Made by a program: the position numbers and the translations under genes
Notes under the pieces: generated by a model
What the model saw: the letters and a program-made list of their open reading frames with translations, nothing else
Told to the model about the DNA's origin: nothing
Databases searched by the model: none
Shown here: positions 1 through 64,000 of the stretch, piece after piece
Position numbering within the stretch: position 1 is the first letter of the stretch
Layout: each line of letters starts with the position of its first letter
NCBI RefSeq assembly: GCF_001050475.1
Contig: NZ_CP012034.1
Coordinates: forward strand, 1,054,001-1,118,000
Source of the DNA: Companilactobacillus ginsenosidimutans
GTDB lineage: Bacteria; Bacillota; Bacilli; Lactobacillales; Lactobacillaceae
Length of the DNA stretch: 64,000 bases
Reading direction: 5' to 3'

Positions 1-157
1 TAAACTCATGTCCATCGCGATCACCCTTTAGTGGGAAGAACAAATCACCAGTCTTAGCTTTTCTACTATCAAAGCAAACGCCGGTAATTTGAACATCTGG
101 TATATTTTCAGCGGTTATTTTTAAAGCCGAATAAACTTCTCGTAACTTCATTTTCAT
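1..157 (-). CDS. murF: UDP-N-acetylmuramoyl-tripeptide--D-alanyl-D-alanine ligase, N-terminal fragment
   Basis: MurF adds D-Ala-D-Ala to the UDP-MurNAc tripeptide in the cytoplasmic stage of peptidoglycan synthesis. Only the first 50 or so residues are in the window; the rest lies beyond base 1. The visible part holds the Mur ligase N-terminal signature CFDSRKAKTGDLFFPLKG followed by DGHEF, which is typical of MurF. Two in-frame ATG codons are possible (157 and 151); the outer one follows a GGGGAA ribosome-binding site. The gene is divergent from the MFS pump that starts at 246. Identity rests on a short stretch but the motif is characteristic. Confidence 0.8.
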   Translation of the reverse strand, partial: MKMKLREVYSALKITAENIPDVQITGVCFDSRKAKTGDLFFPLKGDRDGHEF

Positions 158-245
158 GAATACTATTCCCCAGTTCTAAAAAAATATTTTCTCCCAAAAA
201 ATGAAAAGAGTATACTAATTAACTTAGAAAGGATTTGATGTATTT

Positions 246-1472
246 ATGAGTTCAAATACACAAAATACTCCAAAAGAGAATAACTATTGGAGAAAAAATC
301 TAATCGTCCTCTGGTTTAGTACCTTTGTAACAGGTATTGGCTTTAGTATGATAACACCCTTTATGCCATTATACATTAATAGTTTGGGGAATTTCACAAA
401 AAGTCAATTGGTCATCTGGAACGGTATTGCCTTTTCATCAACCTTCTTGGTTATGGCAATCATCTCACCTATCTGGGGCAAAATAGCCGACAGACGTGGT
501 CGAAAGTTAATGTTGATTCGTGCCGCATTAGGTATGTCGATTGTTATCTTTCTACAAGCGTTCGTCACGGCACCATGGCAATTAGTAGTATTAAGACTTT
601 TGCAAGGTGTATTTTCAGGATTCGTAAGTAATGCAAATACTTTAATTGCATCTACAGCTCCAAGATCCGAAAGTGGAAAAGCTCTTGGAACATTAAACAC
701 CGGCGTTATCTCAGGAACTTTGTTAGGACCTTTAGTAGGTGGCGTTATCGCCCAATACTTCGGCTACAGAATTCCATTTATGATAACTGGATCATTACTT
801 TTTACCGCCTTTATTTTGACAGTGATTTTCATTAAAGAAGATTTCAAACCTGTGCCAAAAGGTCAGGAAGCCTCAACTACGGAAATCTTTCATAAGTTGA
901 AAAATCCGAATATTATTCTAGCAATGTTTATTACTACTATGATTATTCAAATGTCCAATAATTCCATCAACCCAATCATCAGTTTGTATGTTAAACAACT
1001 AATGCACGGTTCCGACAAGGTTACCCTCATCGCCGGAGTTGTTGCCGCACTGCCTGGTATTGCAAACATTATTGCTGCACCACGTTTTGGAGCATTGGGT
1101 GATAAAATTGGTACTGGAAAAATTTTAATTGGTGGATTGATATTTGCGGTACTTGTATATATTCCACAAGCTTTCGTAAATAACATCTGGCAATTAGCAA
1201 TTCTTCGCTTTTTCGTTGGAATATCTGATGCCTGCTTAGTACCACAAGTACAAACCTTGTTAGCAAAAAATACCGATACGCAGTATACGGGACGAGTCTT
1301 TGGTTACAACCAGTCCTTCCAATCAGTTGGTAATGTCTGTGGCCCACTTCTAGGTTCTTATGTCTCAAGTGCACTAAGCTATTCAGCCGTATTCTTGACG
1401 ACAAGTGGTCTTGCATTAATCAACTTCGTATGGGTATTTACACACCTGCGGACGAAAAAGAAAAAAGCCTAG
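246..1472 (+). CDS. MFS drug efflux transporter, MdtG/PmrA-like
   Basis: This is a 408-residue, 12-helix major facilitator protein. The loop between helices 2 and 3 carries the MFS signature GKIADRRGRK near residue 80. The GTLNTGVISGTLLGPLVGG stretch near residues 149-167 matches the antiporter motif C of drug:proton exporters. These traits and the length fit the DHA1 drug-export group that includes PmrA and MdtG; the substrate cannot be told. AGAAAGGA at 226-233 serves the ATG at 246; the upstream ATG at 238 hits a stop after three codons. The gene stands alone between murF and the convergent rpmE2. Confidence 0.8.
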   Translation: MSSNTQNTPKENNYWRKNLIVLWFSTFVTGIGFSMITPFMPLYINSLGNFTKSQLVIWNGIAFSSTFLVMAIISPIWGKIADRRGRKLMLIRAALGMSIVIFLQAFVTAPWQLVVLRLLQGVFSGFVSNANTLIASTAPRSESGKALGTLNTGVISGTLLGPLVGGVIAQYFGYRIPFMITGSLLFTAFILTVIFIKEDFKPVPKGQEASTTEIFHKLKNPNIILAMFITTMIIQMSNNSINPIISLYVKQLMHGSDKVTLIAGVVAALPGIANIIAAPRFGALGDKIGTGKILIGGLIFAVLVYIPQAFVNNIWQLAILRFFVGISDACLVPQVQTLLAKNTDTQYTGRVFGYNQSFQSVGNVCGPLLGSYVSSALSYSAVFLTTSGLALINFVWVFTHLRTKKKKA

Positions 1473-1506
1473 AAACAACAAGTTTCTGTAAAAAAGAAAA
1501 AAATAA

Positions 1507-1530
1507 AAGCCATCCGAGAAAGGATGGCCT
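1507..1530 (-). terminator. Terminator after rpmE2, possibly bidirectional
   Basis: A 7-bp stem GCCATCC/GGATGGC (1509-1515 with 1522-1528) has a six-base loop. Read on the minus strand it is followed by a T-rich run (complement of 1490-1508). It touches the rpmE2 stop codon and can also stop transcription from the convergent MFS gene. Confidence 0.75.
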
Positions 1531-1778
1531 TATTTGTTTGACAAACCATATTTCTTGTTGAAACGATCGATACGTCCATCTGCTTGAGCAAACTTTTGTT
1601 TACCTGTGTAGAAAGGATGTGAATCTGATGAGATTTCAACACGAATCAATGGGTATTCAGTTCCTTCATAATCAGTTGTTTCATCTGAGTTAACAGTTGA
1701 TCCTGCTAAGAATTTCTTACCAGTTGAAGAATCCATGAATACAACTTGGTGGTAATCTGGATGAATTCCTTGTTTCAT
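1530..1778 (-). CDS. rpmE2: 50S ribosomal protein L31 type B
   Basis: This is an 82-residue protein starting [16 protein letters not shown], a component of the large ribosomal subunit. It has the type B length and lacks the CxxC zinc motif of type A L31. Zinc-free paralogues often replace the zinc form when zinc is scarce, but here no Zur box was recognised. An AAAGGAG site precedes the ATG. It is transcribed alone from the promoter at 1843-1871 and ends in the terminator at 1507-1530. Confidence 0.95.
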
Positions 1779-1842
1779 TATAAATGTCTCCTTTGCCCTA
1801 AGTCCTTTACGGAGATAGAGATTAATTTACTAACGGTATTAA

Positions 1843-1871
1843 ATAATATCATGAACAACCAAGATATTCAA
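1843..1871 (-). promoter_or_regulatory. Promoter of rpmE2
   Basis: On the minus strand a -35 TTGAAT (1866-1871) and a -10 TATTAT (1843-1848) are separated by exactly 17 bases. It lies just behind the stop codon of the ABC-F gene, so rpmE2 has its own promoter. Confidence 0.6.
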
Positions 1872-1878
1872 TATAATT

Positions 1879-3378
1879 CTACTCTTTCAACATTACTTTT
1901 TCATCAGCAATTGTATCAATTAGCCCAATATCATGGTCAATAATCAGCATTGTAGGATGCTGTTTTTTTATTGCTGCAATAATTTGATCACGTGTAATAA
2001 CGTCTAAATAGTTGAATGGCTCATCCCACAAGTATAAATTAGCTTCCTGTGAAAGACTCAAACTCAAGGCAACCTTGCGCTTTTGACCTTGGCTCATATG
2101 TTCAATTGGATCATTAAACAATTCACGTTCAAATCCAAGTTTACGTAAGTTTGAGAAAACTTGTTCAACATCTATCTCACTATTTTCAGCAACTTGTCTA
2201 ATAGTACCATGTAACGTTGTCTCTTGTGGCATATAAGACACTTTAATTCCCTTTTTAATAGAAATATTTCCACGTTGCTCAAACGGTTGATCAAAATCCA
2301 TAATTCGTTTGAAAATTGTTGACTTACCAATTCCATTCCTGCCCAGTAAAGCAGTGACTTTACCAGTCTTAACTTCGAAGCTTACCTCAGGTGTTTGAAC
2401 TGAGTCATTTACCATTTGAAAATTTTCTGCAGAAATTAATTGATTGAAATGAGAAATCTCGACGTAATTTAATACTATCGGGTCATCAATCTCGATATCT
2501 TTCAACAAATCCTTTTTCTTTTCAACAGCTTCATTTGCTCGCTTTTGCATGGTACTAGCTTTTTTCATCATCTTAGCAGACTTGTGACTAAGAAAGCCTT
2601 TGTCCAAATTAGTATGGAGATCCATCTTGATGTTTTTATTCTTATTACGCTCCGATTGATTTGCCCAGTTCTCTTTTTTTACAGCTGAAGCTTCCATCTT
2701 CTTAATATCTTTTTTTAACTGTGCTTTTTCAGCCATTTCGGAATTATCACGAATATCCTTTTGTTGCTCCCATGTATCAAAGTCTCCTTGATAAACATCG
2801 ATTGTATTGCGGTTAATTGAAATAACATGGTCAATTATTTGATTTAAAAAACCTCGGTCATGACTAATGACAATAAATCCCTGCTTGCCTCGTAAATAAT
2901 TAGCTACGACCTCTCTTCCCTCAATATCCAAATGGTTAGTTGGTTCATCCACCAACTGGAAACCATTGTTATCGACGAACATAACGGCTAACAGCAATTT
3001 TGTCCGTTCACCTGGGCTGAGGTTTTCGAAAGGACGTTCAAGCACGCTAAGGTCCATTTTGAGCTTGTCTAATTCTTGCTCAACCTTCCAAATGTCATAA
3101 TCTTTCAAACCAGAAAGTTCTAGAGCAACATCCCCCGCCAACTTAGCCGGATTAGAAACGTTTTGAGGATAGTAATAAAAATTCAAGTTAGTTACAATTG
3201 AGCCGCTGTAATCTAACTTATTTCTCAAAATATTCAATAAAGTAGTCTTACCTCGACCATTTCGACCAATCAATCCTAATTTCCAGCTTTCATCGATACT
3301 TAAATTAACCGAGTCGAAAAGGTTAGTAGACATCTGATCATATTTAAAAGTTAAATTAGTTATTTGTATTGTTCCCAT
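1879..3378 (-). CDS. ABC-F ribosomal protection protein, Lsa/VmlR-like
   Basis: This 499-residue protein has two ABC ATPase domains and no membrane segment. Walker A motifs are GRNGRGKT (residues 38-45) and GRNGIGKST (about 348), signatures are LSPGERTK and MSQGQKRK, and the second Walker B has WDEPFNYLD. A charged linker between the domains (about 205-300) corresponds to the antibiotic-resistance domain. The N-terminus resembles Lsa proteins, which displace lincosamides, pleuromutilins and streptogramin A from the ribosome. Whether this copy gives resistance is inferred, but the attenuator in its leader strongly suggests antibiotic-inducible control. The ATG lies 9 bases after GAGGGA. It follows murA on the same strand. 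Confidence 0.85.
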   Translation of the reverse strand: MGTIQITNLTFKYDQMSTNLFDSVNLSIDESWKLGLIGRNGRGKTTLLNILRNKLDYSGSIVTNLNFYYYPQNVSNPAKLAGDVALELSGLKDYDIWKVEQELDKLKMDLSVLERPFENLSPGERTKLLLAVMFVDNNGFQLVDEPTNHLDIEGREVVANYLRGKQGFIVISHDRGFLNQIIDHVISINRNTIDVYQGDFDTWEQQKDIRDNSEMAEKAQLKKDIKKMEASAVKKENWANQSERNKNKNIKMDLHTNLDKGFLSHKSAKMMKKASTMQKRANEAVEKKKDLLKDIEIDDPIVLNYVEISHFNQLISAENFQMVNDSVQTPEVSFEVKTGKVTALLGRNGIGKSTIFKRIMDFDQPFEQRGNISIKKGIKVSYMPQETTLHGTIRQVAENSEIDVEQVFSNLRKLGFERELFNDPIEHMSQGQKRKVALSLSLSQEANLYLWDEPFNYLDVITRDQIIAAIKKQHPTMLIIDHDIGLIDTIADEKVMLKE

Positions 3379-3432
3379 GTAAAATCCCTCATTTCAAGTG
3401 CAAATAAGGCTGACTTGCTAAAAAAACGTAAC

Positions 3433-3584
3433 AAAAAAGGACGCTAAATAGCGTCCTAATTGAGTATCTCTTTTAGGAAAACACGCTATTGAGAAGTAGA
3501 AAGTCAAAGCCAAATAACACACTAGTAGTATTAGTATATTAATTTGAATTTCAACTTAATTTCTCAACGGCGCACTTCCTCTCT
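3433..3584 (-). promoter_or_regulatory. Ribosome-mediated transcription attenuator of the ABC-F gene
   Basis: Read on the minus strand the leader has four pairing segments: 1 (3561-3573), 2 (3483-3495), 3 (3447-3456) and 4 (3439-3445). Segments 3 and 4 form a terminator, GGACGCT-ATTT-AGCGTCC followed by six T. Segment 2 contains AATAGCGT, complementary to ACGCTATT in segment 3, giving an antiterminator. Segment 1 contains TTGAGAA, complementary to TTCTCAA in segment 2, and the pairing extends through further G-C pairs. Segment 1 holds the start of a tiny leader ORF. A ribosome stalled there would free segment 2 and let transcription pass. Confidence 0.75.
3556..3567 (-). CDS. Putative three-codon leader ORF (TTG AGA AAT TAA)
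   Basis: The leader of the ABC-F gene holds TTG AGA AAT TAA (Met-Arg-Asn-stop) eight bases after an AGAGAGGAA ribosome-binding site (3576-3584). A GTG at 3575 would give Met-Arg-Arg-stop but sits directly against the Shine-Dalgarno sequence, so the TTG is preferred. The codons lie inside pairing segment 1 of the attenuator. Leader ORFs of this kind are known upstream of other ABC-F resistance genes. Its translation is an inference. Confidence 0.5.
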   Translation of the reverse strand: MRN

Positions 3585-3626
3585 GTTTTTATGATACGAA
3601 TAAATTAACAAGAATTTATTAGTTTG

Positions 3627-4907
3627 TCAATTTTCTTTTAAATCATCATGGCCAATTAACTCTACATCAGCTTGTAATTGATGTAATTTCCATACTACAC
3701 GGTCGTAACCTCGTAGGATGTTTTCAGCATTAGTGATTGTAGTTGTTCCATCAGCCATTAATCCAGCAATCATTAAACATGCACCAGCACGAATCTCGTC
3801 AGCTGATACTGTTGCACCGGTTAATTGTGCCCCTCCATGTACAAAAATCAAATCATTTTCACTTGAGATGTCTCCACCCATTTTTTGTAACTGTGAAATA
3901 TGTTTAATTCTCTTTGGATAGATGGTATCAATAATCATTGCTTCACCCTTAGATTGCATAAGCAATGGAGTTATTGGTTGTTGCAAATCGGTAGCAAAGC
4001 CTGGATATGGCATTGTCTTAATATTAACTGCTTTCATGTCTGGTGATGGTTTGACATAAATGCTGTCTTCACCAATCTCCAAATTCACACCCATTTCATC
4101 GAGCTTAGCTAGGAATGCATCCAAATGCTCGCTGATGATGTTGTTAATTAAAATATCTCCGCCATTTGCGGCAGCCAAGCTCAAATAAGTACCAGCTTCA
4201 ATTCGGTCTGGAATAATTGTATGAGAGTTATTTGAGCGAAGTTCATCTACACCCTCGATACGAATTGTTTCCGTACCAACACCACGGATAACTGCACCCA
4301 TATTATTCAAAAATGTTGCTAAATCAATAATTTCTGGTTCCTTTGCAGCATTTTCAATCACGGTTGTACCCTTGGCTTTTACAGCTGCCAAAATGACATT
4401 AATAGTAGCTCCAACAGATACCATATCTAAAAAGATTTTTGCTCCCTTTAGACCTTCTTCAGGTGCGGTAATAATCATTTGACCATGTTTATTTTCAACA
4501 TGAGCTCCTAAAGCTTCAAATCCCTTAATATGTTGGTCAATTGGACGTGGACCAATATCATCCCCACCAGGAAAACCAACTACTGCTTTACCAAAACGGC
4601 CCAGCATGGCACCCATGAAGTAATATGATGCGCGTAAACTACTGACCTTACCACTTGGTAATTCAGCAAAATGAATTTGAGTAGGATCAATTTTCAAGAC
4701 ATCATTCTTTACTTCTGAGGTTACATTCATATCAAGCAAAATGGAACGTAAATTCGCTACATCTCTAATTTGTGGAACGGAGTCTAACACGACTGGAGTA
4801 CTGGATAAGATTGCCGCAGGAATCAATGCGACAGTACTGTTTTTAGCACCGCCAATCGTAACTTCCCCCGATAATTTTTTTCCACCATTAATTACAAGTT
4901 TTTGCAT
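3627..4907 (-). CDS. murA: UDP-N-acetylglucosamine 1-carboxyvinyltransferase with Cys-to-Asp active site
   Basis: This 426-residue EPT-family enzyme transfers enolpyruvate from PEP to UDP-GlcNAc, the first committed step of peptidoglycan synthesis. N-terminal KNS (residues 22-24) and the loop [13 protein letters not shown] are visible. The catalytic loop normally reads GGC; here the Cys is Asp (residue 116). That change is known to make MurA insensitive to fosfomycin while leaving it active. The [17 protein letters not shown] context resembles the MurZ (MurAB) form of Firmicutes; whether a second MurA exists elsewhere is unknown. It follows pyrG by about 50 bp on the same strand, an arrangement (rpoE-pyrG-murA) common in lactobacilli and bacilli. 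Confidence 0.95.
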
Positions 4908-4958
4908 AAGTTTTTCCCTAACTTTTATTAACTAGATCAAATTAAAAAGTATTAACTC

Positions 4959-6572
4959 CTAGAGATCTTCTTCAGCAAGACCTGATGCAGCACCAATAAA
5001 TGCTTTGAATAAGCCTTCTGGCTTAGTTGGTCTTGACAAGAACTCTGGATGATATTGTGCAGCGACGTGGAATTTGTTTTCTGGAATTTCAATAATTTCA
5101 ACCAAGTGGTTATCAGGTGAAACTCCTGAGAATACTAGTCCATGTTCTTCGAATTGCTTACGATAAGCATTGTTAAATTCATATCTGTGTCTGTGTCTTT
5201 CTTGGATAACAGATTGGTTATCGTAAGCGGCTGCTGTTTTAGTACCTTCCTTTAGTTTACATGGATATGCACCCAAACGTAAAGTACCACCTACATTTTC
5301 AATATCTTTTTGGTCTGCCATCAAGTCGATAATCTTGTTATCAGCATTTGCGTCAACTTCGCCAGTTGTTGCATCCTTGATTCCAACAACGTTTCTAGCA
5401 AATTCGATACTTGCCATCTGCATACCTAAACAAATTCCAAGATAAGGAACATCGTTTTCACGGGCATACTTAATTGTTGTAATCATGCCTTCAAGTCCAC
5501 GGCTACCAAATCCACCAGGAACCAGAATACCATCTGAATCCTTTAGAATATCAGCAACATTATCTTCTGTGATTTCGTCAGCAGAAATCTTTTCTAACTC
5601 AATATCAGTATTATATACATAACCTGCAGCATTTAATGCTTCTGTTACAGAAATATAAGCATCTTGTAACTTAGTATACTTACCAACCAATGTGATTTTA
5701 GTCTTGTGTTTTAAGTTGTGAATACGATCAACCAACTTATTCCAATCAGTCATATCAGATGGTTTTGTTTCCAAGTGTAAGTATCGGCATACGATATCAT
5801 CAAAGTCTTGTGCTTGAAGATTCAATGGTACATCGTAGATTGAACTTGCATCTCGGGATTCAATAACAGCTTCAGCGTCAACATCACAAAATGAAGCAAT
5901 TTTGTCTTTCATATTTTGTGGCATTGGTTTTTCTGTACGAACTACCAAGATATTAGGTTGAATTCCGATTCCACGCAACTCTTTTACACTGTGTTGAGTT
6001 GGTTTTGTCTTCATTTCGCCGGCTGCCTTCAAATATGGGACTAAAGTTGTGTGAATATAAACAACATTTTCAGAACCAACGTCTGCCTTCATTTGACGCA
6101 AAGCTTCCAAATAAGGTGTTGATTCAATATCACCAACAGTACCACCAACTTCAGTAATAATTACATCTGAATCAGTTGTTGTAGCTGCACGTGTTATTTT
6201 TTGTTTAATCATATCTGTAATATGTGGTATTACTTGAACAGTTGCTCCGTTGTAATCTCCATGACGTTCACGGCGGATTACTTCTGAATAAATCTTACCT
6301 GTTGTAACGTTTGAATATTTGTTCAAATCGTTATCAATAAATCTTTCATAGTGACCAAGGTCCAAATCAGTCTCTGTACCATCGTTAGTAACATAAACTT
6401 CACCGTGTTGGTATGGACTCATTGTTCCGGGATCCACGTTGATGTATGGGTCAAATTTTTGCATTGTAACCTTAAGTCCACGGTTTCTCAATAATCTACC
6501 AAGAGATGCGGCCACAATTCCTTTTCCTAAAGATGAAACAACTCCACCTGTAATAAAAATATACTTCGTCAT
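4959..6572 (-). CDS. pyrG: CTP synthase
   Basis: PyrG makes CTP from UTP, ATP and glutamine. The synthetase domain begins [18 protein letters not shown] with the P-loop-like [10 protein letters not shown], and the C-terminal glutamine amidotransferase domain has the nucleophile motif GICLGMQ and the YHPEF His/Glu pair. The ATG at 6572 is preferred to an in-frame ATG five codons upstream because GGAGG sits seven bases before it. The 537-residue length is normal. It is preceded by a leader with promoter, GGGC start and terminator that match the CTP-sensitive attenuator of Gram-positive pyrG genes. murA follows. Confidence 0.97.
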
Positions 6573-6607
6573 AGCTTTCCTCCACATATTATATCTAGGG
6601 ATTTCTT

Positions 6608-6649
6608 AAAAAATAAAAAAGCTCCCTATTCATATAGAACAGGGAACTT
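6608..6649 (-). terminator. Attenuator terminator in the pyrG leader
   Basis: Read on the minus strand, a 13-bp stem (6637-6649 with 6619-6631) with two G-U pairs and a five-base loop is followed by TTTT-A-TTTTTT. The 5' arm contains the C/U-rich stretch TTCCCT. In the known mechanism, extra G residues added at the transcript start when CTP is low pair with that stretch and stop the terminator from forming. Confidence 0.75.
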
Positions 6650-6670
6650 GTAATTAGTCTATCTAATAGA

Positions 6671-6710
6671 GCCCAAACAATATAATACTGTTTCAATGGG
6701 CAATCGTCAA
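6671..6710 (-). promoter_or_regulatory. pyrG promoter with GGGCTC initiation site
   Basis: On the minus strand -35 TTGACG (6705-6710) and -10 TATTAT (6682-6687) are spaced by 17 bases. Seven bases further the transcript would begin GGGCTC (6674-6669), the sequence at which reiterative G incorporation occurs in the pyrG system of Bacillus. Together with the downstream attenuator this supports CTP-sensing control. Confidence 0.75.
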
Positions 6711-6735
6711 ACCTTAAATCTCAAAATTGCAAATC

Positions 6736-7395
6736 TTATTTCTTTGAATCGTCAGAATCGTTGTCATCTTCCAAATCATCATCATCGTCGTCATCATCTT
6801 CATCAGATAAATCGATGTCTGTATCATCGTCGTCAGCGTCAAATTCTGTTAATTGACCTTCAATACCATCATCAAGACCAGTATCGTGTTCGTCGTCATC
6901 ATCATCGTCATCAACTGATAAATCAGTATTAGTAAACTTAGATAAGTCTGGACCACTGCCCTCTGTTGTATCGTCTTCGTCATCATCGTCATTAAGACTC
7001 AAATCACTGTCGTCATCATAATCAACAACGTCATCGTCTTCATCATCGTCACTCAAGAAAGCATTAACTTTTTGAGCAGCCTTATGTGTGTTTTCAGTAC
7101 CGTTGTCTTCAGGGTGATTAACCTCTTCATCAACAGAGTCGAATGGATACCATTTACGTAATCCCCATACGTTTTCACCAAGTGAAAGGAAACTACCATC
7201 GTTATTCAAGTCTGTATAGAATTGTGGTAAGTGATCTTTGATTTGATCGTCAGTCTTCCCTAAGTATGTTTGGATCTCATTAACGATATCAGAGAAGTTC
7301 TTAGCCTCTTTGTTACTTTCATCGAGGATTTCATAAGCAACTTCGATCATTGATAATTCTTCTTTATTCTGATTCTTGAATTTTTCAAGTTTCAA
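6736..7395 (-). CDS. rpoE: DNA-directed RNA polymerase delta subunit
   Basis: This 219-residue protein has the folded N-terminal domain typical of RpoE (MKLEKFKNQNKEELSMIEVA, then VWGLRKWYPFD near residue 80). A C-terminal half made almost entirely of Asp and Glu follows (about residues 110-219). Delta binds RNA polymerase and speeds recycling and complex turnover. The start is a TTG at 7395, with AAAGGA 12 bases upstream; a perfect 12-bp palindrome fills that gap. The acidic tail is long compared with the Bacillus protein of about 170 residues. The gene precedes pyrG and has its own promoter at 7431-7459. Confidence 0.95.
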   Translation of the reverse strand: MKLEKFKNQNKEELSMIEVAYEILDESNKEAKNFSDIVNEIQTYLGKTDDQIKDHLPQFYTDLNNDGSFLSLGENVWGLRKWYPFDSVDEEVNHPEDNGTENTHKAAQKVNAFLSDDDEDDDVVDYDDDSDLSLNDDDDEDDTTEGSGPDLSKFTNTDLSVDDDDDDDEHDTGLDDGIEGQLTEFDADDDDTDIDLSDEDDDDDDDDLEDDNDSDDSKK

Positions 7396-7430
7396 ACGTG
7401 TACACGTCCTTTCAAAGCGTCTTACATTTA

Positions 7431-7459
7431 ATAATATCGATTTAAACGCTAAAAATCAA
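7431..7459 (-). promoter_or_regulatory. Promoter of rpoE
   Basis: On the minus strand -35 TTGATT (7454-7459) and -10 TATTAT (7431-7436) are 17 bases apart. The promoter overlaps the last codons of the upstream DUF1934 gene. Confidence 0.6.
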
Positions 7460-7882
7460 TCTAAACTTGTAATTACCTACTATATTATTATCATAAATCA
7501 AGTCATAATCAATATTTATTTTCCCATGTAACGGTTCATCAGTAATCTCGACTAGTGAATCCTTAGTATAAGTGTTCATTTGCATCACACCATATTCAGT
7601 GTATACACTAGCAGCATTACGATCCTGATTGGTAAAATAAAGCATCGAGGCCAAATTAGTACTTTTTGCCTCTCGTTTCAAATGAATATCACCATTTTCA
7701 GTAATCTTAACTAAAATAGAAGCATGGTCATCATGATCCATACTCTCGTTAAATTGAAGATAAATGGCATTTCCCATCCGAGTAAATTTTCCCGGCTCAG
7801 AAATCTTTGTGTGAGTCATCTCGCCAGCTTGAAAAACTGACATATCGAGATCAACATTTACTTCAATACGATTATTTTCCAA
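7442..7882 (-). CDS. DUF1934 (YwiB-like) beta-barrel protein
   Basis: This small protein of about 146 residues has the pattern of the DUF1934 family, a lipocalin-like beta-barrel of unknown function usually found next to rpoE or argS. Visible hallmarks are EVNVDLDMSVFQAGEM near the N-terminus and the closing IDYDLIYDNNIVGNYKFRLIF. The reading frame is open from a GTG at 7897, but a TTG at 7882 is a better start because GGGGTG lies eight bases before it. It is 41-56 bp from the divergent lipoate-ligase-like gene. Confidence 0.7.
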   Translation of the reverse strand: MENNRIEVNVDLDMSVFQAGEMTHTKISEPGKFTRMGNAIYLQFNESMDHDDHASILVKITENGDIHLKREAKSTNLASMLYFTNQDRNAASVYTEYGVMQMNTYTKDSLVEITDEPLHGKINIDYDLIYDNNIVGNYKFRLIFSV

Positions 7883-7938
7883 AATATTACACCCCACATG
7901 ATAAAATTAATAAATATACTACTTAAAGAAGTGATCAA

Positions 7939-8763
7939 GTGAATAAGCAAATTTTATTATACGGCCAAAATATTGAATCTGCGCAAACTATGCTCAATCC
8001 TTTTGCGGATACCGGTGCTATTCTGCAATTTGTTTCCGAAGAGAAATTAGCAGTTGCACATTTTTGGACTACTCTACCAACTGTCATCCTTGGATTGCAA
8101 GACCAACGACTTAATAACCTTCATGGTGGTCTGCAAATGCTTGAGGATAAGCACTATGTCTATTACCTTAGAAACTCAGGTGGACTAAGTGTTGTGACAG
8201 ATCCTAACATCTTAAATTTCACATTATTTCTTCCTAATAAAGACGAATTATCAATCGATGACGCCTATGGAAAAATGTATTCTGTAATGAAATCCGCTTT
8301 TTCAGACCAGATAAAAACTGGTACGATTGAACGTTCTTATTGTCCTGGAACATTTGATTTGAGTATAGATGGCAAGAAATTAGCCGGAATATCGCAAAGA
8401 CGTTCTGGTGATGCTGTTGCCATCATGGCCTACATTAGTATAACTGGAAATCAACATGAACGGTCACAATTGATGAAAGATTTTTACGAAATTAGTGATT
8501 ATCCCAAAAATGAGCGCATTGATTTTCCAAATATAGATATACATTGTATGGAAAACTTAGATATTTTAACACAACAAGAACTAACTGTAGGTCTAGCTAA
8601 AGAAAAAATCTTGAACGCACTTACTAAAGAAAACTATACAATTGATAATTCTAGTTTCAATATTGTTGAGACATCGCAACCTTATCGAGAAAGTTATGAC
8701 AAGACACTAGAAGATTTGGTATATAAAAATAAAAAATTATTGGGAGAAAATTATGACAATTAA
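7939..8763 (+). CDS. Lipoate-protein ligase / octanoyltransferase family protein
   Basis: This 274-residue protein belongs to the biotin/lipoate A/B ligase fold. The central segment ERSYCPGTFDLSIDGKKLAGISQRR matches the lipoyl-lysine-binding region of LplA/LipL-like enzymes, with a conserved Lys in DGKKLAGISQ. Members attach or transfer lipoyl or octanoyl groups to E2 or GcvH proteins; the precise reaction here is not resolved. Translation appears to begin at GTG 7939 with only a weak AAGAAGTGA site. It overlaps the HD-domain gene by 11 bp, so the two are translationally coupled. Confidence 0.7.
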   Translation: MNKQILLYGQNIESAQTMLNPFADTGAILQFVSEEKLAVAHFWTTLPTVILGLQDQRLNNLHGGLQMLEDKHYVYYLRNSGGLSVVTDPNILNFTLFLPNKDELSIDDAYGKMYSVMKSAFSDQIKTGTIERSYCPGTFDLSIDGKKLAGISQRRSGDAVAIMAYISITGNQHERSQLMKDFYEISDYPKNERIDFPNIDIHCMENLDILTQQELTVGLAKEKILNALTKENYTIDNSSFNIVETSQPYRESYDKTLEDLVYKNKKLLGENYDN

Positions 8764-10093
8764 CATTGAGAAGCTTCCTCGAGAAAAAGTTTTTAGAGAT
8801 CCAATCCATAATTACATTCATGTCCAACACAAAGTAATTCTTGATTTGATCAATACAAAGGAATTCCAAAGATTGCGTCGGGTCAAACAACTTGGGACAT
8901 CATCATTTACTTTCCAAGGTGCCGAACATTCACGTTTTACACATTGTATGGGAGTTTATGAAATCACACGTTTAATTTGTGATAACTTTCAGCGTAATTA
9001 TCCTTCAGTAACTGATGATGACGGACTTTGGAATGACGATGAAAGAATAGTCGCACTCTGTGCAGCACTGCTTCATGATCTTGGACACGGCCCTTATTCA
9101 CATGCTTTCGAACATATTTTCAATACCGATCATGAGCAATGGACACAGCAAATAATCACTTCTCCCGAAACTGAAATCAATCAAGTATTAAGACAGGTAT
9201 CATCTGATTTTCCTGAAAAAGTTGCTAGCGTAATTGCAAAGACTTACGAAAACAAGCAAGTCGTTCAAATGATTTCCAGCCAAATAGATGCCGATAGAAT
9301 GGACTATTTGCTGCGTGACGCTTATTTCACGGGTACAAAATACGGTATGTTTGACCTAACTAGAATTCTCCGTGTAATGCGTCCATATAAGGGCGGAATC
9401 GCTTTTGATGCTAACGGAATGCATGCAGTGGAAGATTACGTCCTTTCACGTTTTCAAATGTATCAACAAGTTTATTTTCATCCAGTTTCTCGAGGTATGG
9501 AAGTTGTCCTGACTAAGTTGCTTCGCCGTGCCAAAGATTTGTATGAGCACAATCAAATGAACGGCTTCGAAATGCCCAGTTTGCTAGTTCCATTTTTTGA
9601 AAACAGGGTTAATATCAATGATTACCTAGCATTAGACGATGGAATCCTCAATACATATTTCACTCTCTGGTTAGATTATCCCGACGAAATTCTCAAAGAT
9701 CTTTCATATAAGTTTCTCACTAGAAAGCCTTTCAAATCTGCTCAATATACAGAGGAAACCCAAGATAAATTACCTAAGCTCGCCGATATAGTTGAAGTGG
9801 CTGGATTTGATAAGCAATACTATACTTCAACCAATACAAGTTACGATTTGCCTTACGATGTTTACAATCCTCGTAAGCATAAAAGTCGTACACAAATCGA
9901 AATCATGCAAAATGATGGTTCATTAATTGAACTTTCGACAGTTAGTCGTTTAGTAAACGCTCTGACCGGTAAAATTTTAGGTGATGAACGCTTTTACTTC
10001 CCCAAAGCAATGTTGGAAGAACATTCAGATGATATTTTCAGTGAAGAATACACTAAATTTCAGAAACATATTTACAATGATATGATTATTTAG
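8753..10093 (+). CDS. HD-domain phosphohydrolase, YwfO/dNTPase-like
   Basis: This 446-residue protein carries an HD domain: H in GAEHSRFTHCMG near residue 60, HDLGHGPYSHAFEH near residue 110 and the later D in DADRMDYLLRDA near residue 185. These are the metal ligands of deoxynucleotide triphosphohydrolases. Length and motif order fit the YwfO/EF1143 group, which hydrolyse dNTPs to nucleosides and triphosphate. It begins inside the end of the lipoate-ligase-like gene and ends about 110 bp before glpD. Confidence 0.8.
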   Translation: MTINIEKLPREKVFRDPIHNYIHVQHKVILDLINTKEFQRLRRVKQLGTSSFTFQGAEHSRFTHCMGVYEITRLICDNFQRNYPSVTDDDGLWNDDERIVALCAALLHDLGHGPYSHAFEHIFNTDHEQWTQQIITSPETEINQVLRQVSSDFPEKVASVIAKTYENKQVVQMISSQIDADRMDYLLRDAYFTGTKYGMFDLTRILRVMRPYKGGIAFDANGMHAVEDYVLSRFQMYQQVYFHPVSRGMEVVLTKLLRRAKDLYEHNQMNGFEMPSLLVPFFENRVNINDYLALDDGILNTYFTLWLDYPDEILKDLSYKFLTRKPFKSAQYTEETQDKLPKLADIVEVAGFDKQYYTSTNTSYDLPYDVYNPRKHKSRTQIEIMQNDGSLIELSTVSRLVNALTGKILGDERFYFPKAMLEEHSDDIFSEEYTKFQKHIYNDMII

Positions 10094-10133
10094 AATTTTT
10101 TGCTCTATTATTAAAAAATTTAGTCTTTTCGAA

Positions 10134-10147
10134 TAAAAACGCTTTCA
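10134..10147 (+). promoter_or_regulatory. cre site (CcpA) upstream of glpD
   Basis: TAAAAACGCTTTCA matches the cre consensus TGWAANCGNTNWCA at all but the second position. It lies just upstream of a plausible promoter (TTGGAC, 17 bases, TATAGA) for glpD, so glycerol catabolism is probably under carbon catabolite control. Confidence 0.6.
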
Positions 10148-10204
10148 AACTTTGGACAATTTTACTATTATGTATATAGAACATTTTCCCGAGGAGGAAC
10201 TTTC

Positions 10205-11896
10205 ATGAAAGAATTTTCAAACGAAACTAGAGCCGAGAATTTACAAGCTATGCAAAACCAGGAATTGGATTTGCTTGTAATTGGTGGAGGTATTACTGGT
10301 AGTGGTATCACTCTTGATGCCCAATCACGTGGTATCCAAACTGGTTTAGTTGAAATGCGTGACTTTGCTTCAGGTACTTCAAGTCGTTCAACTAAGCTAG
10401 TCCACGGTGGACTACGTTATTTAGCCCAATTTGCATTAAAAGAAGTTCACGAAGTTGGTAGTGAACGTGCCATTGTTTATAACAATGCCCCACAAATTAC
10501 AACACCATTGAAAATGATGCTCCCATTCTATGCTGGTGGTACATACGGACCATTTATGACATCAGTTGGTCTTGATGTTTATGATCGATTGGCCGGAGTT
10601 AAAAAATCAGAACGTAAAACAATGCTTGAACCAAATGAAACAGTTCAAAGAGAACCATATGTTAAATCAGACGGTTTACTAGGATCAGGATTGTATGTTG
10701 AATACAGAACTGATGATGCACGTCTAACACTAGAAGTTGCTAAAAAAGCTAGCGAACTTGGTGCATTAATTGCTAACTATACAAAGGTTACAGACCTTCT
10801 TTATGATGCCGACGGTAAAGTTTGTGGTGTTAAATATGAAGATATGCAATCCGGTGAAACTGGTGAAATCCATGCTAAGAAAGTTGTAAACTCATGTGGA
10901 CCATGGGTTGATGACATTCGTACAATTGATGGATCAAACACTGGTAAACACCTTCACTTAACAAAGGGTGTTCACTTGGTTATCGATAATGCTAAGTTCC
11001 CTATCTCAAACTCATTATTCTTTGATACACCATTCCATGATGGTCGTATGATGTTCGCCATTCCTCGTGAAGGCAAAACATATATCGGTACAACTGATAC
11101 AACATGGGAAGAAGATCCTAAAGAACCAAACATTACAGTTTCAGATGTTACATACATCCTTGCAGCTGCTAACCAAATGTTTGAACTTCCACAAAAGCTT
11201 ACTCCAGATGACGTTGAAGCTGGCTGGTCAGGTGTTCGTCCACTTATCCAAGAAGAAGGTAAATCACCTTCAGAAATTTCACGTAAAGATGAAATATTCC
11301 AATCAGATTCAGGACTACTTTCAATCGCCGGTGGTAAATTAACTGGTTACCGTAAGATGGCTGAAAAAATTGTTGATTTAGTTGGCGAATCACTTGCTGA
11401 AACAACAGATTACACATTCCAAGGTCAACAAACAGAAAATCTTCAACTATCAGGTGGAGATGTTGGTGGTGACGAAGGTTGGTCATCATACTTTGACAAG
11501 ATGGTTCACGAAGGTATCGTAAACTATGATCTAGAACGTGAAGATGCTGAAAAGCTTGTTCAACGTTACGGTTCAAATGTGGCTGATATCTATGCTCTTC
11601 TACCAGATGGTGAAGAAAAAGATGGACTTCCACGTGTCGACTGGGCAATGCTTCAATATGGTATTAAAGCCGAAATGGTTGAACACCCTATTGATTACTT
11701 GCTACGTCGTAGTAGCCAAATGCTCTTTAACATCAATCACATGAAAGAAGTTAAAGACGGTGTTATCAACTATATGGCTGATTTCTACAACTGGGATGAA
11801 GCTACTAAGAAAGCTATGACTGACGAAGTTAATACTAAGCTTGCATTAACAGACTTGCACGAGATTAAAGATGCATATGCCGCTCACGAAGCATAA
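10205..11896 (+). CDS. glpD: Glycerol-3-phosphate dehydrogenase/oxidase
   Basis: This 563-residue FAD-dependent enzyme oxidises glycerol-3-phosphate to dihydroxyacetone phosphate at the membrane. The Rossmann FAD motif is LLVIGGGITGSGI (about residues 23-35), followed by SSRSTKLVHGGLRYL, a GlpD signature. Its length is near that of GlpD (about 555 residues) and shorter than streptococcal GlpO (about 609), so it may lack the oxidase-type insert. In lactobacilli, however, this family often uses O2 and makes H2O2. GAGGAGG precedes the ATG. It is monocistronic, with a cre site upstream and a terminator downstream. Confidence 0.92.
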   Translation: MKEFSNETRAENLQAMQNQELDLLVIGGGITGSGITLDAQSRGIQTGLVEMRDFASGTSSRSTKLVHGGLRYLAQFALKEVHEVGSERAIVYNNAPQITTPLKMMLPFYAGGTYGPFMTSVGLDVYDRLAGVKKSERKTMLEPNETVQREPYVKSDGLLGSGLYVEYRTDDARLTLEVAKKASELGALIANYTKVTDLLYDADGKVCGVKYEDMQSGETGEIHAKKVVNSCGPWVDDIRTIDGSNTGKHLHLTKGVHLVIDNAKFPISNSLFFDTPFHDGRMMFAIPREGKTYIGTTDTTWEEDPKEPNITVSDVTYILAAANQMFELPQKLTPDDVEAGWSGVRPLIQEEGKSPSEISRKDEIFQSDSGLLSIAGGKLTGYRKMAEKIVDLVGESLAETTDYTFQGQQTENLQLSGGDVGGDEGWSSYFDKMVHEGIVNYDLEREDAEKLVQRYGSNVADIYALLPDGEEKDGLPRVDWAMLQYGIKAEMVEHPIDYLLRRSSQMLFNINHMKEVKDGVINYMADFYNWDEATKKAMTDEVNTKLALTDLHEIKDAYAAHEA

Positions 11897-11906
11897 TGTT
11901 TTTTCT

Positions 11907-11943
11907 AAAATAAACTCTATTTTTATTGGAGTTTATTTTTTTT
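11907..11943 (+). terminator. Terminator after glpD
   Basis: AAATAAACTC (11908-11917) pairs with GAGTTTATTT (11929-11938) and is followed by a long T run. Confidence 0.8.
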
Positions 11944-12110
11944 GCGTTAATTGCTGTTGTTGAGGTTGGCTTTCGATAAAATTCTGTTGTTCTCTCTGGG
12001 GTTCAAGGTTCACTCTAGTTTTGTCAAAACACATACTTCTAAACAGAACAATTTCAATTCAAATAAACACATCTATTAGAATATTTAGTATTTACTTTAC
12101 AGAGGACACA
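11944..12110. other. Intergenic stretch with no recognised gene
   Basis: The bases between the glpD terminator and the next hairpin are AT-rich. I see no open frame with a ribosome-binding site and no RNA gene. Nothing further can be supported. Confidence 0.5.
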
Positions 12111-12152
12111 AAAATGGTCGAGTTCAATATTTAATATTGTTCTCGACCATTT
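12111..12152 (-). terminator. Terminator after the SLAP-like gene
   Basis: AAATGGTCGAG (12112-12122) pairs with CTCGACCATTT (12142-12152), with a small inner hairpin CAATATT/AATATTG in the loop. Flanking A and T runs make it usable on both strands; it lies downstream of the minus-strand gene at 12198. Confidence 0.75.
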
Positions 12153-12197
12153 GTTATTTTATATTTTTATTTTCTCGATTGTTAGTTAACTGTTAAA

Positions 12198-12731
12198 TTA
12201 ACGTGTGATATTAACGTCTGTAGCTTTTACCCATTGATTAGTTGAAACTCTGTACATGATTACTCCGTGTACTGTCATTCTTTGATCAGTGATGTATTGC
12301 ATTCCTGCTGGGAGTGTTCCTACTATGTTGGCATCTGAGTCGTATAGATTTGCATCATTTCTAGCTGTTACCAATGATTTACCGATTGGGTTGATGAATT
12401 TTACATCACTTGGTTTTACCCATTCATCAGTTGATACACGATAAAGTGTTGGTTGTCCTTGGCTCATTAACATTCTGTCAGCAATCCAATAAGTTCCGGG
12501 TGCTAAGCTTCTGCTTGTTGCTTCTCCCTTTGAGTTATAAAGTACTGTTTGGTTATTTGCTAGTACTTCCCCATTGATAACTTGATAGTCACCGTTATAT
12601 TGTCCATCAGAATCATACTGATTATTGACACTGACGTTGTTGTCATCGGCTGTGGCGAAGACAGTTGATGTTGTCATACCGCCTAGAGTTAATGCTACGG
12701 CACCGGCAACGATTAGTTTAGTGATTTTCAT
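12198..12731 (-). CDS. Secreted protein with two SLAP-like repeats
   Basis: This protein of about 177 residues starts MKITKLIVAGAVALTLGG, a Sec signal peptide with probable cleavage after VFA. The mature part has two copies of a module: tracts ending in LYRVSTDEWVKPSDV and MYRVSTNQWVKATDV. These resemble the SLAP (S-layer-like) cell-wall binding domain of lactobacilli. There is no catalytic domain, transmembrane tail or sortase motif, so it is probably a small wall-associated protein. The frame is open from a TTG at 12740, but AGGGG spacing favours the ATG at 12731. It is monocistronic. Confidence 0.75.
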   Translation of the reverse strand: MKITKLIVAGAVALTLGGMTTSTVFATADDNNVSVNNQYDSDGQYNGDYQVINGEVLANNQTVLYNSKGEATSRSLAPGTYWIADRMLMSQGQPTLYRVSTDEWVKPSDVKFINPIGKSLVTARNDANLYDSDANIVGTLPAGMQYITDQRMTVHGVIMYRVSTNQWVKATDVNITR

Positions 12732-12894
12732 TTTTTGCAACCCCTTTTATGAATATTTTGCTTACTACTATAAATATACCATTATTTAGACATCATATTC
12801 GATGTAATATGCAATTAATCTTAAAACCCTTTAATTTTTTTTCAATTGATAGTAAAGTAATTGCATACTGTTGCAAAATAAAGGAGAATTCTAA

Positions 12895-13305
12895 ATGTTT
12901 AAAGAATTTCAAGAGTTCATTTCACGTGGTAGTGTTGTCGATTTAGCTGTCGGTGTTATTATTGGTGCCGCTTTCAATACTTTGGTATCAGCATTAACTA
13001 CCTACTTGCTTAATCCTTTGATTGGTCTATTAATCGGTCGAATTGATCTTACAGATATGAAGTTCACTGTTTTTGGTGCCAACTTCTTAATTGGTGATTT
13101 TATCAATGCACTTATTAACTTTTTAATCATTATGTTCGTTGTCTTTACTATTGTTCGTTTGATGAATAAGATGCGTCGTGATGGTTCTTCTAGTAAGTTT
13201 GATAATGTTCAAGAAACTGATCCTCAACTTGAGTATCTTCAACAAATTCGTGATTTGTTGAGATATCAATCACAACAACAAAATAATCACCGCGATCGTT
13301 ATTAG
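12895..13305 (+). CDS. mscL: Large-conductance mechanosensitive channel
   Basis: This 136-residue protein starts MFKEFQEFISRGSVVDLAVGVIIGAAF, the first helix and pore-lining segment of MscL. A second membrane helix is at about residues 72-95 and a charged C-terminal helix follows. It forms a homopentameric channel that opens under hypo-osmotic stress. AAAGGAG precedes the ATG. It is a single gene; a family A palindromic element begins 55 bp after its stop. Confidence 0.97.
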   Translation: MFKEFQEFISRGSVVDLAVGVIIGAAFNTLVSALTTYLLNPLIGLLIGRIDLTDMKFTVFGANFLIGDFINALINFLIIMFVVFTIVRLMNKMRRDGSSSKFDNVQETDPQLEYLQQIRDLLRYQSQQQNNHRDRY

Positions 13306-13360
13306 GGTGGTTTTGTAAAAAAATAATATTGAGCTGGATTTTCTTATCTGCGGATTATTG

Positions 13361-13523
13361 CCGATGGAGGGGGAAATCGATTCTTCGGTCTGGAACGCTG
13401 CCGGGATCGTTTGAAGCCATTTCATAGTTCGAAATGTCTCCAAAGCGACCCTTTCACTAAGCTGACTTCGTCAGCAAAGTGAAATTTGGCGGCTGAGACC
13501 GAATCGATTTCCCCCTCCATCTA
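13361..13523 (+). repeat. Palindromic intergenic element, family A copy 1
   Basis: The ends form a perfect 21-bp inverted repeat (13363-13383 with 13501-13521). Inside are a second helix GGTCT/AGACC (13387-13391 with 13496-13500) and GCTGCC/GGCGGC with one G-U. Two hairpins follow: CATTTC/GAAATG within TTTGAAG...CTCCAAA, and TTTCACT..GCTGAC-TTC-GTCAGC..AGTGAAA. It is one of five copies in the window (also 29288, 37664, 49110, 60254), all in the same orientation. It ends CCATCTA like the others and codes for nothing evident. Confidence 0.9.
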
Positions 13524-13635
13524 ATTTTAGTGATATTCTGTTTCATCGTTATTCTTTTCGAAACTTTTGTTCGTTTAGGAAGTTCAAGGGCTAGTTCAAA
13601 ATCAAGGTCAAAATCATAAATTCAAGTGATATCGC

Positions 13636-13676
13636 AAAAGAGACTCAAAACTAAAAACGTTTTGGGTCTCTTTTTC
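13636..13676 (+). terminator. Bidirectional terminator between mscL and the convergent oxidoreductase gene
   Basis: AAAAGAGACTCAAAAC (13636-13651) pairs with GTTTTGGGTCTCTTTT (13659-13674) with one G-U pair, and a T run follows on the plus strand. Confidence 0.8.
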
Positions 13677-13722
13677 TCTGTAAAATTCAATATATAAATT
13701 CAATACATAGGTTCTGATAATT

Positions 13723-14754
13723 TTAGTGCAATGGTGTTACTACTTTCAAATCTAGTGCTTGTAAGAATCCTTTGGCTCCTTCTACTACTTGAGGGATTAC
13801 GTTGACGCTTGGTGCTGCACTGGTTACGTAGCTTTCGTCTAGTGGCATTAGTCCGTCGATACTGATGTCTAGTGCCTTTGGGATTCCTTCTATGTGAATA
13901 TTATTTTTAATTGGTGGGTTTGGTGCTACGTCGTTGCAGATTTTGTGGACGTAGATTAGGCTGGCCTTTCTTTCACCGTTTACCATTCCACTCATTGTAA
14001 ATTTATGGCCACTGATTGTTCCTTTTTTCACTGTTCCGAAAATTGGATGTAAGTCTTCTGGAGCTGTGTAGCATTCGTGTTCGATTTTCATGTCGTCAAA
14101 TTTGAATCCTAATCTTGCTCCCATTTCGTATACACCTGATACGTAGTATGATGCTATCCCCATTTTCAGTTTGTCTTGTGGGAACTTTTCTGGATCCATT
14201 CCGTAGCCGAAAACTTTTACCCAGCTAGAATAGTTGTGTTGGTCGTCCTCACCTGATTGGACTGTGATGCTGTCTACTTGGCCCATCAATCCTGCTAACA
14301 CTGTTGGAATATATGATGCATATGCTCCGGGCAATAGTCCTGTTGGTAAATACGATACGTTGTTTTTTTTAGCGGCATCATCAATCATTTTGTATAGATC
14401 TGGTGTTGTTACTTGTGAATAATAGATTGGTAGTGTTGTGATGACATTTTTACCAGCATTCAATACTTTGACAATATCGTTTGCGCTCGGTGTGAACCCA
14501 CCTTTTTCATCACGAACTAAAGGTGTGTAATCCAAGACTACATCTGCATCCATGTCTAAAACTTTATCGATGTCATCTTCAACAGTTACTCCGGTTTTTT
14601 CGAAATCGAAGATTTCACCTGAATCTTTCCCAATCTTTTTTGGATCTGTATCAACTGCTCCAACTAATTTTAATGACTCCTTTGATTGAACCATTCTAAC
14701 AGCAGCTCTTCCGACGTTTCCTAAACCCCAGATGATTACTTTGTACTGTTTCAT
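13723..14754 (-). CDS. NAD(P)-dependent oxidoreductase, 2,4-diaminopentanoate dehydrogenase-like
   Basis: This 343-residue protein has an N-terminal Rossmann motif VIIWGLGNVGRAAV (residues 6-19) of the dihydrodipicolinate-reductase type. Overall it resembles the 2,4-diaminopentanoate dehydrogenase family. In clostridia that enzyme acts in ornithine fermentation. No ornithine pathway partners are nearby, so the substrate here is unknown; an amino-acid-derived amine is a reasonable guess. It is a single gene facing mscL convergently. Confidence 0.6.
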   Translation of the reverse strand: MKQYKVIIWGLGNVGRAAVRMVQSKESLKLVGAVDTDPKKIGKDSGEIFDFEKTGVTVEDDIDKVLDMDADVVLDYTPLVRDEKGGFTPSANDIVKVLNAGKNVITTLPIYYSQVTTPDLYKMIDDAAKKNNVSYLPTGLLPGAYASYIPTVLAGLMGQVDSITVQSGEDDQHNYSSWVKVFGYGMDPEKFPQDKLKMGIASYYVSGVYEMGARLGFKFDDMKIEHECYTAPEDLHPIFGTVKKGTISGHKFTMSGMVNGERKASLIYVHKICNDVAPNPPIKNNIHIEGIPKALDISIDGLMPLDESYVTSAAPSVNVIPQVVEGAKGFLQALDLKVVTPLH

Positions 14755-14870
14755 TGTTTTCGCCTGTCCTAAGTGCCTTTTATGGCAAAATTTGGACTTG
14801 ATTAATCCTGCTTGTCCATGTTAATAATATCACAATATCAAAATATTAATTGGTTTTGTTTTAATAAATA

Positions 14871-14904
14871 AAAAAAAGCTAACCTGACTTAACAGATTAG
14901 CTTT
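14871..14904 (-). terminator. Terminator after prs
   Basis: On the minus strand AAAGCTAA...TTAGCTTT with an inner CTG/CAG pairing is followed by seven T. It lies directly after the prs stop. Confidence 0.8.
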
Positions 14905-14916
14905 GGTTAACATTTA

Positions 14917-15894
14917 TTATTTACTACGTTTGAAACGTGTGTTGAACAATGGACTGACTGGCTCATTGTTGTGAATACGTTCAATTGCATCACCGATAAG
15001 TGGTCCGACTGAAACTTGAACCATACGATCAATAACTCTTTCTTTGGGAAGGTTGATTGAATCAGTAACGATTAACTTCTTAATTGGTGAAGCTTCAATT
15101 CTTTCAACAGCTGGACCAGAAAGAATTGGGTGTGTACAACTTGCGTACACTTCTGTTGCACCGGCATCGATAAGTGCTTGTGATGCCAATGTAATTGTAC
15201 CAGCAGTATCAATCATGTCATCAATAATGATGGCACGCTTGCCTTTAACATTACCGATAATGTTCATAACTTCAGCAACGTTAGCACGAGGACGACGTTT
15301 GTCAATGATAGCAATTGGTGTCTTCAGGAATTCTGCCAATTTTCTAGCACGTGTTACACCACCATGATCAGGTGAAACAACAACAGCATCTTCTTCCAAA
15401 TGATTTGATAAGAAGTAGTCAGCCAATAATGGAGCACCCATTAAGTGGTCAACTGGAATATCAAAGAATCCTTGGATTTGTGCAGCATGTAAATCTAAAG
15501 CTAGTACACGGTTTGCACCGGCACGTTGTAACATATTAGCTACTAATTTAGCAGTAATAGGTTCACGTGAACGTGATTTACGATCTTGACGTGCATAGCC
15601 ATAATATGGCATTACAACACTGATGAAGTGAGCTGAAGCACGTTTAAGTGCATCAATCATGATTAGTAGTTCCATCAAGTTATCGTTAACAGGTGCAGAA
15701 GTTGATTGAATTAAAAATACATCAGCACCACGAATACTTTCTTCAATGTTAATTTGAATTTCACCATCACTAAAACGTGTTACAGATGATTTACCAAGAG
15801 GAATACCAACCTCTTTAGCAATCTTTTCTGCCAATGGTTTGTTAGAATTTAATGCAAAAATTTTGAGCGGACGTTCATTATCTTTATATGCCAT
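14917..15894 (-). CDS. prs: Ribose-phosphate pyrophosphokinase
   Basis: Prs makes PRPP from ribose-5-phosphate and ATP for nucleotide, His and Trp synthesis. The 325-residue protein has the class I signatures: [32 protein letters not shown] (divalent-cation binding), the flexible-loop segment [14 protein letters not shown] and the PRPP loop [12 protein letters not shown]. It follows glmU by 15 bp, the conserved glmU-prs pair of Firmicutes, and purR lies upstream. Confidence 0.97.
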
Positions 15895-15909
15895 TAATAT
15901 CTCACCTTA

Positions 15910-17298
15910 TTATTTCCATTCTTCACTTTTTGATAGTGGTAGTTTGTCCCAATAATCCTCTTTATTGGTTTGTCTTGGTCGAGCTATTGCCATTGCGTGG
16001 AAAGGAACATCCTTGTTGACAGATGATCCGGCAGCAATAAATGAATGATCTGCCATTTCAACTGGTGCAATAACATTTGAATTAGAACCGATGAATGAGT
16101 GGTCACCGATTGTACTGTGGAATTTCTTCACACCATCATAATTTACGAATACGACACCACATCCGACGTTAATGTCGGTACCTAGTGTAGCATCCCCAAC
16201 ATATGAAAGGTGTCCTACTTTTGTTCTGTCACCAATAACTGCATTTTTAACTTCACAAAAGTTACCAATGTGAACTCCTTTACCAATGTCAGCCTTTGGA
16301 CGAAGATGTGAATTAGGTCCAATATTGCTACCGGTATGCATGATAGCTTCTTCTAGTGTTGAACTAATGATTGTCACTCCATCTTCAACAATAGAATCTT
16401 GAATACGTGAACCTAATCCAATCAAACAGTCAGAACCAATCTTAGTTTTGCCAAAAATCTTAACATTGGGTTCAATGGTAGTATCATTACCAATCTCAAC
16501 ATCAACGTCAATGTATGTATTTTCGGGATCAACGATTGTTACTCCATCACGCATGTGTTGTTCGTTGATACGTTTTCTCATCAACTTTTCGGCTTGTGAT
16601 AAAGCCACACGATCATTAACACCAAGAGATTCGCTTAAATCACTCATTTGATAAGCAACAATCTTCTCACCTTGTGACTTCAAAATTGAAACTACATCAG
16701 GCAAATAGTACTCACCTTGAGCATTGTCGTTGTTAACTGAATGTAAGTTTTCAAAGAGCATCTTGTTATCGAAACAATAAACTCCAGTGTTGATCTCTTG
16801 AATAGCTTTCTCTTCTTCGGAAGCATCCTTTTGTTCAACAACTTTAGAAACGTTACCTTTTTGGTCACGGATAATACGTCCATAACCGAATGGGTCTTGC
16901 GCATGTGCAGTCAAAATTGAAACTGCAGCATTTTGTTTTTCGTGGTAGTCAAATAATTTTTGGAAAGTATCAGCTGTAAACAATGGAGTGTCACCACTTA
17001 CAATCAGAGTCATTCCATCCTTATCACCTAAATCTTTCTCAGCTTGTAGAACCGCATGGGCAGTACCCAGTTGTTCTTCTTGCAAGGCGTAACAAGTACG
17101 ATCACCTAATAAATCTTTAACTTTCTCGGCACCGTTACCAATTACTGTTTCAATCAAGTCAGGGTGAATCTTCTCAACTTGAGTAACGACATGATCCACC
17201 ATAGCCTTACCTGCTACTGGTTGAAGCACTTTGTATAACTTAGACTTCATTCTAGTACCCATACCAGCTGCAAGGATTATTACATAACGATTAGACAT
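15910..17298 (-). CDS. glmU: Bifunctional GlmU: GlcN-1-P acetyltransferase / GlcNAc-1-P uridylyltransferase
   Basis: GlmU makes UDP-GlcNAc for peptidoglycan and teichoic acids. The N-terminal nucleotidyltransferase domain has [18 protein letters not shown] (about residues 7-24) and the C-terminal half is a left-handed beta-helix of hexapeptide repeats ending near [12 protein letters not shown]. The frame is open from 17319 but the ATG at 17298 has GAAAGGAAG at good spacing, giving 462 residues. It is co-directional with purR upstream and prs downstream. Confidence 0.96.
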
Positions 17299-17372
17299 TG
17301 GAAACTTCCTTTCAGTCATACAAATATATACATATATAATAGCATTATTCTAGGTAATGCCTCAATTAAGAT

Positions 17373-18215
17373 TTACTCAAAATAACTGAAATCTGTCTTA
17401 GCTAAATAATCACCATTTTCGATGTTAATTATTTTATTTTCTTGATCAATATCTTTGACCTTACAAATTGATGTAACATCGTTATCTCTAACTTCGGGAT
17501 CAATCAGTGCATTCTCAGCAAAAACCGTAACACCAACGAAAATGGCGTTAAACTCGTTGATTAAAGAGCGCATACCATTAATAGTACCGCCACCCTTCAT
17601 GAAGTCGTCGACTACTAAAACTCTCGAGCCCTCGTCCAAGCTACGTTTTGACAACTCCATTTTCTCAATACGGTCTGACGAACCAGATGCATAATTGACG
17701 CTGATTGTTGATCCTTCAGTAATCTTTGAGTCGCGACGGACGATTACGAATGGGATATTCAAAAAGCTTGCAACACTTTGGGCGATTGGTATCCCTTTTG
17801 TTGCTACGGTCATTACGACATCGATTGAGCTTTGTGAATATTGTGTGGCAATCATTCTACCGATGGTACGCAAAACTCCTGGATCTGCTAATAGATCTGT
17901 GAGATAAACGTATCCTCCTGGAAGGATTCTATCTGGCTCTGTTAGACGTTTCTTGACGTCTTCGATGAATTCGGTTGCTTCTCGTTTGGAGATGCCAGGT
18001 GTAAATATAACGCCACCACCGGCACCTGGAAGTGTTTCAAGTACACCTGTTCCTCGAATCATAAACGTTCTTCGTAAAATGCCTAGATCTTCGGAAATGG
18101 AAGATTTGGCTGATTCATAACGGTCCGCAAAGAAAGCCAATGAAATCAATGTGTGTGGTCTTTCTAATAAATAACGGGTCATGTCAATCAAACGTTCGCT
18201 TCTTCGTGTTTTCAT
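17373..18215 (-). CDS. purR: Purine operon repressor
   Basis: This 280-residue PurR of the Bacillus/Lactococcus type has an N-terminal winged-helix domain (about residues 1-75). A phosphoribosyltransferase-like domain follows, with the PRPP motif VLVVDDFMKGGGT near residue 205. PRPP binding lowers DNA binding in Bacillus; in Lactococcus the protein acts as an activator. Two PurBox-like motifs upstream suggest autoregulation. The position before glmU is conserved in Firmicutes. Confidence 0.95.
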   Translation of the reverse strand: MKTRRSERLIDMTRYLLERPHTLISLAFFADRYESAKSSISEDLGILRRTFMIRGTGVLETLPGAGGGVIFTPGISKREATEFIEDVKKRLTEPDRILPGGYVYLTDLLADPGVLRTIGRMIATQYSQSSIDVVMTVATKGIPIAQSVASFLNIPFVIVRRDSKITEGSTISVNYASGSSDRIEKMELSKRSLDEGSRVLVVDDFMKGGGTINGMRSLINEFNAIFVGVTVFAENALIDPEVRDNDVTSICKVKDIDQENKIINIENGDYLAKTDFSYFE

Positions 18216-18309
18216 AACTTATTCTCCTAAAAACATATCATGTTTAAAATTATAAAGTAATTTTCCCAACAATTCACTTATTTTCCGCTTTTTAATTAAG
18301 AATTTCAAG

Positions 18310-18346
18310 ATAAATTACGGATAATCTACTAAAATCGTTCGTGATT
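18310..18346 (-). promoter_or_regulatory. Two PurBox-like motifs upstream of purR
   Basis: On the minus strand AATCACGAACGATTTT (18331-18346) and GATTATCCGTAATTTAT (18310-18326) each resemble part of the PurBox consensus AWWWCCGAACWWT. Both are imperfect, so this is a tentative PurR autoregulation site. Confidence 0.3.
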
Positions 18347-18363
18347 ACCTAAAAAATTCCAAC

Positions 18364-18390
18364 AAAAAAAGGATTACCTTCTGGTAATCC
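18364..18390 (-). terminator. Terminator after veg
   Basis: GGATTACC (18371-18378) and GGTAATCC (18383-18390) form an 8-bp stem with a four-base loop; on the minus strand seven T follow. Confidence 0.85.
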
Positions 18391-18405
18391 CACTAAGAAG
18401 CTCTA

Positions 18406-18678
18406 TTATTCTGCGTCTGCTTCTTCCTCATTTGCGTCTGCATCGCTATCAAATGTGATATCGATCGACTTTGTTAGTAGGTCAGCATAACTATAAGAAA
18501 CTCTTTCGAAAGAGTTCTCATTTTGATCAAGGTTGACCACAAAAACTGAATGGAATGTTTCTGACAATGTTCCTCGACGGCGGATAACCTTTTTACGGCC
18601 CGCTTGTGCAACTACGGTCAAGTTTTCACCTAGATGTTGATCCAAGTTTGACTTGATTGTTTCCAATGACGTTGGCAT
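18406..18678 (-). CDS. veg: Veg family protein
   Basis: This 90-residue protein matches the Veg family: TIKSNLDQHLGENLTVVAQAGRKKVIRRRGTL at the N-terminus is the core signature (described here by its ends, LGENL and GRKKVIRRRG). The acidic tail (SDADANEEEADAE) is typical of lactobacilli. In Bacillus, Veg stimulates biofilm matrix genes; its biochemical role is not settled. The gene lies next to rsmA as in Bacillus. It has a strong promoter of its own and its ribosome-binding site sits in a short palindrome. Confidence 0.85.
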   Translation of the reverse strand: MPTSLETIKSNLDQHLGENLTVVAQAGRKKVIRRRGTLSETFHSVFVVNLDQNENSFERVSYSYADLLTKSIDITFDSDADANEEEADAE

Positions 18679-18686
18679 ATAATAAT

Positions 18687-18732
18687 CACTCCTTAGGAGT
18701 GAAATTATATCACGTTTATTTTATTTTTTCAA
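18687..18732 (-). promoter_or_regulatory. Strong veg promoter and palindrome over the ribosome-binding site
   Basis: On the minus strand -35 TTGAAA (18727-18732) and -10 TATAAT (18704-18709) are 17 bases apart, close to consensus. CACTCC-TAA-GGAGTG (18687-18701) forms a perfect 6-bp stem that contains the AAGGAG ribosome-binding site. The predicted transcript start falls in or near the first arm, so the 5' leader is only about 20 bases. Confidence 0.6.
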
Positions 18733-18758
18733 CAATGTAATATAAATGTAAACGTTTT

Positions 18759-19649
18759 TTATTTATCGAATTTAGCCGCCAAATCGATCGCCATTTGTTT
18801 GAATTGATCAATCGAAACTTGCTCTGCACGGGCATTGTCGGCTACACCACAGTCTTCGAATACTTGAGTGATCTTAGCACGATTCTCATCGGTTCTACCC
18901 TTCCAATTAAGCAAATTATTCATCAAACTTTTTCTTTTTTGTGCAAATGATGAACGAATCAACTTATTAAAATATTTAGGATCATCAATTCCTTCACCGG
19001 CGTTTTCTAATCTTTCCAACACTACAACTGCTGAATCAACCTTGGGACGAGGGACAAATGAGTTCTTACCAACAATGCGATCAATTCGCGTCTTCATCAA
19101 AGTTTGAACTCCGATAGTTAGAGAGCCATATTGTCTGTGACCAGGATCTGCGGTAATTCTTTCTGCAACTTCCTTTTGCATCATCAATACCAATGATTGG
19201 AAAGGATAATCACTATTAATCAGGTTCAACATTATCGGTGTCGTAATGTAGTATGGCAAGTTGGCAACAACCTTAATGGTCTTACCTTCTATCCCATGAT
19301 CCTTAACAAATTGATCCAAGTCAACGTTCAAAATATCTTCGTTGAATACTTCAATGTTGTCATAATCACTCAATGTATCAACTAAAATTGGAATCAAGTT
19401 ATCATCGATTTCAAAAGCAAATACCTTCTCAGCAACTTGAGCAAGCTTTTCGGTCAAGGCTCCAATACCAGGTCCAATTTCAATTGCAATTTCATCAGGC
19501 TTCAACTGACTAGCATCGACAATATCATTTAAGACTTTTTCACTAGTTAAAAAATTTTGTCCCAAACTCTTCTTAGCACGTAATTTATATTTGCGTAAAA
19601 TATCATTCGTACGAATTGGATCAGAAATACTTAATCTATTTTGAGTCAT
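18759..19649 (-). CDS. rsmA: 16S rRNA dimethyladenosine transferase
   Basis: RsmA (KsgA) dimethylates two adjacent adenosines in helix 45 of 16S rRNA. The protein has KKSLGQNFL near residue 26, the SAM motif EIGPGIGALTE and the catalytic NLPYYIT. The frame is open from 19685, but the ATG at 19649 follows AAAAAGGA at seven bases and gives 296 residues, the usual length. It overlaps the end of rnmV by 14 bp and forms the metG-tatD-rnmV-rsmA run common in Firmicutes. Confidence 0.96.
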   Translation of the reverse strand: MTQNRLSISDPIRTNDILRKYKLRAKKSLGQNFLTSEKVLNDIVDASQLKPDEIAIEIGPGIGALTEKLAQVAEKVFAFEIDDNLIPILVDTLSDYDNIEVFNEDILNVDLDQFVKDHGIEGKTIKVVANLPYYITTPIMLNLINSDYPFQSLVLMMQKEVAERITADPGHRQYGSLTIGVQTLMKTRIDRIVGKNSFVPRPKVDSAVVVLERLENAGEGIDDPKYFNKLIRSSFAQKRKSLMNNLLNWKGRTDENRAKITQVFEDCGVADNARAEQVSIDQFKQMAIDLAAKFDK

Positions 19650-20214
19650 CTGTTTGTCCTTTTTCAAAATTTTTAATAGCTTCAACTAAGTCGGCTGGTG
19701 ATATCTGCAACATGTTCAATCGATTGAGAAATTGTTTAGCATTTGTGTAGCCTATTTTTAGCTGACCACCAACAAATTCACGTCGAACCTTTGAGTTGCC
19801 ATCCCCGATAAGTTTCAAGTCAAGCATGTCGGTCTGAGTATACTTGTGAAAATCCATCTCATTAATAGTATAAACGTCGTCTAATGCTTTCTTAATATCA
19901 GCATCACTAGCATGCTCAATGCCTAAACTGCCATCGCTCTTCTTTGGGACAGCTTTATCTCTTGGCAAAAAAGCTTGTTTAGCATTAGGAACAATCTTGG
20001 AAATAATTGTTCTAAGCCGATTACCATTAAAATCTGGGTCAGTAAAAATAATGACTCCGCGTTTGTTTTGAGCCACTTTAATTCTTTCTTTAGTCGCATC
20101 ACTTAACGCCGAGCCATTAGTTTCAATCGTGTCGACATCACCTAAACAATCACGCAAGCGACTAGTGTCCGATTTACCTTCGACCACGATTATTTCTTGT
20201 ATTTTTTTTGTCAT
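19636..20214 (-). CDS. rnmV: Ribonuclease M5
   Basis: RNase M5 matures 5S rRNA. The 192-residue protein starts with a Toprim domain: VVEGKSDTSRL supplies the catalytic Glu and FTDPDFNGNRLR the metal-binding DxD-like motif. Length and gene order (tatD upstream, rsmA downstream, overlapping) agree with this. The intergenic gap to tatD is a single base. Confidence 0.95.
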   Translation of the reverse strand: MTKKIQEIIVVEGKSDTSRLRDCLGDVDTIETNGSALSDATKERIKVAQNKRGVIIFTDPDFNGNRLRTIISKIVPNAKQAFLPRDKAVPKKSDGSLGIEHASDADIKKALDDVYTINEMDFHKYTQTDMLDLKLIGDGNSKVRREFVGGQLKIGYTNAKQFLNRLNMLQISPADLVEAIKNFEKGQTDDSK

Positions 20215-20215
20215 A

Positions 20216-20979
20216 TTAATCTAAGTTGTACACTTTTCTAGCATTATTAAATGTATGTTCAGCAATTTCATTAGGAGATAAATCCTTAAGTTTAGCAATT
20301 GCATCAACTACATATCTTGTGTATCCAGGTTCATTTTGGTGTCCACGATAAGGTTCTGGAGTTAAATATGGAGCATCAGTTTCAACCAACAATCGGTCAA
20401 GTGGTGTGTTCTTGGCTGATTCATGTACCTCAGGTGCGTTCTTAAATGAAACCACACCACTGTAAGATACCATCAAACCTAAATCCAAGAACTTGTTCAA
20501 CCAATTAATATCTCCATTAAAACTGTGCATGATAATTCCGCTTTTTGACATGTCATGATTTTTTAAAATCTTGTACATATCGTCAAAAGCATCACGGCAG
20601 TGAATTGAAACTGGCATGTCATATTGTTGGGCAACATCCAACTGCTTAATCAAAACTGCTTGCTGAATCTCAGGATCTGGATCCTCTTCCCAATGATAGT
20701 CCAATCCAATTTCACCAATTGCCACAACTTCAGGCAACTTAATTTGGTTAACAAGTTGCTCTTCATTGTATTCCTTGGCAAATTCAGGATGCCAACCAAC
20801 TACTGCGTGCAATGGTTCATAGTTTTGTGCCAAACGAATCGCTTCAATATTGAATGCTTCGTTCGACCCAATAATGGCCATTTCATCAACATCTAGTTCT
20901 TTAGCACGATCGATATATTCCTCGGTCTTACCTTGAAAAGCTTCATCATTCAAATGTGTGTGTGAATCAAAAATTTGCA

Positions 20980-20980
<1 letters not shown>
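20216..20980 (-). CDS. TatD family metal-dependent hydrolase
   Basis: This 254-residue TIM-barrel hydrolase begins MQIFDSHTHLN, the HxH metal site, with GEIGLDYHW, SIHCRDAFD and ETDAPYLTPEPYRG as the remaining TatD signatures. Members are Mg-dependent DNases or have related hydrolase activity; the bacterial YabD/YcfH type fits here. Its stop shares one base with the metG frame end, so it is translated with metG. Confidence 0.92.
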
Positions 20981-23001
<2,021 letters not shown>

Positions 23002-23065
23002 CTAGTGAGCCTCCACTATTAAATTGTAATTTAGTATATCATACGCAACCGTACATGATTAGCGC

Positions 23066-23779
23066 TTAAAGCTGGTCAAAAACATTGGCAGCATCATCAG
23101 TAATAGCTAAAACTGATTCGTCTAAGCCGAGATTCTCTTTATTAATCGCAACCATTTTTGCTTCGGGACTGCGGTAAGCAATCAATCCAGCAAATGGGTA
23201 AACTTTAAAACTAGTCCCTGCAACAATGATTAAATCGGCATTTTCAACCGCTTTAACAGCATCGTTAAGATTGGTAGGATCAATTCCCTCACCGTAAAGT
23301 ACTGTCGTACCAGGTCTAATAATCCCGTCATCTTCATGATGGCGATAATCCTTAATATATTCCTTGTAATCAAATTCCTTGCCACATTTTAAACAATGGA
23401 TGTGGTCATACAAATTTCCATGAAATTCCACAACATTCTTTGCGCCGGCTTTTGTATGAAGTTTGTCGACATTTTGTGTGACAATGACACCCTTTTCGTT
23501 ACTAATTTCAGCCATTTTTTTATGAATAATATTAGGCTCAGCATCAGGGAAGTACATGTTTTCCACGACAAATTGGTGAAAGATATCTGGATGCTTGACT
23601 AAATTATCGTGGCTCAACATATATTCAGGTGGAAAATCATATTTCTCACGCTTGTATAATCCGCCTTTAGAACGATAATCTGGAATTCCCGATGGAGTTG
23701 AAACACCTGCTCCAGTCAAGAAAGTCACGTAATGCGCTTGGTCAATCAGTTCCTTTAATTCTTCAATTTTATCTGTCAT
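23066..23779 (-). CDS. Sir2-type NAD-dependent deacylase
   Basis: This sirtuin of 237 residues has GAGVSTPSGIPDYRS (NAD binding), TQNVDKLH with the catalytic HG in EFHGNLYDH, and the C-terminal AGTSFKVYP. It removes acyl groups from protein lysines using NAD. The first zinc Cys pair is present (CLKCG), but the second expected CxxC is absent; the stretch before GIIRPGTTVLYGE has none. The ATG at 23779 is chosen because AGGGG leaves no room for the upstream ATG at 23788. It follows the HELYH gene by about 12 bp. Confidence 0.85.
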   Translation of the reverse strand: MTDKIEELKELIDQAHYVTFLTGAGVSTPSGIPDYRSKGGLYKREKYDFPPEYMLSHDNLVKHPDIFHQFVVENMYFPDAEPNIIHKKMAEISNEKGVIVTQNVDKLHTKAGAKNVVEFHGNLYDHIHCLKCGKEFDYKEYIKDYRHHEDDGIIRPGTTVLYGEGIDPTNLNDAVKAVENADLIIVAGTSFKVYPFAGLIAYRSPEAKMVAINKENLGLDESVLAITDDAANVFDQL

Positions 23780-23791
23780 GAAATCCATCCC

Positions 23792-24748
23792 CTATCTAAT
23801 TAAATAATTGATATTGTTGGCTTCAAAAGTCTCTTGTACTGTTTGTTGATAAAATTCTTTGTAAAAGTCAGGAGTTACCTTGTCAACATCGAATCCTAAT
23901 GCAGCAACACTTTGTCCATCATTGATTGCGATAAGTGTAAAGGCATCTTGATGAGTGTCACGCATCTTGAAGCTTGAATGTTTGATTTGATAAACCTGAT
24001 TTAAAGCTAATCTCAATTGGTGATTTGAAACGACTGGCGTAATTGACAAAAAGTCGTGATAATTCATCCCCTCATATCCATGAGAAATAATGACATCATT
24101 ATATGCTTCCAAAATGCTTACTAGTGCCCGACGGAATTGGAATGGAACTGTCAAGTCATTCTTGTCAGCAATCTCAACTGCCTTAGTAACAAACTTGAAT
24201 GAGTCACGATATTCTTCTTTCCACTCACTATCGTCGCGTTTGTCGGCAAAAATTACTGCATCAAACAAAATTAGAGATCTGAAGAAAGTCATATTCGCAG
24301 CATCGATTTCAACATTAGGATTTAATGTCTTCTCGATACCTTTTAAATATTCAGTTTTAACTTCATCGTTGAAACTACCATCAGCAATTTGTTTTTTAAT
24401 AATCAAGCTGTGTTCCAACGTTTCAAAAATTGAATTAGCTGTTGAGAGAATTCTTCCATCTACATCAGGTTTCTCGCTTGTAACTGAAACTGAGATTGAT
24501 GGTTCATCACTGATTTCTAGTTGAATATGATATAACTCATGTAATAATACAAAACTAGCAAATTGTTCATTGGTAATTTCAACCTTGATAGTTTTATCGT
24601 CAATTGTGTGATTTGCTTGATCCAAGGTCAAAATTGACTGATCTTGAAAGTCACTAAATACTTCAACTGTTTTATGACTTGTTTGCTCTATCTGATTAAT
24701 TTGTTCTACAATATTGTCAGATAAATCGTTCTTATTTATTTTTTCCAT
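23792..24748 (-). CDS. Uncharacterised protein with HELYH motif (often labelled IpaB/EvcA family)
   Basis: I do not know a function for this 318-residue protein. It has FASFVLLHELYHIQLE near residue 65, a HExxH pattern typical of zinc peptidases, but no clear third ligand further on. It is mostly alpha-helical, has no signal peptide or membrane helix, and ends in NNINYLIR. Similar proteins in lactobacilli are labelled IpaB/EvcA family, which is a name without evidence. It is in an apparent operon with the sirtuin. It is divergent from the PEBP gene by 37 bp. Confidence 0.5.
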   Translation of the reverse strand: MEKINKNDLSDNIVEQINQIEQTSHKTVEVFSDFQDQSILTLDQANHTIDDKTIKVEITNEQFASFVLLHELYHIQLEISDEPSISVSVTSEKPDVDGRILSTANSIFETLEHSLIIKKQIADGSFNDEVKTEYLKGIEKTLNPNVEIDAANMTFFRSLILFDAVIFADKRDDSEWKEEYRDSFKFVTKAVEIADKNDLTVPFQFRRALVSILEAYNDVIISHGYEGMNYHDFLSITPVVSNHQLRLALNQVYQIKHSSFKMRDTHQDAFTLIAINDGQSVAALGFDVDKVTPDFYKEFYQQTVQETFEANNINYLIR

Positions 24749-24785
24749 TTTTTACCTCTCAAATATTTTTCAGAAGGAGTTTACT

Positions 24786-25295
24786 ATGAAAGTTACTGTA
24801 CCTCTTCAGAATGGCCTATTGGCTGATAAATATGGCAAGTACGCGACTGGAGATCAAATGAAAAACGGGAAACCAATTATTAGTTTCCCGATTGATTTTT
24901 CAGATGTACCTATCAGCGCCAAATCACTTGCAATTACCCTAACAGATCCTGATTCAATTCCAGTATGTGGATTTGAGTGGATTCATTGGACCATGGCAAA
25001 TATTCCCGTTTCATCAACCAGTCTACCAGAAAACTTCAGCCGTAGTGCCAATAGCTCAATTATTCAAGGAAAGAATAGTTCCGCAAGTAAGTTACTCAAT
25101 GGCATTGATCCTGATTTACAAGTTAAATATGAAGGACCTAACCCACCAGATATCACTCATGATTATGTGTTAAAAGCCTATGCATTAGATACAACCTTAG
25201 ACTTGCAAGAAGGATTCTGGATGAATGAGCTCCTCCACAAAATGGATAATCACATCATCGAATCCGCATCATTTGTAATTCCAAGTAGAGCTTAA
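24786..25295 (+). CDS. YbhB/YbcL family Raf kinase inhibitor-like protein
   Basis: This 169-residue protein belongs to the phosphatidylethanolamine-binding (PEBP) fold: LAITLTDPDSIP with the conserved D-P-D and FEWIHWTMANIP carrying the His of the ligand pocket, then HDYVLKAYALDTTLDL. The bacterial role is unknown. The ATG at 24786 has GAAGGAG at proper spacing; an open frame further upstream is ignored. Its 3' end overlaps the convergent Ppx/GppA gene by four bases. Confidence 0.85.
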   Translation: MKVTVPLQNGLLADKYGKYATGDQMKNGKPIISFPIDFSDVPISAKSLAITLTDPDSIPVCGFEWIHWTMANIPVSSTSLPENFSRSANSSIIQGKNSSASKLLNGIDPDLQVKYEGPNPPDITHDYVLKAYALDTTLDLQEGFWMNELLHKMDNHIIESASFVIPSRA

Positions 25296-26215
25296 TTCTC
25301 TTTTTGACGATTAGCCTTATAAAAATAATTAAAGACATAACCTTCTCTAACACCGAAATTCGAGAAACGAATTTCTTTAGAGGGGGTTTTTTTGATTATT
25401 TCAGAAAGAATTAGCATTCCACCTAAAATAACTTCAAAGCGTCCATCGCTGAGTTCTTTGATTTGGCTTCTTTCTTCATTAGTTGCATGTAACAACCTAT
25501 TGAATAATGTATCAATTTGTTCGAGAGAAATTATCGAATTGTGGAGCGTCTTCTTTCGTTTCCCTTCGCGATTTAAAATACTTGCCAACGCACGCATAGT
25601 GCCACCAAGGCCAACAAATGTAGCCGGTGTTCTCATCCATGTTAACGAGGTTAAGTGTTCATTGATCGCTTTTCTAGCACTTTGTAACTCTTTTTCGGTG
25701 ATTGGATCACTAGTCAAATGCACATCTGAGATTGATATTGCCCCAATCGGAATACTCAATCCTTGTTTCAAACGTCCTTTTTTGGCCAAACTAATTTCAC
25801 TACTACCACCACCAACGTCAACAATTAAAGCATCTTTGATACGCATAGTATTTCTCACTGCTACGTAGTCATAGTAAGCTTCTTCCTTTTCGTTAATGAC
25901 CTCCAGTTGGAGTCCAGTTTCCTTCAAGACAGCGAAAATCAACTGTTGCTGATTCTTCGCTAATCGAACTGCTGCAGTAGCAATCAAACTAATTTGATCC
26001 ACATCGAATCTCTGAATCCTACTCTGAAATTCTTTTAGAACATCAATTGTTTCTTCGATTTGTTCGTTCGTCAAAAGGCGACTTTGCGCAATTGACTTGC
26101 CTAATCGGACAGGTTCTCGCCAGCGGTCAAGTGTTTTAAAACGATTCTTTTTTGAAGATCTATAAATTGATGTCCTAATGGAGTTAGATCCAATTTCTAT
26201 GACTGCTAACTTCAC
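25292..26215 (-). CDS. Ppx/GppA family phosphatase
   Basis: This 307-residue protein of the actin-like ATPase superfamily starts MKLAVIEIGSNSIRTSIY (phosphate-binding loop 1) and has LIVDVGGGSSEISL near residue 137. The length fits the short one-domain-pair Ppx of Gram-positives. Members hydrolyse polyphosphate or pppGpp; which applies here is not clear, and no ppk is adjacent. It is a single gene with the fetAB terminator upstream. Confidence 0.85.
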   Translation of the reverse strand: MKLAVIEIGSNSIRTSIYRSSKKNRFKTLDRWREPVRLGKSIAQSRLLTNEQIEETIDVLKEFQSRIQRFDVDQISLIATAAVRLAKNQQQLIFAVLKETGLQLEVINEKEEAYYDYVAVRNTMRIKDALIVDVGGGSSEISLAKKGRLKQGLSIPIGAISISDVHLTSDPITEKELQSARKAINEHLTSLTWMRTPATFVGLGGTMRALASILNREGKRKKTLHNSIISLEQIDTLFNRLLHATNEERSQIKELSDGRFEVILGGMLILSEIIKKTPSKEIRFSNFGVREGYVFNYFYKANRQKEN

Positions 26216-26246
26216 ATTACATCACATCCTATTAATAACAATTATA

Positions 26247-26278
26247 TAAAAAAAACAGCCCACATAGTAGGCTATTTT
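26247..26278 (-). terminator. Terminator after fetB
   Basis: On the minus strand AATAGCC pairs with GGGCTGTT (one G-U) around a nine-base loop and eight T follow. Confidence 0.7.
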
Positions 26279-26286
26279 ACGCAAAT

Positions 26287-27060
26287 TTATGAAAACAGTT
26301 TTACATTGAGCTGTTTTTCCTCGTTATAGAACTGTTTGTATGCTAAATAACAGGAAATAATAGATCCCAAACTAGTACTTCCGAGAAGCATAAAAGCAAT
26401 CATAATTTGATATTTAATGGCTTTAACAGGATCAACACCTGCAAAAATCAAGCCTGACATCATACCCGGCAAACTAACCAATCCTAAAGTTTTAATTGAA
26501 TCGATTGTTGGTTGAACCCCACTCTTAATGCTATCTCGAAGAATATCAATTGATGCTAATTTAATATCAGCACCTAAAGCTAATTTTTCCAAAACTTGTT
26601 GATGACGGTCTGAAAAAGTTTGTTTCATATTTCTAAAACATAATCCAATCGCAACCATAATGTTGCTGGCAATCATTCCAGTTATTGGAACAATTTGAGA
26701 TGGAATGAATTTAATTGAACCAGTAAACACAAGTATTGCCAGTGTTATAACGGTGTCAATTCCAATTGCAAAAAGTGAAATTTGAACTGCCTTTGGAATT
26801 CCATTTCCACGTTTACCAGCGTTCCAACCAGCATTTAAAACGATGATCAAGAAGCAGGCGAGAGTCAGCCAGACATCATTTGCTTTGATAACGAATTTCA
26901 AAACATATCCAACAATTGTCAGTTGAACAATAGCTCTTATAACGCCGATTAATATATCTTTATTGAATCGTAATTTTTCTGTATATCCTATTACTAATGC
27001 AATTATTACCAACATAAATCCTAAAGCTAGAGTTTGATTTGAAACGGTCAAATTAGTCAT
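26287..27060 (-). CDS. fetB: FetB/YbbM family metal-export permease
   Basis: This integral membrane protein of 257 residues (UPF0014) has about seven hydrophobic helices and the motif GMIASNIMVAIGLCFRNMK near the middle, followed by KLALGADIKLAS. Its partner is FetA; in E. coli FetAB exports iron and helps oxidative-stress tolerance. The ATG at 27060 follows GGGGGG and overlaps the end of fetA by eight bases, which supports coupled translation. Substrate specificity is inferred from family. Confidence 0.8.
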   Translation of the reverse strand: MTNLTVSNQTLALGFMLVIIALVIGYTEKLRFNKDILIGVIRAIVQLTIVGYVLKFVIKANDVWLTLACFLIIVLNAGWNAGKRGNGIPKAVQISLFAIGIDTVITLAILVFTGSIKFIPSQIVPITGMIASNIMVAIGLCFRNMKQTFSDRHQQVLEKLALGADIKLASIDILRDSIKSGVQPTIDSIKTLGLVSLPGMMSGLIFAGVDPVKAIKYQIMIAFMLLGSTSLGSIISCYLAYKQFYNEEKQLNVKLFS

Positions 27061-27700
27061 TTTTAATTCCCCCCTTTTCAATCGTAATTTTACGAGTTGC
27101 CGCAGAAATTTCTGCATCATCATGAGTCACACGTAGGACCGTAACGCCCTCATCACGATTAAAGTGATCAATTAACGAACGAACAATATTCTTATTATCC
27201 GCGTCCAAACCTGTGGTAACTTCATCAGTTATCAATACTTCTGGTGGAAAAATCAAATTACGCAGCAAAGCAATCCGTTGTTTCTCCCCACCCGATACAT
27301 CATTCACACTTTTTTCGATGTATTTCTCTGTTAAGTTAACCATTTCCAAATAACTAGTTACTTTAGCACGGTCAAATTCCTGCTTACGTACTAAGAATGG
27401 AAACTCCAAGTTATCTTTAACAGTTTTTCCAAACAACGTCGGTTGTTGAAAAGCATATGAGACCTTTTGACGATATGTTGTTGGATCATACTCCCGCAAA
27501 TTTTTCCCGTTGAATAGAACTTCCCCAGAGGTAGCGTTAATCATCGACGCAATAATACGCATCAAAGTGCTTTTGCCACTTCCAGACGGACCTACAAAAG
27601 TTAGATAGGAATTCCGTTCGACATTCAAGTTGATGTCAGTCAATATTTTTTGATCATCAACTTGGTAATTTAGGCTTTTAACTTGAATTATGTTATCCAA
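27053..27700 (-). CDS. fetA: FetA-type ABC transporter ATPase
   Basis: This 215-residue ABC ATPase has Walker A GPSGSGKST (about residues 37-45), the Q-loop in SYAFQQPTLFG, signature VSGGEKQR and Walker B VLITDEVTTGLD. The Walker B Glu is present. It is followed directly by the permease fetB. Together they form the YbbL/YbbM (FetAB) exporter, probably for iron. Confidence 0.82.
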   Translation of the reverse strand: MDNIIQVKSLNYQVDDQKILTDINLNVERNSYLTFVGPSGSGKSTLMRIIASMINATSGEVLFNGKNLREYDPTTYRQKVSYAFQQPTLFGKTVKDNLEFPFLVRKQEFDRAKVTSYLEMVNLTEKYIEKSVNDVSGGEKQRIALLRNLIFPPEVLITDEVTTGLDADNKNIVRSLIDHFNRDEGVTVLRVTHDDAEISAATRKITIEKGGIKND

Positions 27701-27874
27701 TGGCTTTCTCCCTAAAAAAAATTTCTCTTTAAGAGTTTAATCTTTTTTACTACTATTAGCGAGAGAATAAGCATATCAAAAATTAGATATTTTTAATCAT
27801 TTTATAATTTAAGGGTTGACAATCTCTCAGAATGGGACTAAATTACAAGCAATCATTAATTTAATCAAAAACGT

Positions 27875-28137
27875 TCAACAGGAAACAAGCAATTCAGAGT
27901 ATCTCAGAAAGTTGCCGGTAGATGCGAGACAACAACATACAAGAATAGCTTAATCGCCTGTCAGTTGCATTTCAAAAGGATTATCCAAGTAGAAAATGCT
28001 GGTTGCACCCATTATCGTGCCGACAAATTGTTCGCAGTTTGTTTAAGGTGACATTAGTAATAATGGCACGAATAAAGGTGGTAACACGTGAGAACGTCCT
28101 TTGACGACATAAGTCGGCTTAGGGCGTTCTTTTTTTA
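27875..28137 (+). promoter_or_regulatory. T-box riboswitch, predicted Tyr specifier
   Basis: Stem I closes with ACAGG/CCTGT (27878-27882 with 27957-27961). A helix AAGCAATTC/GAATAGCTT (27887-27895 with 27943-27951) lies below the specifier loop, in which TAC (27938-27940) followed by A is the best specifier. The distal part has CAGAAAGTTGCCGGTAGATG. The T-box AAAGGTGGTAACACG is at 28074-28088. The terminator stem GAACGTCCT/AGGGCGTTC (28092-28100 with 28121-28129) is followed by eight T. The T-box is clear; the amino acid is inferred. Confidence 0.85.
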
Positions 28138-28191
28138 GTAACTCTAGTTGCTTCGCAACGTAGAGTTACTTATGCAGACGTGAGCGTCTGC
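28138..28191 (+). other. Two tandem perfect hairpins after the T-box terminator
   Basis: The first hairpin pairs 28138-28151 with 28155-28169, one base unpaired, around the loop TTC. The second is GCAGACG-TGAG-CGTCTGC (28174-28191). Neither has a T tail, so they are not simple terminators. They sit between the T-box and the leader ORF and would be part of the read-through transcript. Confidence 0.6.
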
Positions 28192-28266
28192 GTTCCATTG
28201 CACCTTTCCCTAAACTGCGATCAACCAACGCAATTAGATTAAATTAAAATTAAAAAAATAAAAGAG

Positions 28267-28359
28267 GTGGTTCCAAATGGAAAGCAATATTAGCAACATT
28301 TCAAACGATGGTCAGATTCAGATTCAAAACAAAAATATAAAATCCTATGGAGGAACCAC
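28267..28359 (+). promoter_or_regulatory. Inverted repeat joining two ribosome-binding sites
   Basis: GTGGTTCC at 28267-28274, within the ribosome-binding region of the leader ORF, is the exact complement of GGAACCAC at 28352-28359, which overlaps the GGAGG site of the hydratase gene. Pairing would hide the hydratase start site, and a ribosome crossing the leader ORF would open it. Confidence 0.5.
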
Positions 28360-28405
28360 TTATGACTACTACAAATACAACTACTACAAAGAAAGCAACA
28401 AATAA
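28277..28405 (+). CDS. Putative 42-codon leader peptide ORF
   Basis: This short frame starts at ATG 28277 after AGAGGTGG and overlaps the start of the hydratase gene by 44 bases. It begins MESNISNISNDGQIQIQ and ends in a Tyr-rich run, YDYYKYNYYKESNK (seven Tyr). The Tyr run uses the same bases as the Thr-rich N-terminus of the hydratase. With a predicted Tyr T-box just upstream, a role as a regulatory leader is attractive, but the composition may just reflect the repeated ACTACTACAAA bases. No homology is claimed. Confidence 0.4.
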   Translation: MESNISNISNDGQIQIQNKNIKSYGGTTYDYYKYNYYKESNK

Positions 28406-29189
28406 CACACTAACAGATGATCAACAAAATTTTGCCAACGCATTAACGAACGCCTTTAACACACGTGAGCCTTTAACAGAAGCAGATTGGAGCGATTACG
28501 CACCTGATGAAAATACTGCCCATCATGTTCAAGAAGCCTTTACTCGTTTGAAGAAAGGTGAAGTTGGTGGATATAAAGTCTCATTAACAAGTAAACAAAC
28601 ACAAGATATGTTCGATTCAACAGAACCACTCTACGGTGCAGAAATGAAAGACAGATTCTTGAAAGCTCCAGCAACAGTAAATCTAAACGATTTAATGGAT
28701 CCACTAGTTGAGGTTGAAATGTGCTTTAAAGCTAAAGAAGATTTGAGCCCCAATGACACACTAGAAGATTTGATGAACAAAACAACCGTAGCACCAGCCT
28801 TGGAGGTTCCCGATTCAAGATTTAAAGACTGGTTCCCTAGCCTATCAAAATACATGGTAATGTCAGACGGTGCCGTTAGTGGCTTAGTCGTTTACGGTGA
28901 AGAATTTGATACCAACAAGTTCGAAAATGTCGACGCATTGGAAAATGTCACAGCAACTTTGTACCATGACAACGAAAACTTGAAGTCAGGCAAGTCATCA
29001 GAAGTTTTAGGAAACCCACTTAAATCATTACAATGGCTAGTAAATAAATTAGATGAACAAGGTAAAACATTGTTGAAGGATCAACGAGTATCGTCAGGTA
29101 CTTTCGTATTACCACCATCATTAACAAAAGGTGAATGGCACGCAACTTTCGATAATGGCTTGGGTACCGTTAACCTTAATGTTAAATAA
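28362..29189 (+). CDS. 2-keto-4-pentenoate hydratase-like (FAH superfamily) protein
   Basis: This protein of 275 residues belongs to the MhpD/2-oxopent-4-dienoate hydratase branch of the fumarylacetoacetate hydrolase fold. Visible landmarks are GGYKVSLTSKQTQ, DPLVEVEMCF (metal-binding Glu pair), APALEVPDSRF and SSGTFVLPPSLTKGEWHATFDNGLG. Such enzymes hydrate unsaturated keto acids in aromatic degradation, which lactobacilli lack, so the substrate is unknown. The ATG at 28362 has GGAGG eight bases before it; an in-frame ATG at 28347 overlaps that site. The Thr/Lys-rich N-terminus is odd. Expression appears controlled by a T-box. Confidence 0.7.
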   Translation: MTTTNTTTTKKATNNTLTDDQQNFANALTNAFNTREPLTEADWSDYAPDENTAHHVQEAFTRLKKGEVGGYKVSLTSKQTQDMFDSTEPLYGAEMKDRFLKAPATVNLNDLMDPLVEVEMCFKAKEDLSPNDTLEDLMNKTTVAPALEVPDSRFKDWFPSLSKYMVMSDGAVSGLVVYGEEFDTNKFENVDALENVTATLYHDNENLKSGKSSEVLGNPLKSLQWLVNKLDEQGKTLLKDQRVSSGTFVLPPSLTKGEWHATFDNGLGTVNLNVK

Positions 29190-29241
29190 ATTGAATCAAT
29201 GAAAAGTACTTAGGAACAAATACCGAAATACCAACATATAT

Positions 29242-29273
29242 AGAACTCTCTTGAACAGAGGGTTCTATTTTTT
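29242..29273 (+). terminator. Terminator after the hydratase gene
   Basis: AGAACTCTC (29242-29250) pairs with GAGGGTTCT (29258-29266), one G-U, and a T run follows. Confidence 0.8.
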
Positions 29274-29287
29274 GTCGTTTTGAACTA

Positions 29288-29454
29288 CCGATTCCGAAGT
29301 GAAATCGATTTTCGGGCTGGAACATGGCTGATACATTTGGAGCCTTTTCAAAGTACGAAAAGTCTTCAAACTGCATCTTATTCTAAGCCGAGAAGTTCAC
29401 TCGACTAAGAATTATTTAGTCATTTAGCCCAAATCGATTTCACTTCTCCATCTA
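29288..29454 (+). repeat. Palindromic intergenic element, family A copy 2
   Basis: The outer stem GAAGTGAAATCGATTT (29296-29311) is perfectly complementary to 29431-29446. The second helix is GGGCT/AGCCC (29314-29318 with 29426-29430). Inner hairpins are CTTTTC/GAAAAG within TTTGGAG...CTTCAAA, and a TTCT-AAG..CGAG/CTCG..AAGAA arm. It starts about 15 bp after the hydratase terminator, so it is not needed for termination there. Confidence 0.9.
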
Positions 29455-29660
29455 ATATTGTGCAATAAATAATTTCTTGTTCAGACCTCTTTATCTCATC
29501 CACACTCTATTAATTGGACATTTACTACCTATATCCATATTGGATTAGGAAATCCGTGAAGACAAAACTTTGTTAACGAAAATATTTTGAATTTTAATTT
29601 CATTTGGTACCCGTAGACGAAGGTCACGTCAAACCATGGAAGCATCAATATTATCATGTA
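29455..29660. other. Intergenic stretch with no recognised gene
   Basis: AT-rich sequence between the family A element and the next hairpin. I see no open frame with a ribosome-binding site, no tRNA and no clear promoter. Confidence 0.5.
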
Positions 29661-29718
29661 AAAAAAGGGAAGATATATCACTCTAAAATTTGTCAGCGTG
29701 ATACATCTTCCTTATTTT
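29661..29718. terminator. Bidirectional terminator-like hairpin
   Basis: GGAAGATATATCAC (29668-29681) pairs with GTGATACATCTTCC (29698-29711) with one mismatch. Seven A precede it and a T-rich run follows, so it could act on either strand. No gene abuts it on the left. Confidence 0.6.
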
Positions 29719-29753
29719 TATACTGAAAACAAATAAATGTTTTTGACTCAAAT

Positions 29754-29937
29754 CCAGTCGGAAGGGCTGAGAATATTTACATGCAGTGAAAGTGGTGTTA
29801 TGGCTTCAGCCATTACACCACCGGGCGAGTTTGAAGACTTTCGCGAACTTCGAAAGGCTCCAAACCGAGACCCAAGACCGCACTTCGGCTTGGGTCGTCC
29901 CGCACAGCATGCTAAATATTCTCAGCCCTGCAGACGG
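29754..29937 (+). repeat. Palindromic intergenic element, family B copy 1
   Basis: The outer stem GGGCTGAGAATATTTA (29764-29779) is the exact complement of 29913-29928. Three inner hairpins are visible: GGTGT..ATGGCT-TC-AGCCAT..ACACC (29794-29819), GTTTGAAGACTTTC...GAAAGGCTCCAAAC (29829-29865) and GACCCAAG/CTTGGGTC (29869-29896). This makes a four-way junction. Related copies are at 51778 (inverted) and 52231. It ends 18 bp from the stop of the XRE gene. Confidence 0.88.
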
Positions 29938-29955
29938 CAGTGAACCGCCACCAAA

Positions 29956-30156
29956 CTAATCTTTGTACTCTAATATATCCCCAGGCTGACAATCTAACAC
30001 CATGCAAATAGCAGAAAGAGTAGAAAACCGAATAGCCTTAGCCTTCCCATTCTTCAAAATAGACAAATTAGCCATAGTAACTCCAACCCGCTCAGACAAC
30101 TCAGTAAGACTCATTTTTCGTTTAGCAAGCATAACATCCAAATTAACCACAATCAT
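29956..30156 (-). CDS. Small XRE-family transcriptional regulator
   Basis: This 66-residue protein is a single Cro/C1-type helix-turn-helix domain: MLAKRKMSLTELSERVGVTMANLS with GKAKAIRFSTLSAICMVLDCQPGDILEY. It is of the YozG type that usually accompanies a DUF2975 membrane protein. Its start overlaps the end of the upstream DUF2975 gene by four bases (ATGA), so the pair is translationally coupled. Its target is unknown, likely its own operon. Confidence 0.88.
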   Translation of the reverse strand: MIVVNLDVMLAKRKMSLTELSERVGVTMANLSILKNGKAKAIRFSTLSAICMVLDCQPGDILEYKD

Positions 30157-30620
30157 ACAAGTTGACCTGACTTTTCCATTTCATTCAGACAAATCTTTTC
30201 CAACATCCCCGCAAAAGCAGCAATAGTTATCCCCAGACCAATCAGGAAGATGTCCACGACGATGGGACCCGGAAGACAGTCTCCAATCGAGAACGCAAGG
30301 AAAAGTGGAATCATGAGTGTGTAGACAGCAGAAATTGATACTGCAAGCCTTTTAATCCAACGTAGTGCCGACCTGGATTTTTGAGTCAGTATTTCGTTTT
30401 TATCAACTCGATTAATTAAGTACCACGCACATGCGATTATTCCATAAGTCAAGATCACTGAAGTATATACTCCTACTGTGAAGGCAACTATTTGATACAT
30501 TGGTACTTTGCCCTGTTGCAGGAGATAAATCGAAGTTGGGAATATTACTCCGGCAAAAAATGTTGGTCCTAGAAATAACAGTAGTAGTGAAAATCTCAGG
30601 AATAGTGTGAATTTTCTCAT
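30153..30620 (-). CDS. DUF2975 membrane protein
   Basis: This 155-residue protein has four hydrophobic segments (about residues 8-30, 44-66, 88-108 and 120-142) with NRVDKNEILTQKSRSALRWIKRLA between the second and third, the DUF2975 hallmark. Function is unknown. It is a paralogue of the next upstream gene (30630) and is coupled to the XRE regulator downstream, forming a three-gene unit. Confidence 0.8.
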   Translation of the reverse strand: MRKFTLFLRFSLLLLFLGPTFFAGVIFPTSIYLLQQGKVPMYQIVAFTVGVYTSVILTYGIIACAWYLINRVDKNEILTQKSRSALRWIKRLAVSISAVYTLMIPLFLAFSIGDCLPGPIVVDIFLIGLGITIAAFAGMLEKICLNEMEKSGQLV

Positions 30621-30629
30621 AATACCCTC

Positions 30630-31109
30630 CTAAATTGTTAAATCGTTTTCGGCTTTTATTTCGATTGCTTGATGTAATAATTTTTGTAAGACGCTAGCAA
30701 ATATTGCGATTACCAATGGTGCGCCGGCGAAAACAATTCCAACTAACAACATCCCCGGTGAGTCATCTCTATCTGCAAATATATAGAAGATAGGTAACTC
30801 AAGTATCATTAATCCACAGATTGTATAAGCTTCAATTTTGATCCATCTTAGTGCTTGGACCGCCACATTTGAAAAAGCGGATTTGTGGTCAATCATTTTC
30901 AAAAGTCGATATCCTTGATACAAGACTAAGTAGAACACGATTGCAGCAAGATACATCCCTGCGCCTAATAAATCGGTCAGTATTGGCCAATTGGACATAA
31001 CATTATTTGCGCCTATCAAATAGTGAGGTACTATAACTATGCAAAACCCCAGCATAATAAGACCCATTAGGAAAATCACAATTTTTAAAAAGGTTGTTTC
31101 GCCCTTCAT
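30630..31109 (-). CDS. DUF2975 membrane protein, second copy
   Basis: This 159-residue protein has the same four-helix layout as its neighbour and the matching loop KMIDHKSAFSNVAVQALRWIKIEA. The two copies are 9 bp apart and probably arose by duplication or form a heteromer. DUF2975 proteins with an XRE partner are widespread in Firmicutes; what they sense or transport is not known. Confidence 0.8.
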   Translation of the reverse strand: MKGETTFLKIVIFLMGLIMLGFCIVIVPHYLIGANNVMSNWPILTDLLGAGMYLAAIVFYLVLYQGYRLLKMIDHKSAFSNVAVQALRWIKIEAYTICGLMILELPIFYIFADRDDSPGMLLVGIVFAGAPLVIAIFASVLQKLLHQAIEIKAENDLTI

Positions 31110-31189
31110 TCTAAATCACACCTCATCAATTTCTTGAATTAAGATTACCATAATTTATCGATAAACGATATATATTTATCATTTCTCAA

Positions 31190-31222
31190 CAAAAAAGAGT
31201 GACACCTGTTTGGCATCACTCT
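31190..31222 (-). terminator. Terminator after the DUF4811 gene
   Basis: On the minus strand AGAGTGA pairs with TCACTCT around an inner GCC...GGT and six T follow. Confidence 0.8.
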
Positions 31223-31232
31223 GGATAATAAT

Positions 31233-31955
31233 TTATTTTAAAGTATCCGCAATTTTCTTAGCTGCTTGAACTTTGAAATCTGCTTCAGCTTGTTTGATAA
31301 CTTTAGCTTGTTGGGCCTTTGTCATTGAAGGATTGGCTTGCATTTCTTGTGCTACGGTCTTTTTGACGTAGGCTTCTCCCTCAGCCTTCATTTGTGCTTG
31401 AACATTTTTATCTTTCATTTTCTTGTTCAACTTATCAGCTTGATTGGTTGTTAATACTAACCAATCTTGGCCAACCTTGAAGGTATTTTGTTGCTTAATG
31501 AATTCTTTGTTGTTATTTGAAAGGTTAAATAGGAATGAATAAAAACCATTCTTATACTCCCAACGTTGAGTCTTTTGGCTTAGCTTGGCGATATTATAGT
31601 CGCCGTGTTTGACACTGTTTTTAACGTTGACATCAACTTTAGTGGTATTCGGTTTCGTTGCATTTTCTGTACTTGGTGTGCGGTAAATATAAACATTCTC
31701 TTTACCATTTGTACCAAGTTTCTTATACAAAAGGACATTTGAACCTTTTTTTACGGTTTGAATTTGAATGGTTTTATCAGTTGTAACTTTTTCCATCCCA
31801 TAATGGCCATACTCGTTACCAACTAATAATCCAATTGATAGGATAAATAAAACAATGAACACTGACATTAATGAATAACCGACACGCTTATTTCTCAAAA
31901 ATACGGCGAAGTAATAAGCTAGTCCGGCACAGACAAGAATTGAAATTTGAATCAT
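31233..31955 (-). CDS. DUF4811 domain membrane protein
   Basis: This 240-residue protein has two N-terminal membrane helices (about 4-20 and 27-46) and a large extracellular-looking domain rich in Lys and Gln, ending in an amphipathic Ala/Lys helix. It matches the DUF4811 group found next to DHA2 pumps in lactobacilli. Its start overlaps the stop of the MFS pump by one base. A role as accessory to the pump is inferred from context only. Confidence 0.75.
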   Translation of the reverse strand: MIQISILVCAGLAYYFAVFLRNKRVGYSLMSVFIVLFILSIGLLVGNEYGHYGMEKVTTDKTIQIQTVKKGSNVLLYKKLGTNGKENVYIYRTPSTENATKPNTTKVDVNVKNSVKHGDYNIAKLSQKTQRWEYKNGFYSFLFNLSNNNKEFIKQQNTFKVGQDWLVLTTNQADKLNKKMKDKNVQAQMKAEGEAYVKKTVAQEMQANPSMTKAQQAKVIKQAEADFKVQAAKKIADTLK

Positions 31956-33460
31956 TACTTGTCACCTGCCTTTTCTGTTGCTTGATCTTTTGAACTGCTT
32001 GCAAGAGTTACTGATTTTGATTTAGCTGTATCTTTAACCATGAATGTGATTCCCATTGCAATAACACAGAATAGAATTGCGACAGCAAACGCTGCATGAT
32101 AACCAGTTAAGGTTGCATTGAAAAAGCTATCTTTATATTGAAGTGGAGCTGAGTGAAGCAATGATTTGCCAGGTTTAACGTTGTTTGTAACGTTTGTAAG
32201 GACACTGACCAAAATAGCTGTACCCATTGAGCTAAATACCTGACGAACAGTGTTATTTACGGCAGTACCATGACTCATTAAGTCAAATGGCAAAGCGTTC
32301 ATACCATCTGTGGTAACAGGCATCAAGACCATTGAGATACCAAACATACGAATTGCATATAAAATTACAATATCTAATGTTGGCGTTGTTCTTGTTAAGA
32401 ATAAGAATGGAATTGTCCCAGCAGTCAACAAGAGCATACCCATACGTGCCAAATCTTTTGGTCCAAATCTATCGAATGCACGTCCGGTAATTGGTGACAT
32501 AACACCAATTAGTAAGGCACCAGGTAGAAGTGTCAATCCAGAATGGAAAGCTGACATCCCTTTAACAATCTGTAGATACAATGGCAAAATCATTTCGACA
32601 CCGATCATAGCCATGTTAACTGTTGATGAAAGTGCGGCAGCAATACTGAATTTCTTAACCTTGAATACTCGTAATTCCAAGAATGGCTCTTTCATATGTA
32701 ATTGGCGATGACCAAATAACAAAATCAAGATAAGTCCACCAATAATTGAAACTAGAACCACTGGTGAACCCCATCCATCATCACCAACAGATGAGAATCC
32801 GTAAAGTAATGCACCAAATCCAAGTGTTGAAAGAATTAATGAAGGAATATCCAGCTTAGTTTTTCTCGTCTTGATAACCGGACGCATGAAGAAAATTGCG
32901 GCAATGATAACAACGATAACGATAGGAATAATCATTCCGAATAAATCACGCCATGAAAAGTTATCAATAATCCAACCAGAAAGTGTTGGTCCGATGGCAG
33001 GAGCAAGTCCAATAACCAATCCACCAAGTCCCATGGCAGTACCACGTTGATTAGCTGGAAAAATTGTTAACATAATAATCTGCATAAGCGGCATTGTAAT
33101 ACCAACACCAACCGCCTGAACCAGACGTCCAATTAAAATTGTTGCAAAGTTAGGAGCAATAAATGATAAAACTGTACCTAGCAAGAAAGTTGACATAGCG
33201 AACAAGTACAAAGACTTTGTACTGTAATTCGTACTCAACCAGGCAGTAACAGGAATCATGATACCATTAACCATCAAAAATCCTGTAGTAAGCCATTGAA
33301 CAGCCGATGTCGTAACATTGAACTGATTCATAAGTGTAGGAAAGGCTGTAGTCAAAATAGTTCCGTTCAGCACAGTACAGAAAGTACCGACTAGGAGTAC
33401 AAGAACCATAAGATTACGGTTGAAGGGTTTCCCATTTAAATCTAAATGTTTACTATTCAC
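31955..33460 (-). CDS. DHA2-family MFS drug efflux pump (EmrB/QacA type)
   Basis: This transporter of about 501 residues has 14 predicted helices. LIGRLVQAVGVGITMPLMQ and GLAPAIGPTLSGWII (motif C) mark the drug:proton antiporter 2 family. The frame is open from a TTG at 33481, but AAGAGG ahead of the GTG at 33460 favours that start. It is preceded by a MarR regulator and followed by DUF4811, a marR-pump-accessory operon. The compound exported is unknown. Confidence 0.85.
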   Translation of the reverse strand: MNSKHLDLNGKPFNRNLMVLVLLVGTFCTVLNGTILTTAFPTLMNQFNVTTSAVQWLTTGFLMVNGIMIPVTAWLSTNYSTKSLYLFAMSTFLLGTVLSFIAPNFATILIGRLVQAVGVGITMPLMQIIMLTIFPANQRGTAMGLGGLVIGLAPAIGPTLSGWIIDNFSWRDLFGMIIPIVIVVIIAAIFFMRPVIKTRKTKLDIPSLILSTLGFGALLYGFSSVGDDGWGSPVVLVSIIGGLILILLFGHRQLHMKEPFLELRVFKVKKFSIAAALSSTVNMAMIGVEMILPLYLQIVKGMSAFHSGLTLLPGALLIGVMSPITGRAFDRFGPKDLARMGMLLLTAGTIPFLFLTRTTPTLDIVILYAIRMFGISMVLMPVTTDGMNALPFDLMSHGTAVNNTVRQVFSSMGTAILVSVLTNVTNNVKPGKSLLHSAPLQYKDSFFNATLTGYHAAFAVAILFCVIAMGITFMVKDTAKSKSVTLASSSKDQATEKAGDK

Positions 33461-33510
33461 GATAGTAATACCTCTTCTCAAAATTTTAAAAACAAGCTAC
33501 GTGCCCTCAA

Positions 33511-33945
33511 TTATTTCGGAATATCGATTTTATCAAAATTATTGAATACATGCGTCAAGATCACTTCTAAAGATTTTTGATCCTCTTCAGAAACATCCTC
33601 AAATAATTGGTCCGAAATCTTGTGATCAGCTGCCTTGACCTCTTTGAGAAAGTCTTTTCCTGCTGGTGTCAAATTCACCAGCTTCTTACGATGGTTAGTG
33701 GGGTGAACTTTTCGTTCGGCGAAACCACTAGCCTCGAGTCGTTTGAGTGCACGGGCAATGCTAGCGCCGTCAAACAAGGTTATCTCACCAATTTTTTCTT
33801 GACTGAAATCAGGATGTTTTTCAATCAGCACCATCAAGATTCCATCAATCGTATTCAAATCTTTTTGCTTAAGAATGTTCGATAACGTTCTTTTCTTTGT
33901 CATCATATATCTCGTTGCAAAACCTGTTAAAATCGAATAATCCAA
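33511..33945 (-). CDS. MarR family transcriptional regulator
   Basis: This 144-residue winged-helix protein has DGASIARALKRLEASGFAERKVHPTNHRKKLVNLTPAGKDFL split over the recognition helix and wing (only landmarks ARALKRLEASG and NHRKKLVNLTPAG are needed). It most likely represses the pump operon it heads. Translation appears to start at a TTG eight bases after GGAG. It is 50 bp upstream of the pump. Confidence 0.85.
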   Translation of the reverse strand: MDYSILTGFATRYMMTKKRTLSNILKQKDLNTIDGILMVLIEKHPDFSQEKIGEITLFDGASIARALKRLEASGFAERKVHPTNHRKKLVNLTPAGKDFLKEVKAADHKISDQLFEDVSEEDQKSLEVILTHVFNNFDKIDIPK

Positions 33946-33988
33946 TATACTATCTCCGAATTAAAAATATAAATTCATTTTTAGAGCC

Positions 33989-34043
33989 AAAAAACATGCT
34001 ACACAACTCTTGATAAAATCAAGTGTTGTGTAGCATGTTTTTT
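33989..34043 (-). terminator. Strong terminator after trpS
   Basis: A long stem pairs AACATGCTACACAAC (33992-34006) with GTTGTGTAGCATGTT (34025-34039), with an inner CTTGA/TCAAG, flanked by A and T runs. It can serve both strands. Confidence 0.85.
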
Positions 34044-34070
34044 ATTGAAAACGTTTTTTAAATTTTTTGA

Positions 34071-35300
<1,230 letters not shown>

Positions 35301-35372
35301 TATGATTTAATATACTTTAATTCGATATAATCATAAGGAATTTATGCCGGATTGTCAACGCGAGGTAATTTT

Positions 35373-37646
35373 ATGACTACAAACGACAAAGAACTAGAAC
35401 AAAAAAGAGTCGACGAAGTTGCCGAAATTATCGACAACAAAATTGACAAAGTTAGAGCAGATTTAGCCAAGGCTCACTCTGAAACTGGCAACATTGAACA
35501 AAACTATGGTGAAAATACCAAAGTCAATACATTTGAAGTCGATGACCAAATGGAAACTAACGCTTCTGTCCAGCAACAGAAACAGCTGGTTTATTTAGCC
35601 GTCGAAAATGAAAACATTTTAAATTCTAACGAACAAAAGTTAAAGAATCTCCAAGGATCTCCATATTTTGGACGAATCGATATCGTTGAAGATGGTGAAA
35701 AAGACACTCTTTATATTGGAACTTCAACTCTTCAAGATGAGGATGGAGACTTCTTAATTTACGACTGGCGTGCTCCTATTTCTGGTATTTATTACAACGG
35801 TACACTCGGAAAAGTTTCCTATCCTACTCCGACTGGAAAAGCTGAAGTTGATCTCAAACGAAAGCGTCAATTCCAAATCGTTCACAATAAGATTCGTAAT
35901 ATGTTTGATACCAATGAAACTGTTGGTGATGAAATTCTGCAATCAGTTTTATCCGAATACAGTGACGAATATTTAAAAAGTATCGTTGCCACTATTCAGC
36001 ATGAACAAAATACTATCATTCGTGATATTGATTCAGATGTACTACTTGTTCAAGGGGTAGCCGGAAGTGGTAAAACTTCGGCTATCTTGCAACGGGTCGC
36101 CTTTTTGCTTTATCACAGTCGTTCAAGTTTGAATGCAGACCAAATTATCCTATTTTCACCAAACAAGTTATTTAGTAATTATATTTCTGAAGTCCTTCCT
36201 AGTTTGGGTGAAAGAAATATGCGTCAGGTTACCCTTAATGAATTCATTTCGCTACGTTTAACTGGTATTCAAGTTGAAACCTTGTTTGAACGATATGAAA
36301 AAGATGAGCGCAATCTTCCTCAATCGATGATTGATATTCGTTTATATAAGGAAAGCGCCGAATTCTTAAATGACCTTGAGGCTTTGGAAAACAAAAATAA
36401 AGATCATCTACTTTATTTTGAAGATATTATTTTTGAAGGACGTCCCTTCTTTACCAAAGATGAAATATCTGAAATCTATGAGAAACAAAATAAAGCATTC
36501 AGCATTCCCGATAGATTTTTGAAAACCAAGAATATTCTCATCAAGCGACTTCAAAAACGCATCCATCGTGACCGTGACGATGATTGGGTACAAGCTGAAA
36601 TCGACAACTTATCTGATGAAGATTTCCAACAAATTATTACTGACCACAATATTGAAGAGTCAACTAACCAACGCTCAATTATTGCTGAAGAGTTTTTGAA
36701 GGATCGTTATGCGCCGATCTATAACGCATTAATCAACAATTACTTCTTCAATCCATATGAAGAATATTTGTATTTGCTTAGCCTCATGGATCAAAATATT
36801 GTTTCTAAAGAAATTTGGGACACAATGATTGAAGCAATTGATCATAACGTTGAGGCTCATAAATTAGGATTGAGTGATTCTGTTGCTGTACTTTACTTGC
36901 GCGATTATGTGACTGACAGTGGCTACAATGCTGGAATTCAACACATCTTCATTGATGAAGTTCAAGATTACACTATGGCTCAACTGAAATACATTTCGCA
37001 TGCCTTCCCTGAAGCAAAATTGACACTTTTAGGTGACCGTTCACAGGATGTACTGACTAGTTCATATCGTGATAAAGACTTGGTAACTGCGGTATCAGAT
37101 TTATTTAATAAGAAACGTTTAACGACTATTACTTTGAACCAGAGCTATCGTTCAACTGCAGAGATTACTAATTTTGCGAGCCAACTTTTGCCTGATACTG
37201 AAAAGATTAAAGCTTTCTCACGTCGTGGTGAAAAGCCAGAAATTCATGTTTATGAAAATGAAAATGTTTATTACACTGGATTAAAAGACTGTGCTCGAGA
37301 ACTGAATAAGAAATATGAAACAGTTGCAATTTTGACTAGAAATGAAGCTCAAGCTGAACAAGTTTATGCTCATTATGGCGATGAAGCACAAGTAACTTTG
37401 GTGGATGCAGACTTTAGGTCTGTTCCTAAGGGCATTATTGTGATGCCGATTTATTTAGCCAAAGGATTGGAATTCGATGCTGTTATTGCGCACGATGTTT
37501 CGGCTGATAATTATCCTGATTCTCGTAGTCGCGATACTTTGTATACTATTTGTACTCGAGCTATGCATAGTTTGACGCTTTGTGCGGATAAGGAGTTGTC
37601 CCCTTTAATTCGGTCTCGCGAAACAGCAAAACTACAAACAAACTAA
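35373..37646 (+). CDS. helD: HelD-type UvrD-like helicase / RNA polymerase recycling factor
   Basis: This protein of 757 residues has Walker A GVAGSGKTS (about 227-235), HIFIDEVQDYTMAQ (Walker B, motif II), LTLLGDRSQDV, LNQSYRSTAEI and the C-terminal GIIVMPIYLAKGLEFDAVI. An N-terminal coiled-coil arm and the lack of DNA-helicase accessory domains fit HelD, which removes stalled RNA polymerase from DNA in Gram-positives. The ATG at 35373 follows GAGGT; the frame is open from a TTG at 35352. It is divergent from the trpS leader. A family A element starts 17 bp after its stop. Confidence 0.85.
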   Translation: MTTNDKELEQKRVDEVAEIIDNKIDKVRADLAKAHSETGNIEQNYGENTKVNTFEVDDQMETNASVQQQKQLVYLAVENENILNSNEQKLKNLQGSPYFGRIDIVEDGEKDTLYIGTSTLQDEDGDFLIYDWRAPISGIYYNGTLGKVSYPTPTGKAEVDLKRKRQFQIVHNKIRNMFDTNETVGDEILQSVLSEYSDEYLKSIVATIQHEQNTIIRDIDSDVLLVQGVAGSGKTSAILQRVAFLLYHSRSSLNADQIILFSPNKLFSNYISEVLPSLGERNMRQVTLNEFISLRLTGIQVETLFERYEKDERNLPQSMIDIRLYKESAEFLNDLEALENKNKDHLLYFEDIIFEGRPFFTKDEISEIYEKQNKAFSIPDRFLKTKNILIKRLQKRIHRDRDDDWVQAEIDNLSDEDFQQIITDHNIEESTNQRSIIAEEFLKDRYAPIYNALINNYFFNPYEEYLYLLSLMDQNIVSKEIWDTMIEAIDHNVEAHKLGLSDSVAVLYLRDYVTDSGYNAGIQHIFIDEVQDYTMAQLKYISHAFPEAKLTLLGDRSQDVLTSSYRDKDLVTAVSDLFNKKRLTTITLNQSYRSTAEITNFASQLLPDTEKIKAFSRRGEKPEIHVYENENVYYTGLKDCARELNKKYETVAILTRNEAQAEQVYAHYGDEAQVTLVDADFRSVPKGIIVMPIYLAKGLEFDAVIAHDVSADNYPDSRSRDTLYTICTRAMHSLTLCADKELSPLIRSRETAKLQTN

Positions 37647-37663
37647 GTGGTGGTTGTTCACTT

Positions 37664-37828
37664 CCGATTCCGGAAGAAAATCGATTTTATGGCCTGGAAC
37701 GCTGCCGACGCCATTCCAAGGCTTTTCAAAGTACGAAAAGTCTCGGAACTGGGTCTTTTACTAACCGTACTTCGTACGCTAAGTAAAATTTGGCGGCTGA
37801 GGCCAAATCGATTTTCTTCCTCCATCTA
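37664..37828 (+). repeat. Palindromic intergenic element, family A copy 3
   Basis: The outer stem GGAAGAAAATCGATTT (37672-37687) is perfectly complementary to 37805-37820. The second helix is GGCCT/AGGCC (37691-37695 with 37800-37804). Inner hairpins are CTTTTC/GAAAAG and TTTTACT..CGTAC-TTC-GTACG..AGTAAAA. The arms differ from copies 1 and 4 but remain paired. Confidence 0.9.
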
Positions 37829-37926
37829 GGAATGAATAACTATTTAGTTTGGGTGGGATAGTTTTGTAATTTGGCTCTCCCTCTTTGATATTTATATATA
37901 TGGATGTATGTAATTCTTTTTAAAAC

Positions 37927-37966
37927 AAATAAGGTCAACGGCTAATATGTCGTTGACCTTATTTTT
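37927..37966. terminator. Bidirectional terminator between helD and the SufBD gene
   Basis: AAATAAGGTCAACG (37927-37940) pairs with CGTTGACCTTATTT (37951-37964), with A and T runs outside. Confidence 0.85.
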
Positions 37967-37992
37967 GTATTTCATTTATTTGTTTGATTGTT

Positions 37993-39159
37993 CTAAATCA
38001 GATTGTCTTTAACTATCTTTGTTAAATCGGAATTATTTAGGGTTTCGATTCCTTTGATGAACTTTTGCTTCATGTCTTCATTTTTGTATTGTTTTGGATT
38101 TAAGGTTACTCCATCTGTTGTGCTACACTTGCTTACTATTTCGTATTGAACATCGGAGTTATTGGAAATGTAATTAAAATCTCTTTTGTCTGAGGGTGAT
38201 ACTGTTGTGGTTATTGCGATGTTTTTGGCTTTTTCAGCATCACCTTGTTGATAGTTTTGATTCTCTGTTTCAAAATATTCGGTGAAAATTGCTGATTCAC
38301 TGCCTACTTTTTTATCTCCTTGTTGGAGTGTATATATTTTGATGTCTGTTTTGGCATCCTTGTGGGCTAAATTGGATTCTGTGTGAGCTGCTGTGTTCTC
38401 TTGATTGAATTGGGCTACTTTCCAATTTACTTGGGCATCTCTGGAGATTTGAGCCGCTCTGTTTATTGTTACTTTAGTGTTCTTACCAAAATGAGTTGCT
38501 TCTGTGTAATTTATTTGGCTCTTTGGTCGCGCTAAGATTTCGACTATCACATCTGCATGATTTGTTTCGTCTCCAACTGTTCTGGCGTCAACTACTATGT
38601 TTGCTGAACTACCTTGATCTGCATAGATAAAAATATGTGTTATTAAGTCTTGGTTGTGAAAACTGTCTTGGATAATATTCAAGTGCACTGTATCAGATAA
38701 TTGATAGTTTTTTGGTAAGTAGAAAAACATTCCGTTATTTAGTAAGGCTGTGTGTAATTCTGTTAGTTTGTTACTACCTTCTGGCAAAACTTTATTCATG
38801 AAGTAATTTTCTATTAAACGAGGATGTTGTCTGAAGGCTGTAAAAATATCCGTCAAAATCACACCTCCTTCTTCGTCATCTTCATCAAGTGTATTTTCTA
38901 AACTGGATTGGCCAATTTGGGATAATCCTATTTCATCTTCATCAATATTTGCTGCGGATAAAACTTCTTTGGTTAATTTAATTTTTTGAGGGGTTTGTTT
39001 TTGTAAATTGTCGCTTGCGGCCATATCAAAATGACTTATTGAAAACTCTGGTGCAGATTTCACTGCTGTCAGTGCTTCAAGGCGTCTTTTTACTAGCCAA
39101 TGTGGCTCACCATGTTCATTGGCAAATTGTTCTAATTGTTCAGCTAATTCTTCTGACAT
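37993..39159 (-). CDS. SufB/SufD family protein, isolated from a suf operon
   Basis: This 388-residue protein belongs to the SufBD beta-helix family of Fe-S scaffold subunits: the N-terminal helical part has EPHWLVKRRLEAL and the core has IYADQGSSANIVVDARTVGDE. The family's C-terminal ISRDAQVNWKVAQF repeats are present. No sufC, sufS, sufU or second sufB/D is adjacent, which is unusual because SufB/D normally works in a SufBCD complex. Its closest neighbours are moaC, a SufT-like gene and moaA, two of which relate to Fe-S proteins. Whether it replaces or supplements a complete SUF system elsewhere cannot be seen here. Confidence 0.7.
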   Translation of the reverse strand: MSEELAEQLEQFANEHGEPHWLVKRRLEALTAVKSAPEFSISHFDMAASDNLQKQTPQKIKLTKEVLSAANIDEDEIGLSQIGQSSLENTLDEDDEEGGVILTDIFTAFRQHPRLIENYFMNKVLPEGSNKLTELHTALLNNGMFFYLPKNYQLSDTVHLNIIQDSFHNQDLITHIFIYADQGSSANIVVDARTVGDETNHADVIVEILARPKSQINYTEATHFGKNTKVTINRAAQISRDAQVNWKVAQFNQENTAAHTESNLAHKDAKTDIKIYTLQQGDKKVGSESAIFTEYFETENQNYQQGDAEKAKNIAITTTVSPSDKRDFNYISNNSDVQYEIVSKCSTTDGVTLNPKQYKNEDMKQKFIKGIETLNNSDLTKIVKDNLI

Positions 39160-39234
39160 TATTTATCCCCCTTGATATTTTACTGATTCTTTTCATATAC
39201 TTTAGTTATCACTTAAAAGAAAGCGTTTATATTA

Positions 39235-39735
39235 ATGGAAAAACTAACTCACTTCAATGATCAAAATCGTTCAAAAATGGTTGATGTTACCGACAAAAAG
39301 GTTACTTCACGAACTGCTTTAGCTACCGGTGAAATAAAGATGCATCCAGAAACTCTACAACGAATTCATGAGGGTAAAATTAAAAAAGGCGACGTTTTAG
39401 CAGTCGCCCAAGTTGCCGGTATTATGGCAGCTAAACAAACATCTTCTTTAATTCCAATGTGTCATTTAATTCCACTAACTGGCGTTGATATTCATTTTGA
39501 AGACGATGGTGAATCAATTGTTACTTGTACTGCCCAAGTTAAAACTAAACATGTCACCGGAGTTGAAATTGAAGGACTACTTGCTGTCCAAACAGCCCTT
39601 CTAACAATTTATGACATGTGTAAAGCAATTGATCGTGGCATGATTATTAGCAATGTTCATTTAGTAGAAAAAATAGGTGGCAAGAGTGGTCATTTCATAT
39701 TTGACGACCAAGTTAGCCATGAATCCCAAGACTAA
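39235..39735 (+). CDS. moaC: Cyclic pyranopterin monophosphate synthase
   Basis: MoaC acts with MoaA to turn GTP into cyclic pyranopterin monophosphate, the first molybdenum-cofactor intermediate. The 166-residue protein has the signatures [51 protein letters not shown] and KAIDRGM. No strong ribosome-binding site is seen before the ATG. It is convergent with, and overlaps by 23 bp, the SufT-like gene; moaA lies just beyond on the opposite strand. Confidence 0.93.
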
Positions 39736-40048
39736 TTTTTCCAAAACGACTTATCATCGAAACATTCCAAGCAGGCTGCCAAACTAGATTGATTTGACAT
39801 TTCTCGATGGATTCCACTGATGTTGCAGCATCAATAATTTGTTGCTCCAGCAAGTTACCTAGTGGGCATCCCATCGTTGTCAAAGTCATCGTGATTAGGC
39901 AGTATTTTTCGTTGACCACAACGTCATAAATCAAGCCGAGATTAACCAGATCGATACCAAGTTCAGGATCGATGACATCCTCAAGTGATTCCATAACTTC
40001 ATTTTCGATTGGTGAGAATACATCACCTTGTCCGATTGCGTTGTCCAT
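39713..40048 (-). CDS. SufT-like MIP18/DUF59 Fe-S maturation protein
   Basis: This 111-residue DUF59 protein has [27 protein letters not shown] and the Cys motif TTMGCPL. Such proteins assist Fe-S cluster delivery. It starts three bases after the moaA stop and its GGAGG lies within the moaA end, so it is coupled to moaA, itself a two-cluster radical SAM enzyme. A role in loading MoaA with clusters is a reasonable inference. Confidence 0.85.
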
Positions 40049-40051
40049 AGG

Positions 40052-41044
40052 TTAACCTCCGATTTGACTCATGTGTCTCCAAGTTGGAGCTTTATCAATA
40101 ATTCTATCTGTTTCTGACATAGCCATCTCATGATTTAGTGGCTTATTGTCGAGTGAACGTTGGATTAGAGCTCTAAATTTCTTCTTGTCAGGGATTGCTT
40201 CACGAATATTAATTTCTTCATTCCAATATAAACAAGCTTTGATATAACCATCAGCTGTAATACGAAGACGATTACAGTTCTCACAAAACTTAGCACTAAT
40301 AGGATGAATCAAACCGAAACTTCCCTCATAACCAGTTATCTGATAATTATCAGAAGGACCGTTACCCTTCAGTTCAATAGGGGTATAATCCAGGCCATTC
40401 GATTCACAAATGTCGAACACATTTTGAAGTCCAACATATTCCTTTTTCCAAGTCTTCAAAGAATTACCGATTGGCATGAATTCGATGAAACGGACGTTGA
40501 CGTTGTTATCCTTGGTATAGTTGAGGAATTCGAGGATTTCATCGTCATTTTGGCCTTTGATTAAGACGGTATTTAGTTTAATTTTTTTGAAATTTAGTTT
40601 TGCGGCAACGCTAATTCCGTCGAGGACTTGTTGGATATTTCCACCACGAGTGATTTCTTTATAACGTTTTGCATTGAAGGTATCTAAACTGATATTCAAA
40701 CGATCGAGTCCAGCATCTTTCAACTGTTGAGCCAATTTTGCTAGGAAGAGTCCGTTGGTGGTAATTGAAACATCTTCAATACCGTCAACGTTTTTGATGC
40801 GACGAACAATTTCGACAACATCTGTTCTAAGCAGCGGTTCACCCCCGGTAATACGCACTTTACTAATACCCATCTCAGCAAAATTTTCAACTAATTGAAC
40901 AATCTCATCTTGAGACAAAACTTCATCAGAAGGAAAGAAAGGCAAACCTTCCTTAGGCATACAGTACACACAACGCAAATTGCAGCGGTCTGTAATTGAA
41001 AGACGTAAGTAATCGTGTTTTCTCTTGTATTGGTCGAATATCAT
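40052..41044 (-). CDS. moaA: GTP 3',8-cyclase
   Basis: MoaA is a radical SAM enzyme that rearranges GTP to 3',8-cyclo-dihydro-GTP. The 330-residue protein has the SAM cluster motif CNLRCVYC at about residue 21, GGEPLLR, the second cluster Cys set in FCENCNRLRITADGYIKACL, and the C-terminal Gly-Gly that is needed for activity. moaC is nearby on the other strand. The remaining cofactor genes are not in the window. Confidence 0.95.
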   Translation of the reverse strand: MIFDQYKRKHDYLRLSITDRCNLRCVYCMPKEGLPFFPSDEVLSQDEIVQLVENFAEMGISKVRITGGEPLLRTDVVEIVRRIKNVDGIEDVSITTNGLFLAKLAQQLKDAGLDRLNISLDTFNAKRYKEITRGGNIQQVLDGISVAAKLNFKKIKLNTVLIKGQNDDEILEFLNYTKDNNVNVRFIEFMPIGNSLKTWKKEYVGLQNVFDICESNGLDYTPIELKGNGPSDNYQITGYEGSFGLIHPISAKFCENCNRLRITADGYIKACLYWNEEINIREAIPDKKKFRALIQRSLDNKPLNHEMAMSETDRIIDKAPTWRHMSQIGG

Positions 41045-41120
41045 AATAAACCCCCTCTGGTACTTGAGTTAATTATATGATAATCAGGTGAAGGAAAGAA
41101 TTGGGGAAATACCTAAAATA

Positions 41121-41240
41121 GAGCCAAAAATCAAACGCACTTAAACACGGAACACAAGACGGCCATAGCGGAGAGGGGTGCGTAACACCCCCGCAGCTCT
41201 GGGCGACTTGTGTGCAGTATTCAGTGTCTTTTTGCGCGTT
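41121..41240 (+). repeat. Palindromic intergenic element, family C copy 1
   Basis: The element begins GAGCCAAAAATCAAACGCAC. It has an inner helix ACACAAG/CTTGTGT (41152-41158 with 41207-41213) and the hairpin GGGGTG-CGTAA-CACCCC. It is an inverted, diverged copy of the element at 41501-41613. Its 3' arm has decayed relative to the 5' arm. Confidence 0.75.
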
Positions 41241-41284
41241 TACACTAACAAAAATCAGGAGCGTGTTATTTGAACTCAATTATA

Positions 41285-41313
41285 TAGAAAAAGACCAGAC
41301 AAAGTCTGGCCTT
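41285..41313 (-). terminator. Minus-strand terminator
   Basis: On the minus strand AAGGCCAGAC pairs with GTCTGGTCTT (one G-U) around TTT and a TTTT run follows. It is one of two tandem terminators downstream of the CPBP-like gene. Confidence 0.6.
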
Positions 41314-41381
41314 AACCATGCAGTGTGGTTGTTTTAGGGTTTTAAATCGTGATGCTTCAAAATATTTAATTAGCATTTTGG

Positions 41382-41418
41382 TAAAAAAACAAGCCCAACC
41401 TCTGAGATTGGACTTGTT
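41382..41418 (-). terminator. Second minus-strand terminator
   Basis: On the minus strand AACAAGTCCAA pairs with TTGGGCTTGTT (one G-U) and seven T follow. Confidence 0.65.
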
Positions 41419-41500
41419 TATTCATTGCTTGTTTAATGATCTTAGTTCAAGATCTTTAGGACCTTGAATTTGTTCTTTTATGTTTTGTCGCGGAAACGCT

Positions 41501-41613
41501 AAAAATCAAACTGGACACTGAGTGTAAGCTGGATAAAGCTGCGGGGCGTTACGCGCCCTCTCCGCTGTGTCGCATCTTACACTCCGTGCCCAAGTGCGTT
41601 TGATTTTTGGCTC
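41501..41613 (-). repeat. Palindromic intergenic element, family C copy 2
   Basis: Its ends pair AAAAATCAAAC with GTTTGATTTTT, then CACTGAGTGTAAG with CTTACACTCCGTG, around a GC-rich inner hairpin GGGGCG/CGCGCCC. It is inverted relative to copy 1; a 22-bp exact inverted repeat links 41121-41142 with 41592-41613. It abuts the end of the CPBP-like gene. Confidence 0.8.
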
Positions 41614-41623
41614 TTTTTTTATT

Positions 41624-42304
41624 TTATATCATAATCGTCCCGATCAAAGCGGCTATCATTCCCAGCATCACTGGCATTTTTTCATCTTGTGTATACAGAT
41701 ATGTTAGTGCAAAACAGAATCCGAATACTGTGTTCATGAAGAATTGTAATAATGAGCCTGGTAATGTTATTGCTCCGGCTATTAATCCACTTATTAGAAT
41801 TCCCCCTACTGCACTGGCAGGTGAACTTTTTCTGAAGAAGTAGTTGAAGAAAAAGCCGGTTGATACTAGTTGTTGTTGAATTGATATGATAAATACGTTG
41901 GCAATTAGATTGAAGATGAATACTTTTTGATCCGAGCTTGCTACGTCATCATTCGAAAATTTGGGCAATTTTCCATTTACTTGTAAATAGCTAATCATCA
42001 TTCTTAAAACGATGATTAAAACAATCATTAAAGTTATAAATCCGATATTATGAACTAATGAATCCATGAATCTTTTTCGTGGTTCAGCAAATGAACTACG
42101 TTCTCGCATAAATCTTCTGACCATGAGGCCTAGTGTGAAGACTCCGACGATGAAAAATAAAATGACCAAGATGTCGTTTAACCCCTTGGCGTTAGCGGTA
42201 AAATTCTTAATTGCCAAGGTAACAACTGAAAAGGCAATCCAAATTAGATACCTACGCAAATCGACTCCTGGTGCTTCTCCTACTCGCATATATCTTTCTT
42301 CCAT
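41624..42304 (-). CDS. CPBP (CAAX protease-like) membrane protein, motif degenerate
   Basis: This 226-residue protein has about six hydrophobic segments. Its layout fits the CPBP (Abi) intramembrane protease family, whose first motif is EExxxR. Here the equivalent stretch appears to be QQLVSTGFFFNYFF, with the Glu pair replaced by Gln, and the second-motif His/Asn set is not evident. So it may be a catalytically dead member, or an unrelated membrane protein. It is divergent from the acyltransferase gene. Confidence 0.5.
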   Translation of the reverse strand: MEERYMRVGEAPGVDLRRYLIWIAFSVVTLAIKNFTANAKGLNDILVILFFIVGVFTLGLMVRRFMRERSSFAEPRKRFMDSLVHNIGFITLMIVLIIVLRMMISYLQVNGKLPKFSNDDVASSDQKVFIFNLIANVFIISIQQQLVSTGFFFNYFFRKSSPASAVGGILISGLIAGAITLPGSLLQFFMNTVFGFCFALTYLYTQDEKMPVMLGMIAALIGTIMI

Positions 42305-42397
42305 TCAATAATTTTGACTTTTAACATTATATCATACACAGATACTTCATTTTCGTGGCCTTTTCCACTATTATGGTTAGTTATACGGAGGATTAAT

Positions 42398-43477
42398 ATG
42401 GAAGCAAAAAAGGGAAGAATTTTTTATTTAGATTTTATCCGTGTCTTAGCAATCTTTCTAGTGGTTTTTATCCACGTTTCAGCGATTGACACAACCTTAC
42501 ACATCCGGACTGGTCAATGGCAAGTAATTAAGATATTAAATTATTTTGCCCACATCAGTGTACCGCTATTCTTTATGATTTCAGGAATGTTACTTTTGAA
42601 CAGCCCCAAAACAACATCCCTAGCATACACATGGAAAAAACGAATTCCGCACGTCGTAATACCATTTGTAGCTTGGTCTCTACTATCAACATTTTTCATC
42701 GGATTATATTCGCATTCGTTTTCAATGCCCGATATTTTAAAAATGTATGCAACATTTATATATCAGCCTGTGTCACCAACACTTTGGTTCATGTATCCTC
42801 TAATCGCGTTATACATCCTATCACCGGTGTTACGCGCATTTGTTGATGGTACTAGCAATAAAATTTTAGTTTATGTAGCAGCAGTTTGGTTTATAACTAA
42901 TTCATTAATGCCATCATTATCATTCTTACTACCAAAAGAATATGCACATGCACTAGACTTTTCACCTGCTGGTGGATTTTTCTTAGTCGGGGGATTTGTT
43001 GGCTACTTTATTTTAGGATATTTGATTTCAAAATTGGATGTAACTAAGGTAAATGGCTGGTTGTTGTTCATATTAATGATTGCGGCTATGTTTGGTGGAA
43101 ATGCATTTGCTAATATCTATCCCAAATCAATGGATATGTGGAATCAATATTACGTTACATCTGTCTTCATCGTAATTATGTCGGTCTGTGCGTATATCCT
43201 TGTAAAAAAATGGGGACAACATGTAAATTCAGGAAAAGTTAAGAATGTCTTTTCATTCCTATCACCATTGGTTTTCGGAATTTATTTAGTTCATAATATA
43301 TTAATATTATATTTAGAACCTTGGTTTATGGCACGTATGCCAAATGGCGGTCTACTATTAACATTCAGCAAATACTTTGCAGTCTTAATTTTAGCCACAA
43401 TTATCATTTGGATCTTAAGCCTTATTCCAGGTGTTAACTACGTCTTAACGGGGACAACGAGGAGAAAACAATCATGA
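42398..43477 (+). CDS. Acyltransferase family 3 (O-acetyltransferase-like) membrane protein
   Basis: This protein of 359 residues has about ten membrane helices. It starts MEAKKGRIFYLDFIRVLAIF with FIHVSAI after it, and has the loop SVPLFFMISGMLLL, the acyltransferase-3 pattern. Such enzymes acetylate cell-wall sugars or polysaccharides; no extracellular SGNH domain is attached. The frame is open from 42314, but GGAGG before the ATG at 42398 fixes the start. It overlaps the following small membrane gene by four bases. Confidence 0.8.
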   Translation: MEAKKGRIFYLDFIRVLAIFLVVFIHVSAIDTTLHIRTGQWQVIKILNYFAHISVPLFFMISGMLLLNSPKTTSLAYTWKKRIPHVVIPFVAWSLLSTFFIGLYSHSFSMPDILKMYATFIYQPVSPTLWFMYPLIALYILSPVLRAFVDGTSNKILVYVAAVWFITNSLMPSLSFLLPKEYAHALDFSPAGGFFLVGGFVGYFILGYLISKLDVTKVNGWLLFILMIAAMFGGNAFANIYPKSMDMWNQYYVTSVFIVIMSVCAYILVKKWGQHVNSGKVKNVFSFLSPLVFGIYLVHNILILYLEPWFMARMPNGGLLLTFSKYFAVLILATIIIWILSLIPGVNYVLTGTTRRKQS

Positions 43478-43668
43478 ACGGCACTACTATCACAGGTTTA
43501 GTTATTTTAATTATTACTTTAACAATTCACTTTTCAGTCTTGAACAGAAATCGTGCTTACAAAAAAGAACACAATGTTAAACGAGGACCCTTACTTAAAT
43601 TGGTTATTATAACCGGTTTACTCAATTTGGTCGGATTAATCATTATGATTGTTGGTATGATGCACTAA
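43474..43668 (+). CDS. Small two-helix membrane protein
   Basis: This 64-residue protein has two hydrophobic segments (about residues 6-23 and 42-62) separated by a basic loop, NRNRAYKKEHNVKRG. Its start overlaps the acyltransferase stop as ATGA, so the two are translationally coupled and probably work together. I recognise no family. Confidence 0.65.
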   Translation: MNGTTITGLVILIITLTIHFSVLNRNRAYKKEHNVKRGPLLKLVIITGLLNLVGLIIMIVGMMH

Positions 43669-43697
43669 TTCACTTGTATAACACAAATAATACATAC

Positions 43698-43738
43698 AAA
43701 AGGCATTCCGAAAATTCAAAATTCTCGGAATGCCTTTT
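43698..43738. terminator. Bidirectional terminator between the acyltransferase operon and hicB
   Basis: AAAAGGCATTCCG (43698-43710) pairs with CGGAATGCCTTTT (43726-43738). The loop also contains AAAATT/AATTCT-like sequence. Confidence 0.85.
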
Positions 43739-43753
43739 AAAATTAATTCAAAA

Positions 43754-44176
43754 CTAAATATCTAATTTGTTTTTAAGTGCTTCTGTTAGTACTTGAGAAA
43801 AGTTAATACCATTTTCTTTTCCCAACTTAACTAAGTACTCTGGGACAGTGACGTTTTTTCTAATAGTTTTAGGATTATTTCTTCGATATTCTTCAATATC
43901 CACAGTAACCAGAATTTTAATTTCATCCGTTTTACTTTCAATATCGGTTAATTCACTTGGCTCGGGAAATTCATTTTGATCTGCTAACGCAATACCTATT
44001 GCATCTTCGGCCATTATCACCGCATCCTTCATATCTTCACCTTGAGTCCAAATGCCACCAGCAACATCAGGTATTTCGACAGAATAACCTTTGTCCTCAG
44101 GATGTAAAATAATTGGGTATATTAAGACATTTTTCTTTTCAACCATAGTTGTCACACTTTCGATATTATCGCTCAT
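43754..44176 (-). CDS. hicB: HicB-type antitoxin
   Basis: This protein of about 140 residues has the HicB partially degraded RNase H fold region YPIILHPEDKGYSVEIPDVAGGIWTQGEDMKDAVIMAEDAIG (landmarks YSVEIPDV and A-x-x-M-A-E-D-A). A C-terminal ribbon-helix-helix-like DNA-binding part (VPEYLVKLGKENGINFSQVL) follows. It neutralises HicA and probably represses the operon. The ATG at 44176 overlaps the hicA stop by 11 bases. Confidence 0.85.
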   Translation of the reverse strand: MSDNIESVTTMVEKKNVLIYPIILHPEDKGYSVEIPDVAGGIWTQGEDMKDAVIMAEDAIGIALADQNEFPEPSELTDIESKTDEIKILVTVDIEEYRRNNPKTIRKNVTVPEYLVKLGKENGINFSQVLTEALKNKLDI

Positions 44177-44363
44177 CAAATAATCCCGCTTTCTTCAAAA
44201 TTGCATTCTGCATACCAATCTTTAATTCTCGTGCATGTATCGGTACAACAACAATTATCCCAGTTGTATAATTGACAAGCTTTAAATGCGATCCTCTCTG
44301 TGATTTTTCTAAGAACCCTGCTGATTTAAGTACTCTTAAGAGTTCCTTAGGTTTCATCGGCAT
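44166..44363 (-). CDS. hicA: HicA-type mRNA interferase toxin
   Basis: This 65-residue double-stranded RNA-binding-like toxin starts MPMKPKELLRVLKSAGF and has the catalytic His in QRGSHLKL (His26), followed by VVVPIHARELKIGM, the classic HicA pattern. It degrades mRNA when free of HicB. hicA lies first and hicB second, overlapping, as in other HicAB systems. All key residues are present, so it looks intact. Confidence 0.88.
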   Translation of the reverse strand: MPMKPKELLRVLKSAGFLEKSQRGSHLKLVNYTTGIIVVVPIHARELKIGMQNAILKKAGLFDER

Positions 44364-44474
44364 ATATATTCCTCAATTCTTTATTATTATATCATACTTA
44401 TTAATACACATGGAAAATTGCTTAATAAATATTCTATACAATACATTACGGATAATATTGGAATATATTTTAAT

Positions 44475-44505
44475 AAAAGCATGCCAAACGATTGGCATGC
44501 TTTTT
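44475..44505 (-). terminator. Terminator after the VanX-like gene
   Basis: AAAGCATGCCA (44476-44486) pairs with TGGCATGCTTT (44493-44503); T runs flank both sides. Confidence 0.8.
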
Positions 44506-44508
44506 CGT

Positions 44509-45063
44509 TCAATATTGATTAGGATCGGCGGTTGCTGGTTCATAACTATCCATTTCTGAATCTCGATAATCCCACCATTCGTTTTCATAACCAACGAATC
44601 CAACTTCAATCATCACTTCATTCATAATCTGATAGTTTCTTTCTTGCTCCGAAGTTCTCTTTGCATCCCTATGCGCAGCCTCTGTGAAATTGTCGAATTC
44701 TGTTTGCATCTCCAACTCATTTCCATCCATGTCACAAATTGTCAGGTCAAACGTAACTCCCTTTTGATGTGAAAAGTTAGGATTAGGTTTGGCTACAAAT
44801 TCCGGATGTGGATAAACTTCAAACAGTTTTTCTTGAGATTTTACTGGGCGATAGGCATCCCAAATTTTTATTCGGTATCCCTGCTTCTTTAACATCTTGC
44901 TAGCCTCTGCAAGCTTAAGTGCTGTTCCAGTTCTAGCAATTGCAGTAGTGAAATCATAGATCACTTTACCAGTAAAATTATTCGTGGTGGCGTAGCGTAG
45001 GTCGACAATAATGCTGGAATCTAACGTCAGGATATTAGTAAAGCCAGTTTTCCTCGTATCCAT
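44509..45063 (-). CDS. D-Ala-D-Ala dipeptidase (VanX) family protein with altered zinc ligand
   Basis: This 184-residue protein belongs to peptidase family M15D. Arg72 in WDAYRPVKSQ is the conserved substrate Arg, and His99 and Asp106 in SHQKGVTFD are two zinc ligands. Glu162 in NEWWDY is the catalytic base. The third zinc ligand, normally His in EWWH, is Asp165. VanX-type enzymes cleave D-Ala-D-Ala; in intrinsically vancomycin-resistant lactobacilli they may recycle wall peptides. It is monocistronic. Confidence 0.8.
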   Translation of the reverse strand: MDTRKTGFTNILTLDSSIIVDLRYATTNNFTGKVIYDFTTAIARTGTALKLAEASKMLKKQGYRIKIWDAYRPVKSQEKLFEVYPHPEFVAKPNPNFSHQKGVTFDLTICDMDGNELEMQTEFDNFTEAAHRDAKRTSEQERNYQIMNEVMIEVGFVGYENEWWDYRDSEMDSYEPATADPNQY

Positions 45064-45158
45064 GTAAGCACCTCCATTGATTGTCCATCAAGTATATCTG
45101 GTTAAACATATTTATTCTACCGATAGTCTGTTAACCTAAGATTAATTGAGGTGAAAAT

Positions 45159-45992
45159 ATGACTTTTGAAAAAGATATTAAAGATAATCAACTAAATTGG
45201 AACGACCGGGCAGCTGTTCATTTGAATTCTAAATTTTACGATGTAGAAGACTTAATTACAGATTCAAACAAGATTTCTATCACTGCACAACACGATTATG
45301 ACGTCGTGAAACCATTTCTACCTAACCATAATCTTTCTGGTCAAGACGTCCTCCATCTTCAGTGTCACATTGGAACAGACACGCTCTCGTGGAAACGGTT
45401 GGGGGCAAACAAAGTTGTTGGCCTGGATTTCTCAGATACAGCACTTGATTACGCAAAAGATTTAGCTAAAAGAGCTCATATAGACATCGATTATGTGCAA
45501 GGTGACGCAAGATTTGCATCGTCTAAAATAAGTCGCCAGTTTGACTTCATAGTTACAAGCATGGGTACAATCACGTGGCTGCCGGATCTGAAAGATTGGG
45601 CACAATCAATTGCACATCTATTAAACTACGGTGGTACATTCCTAATTCGTGATGACCACCCAATTCTTGCCGCATTGAATTTCGGATCAATGCACGTCAC
45701 ATCTACCTATTTCAACGACCACACTGACACATATGATAGCGACAGCTCCTACACTGATAGTTCAGAACATAAAATTGAACACACCACCAATCACAACTGG
45801 AATCACACCTTTGAAGAAATTATTAATGCGCTGGTTGCAGCAGGACTGTCAATCGAATTTTTGGGAGAATATGACAAAACAGAATGGAAGTCACTACCTT
45901 ATCTGCGTCAAAAGGATGATTGGTTCATCCTACCAAAAAAATATCCACACATCCCACTAACATTCGCAATTATTGCAAAAAAAATGGTCTAG
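45159..45992 (+). CDS. Class I SAM-dependent methyltransferase
   Basis: This 277-residue protein has the SAM-binding motif VLHLQCHIGTDTLSWKRLGA (residues about 64-83; glycine loop variant HIGTDT), followed by VVGLDFSDTALDYAK and GDARF. The acceptor is unknown; it may be a small molecule, as RNA and protein methyltransferase hallmarks are missing. It is divergent from the VanX-like gene and convergent with the LPQTS adhesin. Confidence 0.8.
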   Translation: MTFEKDIKDNQLNWNDRAAVHLNSKFYDVEDLITDSNKISITAQHDYDVVKPFLPNHNLSGQDVLHLQCHIGTDTLSWKRLGANKVVGLDFSDTALDYAKDLAKRAHIDIDYVQGDARFASSKISRQFDFIVTSMGTITWLPDLKDWAQSIAHLLNYGGTFLIRDDHPILAALNFGSMHVTSTYFNDHTDTYDSDSSYTDSSEHKIEHTTNHNWNHTFEEIINALVAAGLSIEFLGEYDKTEWKSLPYLRQKDDWFILPKKYPHIPLTFAIIAKKMV

Positions 45993-46011
45993 CCTAAGCT
46001 AGATCATTTTT
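45981..46011. terminator. Bidirectional terminator over the methyltransferase stop
   Basis: AATGGTCTAGC (45983-45993) pairs with GCTAGATCATT (45998-46008) with one G-U, and a T run follows. It includes the methyltransferase stop codon. Confidence 0.65.
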
Positions 46012-46014
46012 GAT

Positions 46015-47877
46015 TTAATCTCTTTTACGTCTGATAACAAATGCAAGCCCAGCAGCAAGTGCTAAACCAACAGCTGTCAGAATCAATGAATTTGAGTTAC
46101 TTGTTTGTGGTAATGTACCTTGTTTATTTGAATCTTGATAAGCAACATCAGGCACTAAATCATTACCTGCTTCAGTCTTATCTTTTGAGGTTTCGTTATC
46201 TTTGTTGTCTGTTGGGACATCAATCAAACCAGTATCTCCTTCGCCCTCTTCATCATCAGTTGATTCATCAACATCTGGTTCTTGAACGTCAGGTGTCTCA
46301 ACATCGGGATTCTCTGTGTCAGGTGTTTCTGGTTCCTCTACATCAGGAGTCTCAACATCAGGGTTCTCCGTGTCTGGATTTTCTGGCTCCTCAACGTCAG
46401 GGTTCTCTGTGTCTGGATTTTCTGGCTCTTCAACGTCAGGATTCTCTGTGTCTGGATTTTCTGGCTCTTCAACGTCAGGATTCTCTATATCAGGATTTTC
46501 AGGTTCTTCAGGATCTGGATCTTCTGGTTCAGGCTCCTCAACACTTGGTAACTCTACTTCAGGTAAATCAACATTTGGAAGGTCATAGTCATCTTCCTTA
46601 GTTGTATCTTGAAGATCCCATCTGTGAGTTTCAGCATTAACATTAACTTTGTCGGCAACAATGTTTCCATCTAAATTGTGGTTAACATTAATTGTGGCTT
46701 TTGGTGCAAGAACACTACCTTGAACAACCGCTTCCATATTGATAGTTCCGTGGTATAACTTGTCAGAAGCAGTACTATCAATAAAGTTCCATAGCAAGTG
46801 GTTATCACCAAAGTATTCAGTTTCTTGACTATCTCTGTCAGAACCGTCATCATATTGAATCTTAATTGGTGAATTTACAGAGTAATTAGGATCACCAGCA
46901 GTATCAACATTAATGATAATTGTTGGTCCCTTCTCATCACTGGATACACCCTTAATTTGTAGCGGTGTATTACTCTTCAATACTTCTGGATCCAAGTTTA
47001 AAATAATTTGGTTCTTTTCATTTACAACATAATCAGAAACATCAATAACACGATTATTCATGTCATCAAAATTTGAATTAGTAATAGTTTCGTTAGGTGT
47101 TGGTGCGTTGGCAAAGTTAGTTGACTTGTCAGCCAAATTTTGGAACTCTTTTGCAAAATCAATATAGTAATTACCGTTCTTGTCTTGGTAAGTTTCTGCA
47201 GAAGTCAAGTGGTCTATGTCAGTATTATTAACATTGACACGATTTGGATTACTTACATTAATATTCACGCCTTCACCGAAGATAACTTTGTTAGTTCTAG
47301 TATCACCAGCTGAGACAAAGGAACTGTTAGCAATCTTTGTAATATTTTGGATGTATGAAATCTCTTTATCCAACAATTCCTCGTGAATGTTAGTACCGAA
47401 ATTTACATTACCATCCAAATTTTTAACAGCAAGATTACCATTAGTGTGGGCGTTCAAAGTTGCATCATTTGAGAATATGTGGAAATATGCTGCAACTCCT
47501 AATGGGTTATTTGCTGCATCTGGATAGTCGTCATAAACAGAACCACCATCTGGCACTTCATCGTTTGCGACCGTAGCAACCGGTTGCGTGGAAGCTTGTG
47601 TTTTAGCGACATTTTGTCCTTGAGCGACATTATCAGTATTTTGTGTGCTTGAGTTTGCCTCAACATTCTGAGTTGCATTTTCTACTGTAACTGCAGAATC
47701 GTTATTGGCAGTGGCTGGTTGAACCTCAGCAGTTTTGACATTATCTTGACTAACTTGTCCATCAGTCGTTGTATCAGCTAATGTTGAGTTGGTAACAATC
47801 AAAAATGACAATGCTGCTGCACAAGTAGCAACATTTGAAAGTGCCCATTTTGTTCCTTTAACGTATTTTGAATTCAA
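46015..47877 (-). CDS. LPQTS-anchored surface protein with choice-of-anchor A-like domain
   Basis: This protein of about 620 residues has an N-terminal signal with a YVKGTKW motif resembling the KxYKxGKxW export signal, then a Thr/Gln/Asn-rich stretch. A domain of about 320 residues starting near LGVAAYFHIFSND resembles the choice-of-anchor A (collagen-binding-like) domain. Pro/Glu/Asp repeats (units ENPDVEEPENPDT) follow. The sorting signal is LPQTS, then a hydrophobic segment and RRKRD. AGGGGG seven bases before TTG 47877 favours that start over an ATG at 47895. It is probably a wall-anchored adhesin. Confidence 0.78.
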   Translation of the reverse strand: MNSKYVKGTKWALSNVATCAAALSFLIVTNSTLADTTTDGQVSQDNVKTAEVQPATANNDSAVTVENATQNVEANSSTQNTDNVAQGQNVAKTQASTQPVATVANDEVPDGGSVYDDYPDAANNPLGVAAYFHIFSNDATLNAHTNGNLAVKNLDGNVNFGTNIHEELLDKEISYIQNITKIANSSFVSAGDTRTNKVIFGEGVNINVSNPNRVNVNNTDIDHLTSAETYQDKNGNYYIDFAKEFQNLADKSTNFANAPTPNETITNSNFDDMNNRVIDVSDYVVNEKNQIILNLDPEVLKSNTPLQIKGVSSDEKGPTIIINVDTAGDPNYSVNSPIKIQYDDGSDRDSQETEYFGDNHLLWNFIDSTASDKLYHGTINMEAVVQGSVLAPKATINVNHNLDGNIVADKVNVNAETHRWDLQDTTKEDDYDLPNVDLPEVELPSVEEPEPEDPDPEEPENPDIENPDVEEPENPDTENPDVEEPENPDTENPDVEEPENPDTENPDVETPDVEEPETPDTENPDVETPDVQEPDVDESTDDEEGEGDTGLIDVPTDNKDNETSKDKTEAGNDLVPDVAYQDSNKQGTLPQTSNSNSLILTAVGLALAAGLAFVIRRKRD

Positions 47878-47898
47878 ATTGTAAATCCCCCTCATTCT

Positions 47899-47919
47899 TG
47901 AATAAAATGAATTTATTCA
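47899..47919. promoter_or_regulatory. Inverted repeat upstream of the surface protein gene
   Basis: TGAATAAA-ATGAA-TTTATTCA is an exact 8-bp inverted repeat lying between the putative promoter region and the start codon. It could be an operator or a weak mRNA hairpin. The surrounding 47920-48120 is AT-rich, with no gene seen. Confidence 0.35.
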
Positions 47920-48115
47920 CAACTAAAAAAATCAACCGATAATTTATCACAATTTGTGTTCAAACTCGCTTATCACTTGATAATCAAGGGTTGCATCATC
48001 TAATTAAGTTTAAAACCTCATATGGTATTTATTATAAATTGATATTTTTTGTATTAATAAATATTACAATTTGATTATTAAACAAATATTTCACAACGTC
48101 AAATATGATTGGGAC

Positions 48116-48149
48116 AAAATAAAAAAAATCTTGCAACTAAGCAAGATTT
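48116..48149 (-). terminator. Terminator after the aldo/keto reductase gene
   Basis: AAAATCTTGC (48124-48133) pairs with GCAAGATTTT (48140-48149); on the minus strand eight T follow. Confidence 0.8.
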
Positions 48150-48160
48150 TATAAAAGATT

Positions 48161-49021
48161 TTAGTCTGGTAGTGGTGTACTAGCAGATTCAGCCAACCAT
48201 TCTTTGTCATCTGGATCACCATAAATTCTCTTTCCAGTGTCCAAAGTGGCGATCTTATTCATTTCCTCATTAGTCAATTCAAAGTCAAAAATATTGAAAT
48301 TCTCTTCAATTCTTTCTTTGTGAGTTGATTTAGGAATAATAACTGTTTGACGTTGCAAATGCCATCTTAAAATAACCTGGGCAACTGTCTTGTGATGTTT
48401 AGCGGCGATATCTTTGAGGACAGCATCTTCAAAAATTCCATCTGAACCACGACCAAGTGGGCTCCATGCTTCGTGTGCAATTTCATGATCATGTAAATAT
48501 TTAACTAAATCGGATTGTTGGAAATATGGATGTGTTTCAATTTGATCAATTACAGGCTTAATTTCTGTATGCTCCATCAAATCGTCAAGATGATGTTCCT
48601 TGAAGTTTGAAACACCGATGGACTTAATTTTACCCGCTTTATACAACTCTTCCATTGCCTTCCAAGTTTCAATATAGTTGTCAGCTGGCCAGTGAATCAA
48701 ATAAAGGTCGAGATAATCTGTACCCAATTTTGACAAGGTTTTTTCAAATGCTTCCTTCGTTTCTTCATACCCGTGATCTGAATTCCATACCTTCGACGTT
48801 AGAAAAACATCCTCACGTTTTAAATCTGATTTCTTTAATGCTTCTCCAAGCCACTGCTCGTTACCGTAAAATGCTGCAGTATCAAAGTGACGATAACCGG
48901 CGTCGATGGCCCATTGAATTGCTGGCATGAAGGCATCTTTGTCTTTCATCAAAAATACACCCAATCCAATTTGAGGAATTGTTTCACCATTGTTAAAAGC
49001 AATTTCTGGTACGTCTGTCAT
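48161..49021 (-). CDS. Aldo/keto reductase, 2,5-diketo-D-gluconate reductase-like
   Basis: This 286-residue TIM-barrel NADPH enzyme has AIDAGYRHFDTAAFYGNE (catalytic Asp and Tyr), FLTSKVW (Lys), LDLYLIHWP (His) and IPKSTHKERIEENF (NADP phosphate site). It is of the AKR5 type that reduces dicarbonyls and small aldehydes. The substrate is not set. It is monocistronic and a family A element lies 88 bp upstream of its start. Confidence 0.88.
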   Translation of the reverse strand: MTDVPEIAFNNGETIPQIGLGVFLMKDKDAFMPAIQWAIDAGYRHFDTAAFYGNEQWLGEALKKSDLKREDVFLTSKVWNSDHGYEETKEAFEKTLSKLGTDYLDLYLIHWPADNYIETWKAMEELYKAGKIKSIGVSNFKEHHLDDLMEHTEIKPVIDQIETHPYFQQSDLVKYLHDHEIAHEAWSPLGRGSDGIFEDAVLKDIAAKHHKTVAQVILRWHLQRQTVIIPKSTHKERIEENFNIFDFELTNEEMNKIATLDTGKRIYGDPDDKEWLAESASTPLPD

Positions 49022-49109
49022 TTGTTTTGCCTCCTGCTTATTATTATATTTTTAGATTAACATATTTATTTGTTCGTTTGTCGAGGGATTTGGATGTTGT
49101 GGATCACTG

Positions 49110-49273
49110 CCGATTCCGGAGGAAAATCAATTTTGCGGGCTGGAACGCTGCCGGGACATTTGAAGCTAATTCAAAGATCGAATTATCTCCAAACTGCCCC
49201 TTTCACTAAGCTGACTTCGTCAGCAAAGTGAAACTTGGCGGCTGAGCCCAAATCGATTTTCCTCCTCCATCTA
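49110..49273 (+). repeat. Palindromic intergenic element, family A copy 4
   Basis: The outer stem GGAGGAAAATCAATTT (49118-49133) matches 49250-49265 with a single mismatch. The second helix is GGGCT/AGCCC (49137-49141 with 49245-49249). The inner hairpin TTTCACT..GCTGAC/GTCAGC..AGTGAAA is the same as in copy 1. It lies upstream of the minus-strand reductase gene and downstream of nothing on the plus strand, unlike the others. Confidence 0.9.
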
Positions 49274-49362
49274 AAGTAGTTAATATTCCTCACTTTTTCG
49301 TGATATTGGTGCTCTCTTGTGTTATATCAATATATTGCAGCTAAAATCAAAATCAAATACCG

Positions 49363-49399
49363 AAAAAAAAGTCGGGAGCTTGTTAGCTTCCGACTTTTT
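49363..49399 (-). terminator. Terminator after the substrate-binding protein gene
   Basis: On the minus strand AAAAAGTCGGAAGCT pairs with AGCTCCCGACTTTTT with one G-U, and further T follow. Confidence 0.85.
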
Positions 49400-49409
49400 G
49401 ATTGTTAAA

Positions 49410-50387
49410 TTATTTTGCTACTTTATCAATTTTTACTTGTGAGTGTGATAGTGATTGTTTTGATTTGATTAGTTTATATGATTTTGCATAGTTAACTGTC
49501 TTATCGTAATCAGCTATTTTGACTCTCTTGGCTTTGGCAAATTTCAAGTCTAAGTCGTTCATTGCTACGGCACCTTTTCTTGTTGCTCCTAGTTGTAGTA
49601 ACAATGTGTCAGATGGTGTTAAGCCCATCTTATTTAAGTCTTTAACAGCATCATCGAATCCGTTAAACAAATTGTTAACATCGGTAACTTTCTTGGTTGT
49701 TAAATCACTTGATACGGCGATGATATCACCATTTTTGTTGCTTGCATTTTGCTTGTTAATGACTTTGGCACCACTCTTTTTAGCATTTGAAATGAATGGA
49801 TCGGCTACTACTGCAGCGTCAACTTTCTTTGATTTCAAATTTTTTGTACGTGTGCTTTGGTCGGCGACGTTTTTAAGTTTAACGTCAGATAATTTCATGT
49901 GATTCTTTTTTAGAAGGTTCTTTAAGTACAATCTTGTACCATCCTTCTTATTGATTGCTATGGTCTTGCCCTTTAGATCGTGGATATTCTTGAACTTCTT
50001 GTTAGCAACTAAGCCGTTGTAACCTGTCACTGCTGAAGCGATTTTCCATGATTTGTTATTCTTTTGGATTGTTGTGAAGTTAACTAAATCAGTAACTGCC
50101 GCGTTAACAGTTCCTGCTTTAATAGCATCGTTTAATGCACTTGTTGTTTTATATTGTTTCAAAGCAACAGTGACATTGTGTGTTTCAAAATACTTACTAC
50201 CTTGGGCTACGTAAAGTGGTAGTGAAGCAACAGATTGTGTAGTACCAATCGTAATGGTTGTATTGGCTGAAGCATCAGTCGTTGAATCTGCCGCCTTTGC
50301 GCTTTGAGTGTTCAAAAGTGGTAATGAGCTGACTAGTAATAGTACAGCCGCAAAAATAAGACCGAGTTTTTTCATAACTCTTGTCAT
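49410..50387 (-). CDS. Secreted solute-binding protein, NMT1/SsuA-like, without transporter partners
   Basis: This 325-residue protein has a signal peptide (residues about 1-32, cleavage near SAKA-AD). An NMT1/NrtA-like periplasmic-binding fold follows: TTITIGTTQSVASLPLYVAQGSKYF, DLKGKTIAINKKDG and VDAAVVADPFI. That family binds sulfonates, nitrate, taurine or thiamine precursors. No lipobox Cys is present, so it is not a lipoprotein. No permease or ATPase gene is adjacent. AGGAGG eight bases before the ATG sets the start. The ligand is unknown. Confidence 0.7.
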   Translation of the reverse strand: MTRVMKKLGLIFAAVLLLVSSLPLLNTQSAKAADSTTDASANTTITIGTTQSVASLPLYVAQGSKYFETHNVTVALKQYKTTSALNDAIKAGTVNAAVTDLVNFTTIQKNNKSWKIASAVTGYNGLVANKKFKNIHDLKGKTIAINKKDGTRLYLKNLLKKNHMKLSDVKLKNVADQSTRTKNLKSKKVDAAVVADPFISNAKKSGAKVINKQNASNKNGDIIAVSSDLTTKKVTDVNNLFNGFDDAVKDLNKMGLTPSDTLLLQLGATRKGAVAMNDLDLKFAKAKRVKIADYDKTVNYAKSYKLIKSKQSLSHSQVKIDKVAK

Positions 50388-50459
50388 ATATAATTCCTCC
50401 TTTTTTCAATACTCTTATAATAATGTTTTTACAATGAAGTTGCTACCAAATAATAAATT

Positions 50460-50513
50460 TCCATAAAAAAAGAGGTATTTCACTCACCCATCCCGCAAGT
50501 AAAATACCTCTAA
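50460..50513 (-). terminator. Terminator after the small peptide gene
   Basis: On the minus strand AGAGGTATTT pairs with AAATACCTCT around a loop of about 20 bases, and seven T follow. Confidence 0.8.
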
Positions 50514-50532
50514 TTTTATTTTGATCTAGCTA

Positions 50533-50640
50533 TTATAGTTTGAAACCGCTGAATAATGAGCTAAATAATGATTTAACAGCACCAAATACTGAAGTGTTAA
50601 ATGTTGTAAATGAGCTGATCAAATTTGTCAAAAATGTCAT
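50533..50640 (-). CDS. Putative 35-residue amphipathic helical peptide
   Basis: A 35-codon frame starts at ATG 50640 after a very strong ribosome-binding site, GGGGGAGGAATATCC. It begins MTFLTNLISSFTTFNTS and ends SLFSSLFSGFKL. Hydrophobic residues fall at 3, 4, 7, 8, 11, 14, 18, 19, 22, 25, 26, 29, 30 and 33, the spacing of an ideal amphipathic helix with a Ser/Thr face; the net charge is about +2. It has its own promoter (TTGTTT, 17 bases, TAACAT) and terminator. There is no signal peptide. It could be a modulin-like, toxin or signalling peptide; I recognise no family. Confidence 0.65.
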   Translation of the reverse strand: MTFLTNLISSFTTFNTSVFGAVKSLFSSLFSGFKL

Positions 50641-50959
50641 GGATATTCCTCCCCCTTAAAAAAGATTTATCATATGACAAAATCTATGTTAGCACTGAAT
50701 TTCCGGAAAAACAATATTCATTTATCAAAATTAACACAATGATAAGTAACTGTAACAGAGCTGTAATTCACGTAATAAAAGTAATATTAAATAGAAATGT
50801 TTTTATCAGTCAAACTGGTGTATAGCAACTTCCAAAGCGGTTATCAAAATTTTACCGATAGTTACAATCTAATTAAATTAATTTAAATAGTATTTACTTC
50901 ATATCTTATTGTTGGTAGTTTAATAATGTTAAACCTATAAAAAGTCGGGGATATTACAT
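50641..50959. other. Promoter region between the peptide gene and the lipase-like gene
   Basis: The part next to 50640 holds the likely minus-strand promoter of the small peptide (-35 TTGTTT and -10 TAACAT at about 50675-50720). The rest is AT-rich and must contain the promoter of the lipase-like gene, but no clear boxes stand out. I see no further gene. Confidence 0.4.
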
Positions 50960-51760
50960 ATGAAGAAAAAAATATTACCTTTCCTAATTGCGATTTCAGC
51001 AGTATTCGCTTTATTTTTCGTAAAAACACAATCTGCTAATGCCGCAACAACGGTCAACAGCAACAACCCAGTATTCTTTGTGCCAGGTGCCTTTGATACT
51101 GAAGAATCATGGCAAAAAACTATTTCAAAAATCGATCCTAACAGTGAGCACACAGTAGTTAAATTTAGTGCCAATCCTTACGGACAAATATTGAGACAAA
51201 ATGTTAGAACCGTTAACAACGGTGAAAGACCTTACGTAGTCGTAACATTCCCTGTTAACGCATATCATGAAGACGTCATTGCTCAAGACGCAGACGCACT
51301 AAGAGATGCAATTAGCACATACAATCTCAAAAACAAATTTAAAGAAGCCGACATCGTAGCCCACTCAAACGGTGGTTCAATCACAACAACCTATCTAGAA
51401 AAGAATGCTGGAAAAGCAGGATTTCCATTCCACTTCAACACATTCATGTCAGTCGGAACACCATATAACTTCCAAGCAGGAAATGGCGCAGAAAACACAG
51501 CATTCCTTAACAAATTAATCGCAGGAAGTGGCCAATTACCAAAAGACCTAAACGTAATCAACGTAATCGGATCTCAACCAAAAGATTCAACATCTGACGG
51601 AGTAGTTTCAAAAGACAGTGCCGAATCAGGACGTAAAATTTTCGATGGCCAAGTAGCCACATTCAAACAAATCCACATAACAGGTGAAGATGCCATCCAC
51701 GGTAACCAAGAAGGTTCCGACACAGTAGCAGCATTAATAGCACAAGTATTGAATCTATAG
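50960..51760 (+). CDS. Secreted alpha/beta hydrolase (DUF915, lipase-like)
   Basis: This 266-residue protein has a signal peptide ending near SANA-AT. An alpha/beta hydrolase of the DUF915 cell-surface type follows: NPVFFVPGAFDTEESW (oxyanion region), the nucleophile elbow VAHSNGGSITT (GxSxG variant with AHSNGG), SVGTPYNF, Asp in GSQPKDSTSDGVVS, and the catalytic His in ITGEDAIHGN. It probably hydrolyses esters outside the cell. It is monocistronic; a family B element begins 17 bp after its stop. Confidence 0.82.
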   Translation: MKKKILPFLIAISAVFALFFVKTQSANAATTVNSNNPVFFVPGAFDTEESWQKTISKIDPNSEHTVVKFSANPYGQILRQNVRTVNNGERPYVVVTFPVNAYHEDVIAQDADALRDAISTYNLKNKFKEADIVAHSNGGSITTTYLEKNAGKAGFPFHFNTFMSVGTPYNFQAGNGAENTAFLNKLIAGSGQLPKDLNVINVIGSQPKDSTSDGVVSKDSAESGRKIFDGQVATFKQIHITGEDAIHGNQEGSDTVAALIAQVLNL

Positions 51761-51777
51761 GATGGGTTTCGGTTTCC

Positions 51778-51961
51778 GTCTCCAGAGATGAGAGGATTAA
51801 CCTGCTATGCGGACCGGACCAAGCCACAGCGCGCGGTCTTGGTCCTCGGTTTGGAGCCTTTCGAAGTTCACGAAAGTCTTCAAACTCGCCCGGTGATGTA
51901 ATATGGCTAAAGCCATAACATCACACTCATAGCTGGTTATCCGCTCATCTCTTCCGACTGA
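51778..51961 (-). repeat. Palindromic intergenic element, family B copy 2 (inverted)
   Basis: AGAGATGAG (51784-51792) pairs with CTCATCTCT (51944-51952), then GGATTAACC with GGTTATCC. Inner hairpins are GGACCAAG/CTTGGTCC (51816-51845), GTTTGGAGCCTTTCG...CGAAAGTCTTCAAAC (51849-51885) and GTGATGT..TATGGCT/AGCCATA..ACATCAC (51893-51924). It is the reverse of copies 1 and 3. Confidence 0.88.
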
Positions 51962-52053
51962 TTCGATGGTCATTTATAAAGTAGCGTCGATAACTGCCTT
52001 TATTTAACATTTGATTCAAAAAACAACTTATTATATTACAATATTGCTAAACC

Positions 52054-52105
52054 AAAAAAGCTATTTCAAACTTGATTAAATATCAGGTATGAAATAGCTT
52101 TTTTA
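52054..52105. terminator. Bidirectional terminator between the two family B copies
   Basis: AAAAAAGCTATTTCA (52054-52068) pairs with TGAAATAGCTTTTTT (52090-52104). It separates the lipase-like gene from galR. Confidence 0.8.
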
Positions 52106-52230
52106 TATATCAGTTAAAATTAATAGTGCTTTTTTTGTTGCCAACTAAGTAGTCGCGACACGATGTGGTCCACCATTATTACAAAATCGATTGAACATAT
52201 TCAAACAAATGATAAATTTCAGCGCCAAAA

Positions 52231-52413
52231 CCAGTCGGAGGGTCTGAGAAATTCACCAGCAGTGAAAGTGGCGAAATGGCGACAGCCATTACACCACCGG
52301 GCGAGTTTGAAGACTTTCGTGAACTTCGAAAGGCTCCAAACCGAGGCCAGAGACCGCACTGTGGCTCTGGCCGTCCCGCACAGCAGGTGAACTTTCTCAG
52401 ACCCGCAGACGGC
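52231..52413 (+). repeat. Palindromic intergenic element, family B copy 3
   Basis: The outer stem GGTCTGAGAAA pairs with TTTCTCAGACC, then CACC with GGTG. Inner hairpins are ATGGC..GCCAT with flanking GTGGC/ACCAC, GTTTGAAGACTTTCG/CGAAAGGCTCCAAAC, and GGCCAGAG/CTCTGGCC. The last arm is wholly different from copies 1 and 2 yet still paired. It ends 11 bp from the galR stop. Confidence 0.88.
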
Positions 52414-52424
52414 ATCAAAAACAC

Positions 52425-54921
<2,497 letters not shown>

Positions 54922-54922
<1 letters not shown>

Positions 54923-55926
54923 TAATCCTTGCCTCCACGGTCGTTGTATCCCTGTGGATGTGTTTGTTTCCAGTTCCAGGCTGTCTTGATGATTTCTTTA
55001 ACATCATCGTATTGAGGAGCCCAACCTAAAATTGTACGAGCTTTATCACTTGCAGCAACTAAAGTACTTGGATCACCGGCACGTCTAGGTGCCATAACTG
55101 CAGGAATTGGTTTACCAGTAACTTCTCTAGCAGCATCAAGCATTTGTTTGTTTGAGAATCCAGTTGAAGAACCCAGGTTAAAGGCATTGCTGTCTTTGCC
55201 TTCTTTAAGGTATTCCAATGCCAAAATGTGAGCATCAGCCAAATCAACAACGTGAACGTAATCACGAATATTTGTTCCATCTTCAGTTGGATAGTCGTCA
55301 CCAAAGATTTGTAGTTGTTCACGTTCTCCGGCAGCCACTTGCAAAATAATAGGAACTAAGTGAGTTTCTGGATGGTGGTCTTCACCAATACTTCCATCTG
55401 GCTTAGCACCGGCAACGTTGAAGTAACGAAGAGCTACGAATTTGATGCCATATGCAATATCTGACCAGTGCATAATTTTTTCCATAGCTAATTTACTTTC
55501 GCCATATGGGTTTGTTGGAATTTGTGGATCTGTTTCTTTAATTGGAATTTGTTTTGGCTCGCCGTAAGTAGCAGCAGTTGATGAGAAGACAATCTTTTTA
55601 ACATCATGCTTATGCATAACTTCGAGAAGTTTAACCATTCCAGCTGTGTTGTTATCAAAATACTTCAATGGATCCTTCATTGATTCAGGAACAATTGAAA
55701 AGGCTACGAAATGAATAACACCTTCAATATCTTCTTGGTCAAAAACGTTATTCATGAAATCTGCATCACGGACGTCACCCTGATAAAAACGAGCTTTATC
55801 ATTAACAGCATCGCGGTGTCCTGTAACCAAATTATCTACAACTGCAACGTCATATCCCTTTTCAATTAATCGATCAACTGTATGAGAACCAATGTAGCCT
55901 GCGCCACCTAAAACTAAAATTGCCAT
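54922..55926 (-). CDS. galE: UDP-glucose 4-epimerase
   Basis: GalE interconverts UDP-galactose and UDP-glucose. This short-chain dehydrogenase has the NAD motif [12 protein letters not shown] at the start and the catalytic pair in STAATYGEP...[10 protein letters not shown] (Ser and YxxxK). The ATG at 55926 is chosen because GGAGG sits nine bases upstream; an in-frame start five codons earlier has none. The length is 334 residues. It lies between galK and galT. Confidence 0.96.
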
Positions 55927-55959
55927 TTGAAATTCCTCCAATTTTTTATTTATTAACTA

Positions 55960-57126
55960 TTATTTTAACTCTAAAGGTCCATCTGAAATTTCTGCAATGT
56001 AAAAGTCTGCATCATGCCCGATTGCTTCGCGATAAGCTTTGCCAACATTTTCTTTAAAGGCATCAACTTTATCTTTTTCAACAATAGCAATTGCACAACC
56101 ACCGAATCCAGCACCAGTCATACGTGCGCCAAGAACACCAGGTTGTTTCCATGAATTTTCAGCAAGTGTATCAAGTTCTTTACCTGTAACTGCATAGTCA
56201 AAGTGTAATGAAACGTGTGAAGCTGTGACTAAGTGGCCAAATGTTGTTAAGTCATCTTTTGCCAATGCGTCAGTAGCTCTGATTGCACGTTGATTTTCAA
56301 AGACAGCGTGACGAGCACGTTTAATTAATGTTTCATCATTGATTAGGTAAGCAGCTTCATCAAATTCAGCTTCATTTAAGTCACCGAGTGACTTGATATC
56401 CAATTTTGTTTGAAGGCGACTCAATGCCTCCTCACATTCTGAACGTCTTTCGTTATATTTTGAATCAGCCAACTCACGACGTTTATTAGTGTTCATAATT
56501 ACGATAACGTGATTGCCTAATTTCACTGGTGCGTATGAGTAATCCATTGTATTTGTATCAAGTAAGATAGCTTGATCTTTTTTACCCATTCCAACGGCAA
56601 ATTGGTCCATGATTCCTGAGTTAACACCGATGTAGTTGTTTTCAACTTTTTGACCATCTTTAACTAAATCTAATTGATCAATCTTCAAATCGAAAACGTC
56701 GTTAAGAATTTCCCCCATCAATAGTTCGATTGAAGCAGATGAAGAAAGTCCCGCACCATCGGGTAAGTTACCATGAACAAACAAGTCAAAGCCATGATCT
56801 AATTTGTAACCTGATTCTGAAACTTCCTTGATCATCCCTTTTGGATAATTTGTCCAACCGGCTGATTTGTCATAAGCCAAGTCATTAATATCGAATTCGA
56901 CAATTCCCTGGTCAGGAATATTTGCTGAATACATACGAACTGTGTTGTCTTCTCTAGCTTTGTACACTCCATATGTTCCAAGGCTAATTGCACATGGGAA
57001 CACGTGGCCACCGTTGTAATCAGTATGTTCACCAATCAAATTAATACGTCCTGGTGAAAAGAACACTCTTTCAGGTTGCTCATCAAAGATTGCTGTGAAT
57101 TCTTGTTTTAACTCGCTGGTTTTCAT
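55960..57126 (-). CDS. galK: Galactokinase
   Basis: GalK phosphorylates alpha-galactose to galactose-1-phosphate. The 388-residue GHMP kinase has the galactokinase signature GRINLIGEHTDYNGG, the ATP motif GAGLSSSASIELLMG and the third motif GARMTGAGFGGCAIA. The ATG at 57126 follows GGAGG; the frame is open from 57180. It is the first gene of galKETR and is divergent from lacLM across a 290-bp control region. Confidence 0.96.
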   Translation of the reverse strand: MKTSELKQEFTAIFDEQPERVFFSPGRINLIGEHTDYNGGHVFPCAISLGTYGVYKAREDNTVRMYSANIPDQGIVEFDINDLAYDKSAGWTNYPKGMIKEVSESGYKLDHGFDLFVHGNLPDGAGLSSSASIELLMGEILNDVFDLKIDQLDLVKDGQKVENNYIGVNSGIMDQFAVGMGKKDQAILLDTNTMDYSYAPVKLGNHVIVIMNTNKRRELADSKYNERRSECEEALSRLQTKLDIKSLGDLNEAEFDEAAYLINDETLIKRARHAVFENQRAIRATDALAKDDLTTFGHLVTASHVSLHFDYAVTGKELDTLAENSWKQPGVLGARMTGAGFGGCAIAIVEKDKVDAFKENVGKAYREAIGHDADFYIAEISDGPLELK

Positions 57127-57143
57127 TTTTGAATCCTCCGGTT

Positions 57144-57389
57144 GTTTTACTAAAATTTTATTAGCTTTACTATAAAACATTTCCGTGGTTTTGTAAACAG
57201 GTTAAAAGCCTTTTAAATCAAAAGTGGTAGCGTTTTATATAAATTGTGATATTAAAACAATAATAACAAAATATCATCATATCAAGGTTTCGACAGTAGA
57301 AATATCAAAATTTGTTTACTTAAATTTTAACTAAAAATCCTATACAAATATTATTTGATGCTTTATCATCATACATGTAAGCGTTTTTA
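57144..57389. promoter_or_regulatory. galK-lacL divergent control region: cre site and operator-like motifs
   Basis: TGTAAGCGTTTTTA (57376-57389) matches the cre consensus with one mismatch and lies 30 bp before lacL. GTTTTACTAAAAT (57144-57156), just upstream of the galK ribosome-binding site, and GTTTACTTAAAT (57314-57325) resemble the motif in the lacS promoter, so GalR may bind all three. TGGTAGCGTTTTAT (about 57225) is a weak cre-like site. Exact promoter boxes are not assigned. Confidence 0.5.
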
Positions 57390-57418
57390 AAGATAAAACT
57401 TGGAAGGAGCACCTTTTT

Positions 57419-59308
57419 ATGCAAGCTGATATTAACTGGCTCGATGACCCGGAGACGTTCCGTGTCAACCAACTCCCAGCCCATAGTGACCACCATTTCT
57501 ATGGTACTAAATCGGAGATTGGGAAACATAGTAGTTTTGTAAAAAGTCTAAATGGCGATTGGCAATTTGATTTTGCTAAAACACCAGCTGACCGACCACG
57601 AGATTTTTACCAAATGGATTTCGATTCACGCGGATTTGATTCAATCCATGTCCCTGGCCACATTGAGCTGGCAGGATATGCGCAGATTCAATACATCAAC
57701 ACTTGGTATCCATGGGAAGGCAAAATCTTCCGTCGCCCACCATATACATTAAATTCTGACAAGTTAACTCCTGGTATCTTTAGCGATGCTGAAGATAATT
57801 CAGTTGGATCTTATATAAAAGAATTTGATTTGCCGAATAACTTTGAAAACAAACGAATTATTGTTGATTTCCAAGGTGTCGAAGAAGCTCTCTATGTCTG
57901 GTTAAACGGACATTTTATCGGCTACGCTGAAGATAGTTTTACTCCTTCAGAATTCGACTTAACTCCCTATATTAAGAACGGTAAAAACAAACTCGCTGCT
58001 CAAGTATACAAGCGATGCACCGCTTCACATCTCGAGGATCAAGATATGTTCAGATTTTCCGGTATTTTTCGTGACGTTAATTTGATGGCGTTACCAGCCA
58101 TTCACGTTGAAGACCTGGATATTCGTCCAACCGTCAATAACGATTTTGAGTCCGGCATATTGAAAGTCACATCAAAACTAACTGGTGATAATTTAACCAG
58201 TTCCACCTTAAAATTAACTGTAACTGACGCCGAAAATAACCTAGTCGCAACGCAAGAACAAAGTGGTAATGACAAAGTTTTTTTCGACGCCATGACTTTT
58301 GAAAAAGTTAATTTGTGGTCACCTGACAATCCGTACTTATACGATTTATTAATTGAAGTATTGGATGCAGACGGCAAAACTGTTGAAGTCGTACCTTACC
58401 AAATTGGCTTCCGTAAGGTCGAATTACGTGACGACAAAGTCATGTATGTCAACGACAAACGTCTAATCATTCATGGCGTTAACCGTCATGAATGGAGTGC
58501 CAAGACTGGTCGAGCAATTACAATTTATGATATGAAATCAGACATCCAAACAATGCTCGACAACAATATCAACGCTGACCGTACTTGTCATTACCCTGAC
58601 CAGATTCCTTGGTACTACTTATGTGACCAAAACGGAATTTACCTGATGGCCGAGAATAATTTGGAATCACATGGTACTTGGCAAAAATCCGGAGCGGTTG
58701 AACCTTCATTTAATGTACCGGGAGACAATCCACACTGGCTAGAAGTCGTTTTAGACCGTGCTCGCACTAATTATGAAATGTTCAAGAATCACGTCTCTGT
58801 CATCTTCTGGTCACTTGGAAATGAATCATACGCTGGATCTGACATTGCTGCGATGAATAAATTTTACAAAGATCACGATGACTCTCGTCTAACTCACTAC
58901 GAAGGTGTTTTCCACACTCCAGAATTGAAAGATGAAATCTCTGATGTTGAAAGTAGAATGTACGAAAAGCCTGAGAATATTGAGACTTACCTCAAAAACA
59001 ATCCTAAGAAACCATTTTTGGATTGCGAATACATGCATGACATGGGAAATTCACTTGGTGGCATGAATTCATACAACGACCTTCTTGATAAATATCCAAT
59101 GTATCAAGGTGGCTTCATCTGGGACTTCATTGACCAAGCCTTACTAGTTCATGACCCCATTTCAAACAAAGAAGTGCTCAGATATGGTGGAGACTTTGAC
59201 GAGCGTCACTCAGATTATGAATTCTCAGGTGATGGATTATTGTTTGCCGATCGAACACCAAAGCCAGCTATGCAGGAGGTAAAATATTATTATGGATTAC
59301 ACAAATAA
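57419..59308 (+). CDS. lacL: Beta-galactosidase large subunit
   Basis: LacL and LacM form the heterodimeric GH2 beta-galactosidase of lactobacilli that hydrolyses lactose. The 629-residue protein has HGVNRHEW, the acid/base Glu in SLGNESYAG near residue 468 and the nucleophile Glu in [11 protein letters not shown] near residue 537. AAGGAG precedes the ATG. It overlaps lacM by 17 bases. A cre site lies 30 bp upstream, so it should be repressed by CcpA on glucose. Confidence 0.96.
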
Positions 59309-60251
59309 TAAGTTGCACGTCATCTATGGTGATGGAACTCTCGGTGTGGGTGGAAATGGATTTCATTATATTTTCAGTTATGAACGCGGCGGTTTAGAAT
59401 CACTAGTTGCACACGACAAAGAATGGATTTATCGCACACCAACACCAACTTTCTGGCGTGCAACAACCGACAATGATCACGGAAGTGGTTTCTCAGTAAA
59501 ATCCGCTCAATGGTACGCTGCCGACATGTTCTCGACTGTTGAAAGCATTTCAGTTACGGTTGATGAAAAGACTTTCGAAGAACTTCCAGTCGCACCATTC
59601 AACAATCAATTTTCAGATAAAGAGTTTGCTGAGAAAGTTTCACTTATATACACTTATTTAACAAATACTGTCCCTCATACAACAGTGACAATTGCCTACA
59701 CCGTCACTCCAGACGGACAAATTAACATCAAATCACATTTCAACGGCAACAAAGATTTACCTGACCTACCTGCCTTTGGAATCAGATTCATTATGCCAAC
59801 AACGGCTACAGGATTTGACTATACCGGCTTATCTGGAGAAACATATCCTGATCGAATGGCTGGAGCTGAAAAAAGTGAATTTCACGTTGACGGTATGCCA
59901 GTGACACCATACTTGGTACCTCAAGAATGTGGAATGCATATGGAAACTAGTGCTCTGAAAATAACACGAACCACGACACAAAATAATGCAGACAACAATC
60001 CTCAACCTTTTAGTTTGAAGATTGATAAAGGTGAGAAGAACTTCAATTTCAGTTTATTGCCTTATACTGCTGAAGAGCTCGAGAATGCCACTCATATTGA
60101 GGAACTTCCACTTGCTCGAAGAACAGTGCTTGGAGTTTATGGAGCTGTTCGTGGTGTTGGTGGTATTGATAGCTGGGGTACAGATGTTGAGAATAAGTAT
60201 CACATCTCGGCTGGAGATGATATCGATTTTGATTTCAATATGCGTATTTGA
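59292..60251 (+). CDS. lacM: Beta-galactosidase small subunit
   Basis: This 319-residue protein equals the C-terminal beta-sandwich domain of LacZ ([12 protein letters not shown], then FGIRFIMP and [21 protein letters not shown]). It completes the active site with LacL. The start lies inside lacL with AGGAGG upstream. A family A element begins two bases after its stop, closer than any other copy. Confidence 0.95.
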
Positions 60252-60253
60252 TG

Positions 60254-60421
60254 CCGATTCCGGGAGAAAATCGATTCTTTGGCCTGGAACGTAGCTGGGA
60301 CATTTGGAGCCTTTTCAAAGTACGAAAAGTCTTCAAACTGCCCCTTATACTAATCCGAGAAGACCACTCGGCTAAGTATAATTTAGCTACTGAGGCCGAA
60401 TCGATTTTCTCCCTCCATCTA
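60254..60421 (+). repeat. Palindromic intergenic element, family A copy 5
   Basis: The outer stem GGGAGAAAATCGATTC (60262-60277) is perfectly complementary to 60398-60413. The second helix is GGCCT/AGGCC (60281-60285 with 60393-60397). Inner hairpins are CTTTTC/GAAAAG in TTTGGAG...CTTCAAA, and TTATACT..CCGAG/CTCGG..AGTATAA. It begins two bases after the lacM stop. Confidence 0.9.
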
Positions 60422-60477
60422 GGTTGTGTGTGAGTTTATTATCGACTCGATAGTTTATTTAATTTAAATACAAATGT

Positions 60478-60516
60478 AAAAAGTCCAAAGGGAAAACTAT
60501 TCCTTTGGACTTTTTG
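60478..60516. terminator. Bidirectional terminator after lacM
   Basis: AAAAAGTCCAAAGG (60478-60491) pairs with CCTTTGGACTTTTT (60502-60515). It lies beyond the family A element and serves lacLM and the convergent small gene. Confidence 0.85.
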
Positions 60517-60522
60517 TTATTT

Positions 60523-60906
60523 TTAAACTGCTCTTTTGTCAATCATGTCGACTAACGATGTAATAACTTCATTACGCTTCTTGCGATTGGTTGAGCTATT
60601 AATGTTTGAACTATTAATGCTGTTGAATATCATTGTTACAAAAATTGATGTTTTGAAATTGGATTTTTCATCTAATATTCTTCCTGCTAGCTTGCTTGCT
60701 GGTCTGCGAATGAAGATTAATAGTAGAATTGCACTTATCCAAATTATTGGAATTCGTAACAAAACCATTCCCCAGTTTGACATTGAGAATCCCATTGTTA
60801 GTCCCGTAATGATTGGGGCAATTATATTTACAGAAATAAATGAAGCGGTTGCCATGAAGATAAGCGTCTCCAATAAATTCTGTGCTAATCTTTCTTTAAA
60901 TTCCAA
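60523..60906 (-). CDS. Small membrane protein, possibly DUF2798
   Basis: This 127-residue protein has two or three hydrophobic segments (about residues 12-36, 44-66) and a polar Asn/Ser-rich tail. ISAILLLIFIRRPASKLAGRIL resembles DUF2798 proteins. Translation appears to start at a TTG after GAGGGA. No function is known. It sits alone between lacM and lacS. Confidence 0.5.
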   Translation of the reverse strand: MEFKERLAQNLLETLIFMATASFISVNIIAPIITGLTMGFSMSNWGMVLLRIPIIWISAILLLIFIRRPASKLAGRILDEKSNFKTSIFVTMIFNSINSSNINSSTNRKKRNEVITSLVDMIDKRAV

Positions 60907-61028
60907 GGTAATCCCTCTTCCTATGATTTTGAAGAGATATTTTGCCGCTTAACATATGCGACCAACGATCCGTTCTTTAACTGCAAGGATAATAACACAT
61001 TTTTCTGAAATATTTCAAAGTTTTTCGT

Positions 61029-61063
61029 AAAAAAAACTACGATACCTGGTGGCATCGTAGTTT
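61029..61063 (-). terminator. Terminator after lacS
   Basis: On the minus strand AAACTACGATGCC pairs with GGTATCGTAGTTT with one G-U, and a T run follows. Confidence 0.8.
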
Positions 61064-61070
61064 GAATAAT

Positions 61071-63014
61071 CTATTTAGTTATATCAACATGTGACATTTT
61101 AGCAATGTTTTCACCATGTTCAACAACACCTGTAGTCTTGGTGAAATCAAGAGTTTCAATCTTGTCATAGTTAGTAATTACAACCATAACTGTGTCATCC
61201 AAGCCAGCATTTTCAATTGCTGGTGACCAGAATTCAATCAATTCTTGTCCTTGTTTGACGCGATCACCCTTTTCAACATATTGGACAAATCCTGTACCAC
61301 GCATATCAACGGTTCCAATACCAATATGGATTAGTGTTAATACACCTGTATCGGACCTTAATCCAATCGCATGACGTGTTGGGAAAGTTGCTTCGACTAC
61401 ACCGTTGAACGGAGCGTAGACACCACCATCTGAAGGCTTGACGGCAAATCCTTTACCCATCTTACCTGAGGCAAATGTCTCATCATTGACCTTATCCAAC
61501 TCCATCAAAGTACCAGAAACTGGAGCTTGATAATCAATTGTTGCATCTGCACCGACTTCTTTTTCAATTTGATCCATTGATTCGTCAGTGTCCAAATGTT
61601 TGTGCCATGTTTGTTCCAACTCATCAACTATTTGAGCATGCATAGTTTCATCAAGTTTAACTTTTTTGAAGAAGATAAATGTAGCAATTAGGATTAGAAG
61701 TGCTGGAACACCAAACATAATTAATTTGAAAATTGCCTGACCATGACTTGTAATATCTCCAGCAGTTGCTCCGGCTGTCATACCGGCTAAGACGGCAGTT
61801 AGACCTACGACACCGTTTGAGATGGCACCACCCAATTTATCCAACAATGGACGAACTGAAAGCGTTAGTGATTCGTCACGGTGACCGAACTTCAATTGGC
61901 CATATTCAACAGAATCACTTAGAACCATTAAGACAACTAAGAAAATTAATGGTTGTGGAATGTAGAATAATACCGCTGCGGTAAGAATTAATGGTAATGA
62001 TTTACCTGCAAAGGCGAATAGTATCAAGGCAATAATCATAAGTGCTATTGCTGAGAAGAACACTTTACGACGACTAAATTTTTGAGCCAAAGGTGGGAAC
62101 ATTAGAACTGCAACAATACCGATAACTCCGTTGATCAATGCTAGTAATGAGAATTGTCCGGCATGGCCTAAAATATAAGTAAAGTAGTAGAGTTCTAGAG
62201 CATTTGTTAATTGCATACCTGCAGTATAAATACCATAGGTTAATGCCATCCACATTAATTGATCATTACGCGCAAGAACTTTGAAAACGTCTTTAAATGA
62301 AGTTTTTTCTGCATTTTGACGTAATTCTGAATCATTCTCATGTGTACCTACAGCAACGACCAACGCTGAAATAAGCGCAACAACGGCAATCACTAATCCA
62401 AATCCAAACCAACCTCTGTTATCACCGTTTCCGTGATTAGAATTAGCTGAGAAGAATAGAACAAGTGGCATAACAACAACACCAACAAGGTTCTGTCCAA
62501 TATTTGAACCTACACGAGCATATGTAGCAGTCTTTTCACGTTCTTTTGAATCAAAGGAAATTGCTGGAATCATTGACCAGAAACCAACATCCTTAAATGA
62601 ATAAAAAATATCCATTGTAATATACAAGATTGCGAAAACAATTAAATATAGAATTGGGTTTGAAACATTCAATCCACCCATTGTTGTAAATAGTATTGCT
62701 AAAACAATTGAACCAATTGTTCCACCAGCAACAATCCATGGTTTAAAATGTCCCCAACGTGAATGTGTATTATCAATCGCGTTACCAATCAAAGGATCAA
62801 TTGCTAATTCGACGATTCTTAATGCGGCAATAATGAATGTAATTGCTGCAATCATCTTTGCACTTGTTCCCCCACTGTCTTTATCAAACAAGTGTGATGT
62901 AACGAAAATAATAAAGTACGTTGAAAGTGTAGCGTAGAAGGCGTCATGTCCAAAGGCACCAAATGAGTACGAAATTCTCGAAGTTATCTTTCGAGCCCTG
63001 CTTTCATTCTCCAT
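61071..63014 (-). CDS. lacS: Lactose/galactoside permease LacS with EIIA domain
   Basis: LacS takes up lactose by proton symport or lactose/galactose exchange. The 647-residue protein has 12 membrane helices of the GPH family (residues about 1-460), with GHFKPWIV and FGHRDESLTLSVRPLLDK as landmarks. A fused PTS EIIA domain follows (about 480-647), whose phospho-His lies in LTLIHIGIGTVDM near residue 563. HPr can phosphorylate this domain to tune transport. It is monocistronic, with a perfect cre over its promoter. Confidence 0.95.
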   Translation of the reverse strand: MENESRARKITSRISYSFGAFGHDAFYATLSTYFIIFVTSHLFDKDSGGTSAKMIAAITFIIAALRIVELAIDPLIGNAIDNTHSRWGHFKPWIVAGGTIGSIVLAILFTTMGGLNVSNPILYLIVFAILYITMDIFYSFKDVGFWSMIPAISFDSKEREKTATYARVGSNIGQNLVGVVVMPLVLFFSANSNHGNGDNRGWFGFGLVIAVVALISALVVAVGTHENDSELRQNAEKTSFKDVFKVLARNDQLMWMALTYGIYTAGMQLTNALELYYFTYILGHAGQFSLLALINGVIGIVAVLMFPPLAQKFSRRKVFFSAIALMIIALILFAFAGKSLPLILTAAVLFYIPQPLIFLVVLMVLSDSVEYGQLKFGHRDESLTLSVRPLLDKLGGAISNGVVGLTAVLAGMTAGATAGDITSHGQAIFKLIMFGVPALLILIATFIFFKKVKLDETMHAQIVDELEQTWHKHLDTDESMDQIEKEVGADATIDYQAPVSGTLMELDKVNDETFASGKMGKGFAVKPSDGGVYAPFNGVVEATFPTRHAIGLRSDTGVLTLIHIGIGTVDMRGTGFVQYVEKGDRVKQGQELIEFWSPAIENAGLDDTVMVVITNYDKIETLDFTKTTGVVEHGENIAKMSHVDITK

Positions 63015-63056
63015 CGTAATTCTCCCTATCTATTAATTTGAATATTCAATACTTGT

Positions 63057-63102
63057 AATGTAATCGTTTTCAGGTAAAAAGTCAATATCGGTTTACTAAA
63101 AC
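63057..63102 (-). promoter_or_regulatory. lacS promoter with perfect cre and operator-like motif
   Basis: On the minus strand -35 TTGACT (63080-63085) and -10 TACATT (63057-63062) are 17 bases apart. TGTAATCGTTTTCA (63059-63072, plus strand) matches the cre consensus at every position and overlaps the -10 and spacer, so CcpA should block the polymerase. GTTTACTAAAAC (63091-63102) just upstream of -35 may be the GalR site. Confidence 0.75.
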
Positions 63103-63233
63103 TTTCCCAATTATTTATCTATATTCTTATAAAATTAGTAAATATATTTGAATATTTATTGTTGTATAAGTGTTATGGGGGCCGATTTCAAGGTAAATCA
63201 GGATTGGTAAAACATCAATAAAATATTTTTACT

Positions 63234-63276
63234 AAAAAAGGCATCTTCAATAGTTAATCTACCAAAGATACCTTTA
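63234..63276 (-). terminator. Terminator after the alpha-galactosidase gene
   Basis: On the minus strand AAAGGTATCTT pairs with AAGATGCCTTT (one G-U) around a loop of about 17 bases, then six T. Confidence 0.7.
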
Positions 63277-63283
63277 TTGAAAC

Positions 63284-64000
63284 TTAAATTTGTTTTGCAA
63301 TGAATAAATCTGAATGGAAGTCATTTGAATAATTCCCAGTTAATTCAGGTGCTGCAACATAATATCCGAGGTTCATTAGTTCATCCCCATAAAATGTCTC
63401 TTTACTATCGTTAACACGGTATTGAGCATCTGGGTTCATCCCTTTGAAATACTGTCTCTGATATGGTGCATTAGGATGATTCAACAACTGGTATCTTCCG
63501 ATTACAACTGTCTTTTTATCAGCGGAAACAGCTTCCCAACTAGTAACATTTCCATCACCATCGAATGGACTATCAATGCGGTAAAATTTACCAAACTGGA
63601 ACAAATGACGATATTCTTTATAAAACTCAACTTGTTGTTTAACTTTTTCTAATTCGTCATCTGACATTTTAGTGATATCTAGTTCATACCCTAAATCTCC
63701 AAAGAATGCCACTGCCCCACGTGTATCGAGTGATGTAACACGTCCATTTTGATCATTAGGAACAGCAGAAACATGAGCACCCATCATTGATTGAGGATAG
63801 CCGTATGAAGTTCCGTATTGAATTTTGATACGCTCAACAGCGTCGGTATCATCACTAGTCCATGCTTGGGGAGCATAGTACATCATACCAAGGTCGAAAC
63901 GTCCACCACCAGATGCACAAGATTCAAATAATACTTCAGGATGCGCTGAAGTCAGACGGGCATAAAGTTGATAAACTCCAAGAATATAGCGGTGTCCGAA
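63284..64000 (-). CDS. Alpha-galactosidase (GH36), 3' part
   Basis: This is the C-terminal part, about 239 residues, of a GH36 alpha-galactosidase, which releases galactose from melibiose and raffinose-type sugars. The frame runs unbroken to the window edge. It shows ESCASGGGRFDLGM and the acid/base Asp in QAWTSDDTDAVERIK, then YGTSYGYPQSMMGAHVSAVPN. It lies beside lacS and gal/lac genes, so it feeds the same galactose pathway. The 5' part and promoter are outside. Confidence 0.92.
   Translation of the reverse strand, partial: FGHRYILGVYQLYARLTSAHPEVLFESCASGGGRFDLGMMYYAPQAWTSDDTDAVERIKIQYGTSYGYPQSMMGAHVSAVPNDQNGRVTSLDTRGAVAFFGDLGYELDITKMSDDELEKVKQQVEFYKEYRHLFQFGKFYRIDSPFDGDGNVTSWEAVSADKKTVVIGRYQLLNHPNAPYQRQYFKGMNPDAQYRVNDSKETFYGDELMNLGYYVAAPELTGNYSNDFHSDLFIAKQI

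Follow-up and report, generated by a model that had tools for sequence, protein, structure and literature searches.

The window examined here, a stretch of 64,000 nucleotides of the Companilactobacillus ginsenosidimutans chromosome (NZ_CP012034.1, positions 1,054,001 to 1,118,000), contains eight copies of one folded repeat element. Five of these are found on the plus strand where a sequence-only reading of the same DNA had placed them. The first copy (13361–13522) begins 55 bp past the stop of an MscL-like gene (13305), and the third (37664–37827) is 17 bp past a HelD-like gene (stop at 37646). The fifth (60254–60420) follows the lacM stop codon (60251) by 2 bp, as had been noted. The second copy (29288–29453) is the left partner in a convergent pair. 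The fourth (49110–49272), which served as the query for the first genome searches, is flanked by two minus-strand genes, and the remaining four are 3′ of a plus-strand gene, again as read from the sequence. A covariance model termed R1, whose source alignment contains four of these five copies, matches all five cores on the plus strand (13386–13500, 29313–29430, 37690–37804, 49136–49249 and 60280–60397) with E-values of 7.1e-32 to 4e-25.

The R1 search also detects three diverged repeats in the window, whose extents were set by eye, and because they share the family the window total is eight. One of these (29755–29939, minus strand; core match 29787–29874) is the right partner of the copy at 29288. 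The other two form a second convergent pair, with the plus-strand copy at 51776–51959 (core match 51822–51940) on the left and the minus-strand copy at 52232–52413 (core match 52252–52366) on the right; a bidirectional terminator sits between them. A ninth, partial R1 match is the reverse strand of one hairpin of the first copy.

On the 2.59-Mb chromosome as a whole, R1 gives 113 matches at E ≤ 0.01 and 104 at E ≤ 0.001. Own-genome sets made use of 107 of the 113, six short partial matches having been dropped, and 103 are in fetched DNA. The single orientation ascribed to the repeats is correct for the five copies but not genome-wide, where both strands carry them. Separate terminators had been said to lie nearby; four of the five copies do have a terminator-like hairpin on their right, at a distance of 54–108 bp, and for the copy at 29288 none was found. 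That the elements are not plain intrinsic terminators is borne out by the right flanks of 39 copies inspected by eye, in which a T run directly after the hairpin is absent.

None of the elements in the window has an Rfam 15 match at the curated cut-off, and a search with one copy at E up to 10 returned two sub-threshold matches. The window's sole Rfam match at the curated cut-off is an L31-Firmicutes ribosomal protein leader (1788–1820, minus strand). There are also 39-bp tandem repeats at 46259–46546, within a long minus-strand open reading frame (46015–47895).

Fold, covariation and arm homogenisation

The five copies fold into the multi-branched shape that had been claimed for them, with energies of −58.7 to −90.2 kcal/mol. 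An alignment of 39 of 41 own-chromosome matches (two tip-only rows were dropped) displays the anatomy. The tips are asymmetric, with TGCCG on the left and CTR on the right. The outer arm, for example GGAAGGAAAATCGATTT/AAATCGATTTTCCTTCC, has a short internal loop by the tip, and inward of it are a short GGC/GCC-like helix and then a conserved internal loop, CTGGAAC/TGAG. A 6-bp helix is highly variable (GCTGCC/GGCGGC, ATGGCT/AGCCAT, GTGGTG/CACCAC, GTACTG/CAGTAC), and a three-way junction bears two hairpins, the loop of the first being often of the type CAAAGNNCG. In the copy at 13361 the tips are the perfect palindromic GATGGAGG/CCTCCATC. A minimal form of about 40 bp, in which the outer arms are joined without the core, is present at L035:1999–2037 (minus strand), and by eye two copies (L255 and L259, own genome 2116875 and 2519690) seemingly have a second palindromic sequence nested in a hairpin.

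The helix changes listed in the sequence-only reading are present in the copies, and the covariation it described is strong. This was assessed with 51 rows hand-picked out of 66 cores from this genome and its relatives; 11 further matches were missed by the motif. Both sides vary in 31 of 37 pairs. Paired cells amount to 93.8%, as opposed to 72.2% in shuffles that retain copy relatedness, and double-changed cells number 411 as opposed to 132. Neither level was reached in 500 shuffles, and the 'further pair types' statistic was matched or exceeded in 43 of 500. When one arm is slid by 1–3 columns, pairing drops to 31–48%. The existence of a structured, covarying repeat family is confirmed. Certain unpaired features are conserved in the same 51 copies: besides the CTGGAAC/TGAG loop there is a mismatch between columns 33 and 61, which is C.U in 42 copies, and an A.A position in 49. 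The pair formed by columns 30 and 64 is A.C in 22 copies and G.U in 19.

It had been argued that such compensatory change marks a selected structure. As stated this is unsupported, since G.U pairs are rare and tip arms are homogenised in some copies. Structured RNAs commonly change their pairs by way of G.U. On the given strand of the elements, the variable pairs have 31 G.U and 36 A.C in 1549 cells, with 411 double and 12 one-sided changes; on the opposite strand there are 45 G.U and 6 A.C in 1561 cells, with 410 double and 35 one-sided changes. RNase P sequences from 30 of the 36 genomes of the genus, used as a control, have 93 G.U and 1 A.C in 990 cells of variable pairs and, over all pairs, 169 double and 106 one-sided changes. 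Relative to this RNase P control, G.U pairs are 3–5 times rarer in the elements, a comparison that is only indicative because the element set is more diverged (identity 0.64, versus 0.90 for RNase P in a 21-sequence run) and wobble frequencies are unmatched for divergence. By these counts the element helices are more strictly Watson–Crick than those of RNase P, and they have no given-strand preference.

In 6 of the 39 own-genome copies, one tip arm has turned into the complement of the opposite arm, relative to the majority state. The left arm has changed in the 13361 copy, L002 and L022, and the right arm in L007, L023 and L026. Low G.U and tip arm conversion together fit homogenisation of arms at the DNA level, and block changes of this kind are what polymerase template switching between arms would be expected to yield. 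Yeast data in PMC8604942 describe template switching that homogenises inverted-repeat arms and inverts spacers. Perhaps the element extrudes or turns single-stranded during replication, and one arm then templates the other; switching of this type would homogenise the arms and hold the helices Watson–Crick. Covariation can stem from homogenisation of DNA arms, and without G.U tolerance it is by itself no proof of RNA.

Template switching alone would erase mismatches, and therefore does not explain the conserved non-Watson–Crick positions. Conserved unpaired motifs and mismatches that persist across subfamilies would need selection or a binding protein. The opposite-strand surplus of G.U over A.C leaves room for a role of minus-strand RNA or single-stranded DNA and, with the conserved loops and mismatches, may reflect selection on element structure.

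Gene placement and convergent pairs

Of 48 own copies placed against open reading frames called by codon usage, 30 have their upstream gene on the same strand and 18 on the other. In 16 of them the left end is separated from a gene by 30 bp or less, and what precedes it is then always a same-strand stop; the right end is this close to a gene in only one. Terminator-like hairpins are found within 220 bp to the right of 61 of 103 own copies and to the left of 21. Such placement, like the conservation of the internal loops, is what would be expected of a structured RNA element at mRNA 3′ ends, situated between stop and terminator, which stabilises, processes or regulates the transcript and whose covariation reflects selection on RNA. 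However, the 18 copies with an opposite-strand upstream gene dispose of a purely 3′-UTR placement as a rule, and in 9 of 16 short convergent pairs the right member is antisense ahead of a plus-strand gene. The scarcity of G.U, which on the given strand is no commoner than A.C, and a copy number between 0 and at least 103 among genomes of one genus also speak against an RNA element, which we regard as rather unlikely. The evidence fits mobile DNA with mutually copying halves better than a conserved RNA machine, to judge from sequence.

Neighbouring copies with under 1 kb between them form 16 pairs on the chromosome, every one of them convergent. Over the fetched loci, gaps below 450 bp separate 71 convergent, no divergent and 7 tandem neighbours, some regions being duplicated. 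Eight of the 16 pairs are set among tandem plus genes, five between convergent genes, two among minus genes and one between divergent genes. A composite transposon with a constant interior was rejected, as the spacers of the 16 pairs share only short chance matches. Four wide convergent pairs of 1.6–3.1 kb enclose open reading frames (own genome 1222502–1224103, 1290033–1291735, 2056605–2059711 and 2367983–2370947), and these frames are possible cargo.

Distribution and turnover

The element is present in 34 of 36 genomes of the genus. Within the Lactobacillaceae, the covariance model approach that the earlier reading had suggested finds matches in 84 of 301 genomes and 14 of 40 genera, and in an order-wide draw 12 of 295 genomes match, all 12 of them inside the family. 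Among the pattern-scan matches listed are the genera Companilactobacillus, Lacticaseibacillus, Levilactobacillus, Pediococcus, Schleiferilactobacillus, Limosilactobacillus and Lactiplantibacillus. In the openly licensed papers searched, no description of the repeat was found. A structured repeat with about 100 matches in one chromosome and a presence in 14 Lactobacillaceae genera is without an Rfam match or such a description, and the view that no named family fits still stands.

The repeat is not confined to chromosomes. With the own-species copy as query, plasmid and phage records gave no match; a copy from L. zeae matched four plasmid records and no phage. Plasmid-borne copies are found on two L. 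paracasei plasmids. In addition, an ISLre2-type insertion sequence (L292:2414–4148 and L293:2413–4152) has a family member downstream of its transposase and is at least 80% covered in two plasmid records; the ISLre2-type element holding a copy is on one plasmid of L. brevis and one of L. plantarum. The copies on plasmids and in the ISLre2-type element show that the family is able to travel. The pattern of one subfamily had no match in viral contigs, and the matches listed in a search of plasmids for empty sites were, besides the source records, short or in insertion sequences.

Comparison of related loci reveals turnover. Four related lacLM loci have no counterpart of the copy behind the lacM stop; one of the four carries a copy at another point of that gap. 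At a locus that we take to be glmM-glmS, the gap contains a pair of copies here, and matching locus DNA is present in all 36 genomes of the genus; in nine relatives for which the gap was fetched, seven have no match, one (G007) has one and another (G004) a weak one (E 0.001). Sister loci were compared in 25 hand-picked pairs, some of which cover the same region or form three-species triangles, and six of which have no mapped element. Orientation is the same in all 31 slots filled in both sisters, with repeated regions counted. In 16 of the 31, core identity exceeds flank identity or falls no more than 0.03 short of it, which reads as plain inheritance. In eight others it is more than 0.15 below the flank identity, as in L133/L147 (0.71, flank 0.923) and L085/L192 (0.62, flank 0.863). 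L133/L147 and L151/L174 differ in presence too, and tip remnants stay in the partner that lacks the element.

The pair from Levilactobacillus zymae (L167) and L. acidifarinae (L240) has core identities of 0.60 and 0.62, compared with 0.904, and these are low because the two copies have swapped places. Aligned over the segment, the two species score 42 in the forward and 417 in the reverse direction, so that this convergent pair is apparently an inverted segment. Template switching could invert the DNA between two convergent copies in this way. The middle of the spacer taken alone scores 19 forward and 26 reverse, whereas the spacer pieces adjoining the copies match reversed by eye; since the middle is indecisive, an exchange of copies without inversion may also account for the arrangement. 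No further pair in the orientation tally, which contains duplicate regions, prefers the reversed alignment.

Partner proteins, flanks and mode of spread

Searches for a protein that might mobilise the repeat were made with the Y1 transposase (PF01797) and reverse transcriptase (PF00078) families, and none was found. PF01797 was not detected in six genomes with 93 to at least 103 copies (G016, G032, G012, G014, G042, G007). Four of the six are drafts of 20–100 contigs (G016, G012, G014, G007); G032 consists of one contig and G042 of two. PF00078 is present in 12 of the 36 genomes of the genus, and was not detected in C. ginsenosidimutans or in the same six. The absence of both from several genomes with about 100 copies, four of them drafts, speaks against partners of the RAYT, group II intron or retron kind at the present day, and either protein as a partner is unsupported.

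The earlier reading had allowed that a known MITE transposase might explain the termini; in a non-exhaustive search none was found. A classical MITE would have ends derived from a DDE insertion sequence and be mobilised by the transposase of that element. The small size, dispersal and palindromic nature of the repeat fit this picture, as do the plasmid copies, the copy within an ISLre2-type insertion sequence and the presence in G042, G094 and G176 of copies with the same arms and equal model scores at several places. However, the asymmetry of the tips (TGCCG and CTR) is unlike that of such an element, and, leaving aside the open reading frames within the four wide convergent pairs, no larger element that combines these ends with a transposase was recognised. 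Longer direct repeats at the flanks are not in excess, with z −0.5 in one run and z 1.5 in another (9 of 92 copies above z 2), although the local alignments used are blind to target duplications of 2–9 bp. The copy-specificity of a G/T-rich direct repeat seen by eye on the right flank was not supported by the test. On balance a classical MITE seems improbable.

A closer likeness, by description, is to EFAR, which in the work of Venditti et al. 2007 is said to be 42–650 bp in length and to insert in stem-loops, keeping half-stems at its ends. The lactobacillus repeat is likewise intergenic, multi-copy and built of stem-loops, and at about 165 bp it is within the 163–170 bp over which the two are alike; it differs in having a three-way junction within the outer stem and in being matched, among the genomes searched, only within the Lactobacillaceae. 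EFAR is probably the same as Efa-1 of Enterococcus faecalis, given in PMC2267715 as a double hairpin of 163 bp with 65 (18) copies. The same paper lists bcr1 of the Bacillus cereus group, 167 bp with 31 (21) copies, for which 'mobile element characteristics' are named in the title of a paper that it cites; bcr1 is of similar size, intergenic and folded, a likeness by description. REP/BIME sequences, with their RAYT (Y1) partners, are also high-copy extragenic palindromes, described in PMC2817692 as paired in alternating orientation; the lactobacillus unit is much longer, and in several genomes with at least 93 copies no Y1 transposase was found.

The flanks were analysed in 92 own copies that have a core above 100 bp and flanks of full length. 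In a copy-specific manner, the left flank is complementary to the right (z 10.0 over 130 nt), and when the 10 nt beside the arms are removed the inverted similarity is still 26.1 for own flanks versus 22.6 for swapped ones (z 7.7, reached in 0 of 20000). Taken one by one, 11 of the 92 copies are each conspicuous as the apex of a degenerate inverted duplication of the flanks, the best being the copy at 2505545 with 82 of 93 aligned bases. In 38 copies at most 35 bp from the stop of a codon-usage open reading frame, where the left flank is mostly coding, the similarity is again present (z 3.9, 8 of 20000); left bases 36–130 alone are not significant in this set (z 1.0, p 0.16). Controls show no such effect, with z −1.1 for 120 terminators taken as apex and z −2.9 for flanks shifted by 130 nt. 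Among the genomes compared, clear inverted similarity is limited to this one: z is 1.1 in Companilactobacillus relatives (3 of 62 copies), −0.8 in Levilactobacillus (0 of 41) and −0.1 in Pediococcus (1 of 17), and the value of 2.7 in Lacticaseibacillus (3 of 19) possibly comes from longer arms.

The pairing of the flanks might be the remnant of a target hairpin, if the element inserts into pre-existing stem-loops as EFAR reportedly does. Pairing energies are copy-specific, with −9.98 for own and −7.20 for swapped flanks (sd 0.41, 0 of 20000; z 12.5 in another run). Against this, the similarity runs into the upstream open reading frame in some copies (e.g. 1662976 and 2118917), ordinary terminators on this chromosome lack flanks of this kind, and no empty site was seen that would reveal which came first. 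Insertion into stem-loops is looked on with considerable doubt. Either insertion or later template switching copied the flank, or the elements seek palindromes; template switching that continued past the tip would write the flank back in the form of a degenerate inverted duplicate. The inverted duplications at the flanks put a specific mechanism for insertion or growth within reach of a test.

We consider it probable, with some reserve, that the repeat is a palindromic, non-coding DNA element of the Lactobacillaceae that is mobile or was so until recently, about 165–190 bp in length, similar in kind to EFAR and MITEs and maintained by hairpin-templated copying. The direct basis is a single family with a conserved T-shaped fold, a high copy number that varies strongly with species inside one genus, presence or absence at orthologous places, and convergent pairs. 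The pairing would be kept at the DNA level by the element itself, and spread would take place via an enzyme or via fold-back copying itself. The family is widespread and EFAR-like in kind and, so far as the sequences show, is maintained at the level of DNA. This reading and its rivals are not mutually exclusive, and the likelihoods attached to them need not add up to certainty.

The boldest reading, to which we give little likelihood, is that T-shaped hairpins prime their own copying and need no dedicated transposase in order to spread. A strand, free or nicked, that ends in a hairpin would fold back, prime the copying of adjoining DNA and be joined in, and insertion would then bring an inverted and not a direct target duplication. 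The same copying would keep the arms alike and make convergent pairs invertible segments. Its support is mainly from this one genome. If true, it would define a class of mobile DNA that multiplies through template switching at replication. Parvovirus inverted terminal repeats, with an outer stem and two inner hairpins, offer an analogy to the repeat in shape only, the lactobacillus element being not viral; self-priming hairpin copying of adjoining DNA, as in those repeats, would give inverted duplications.
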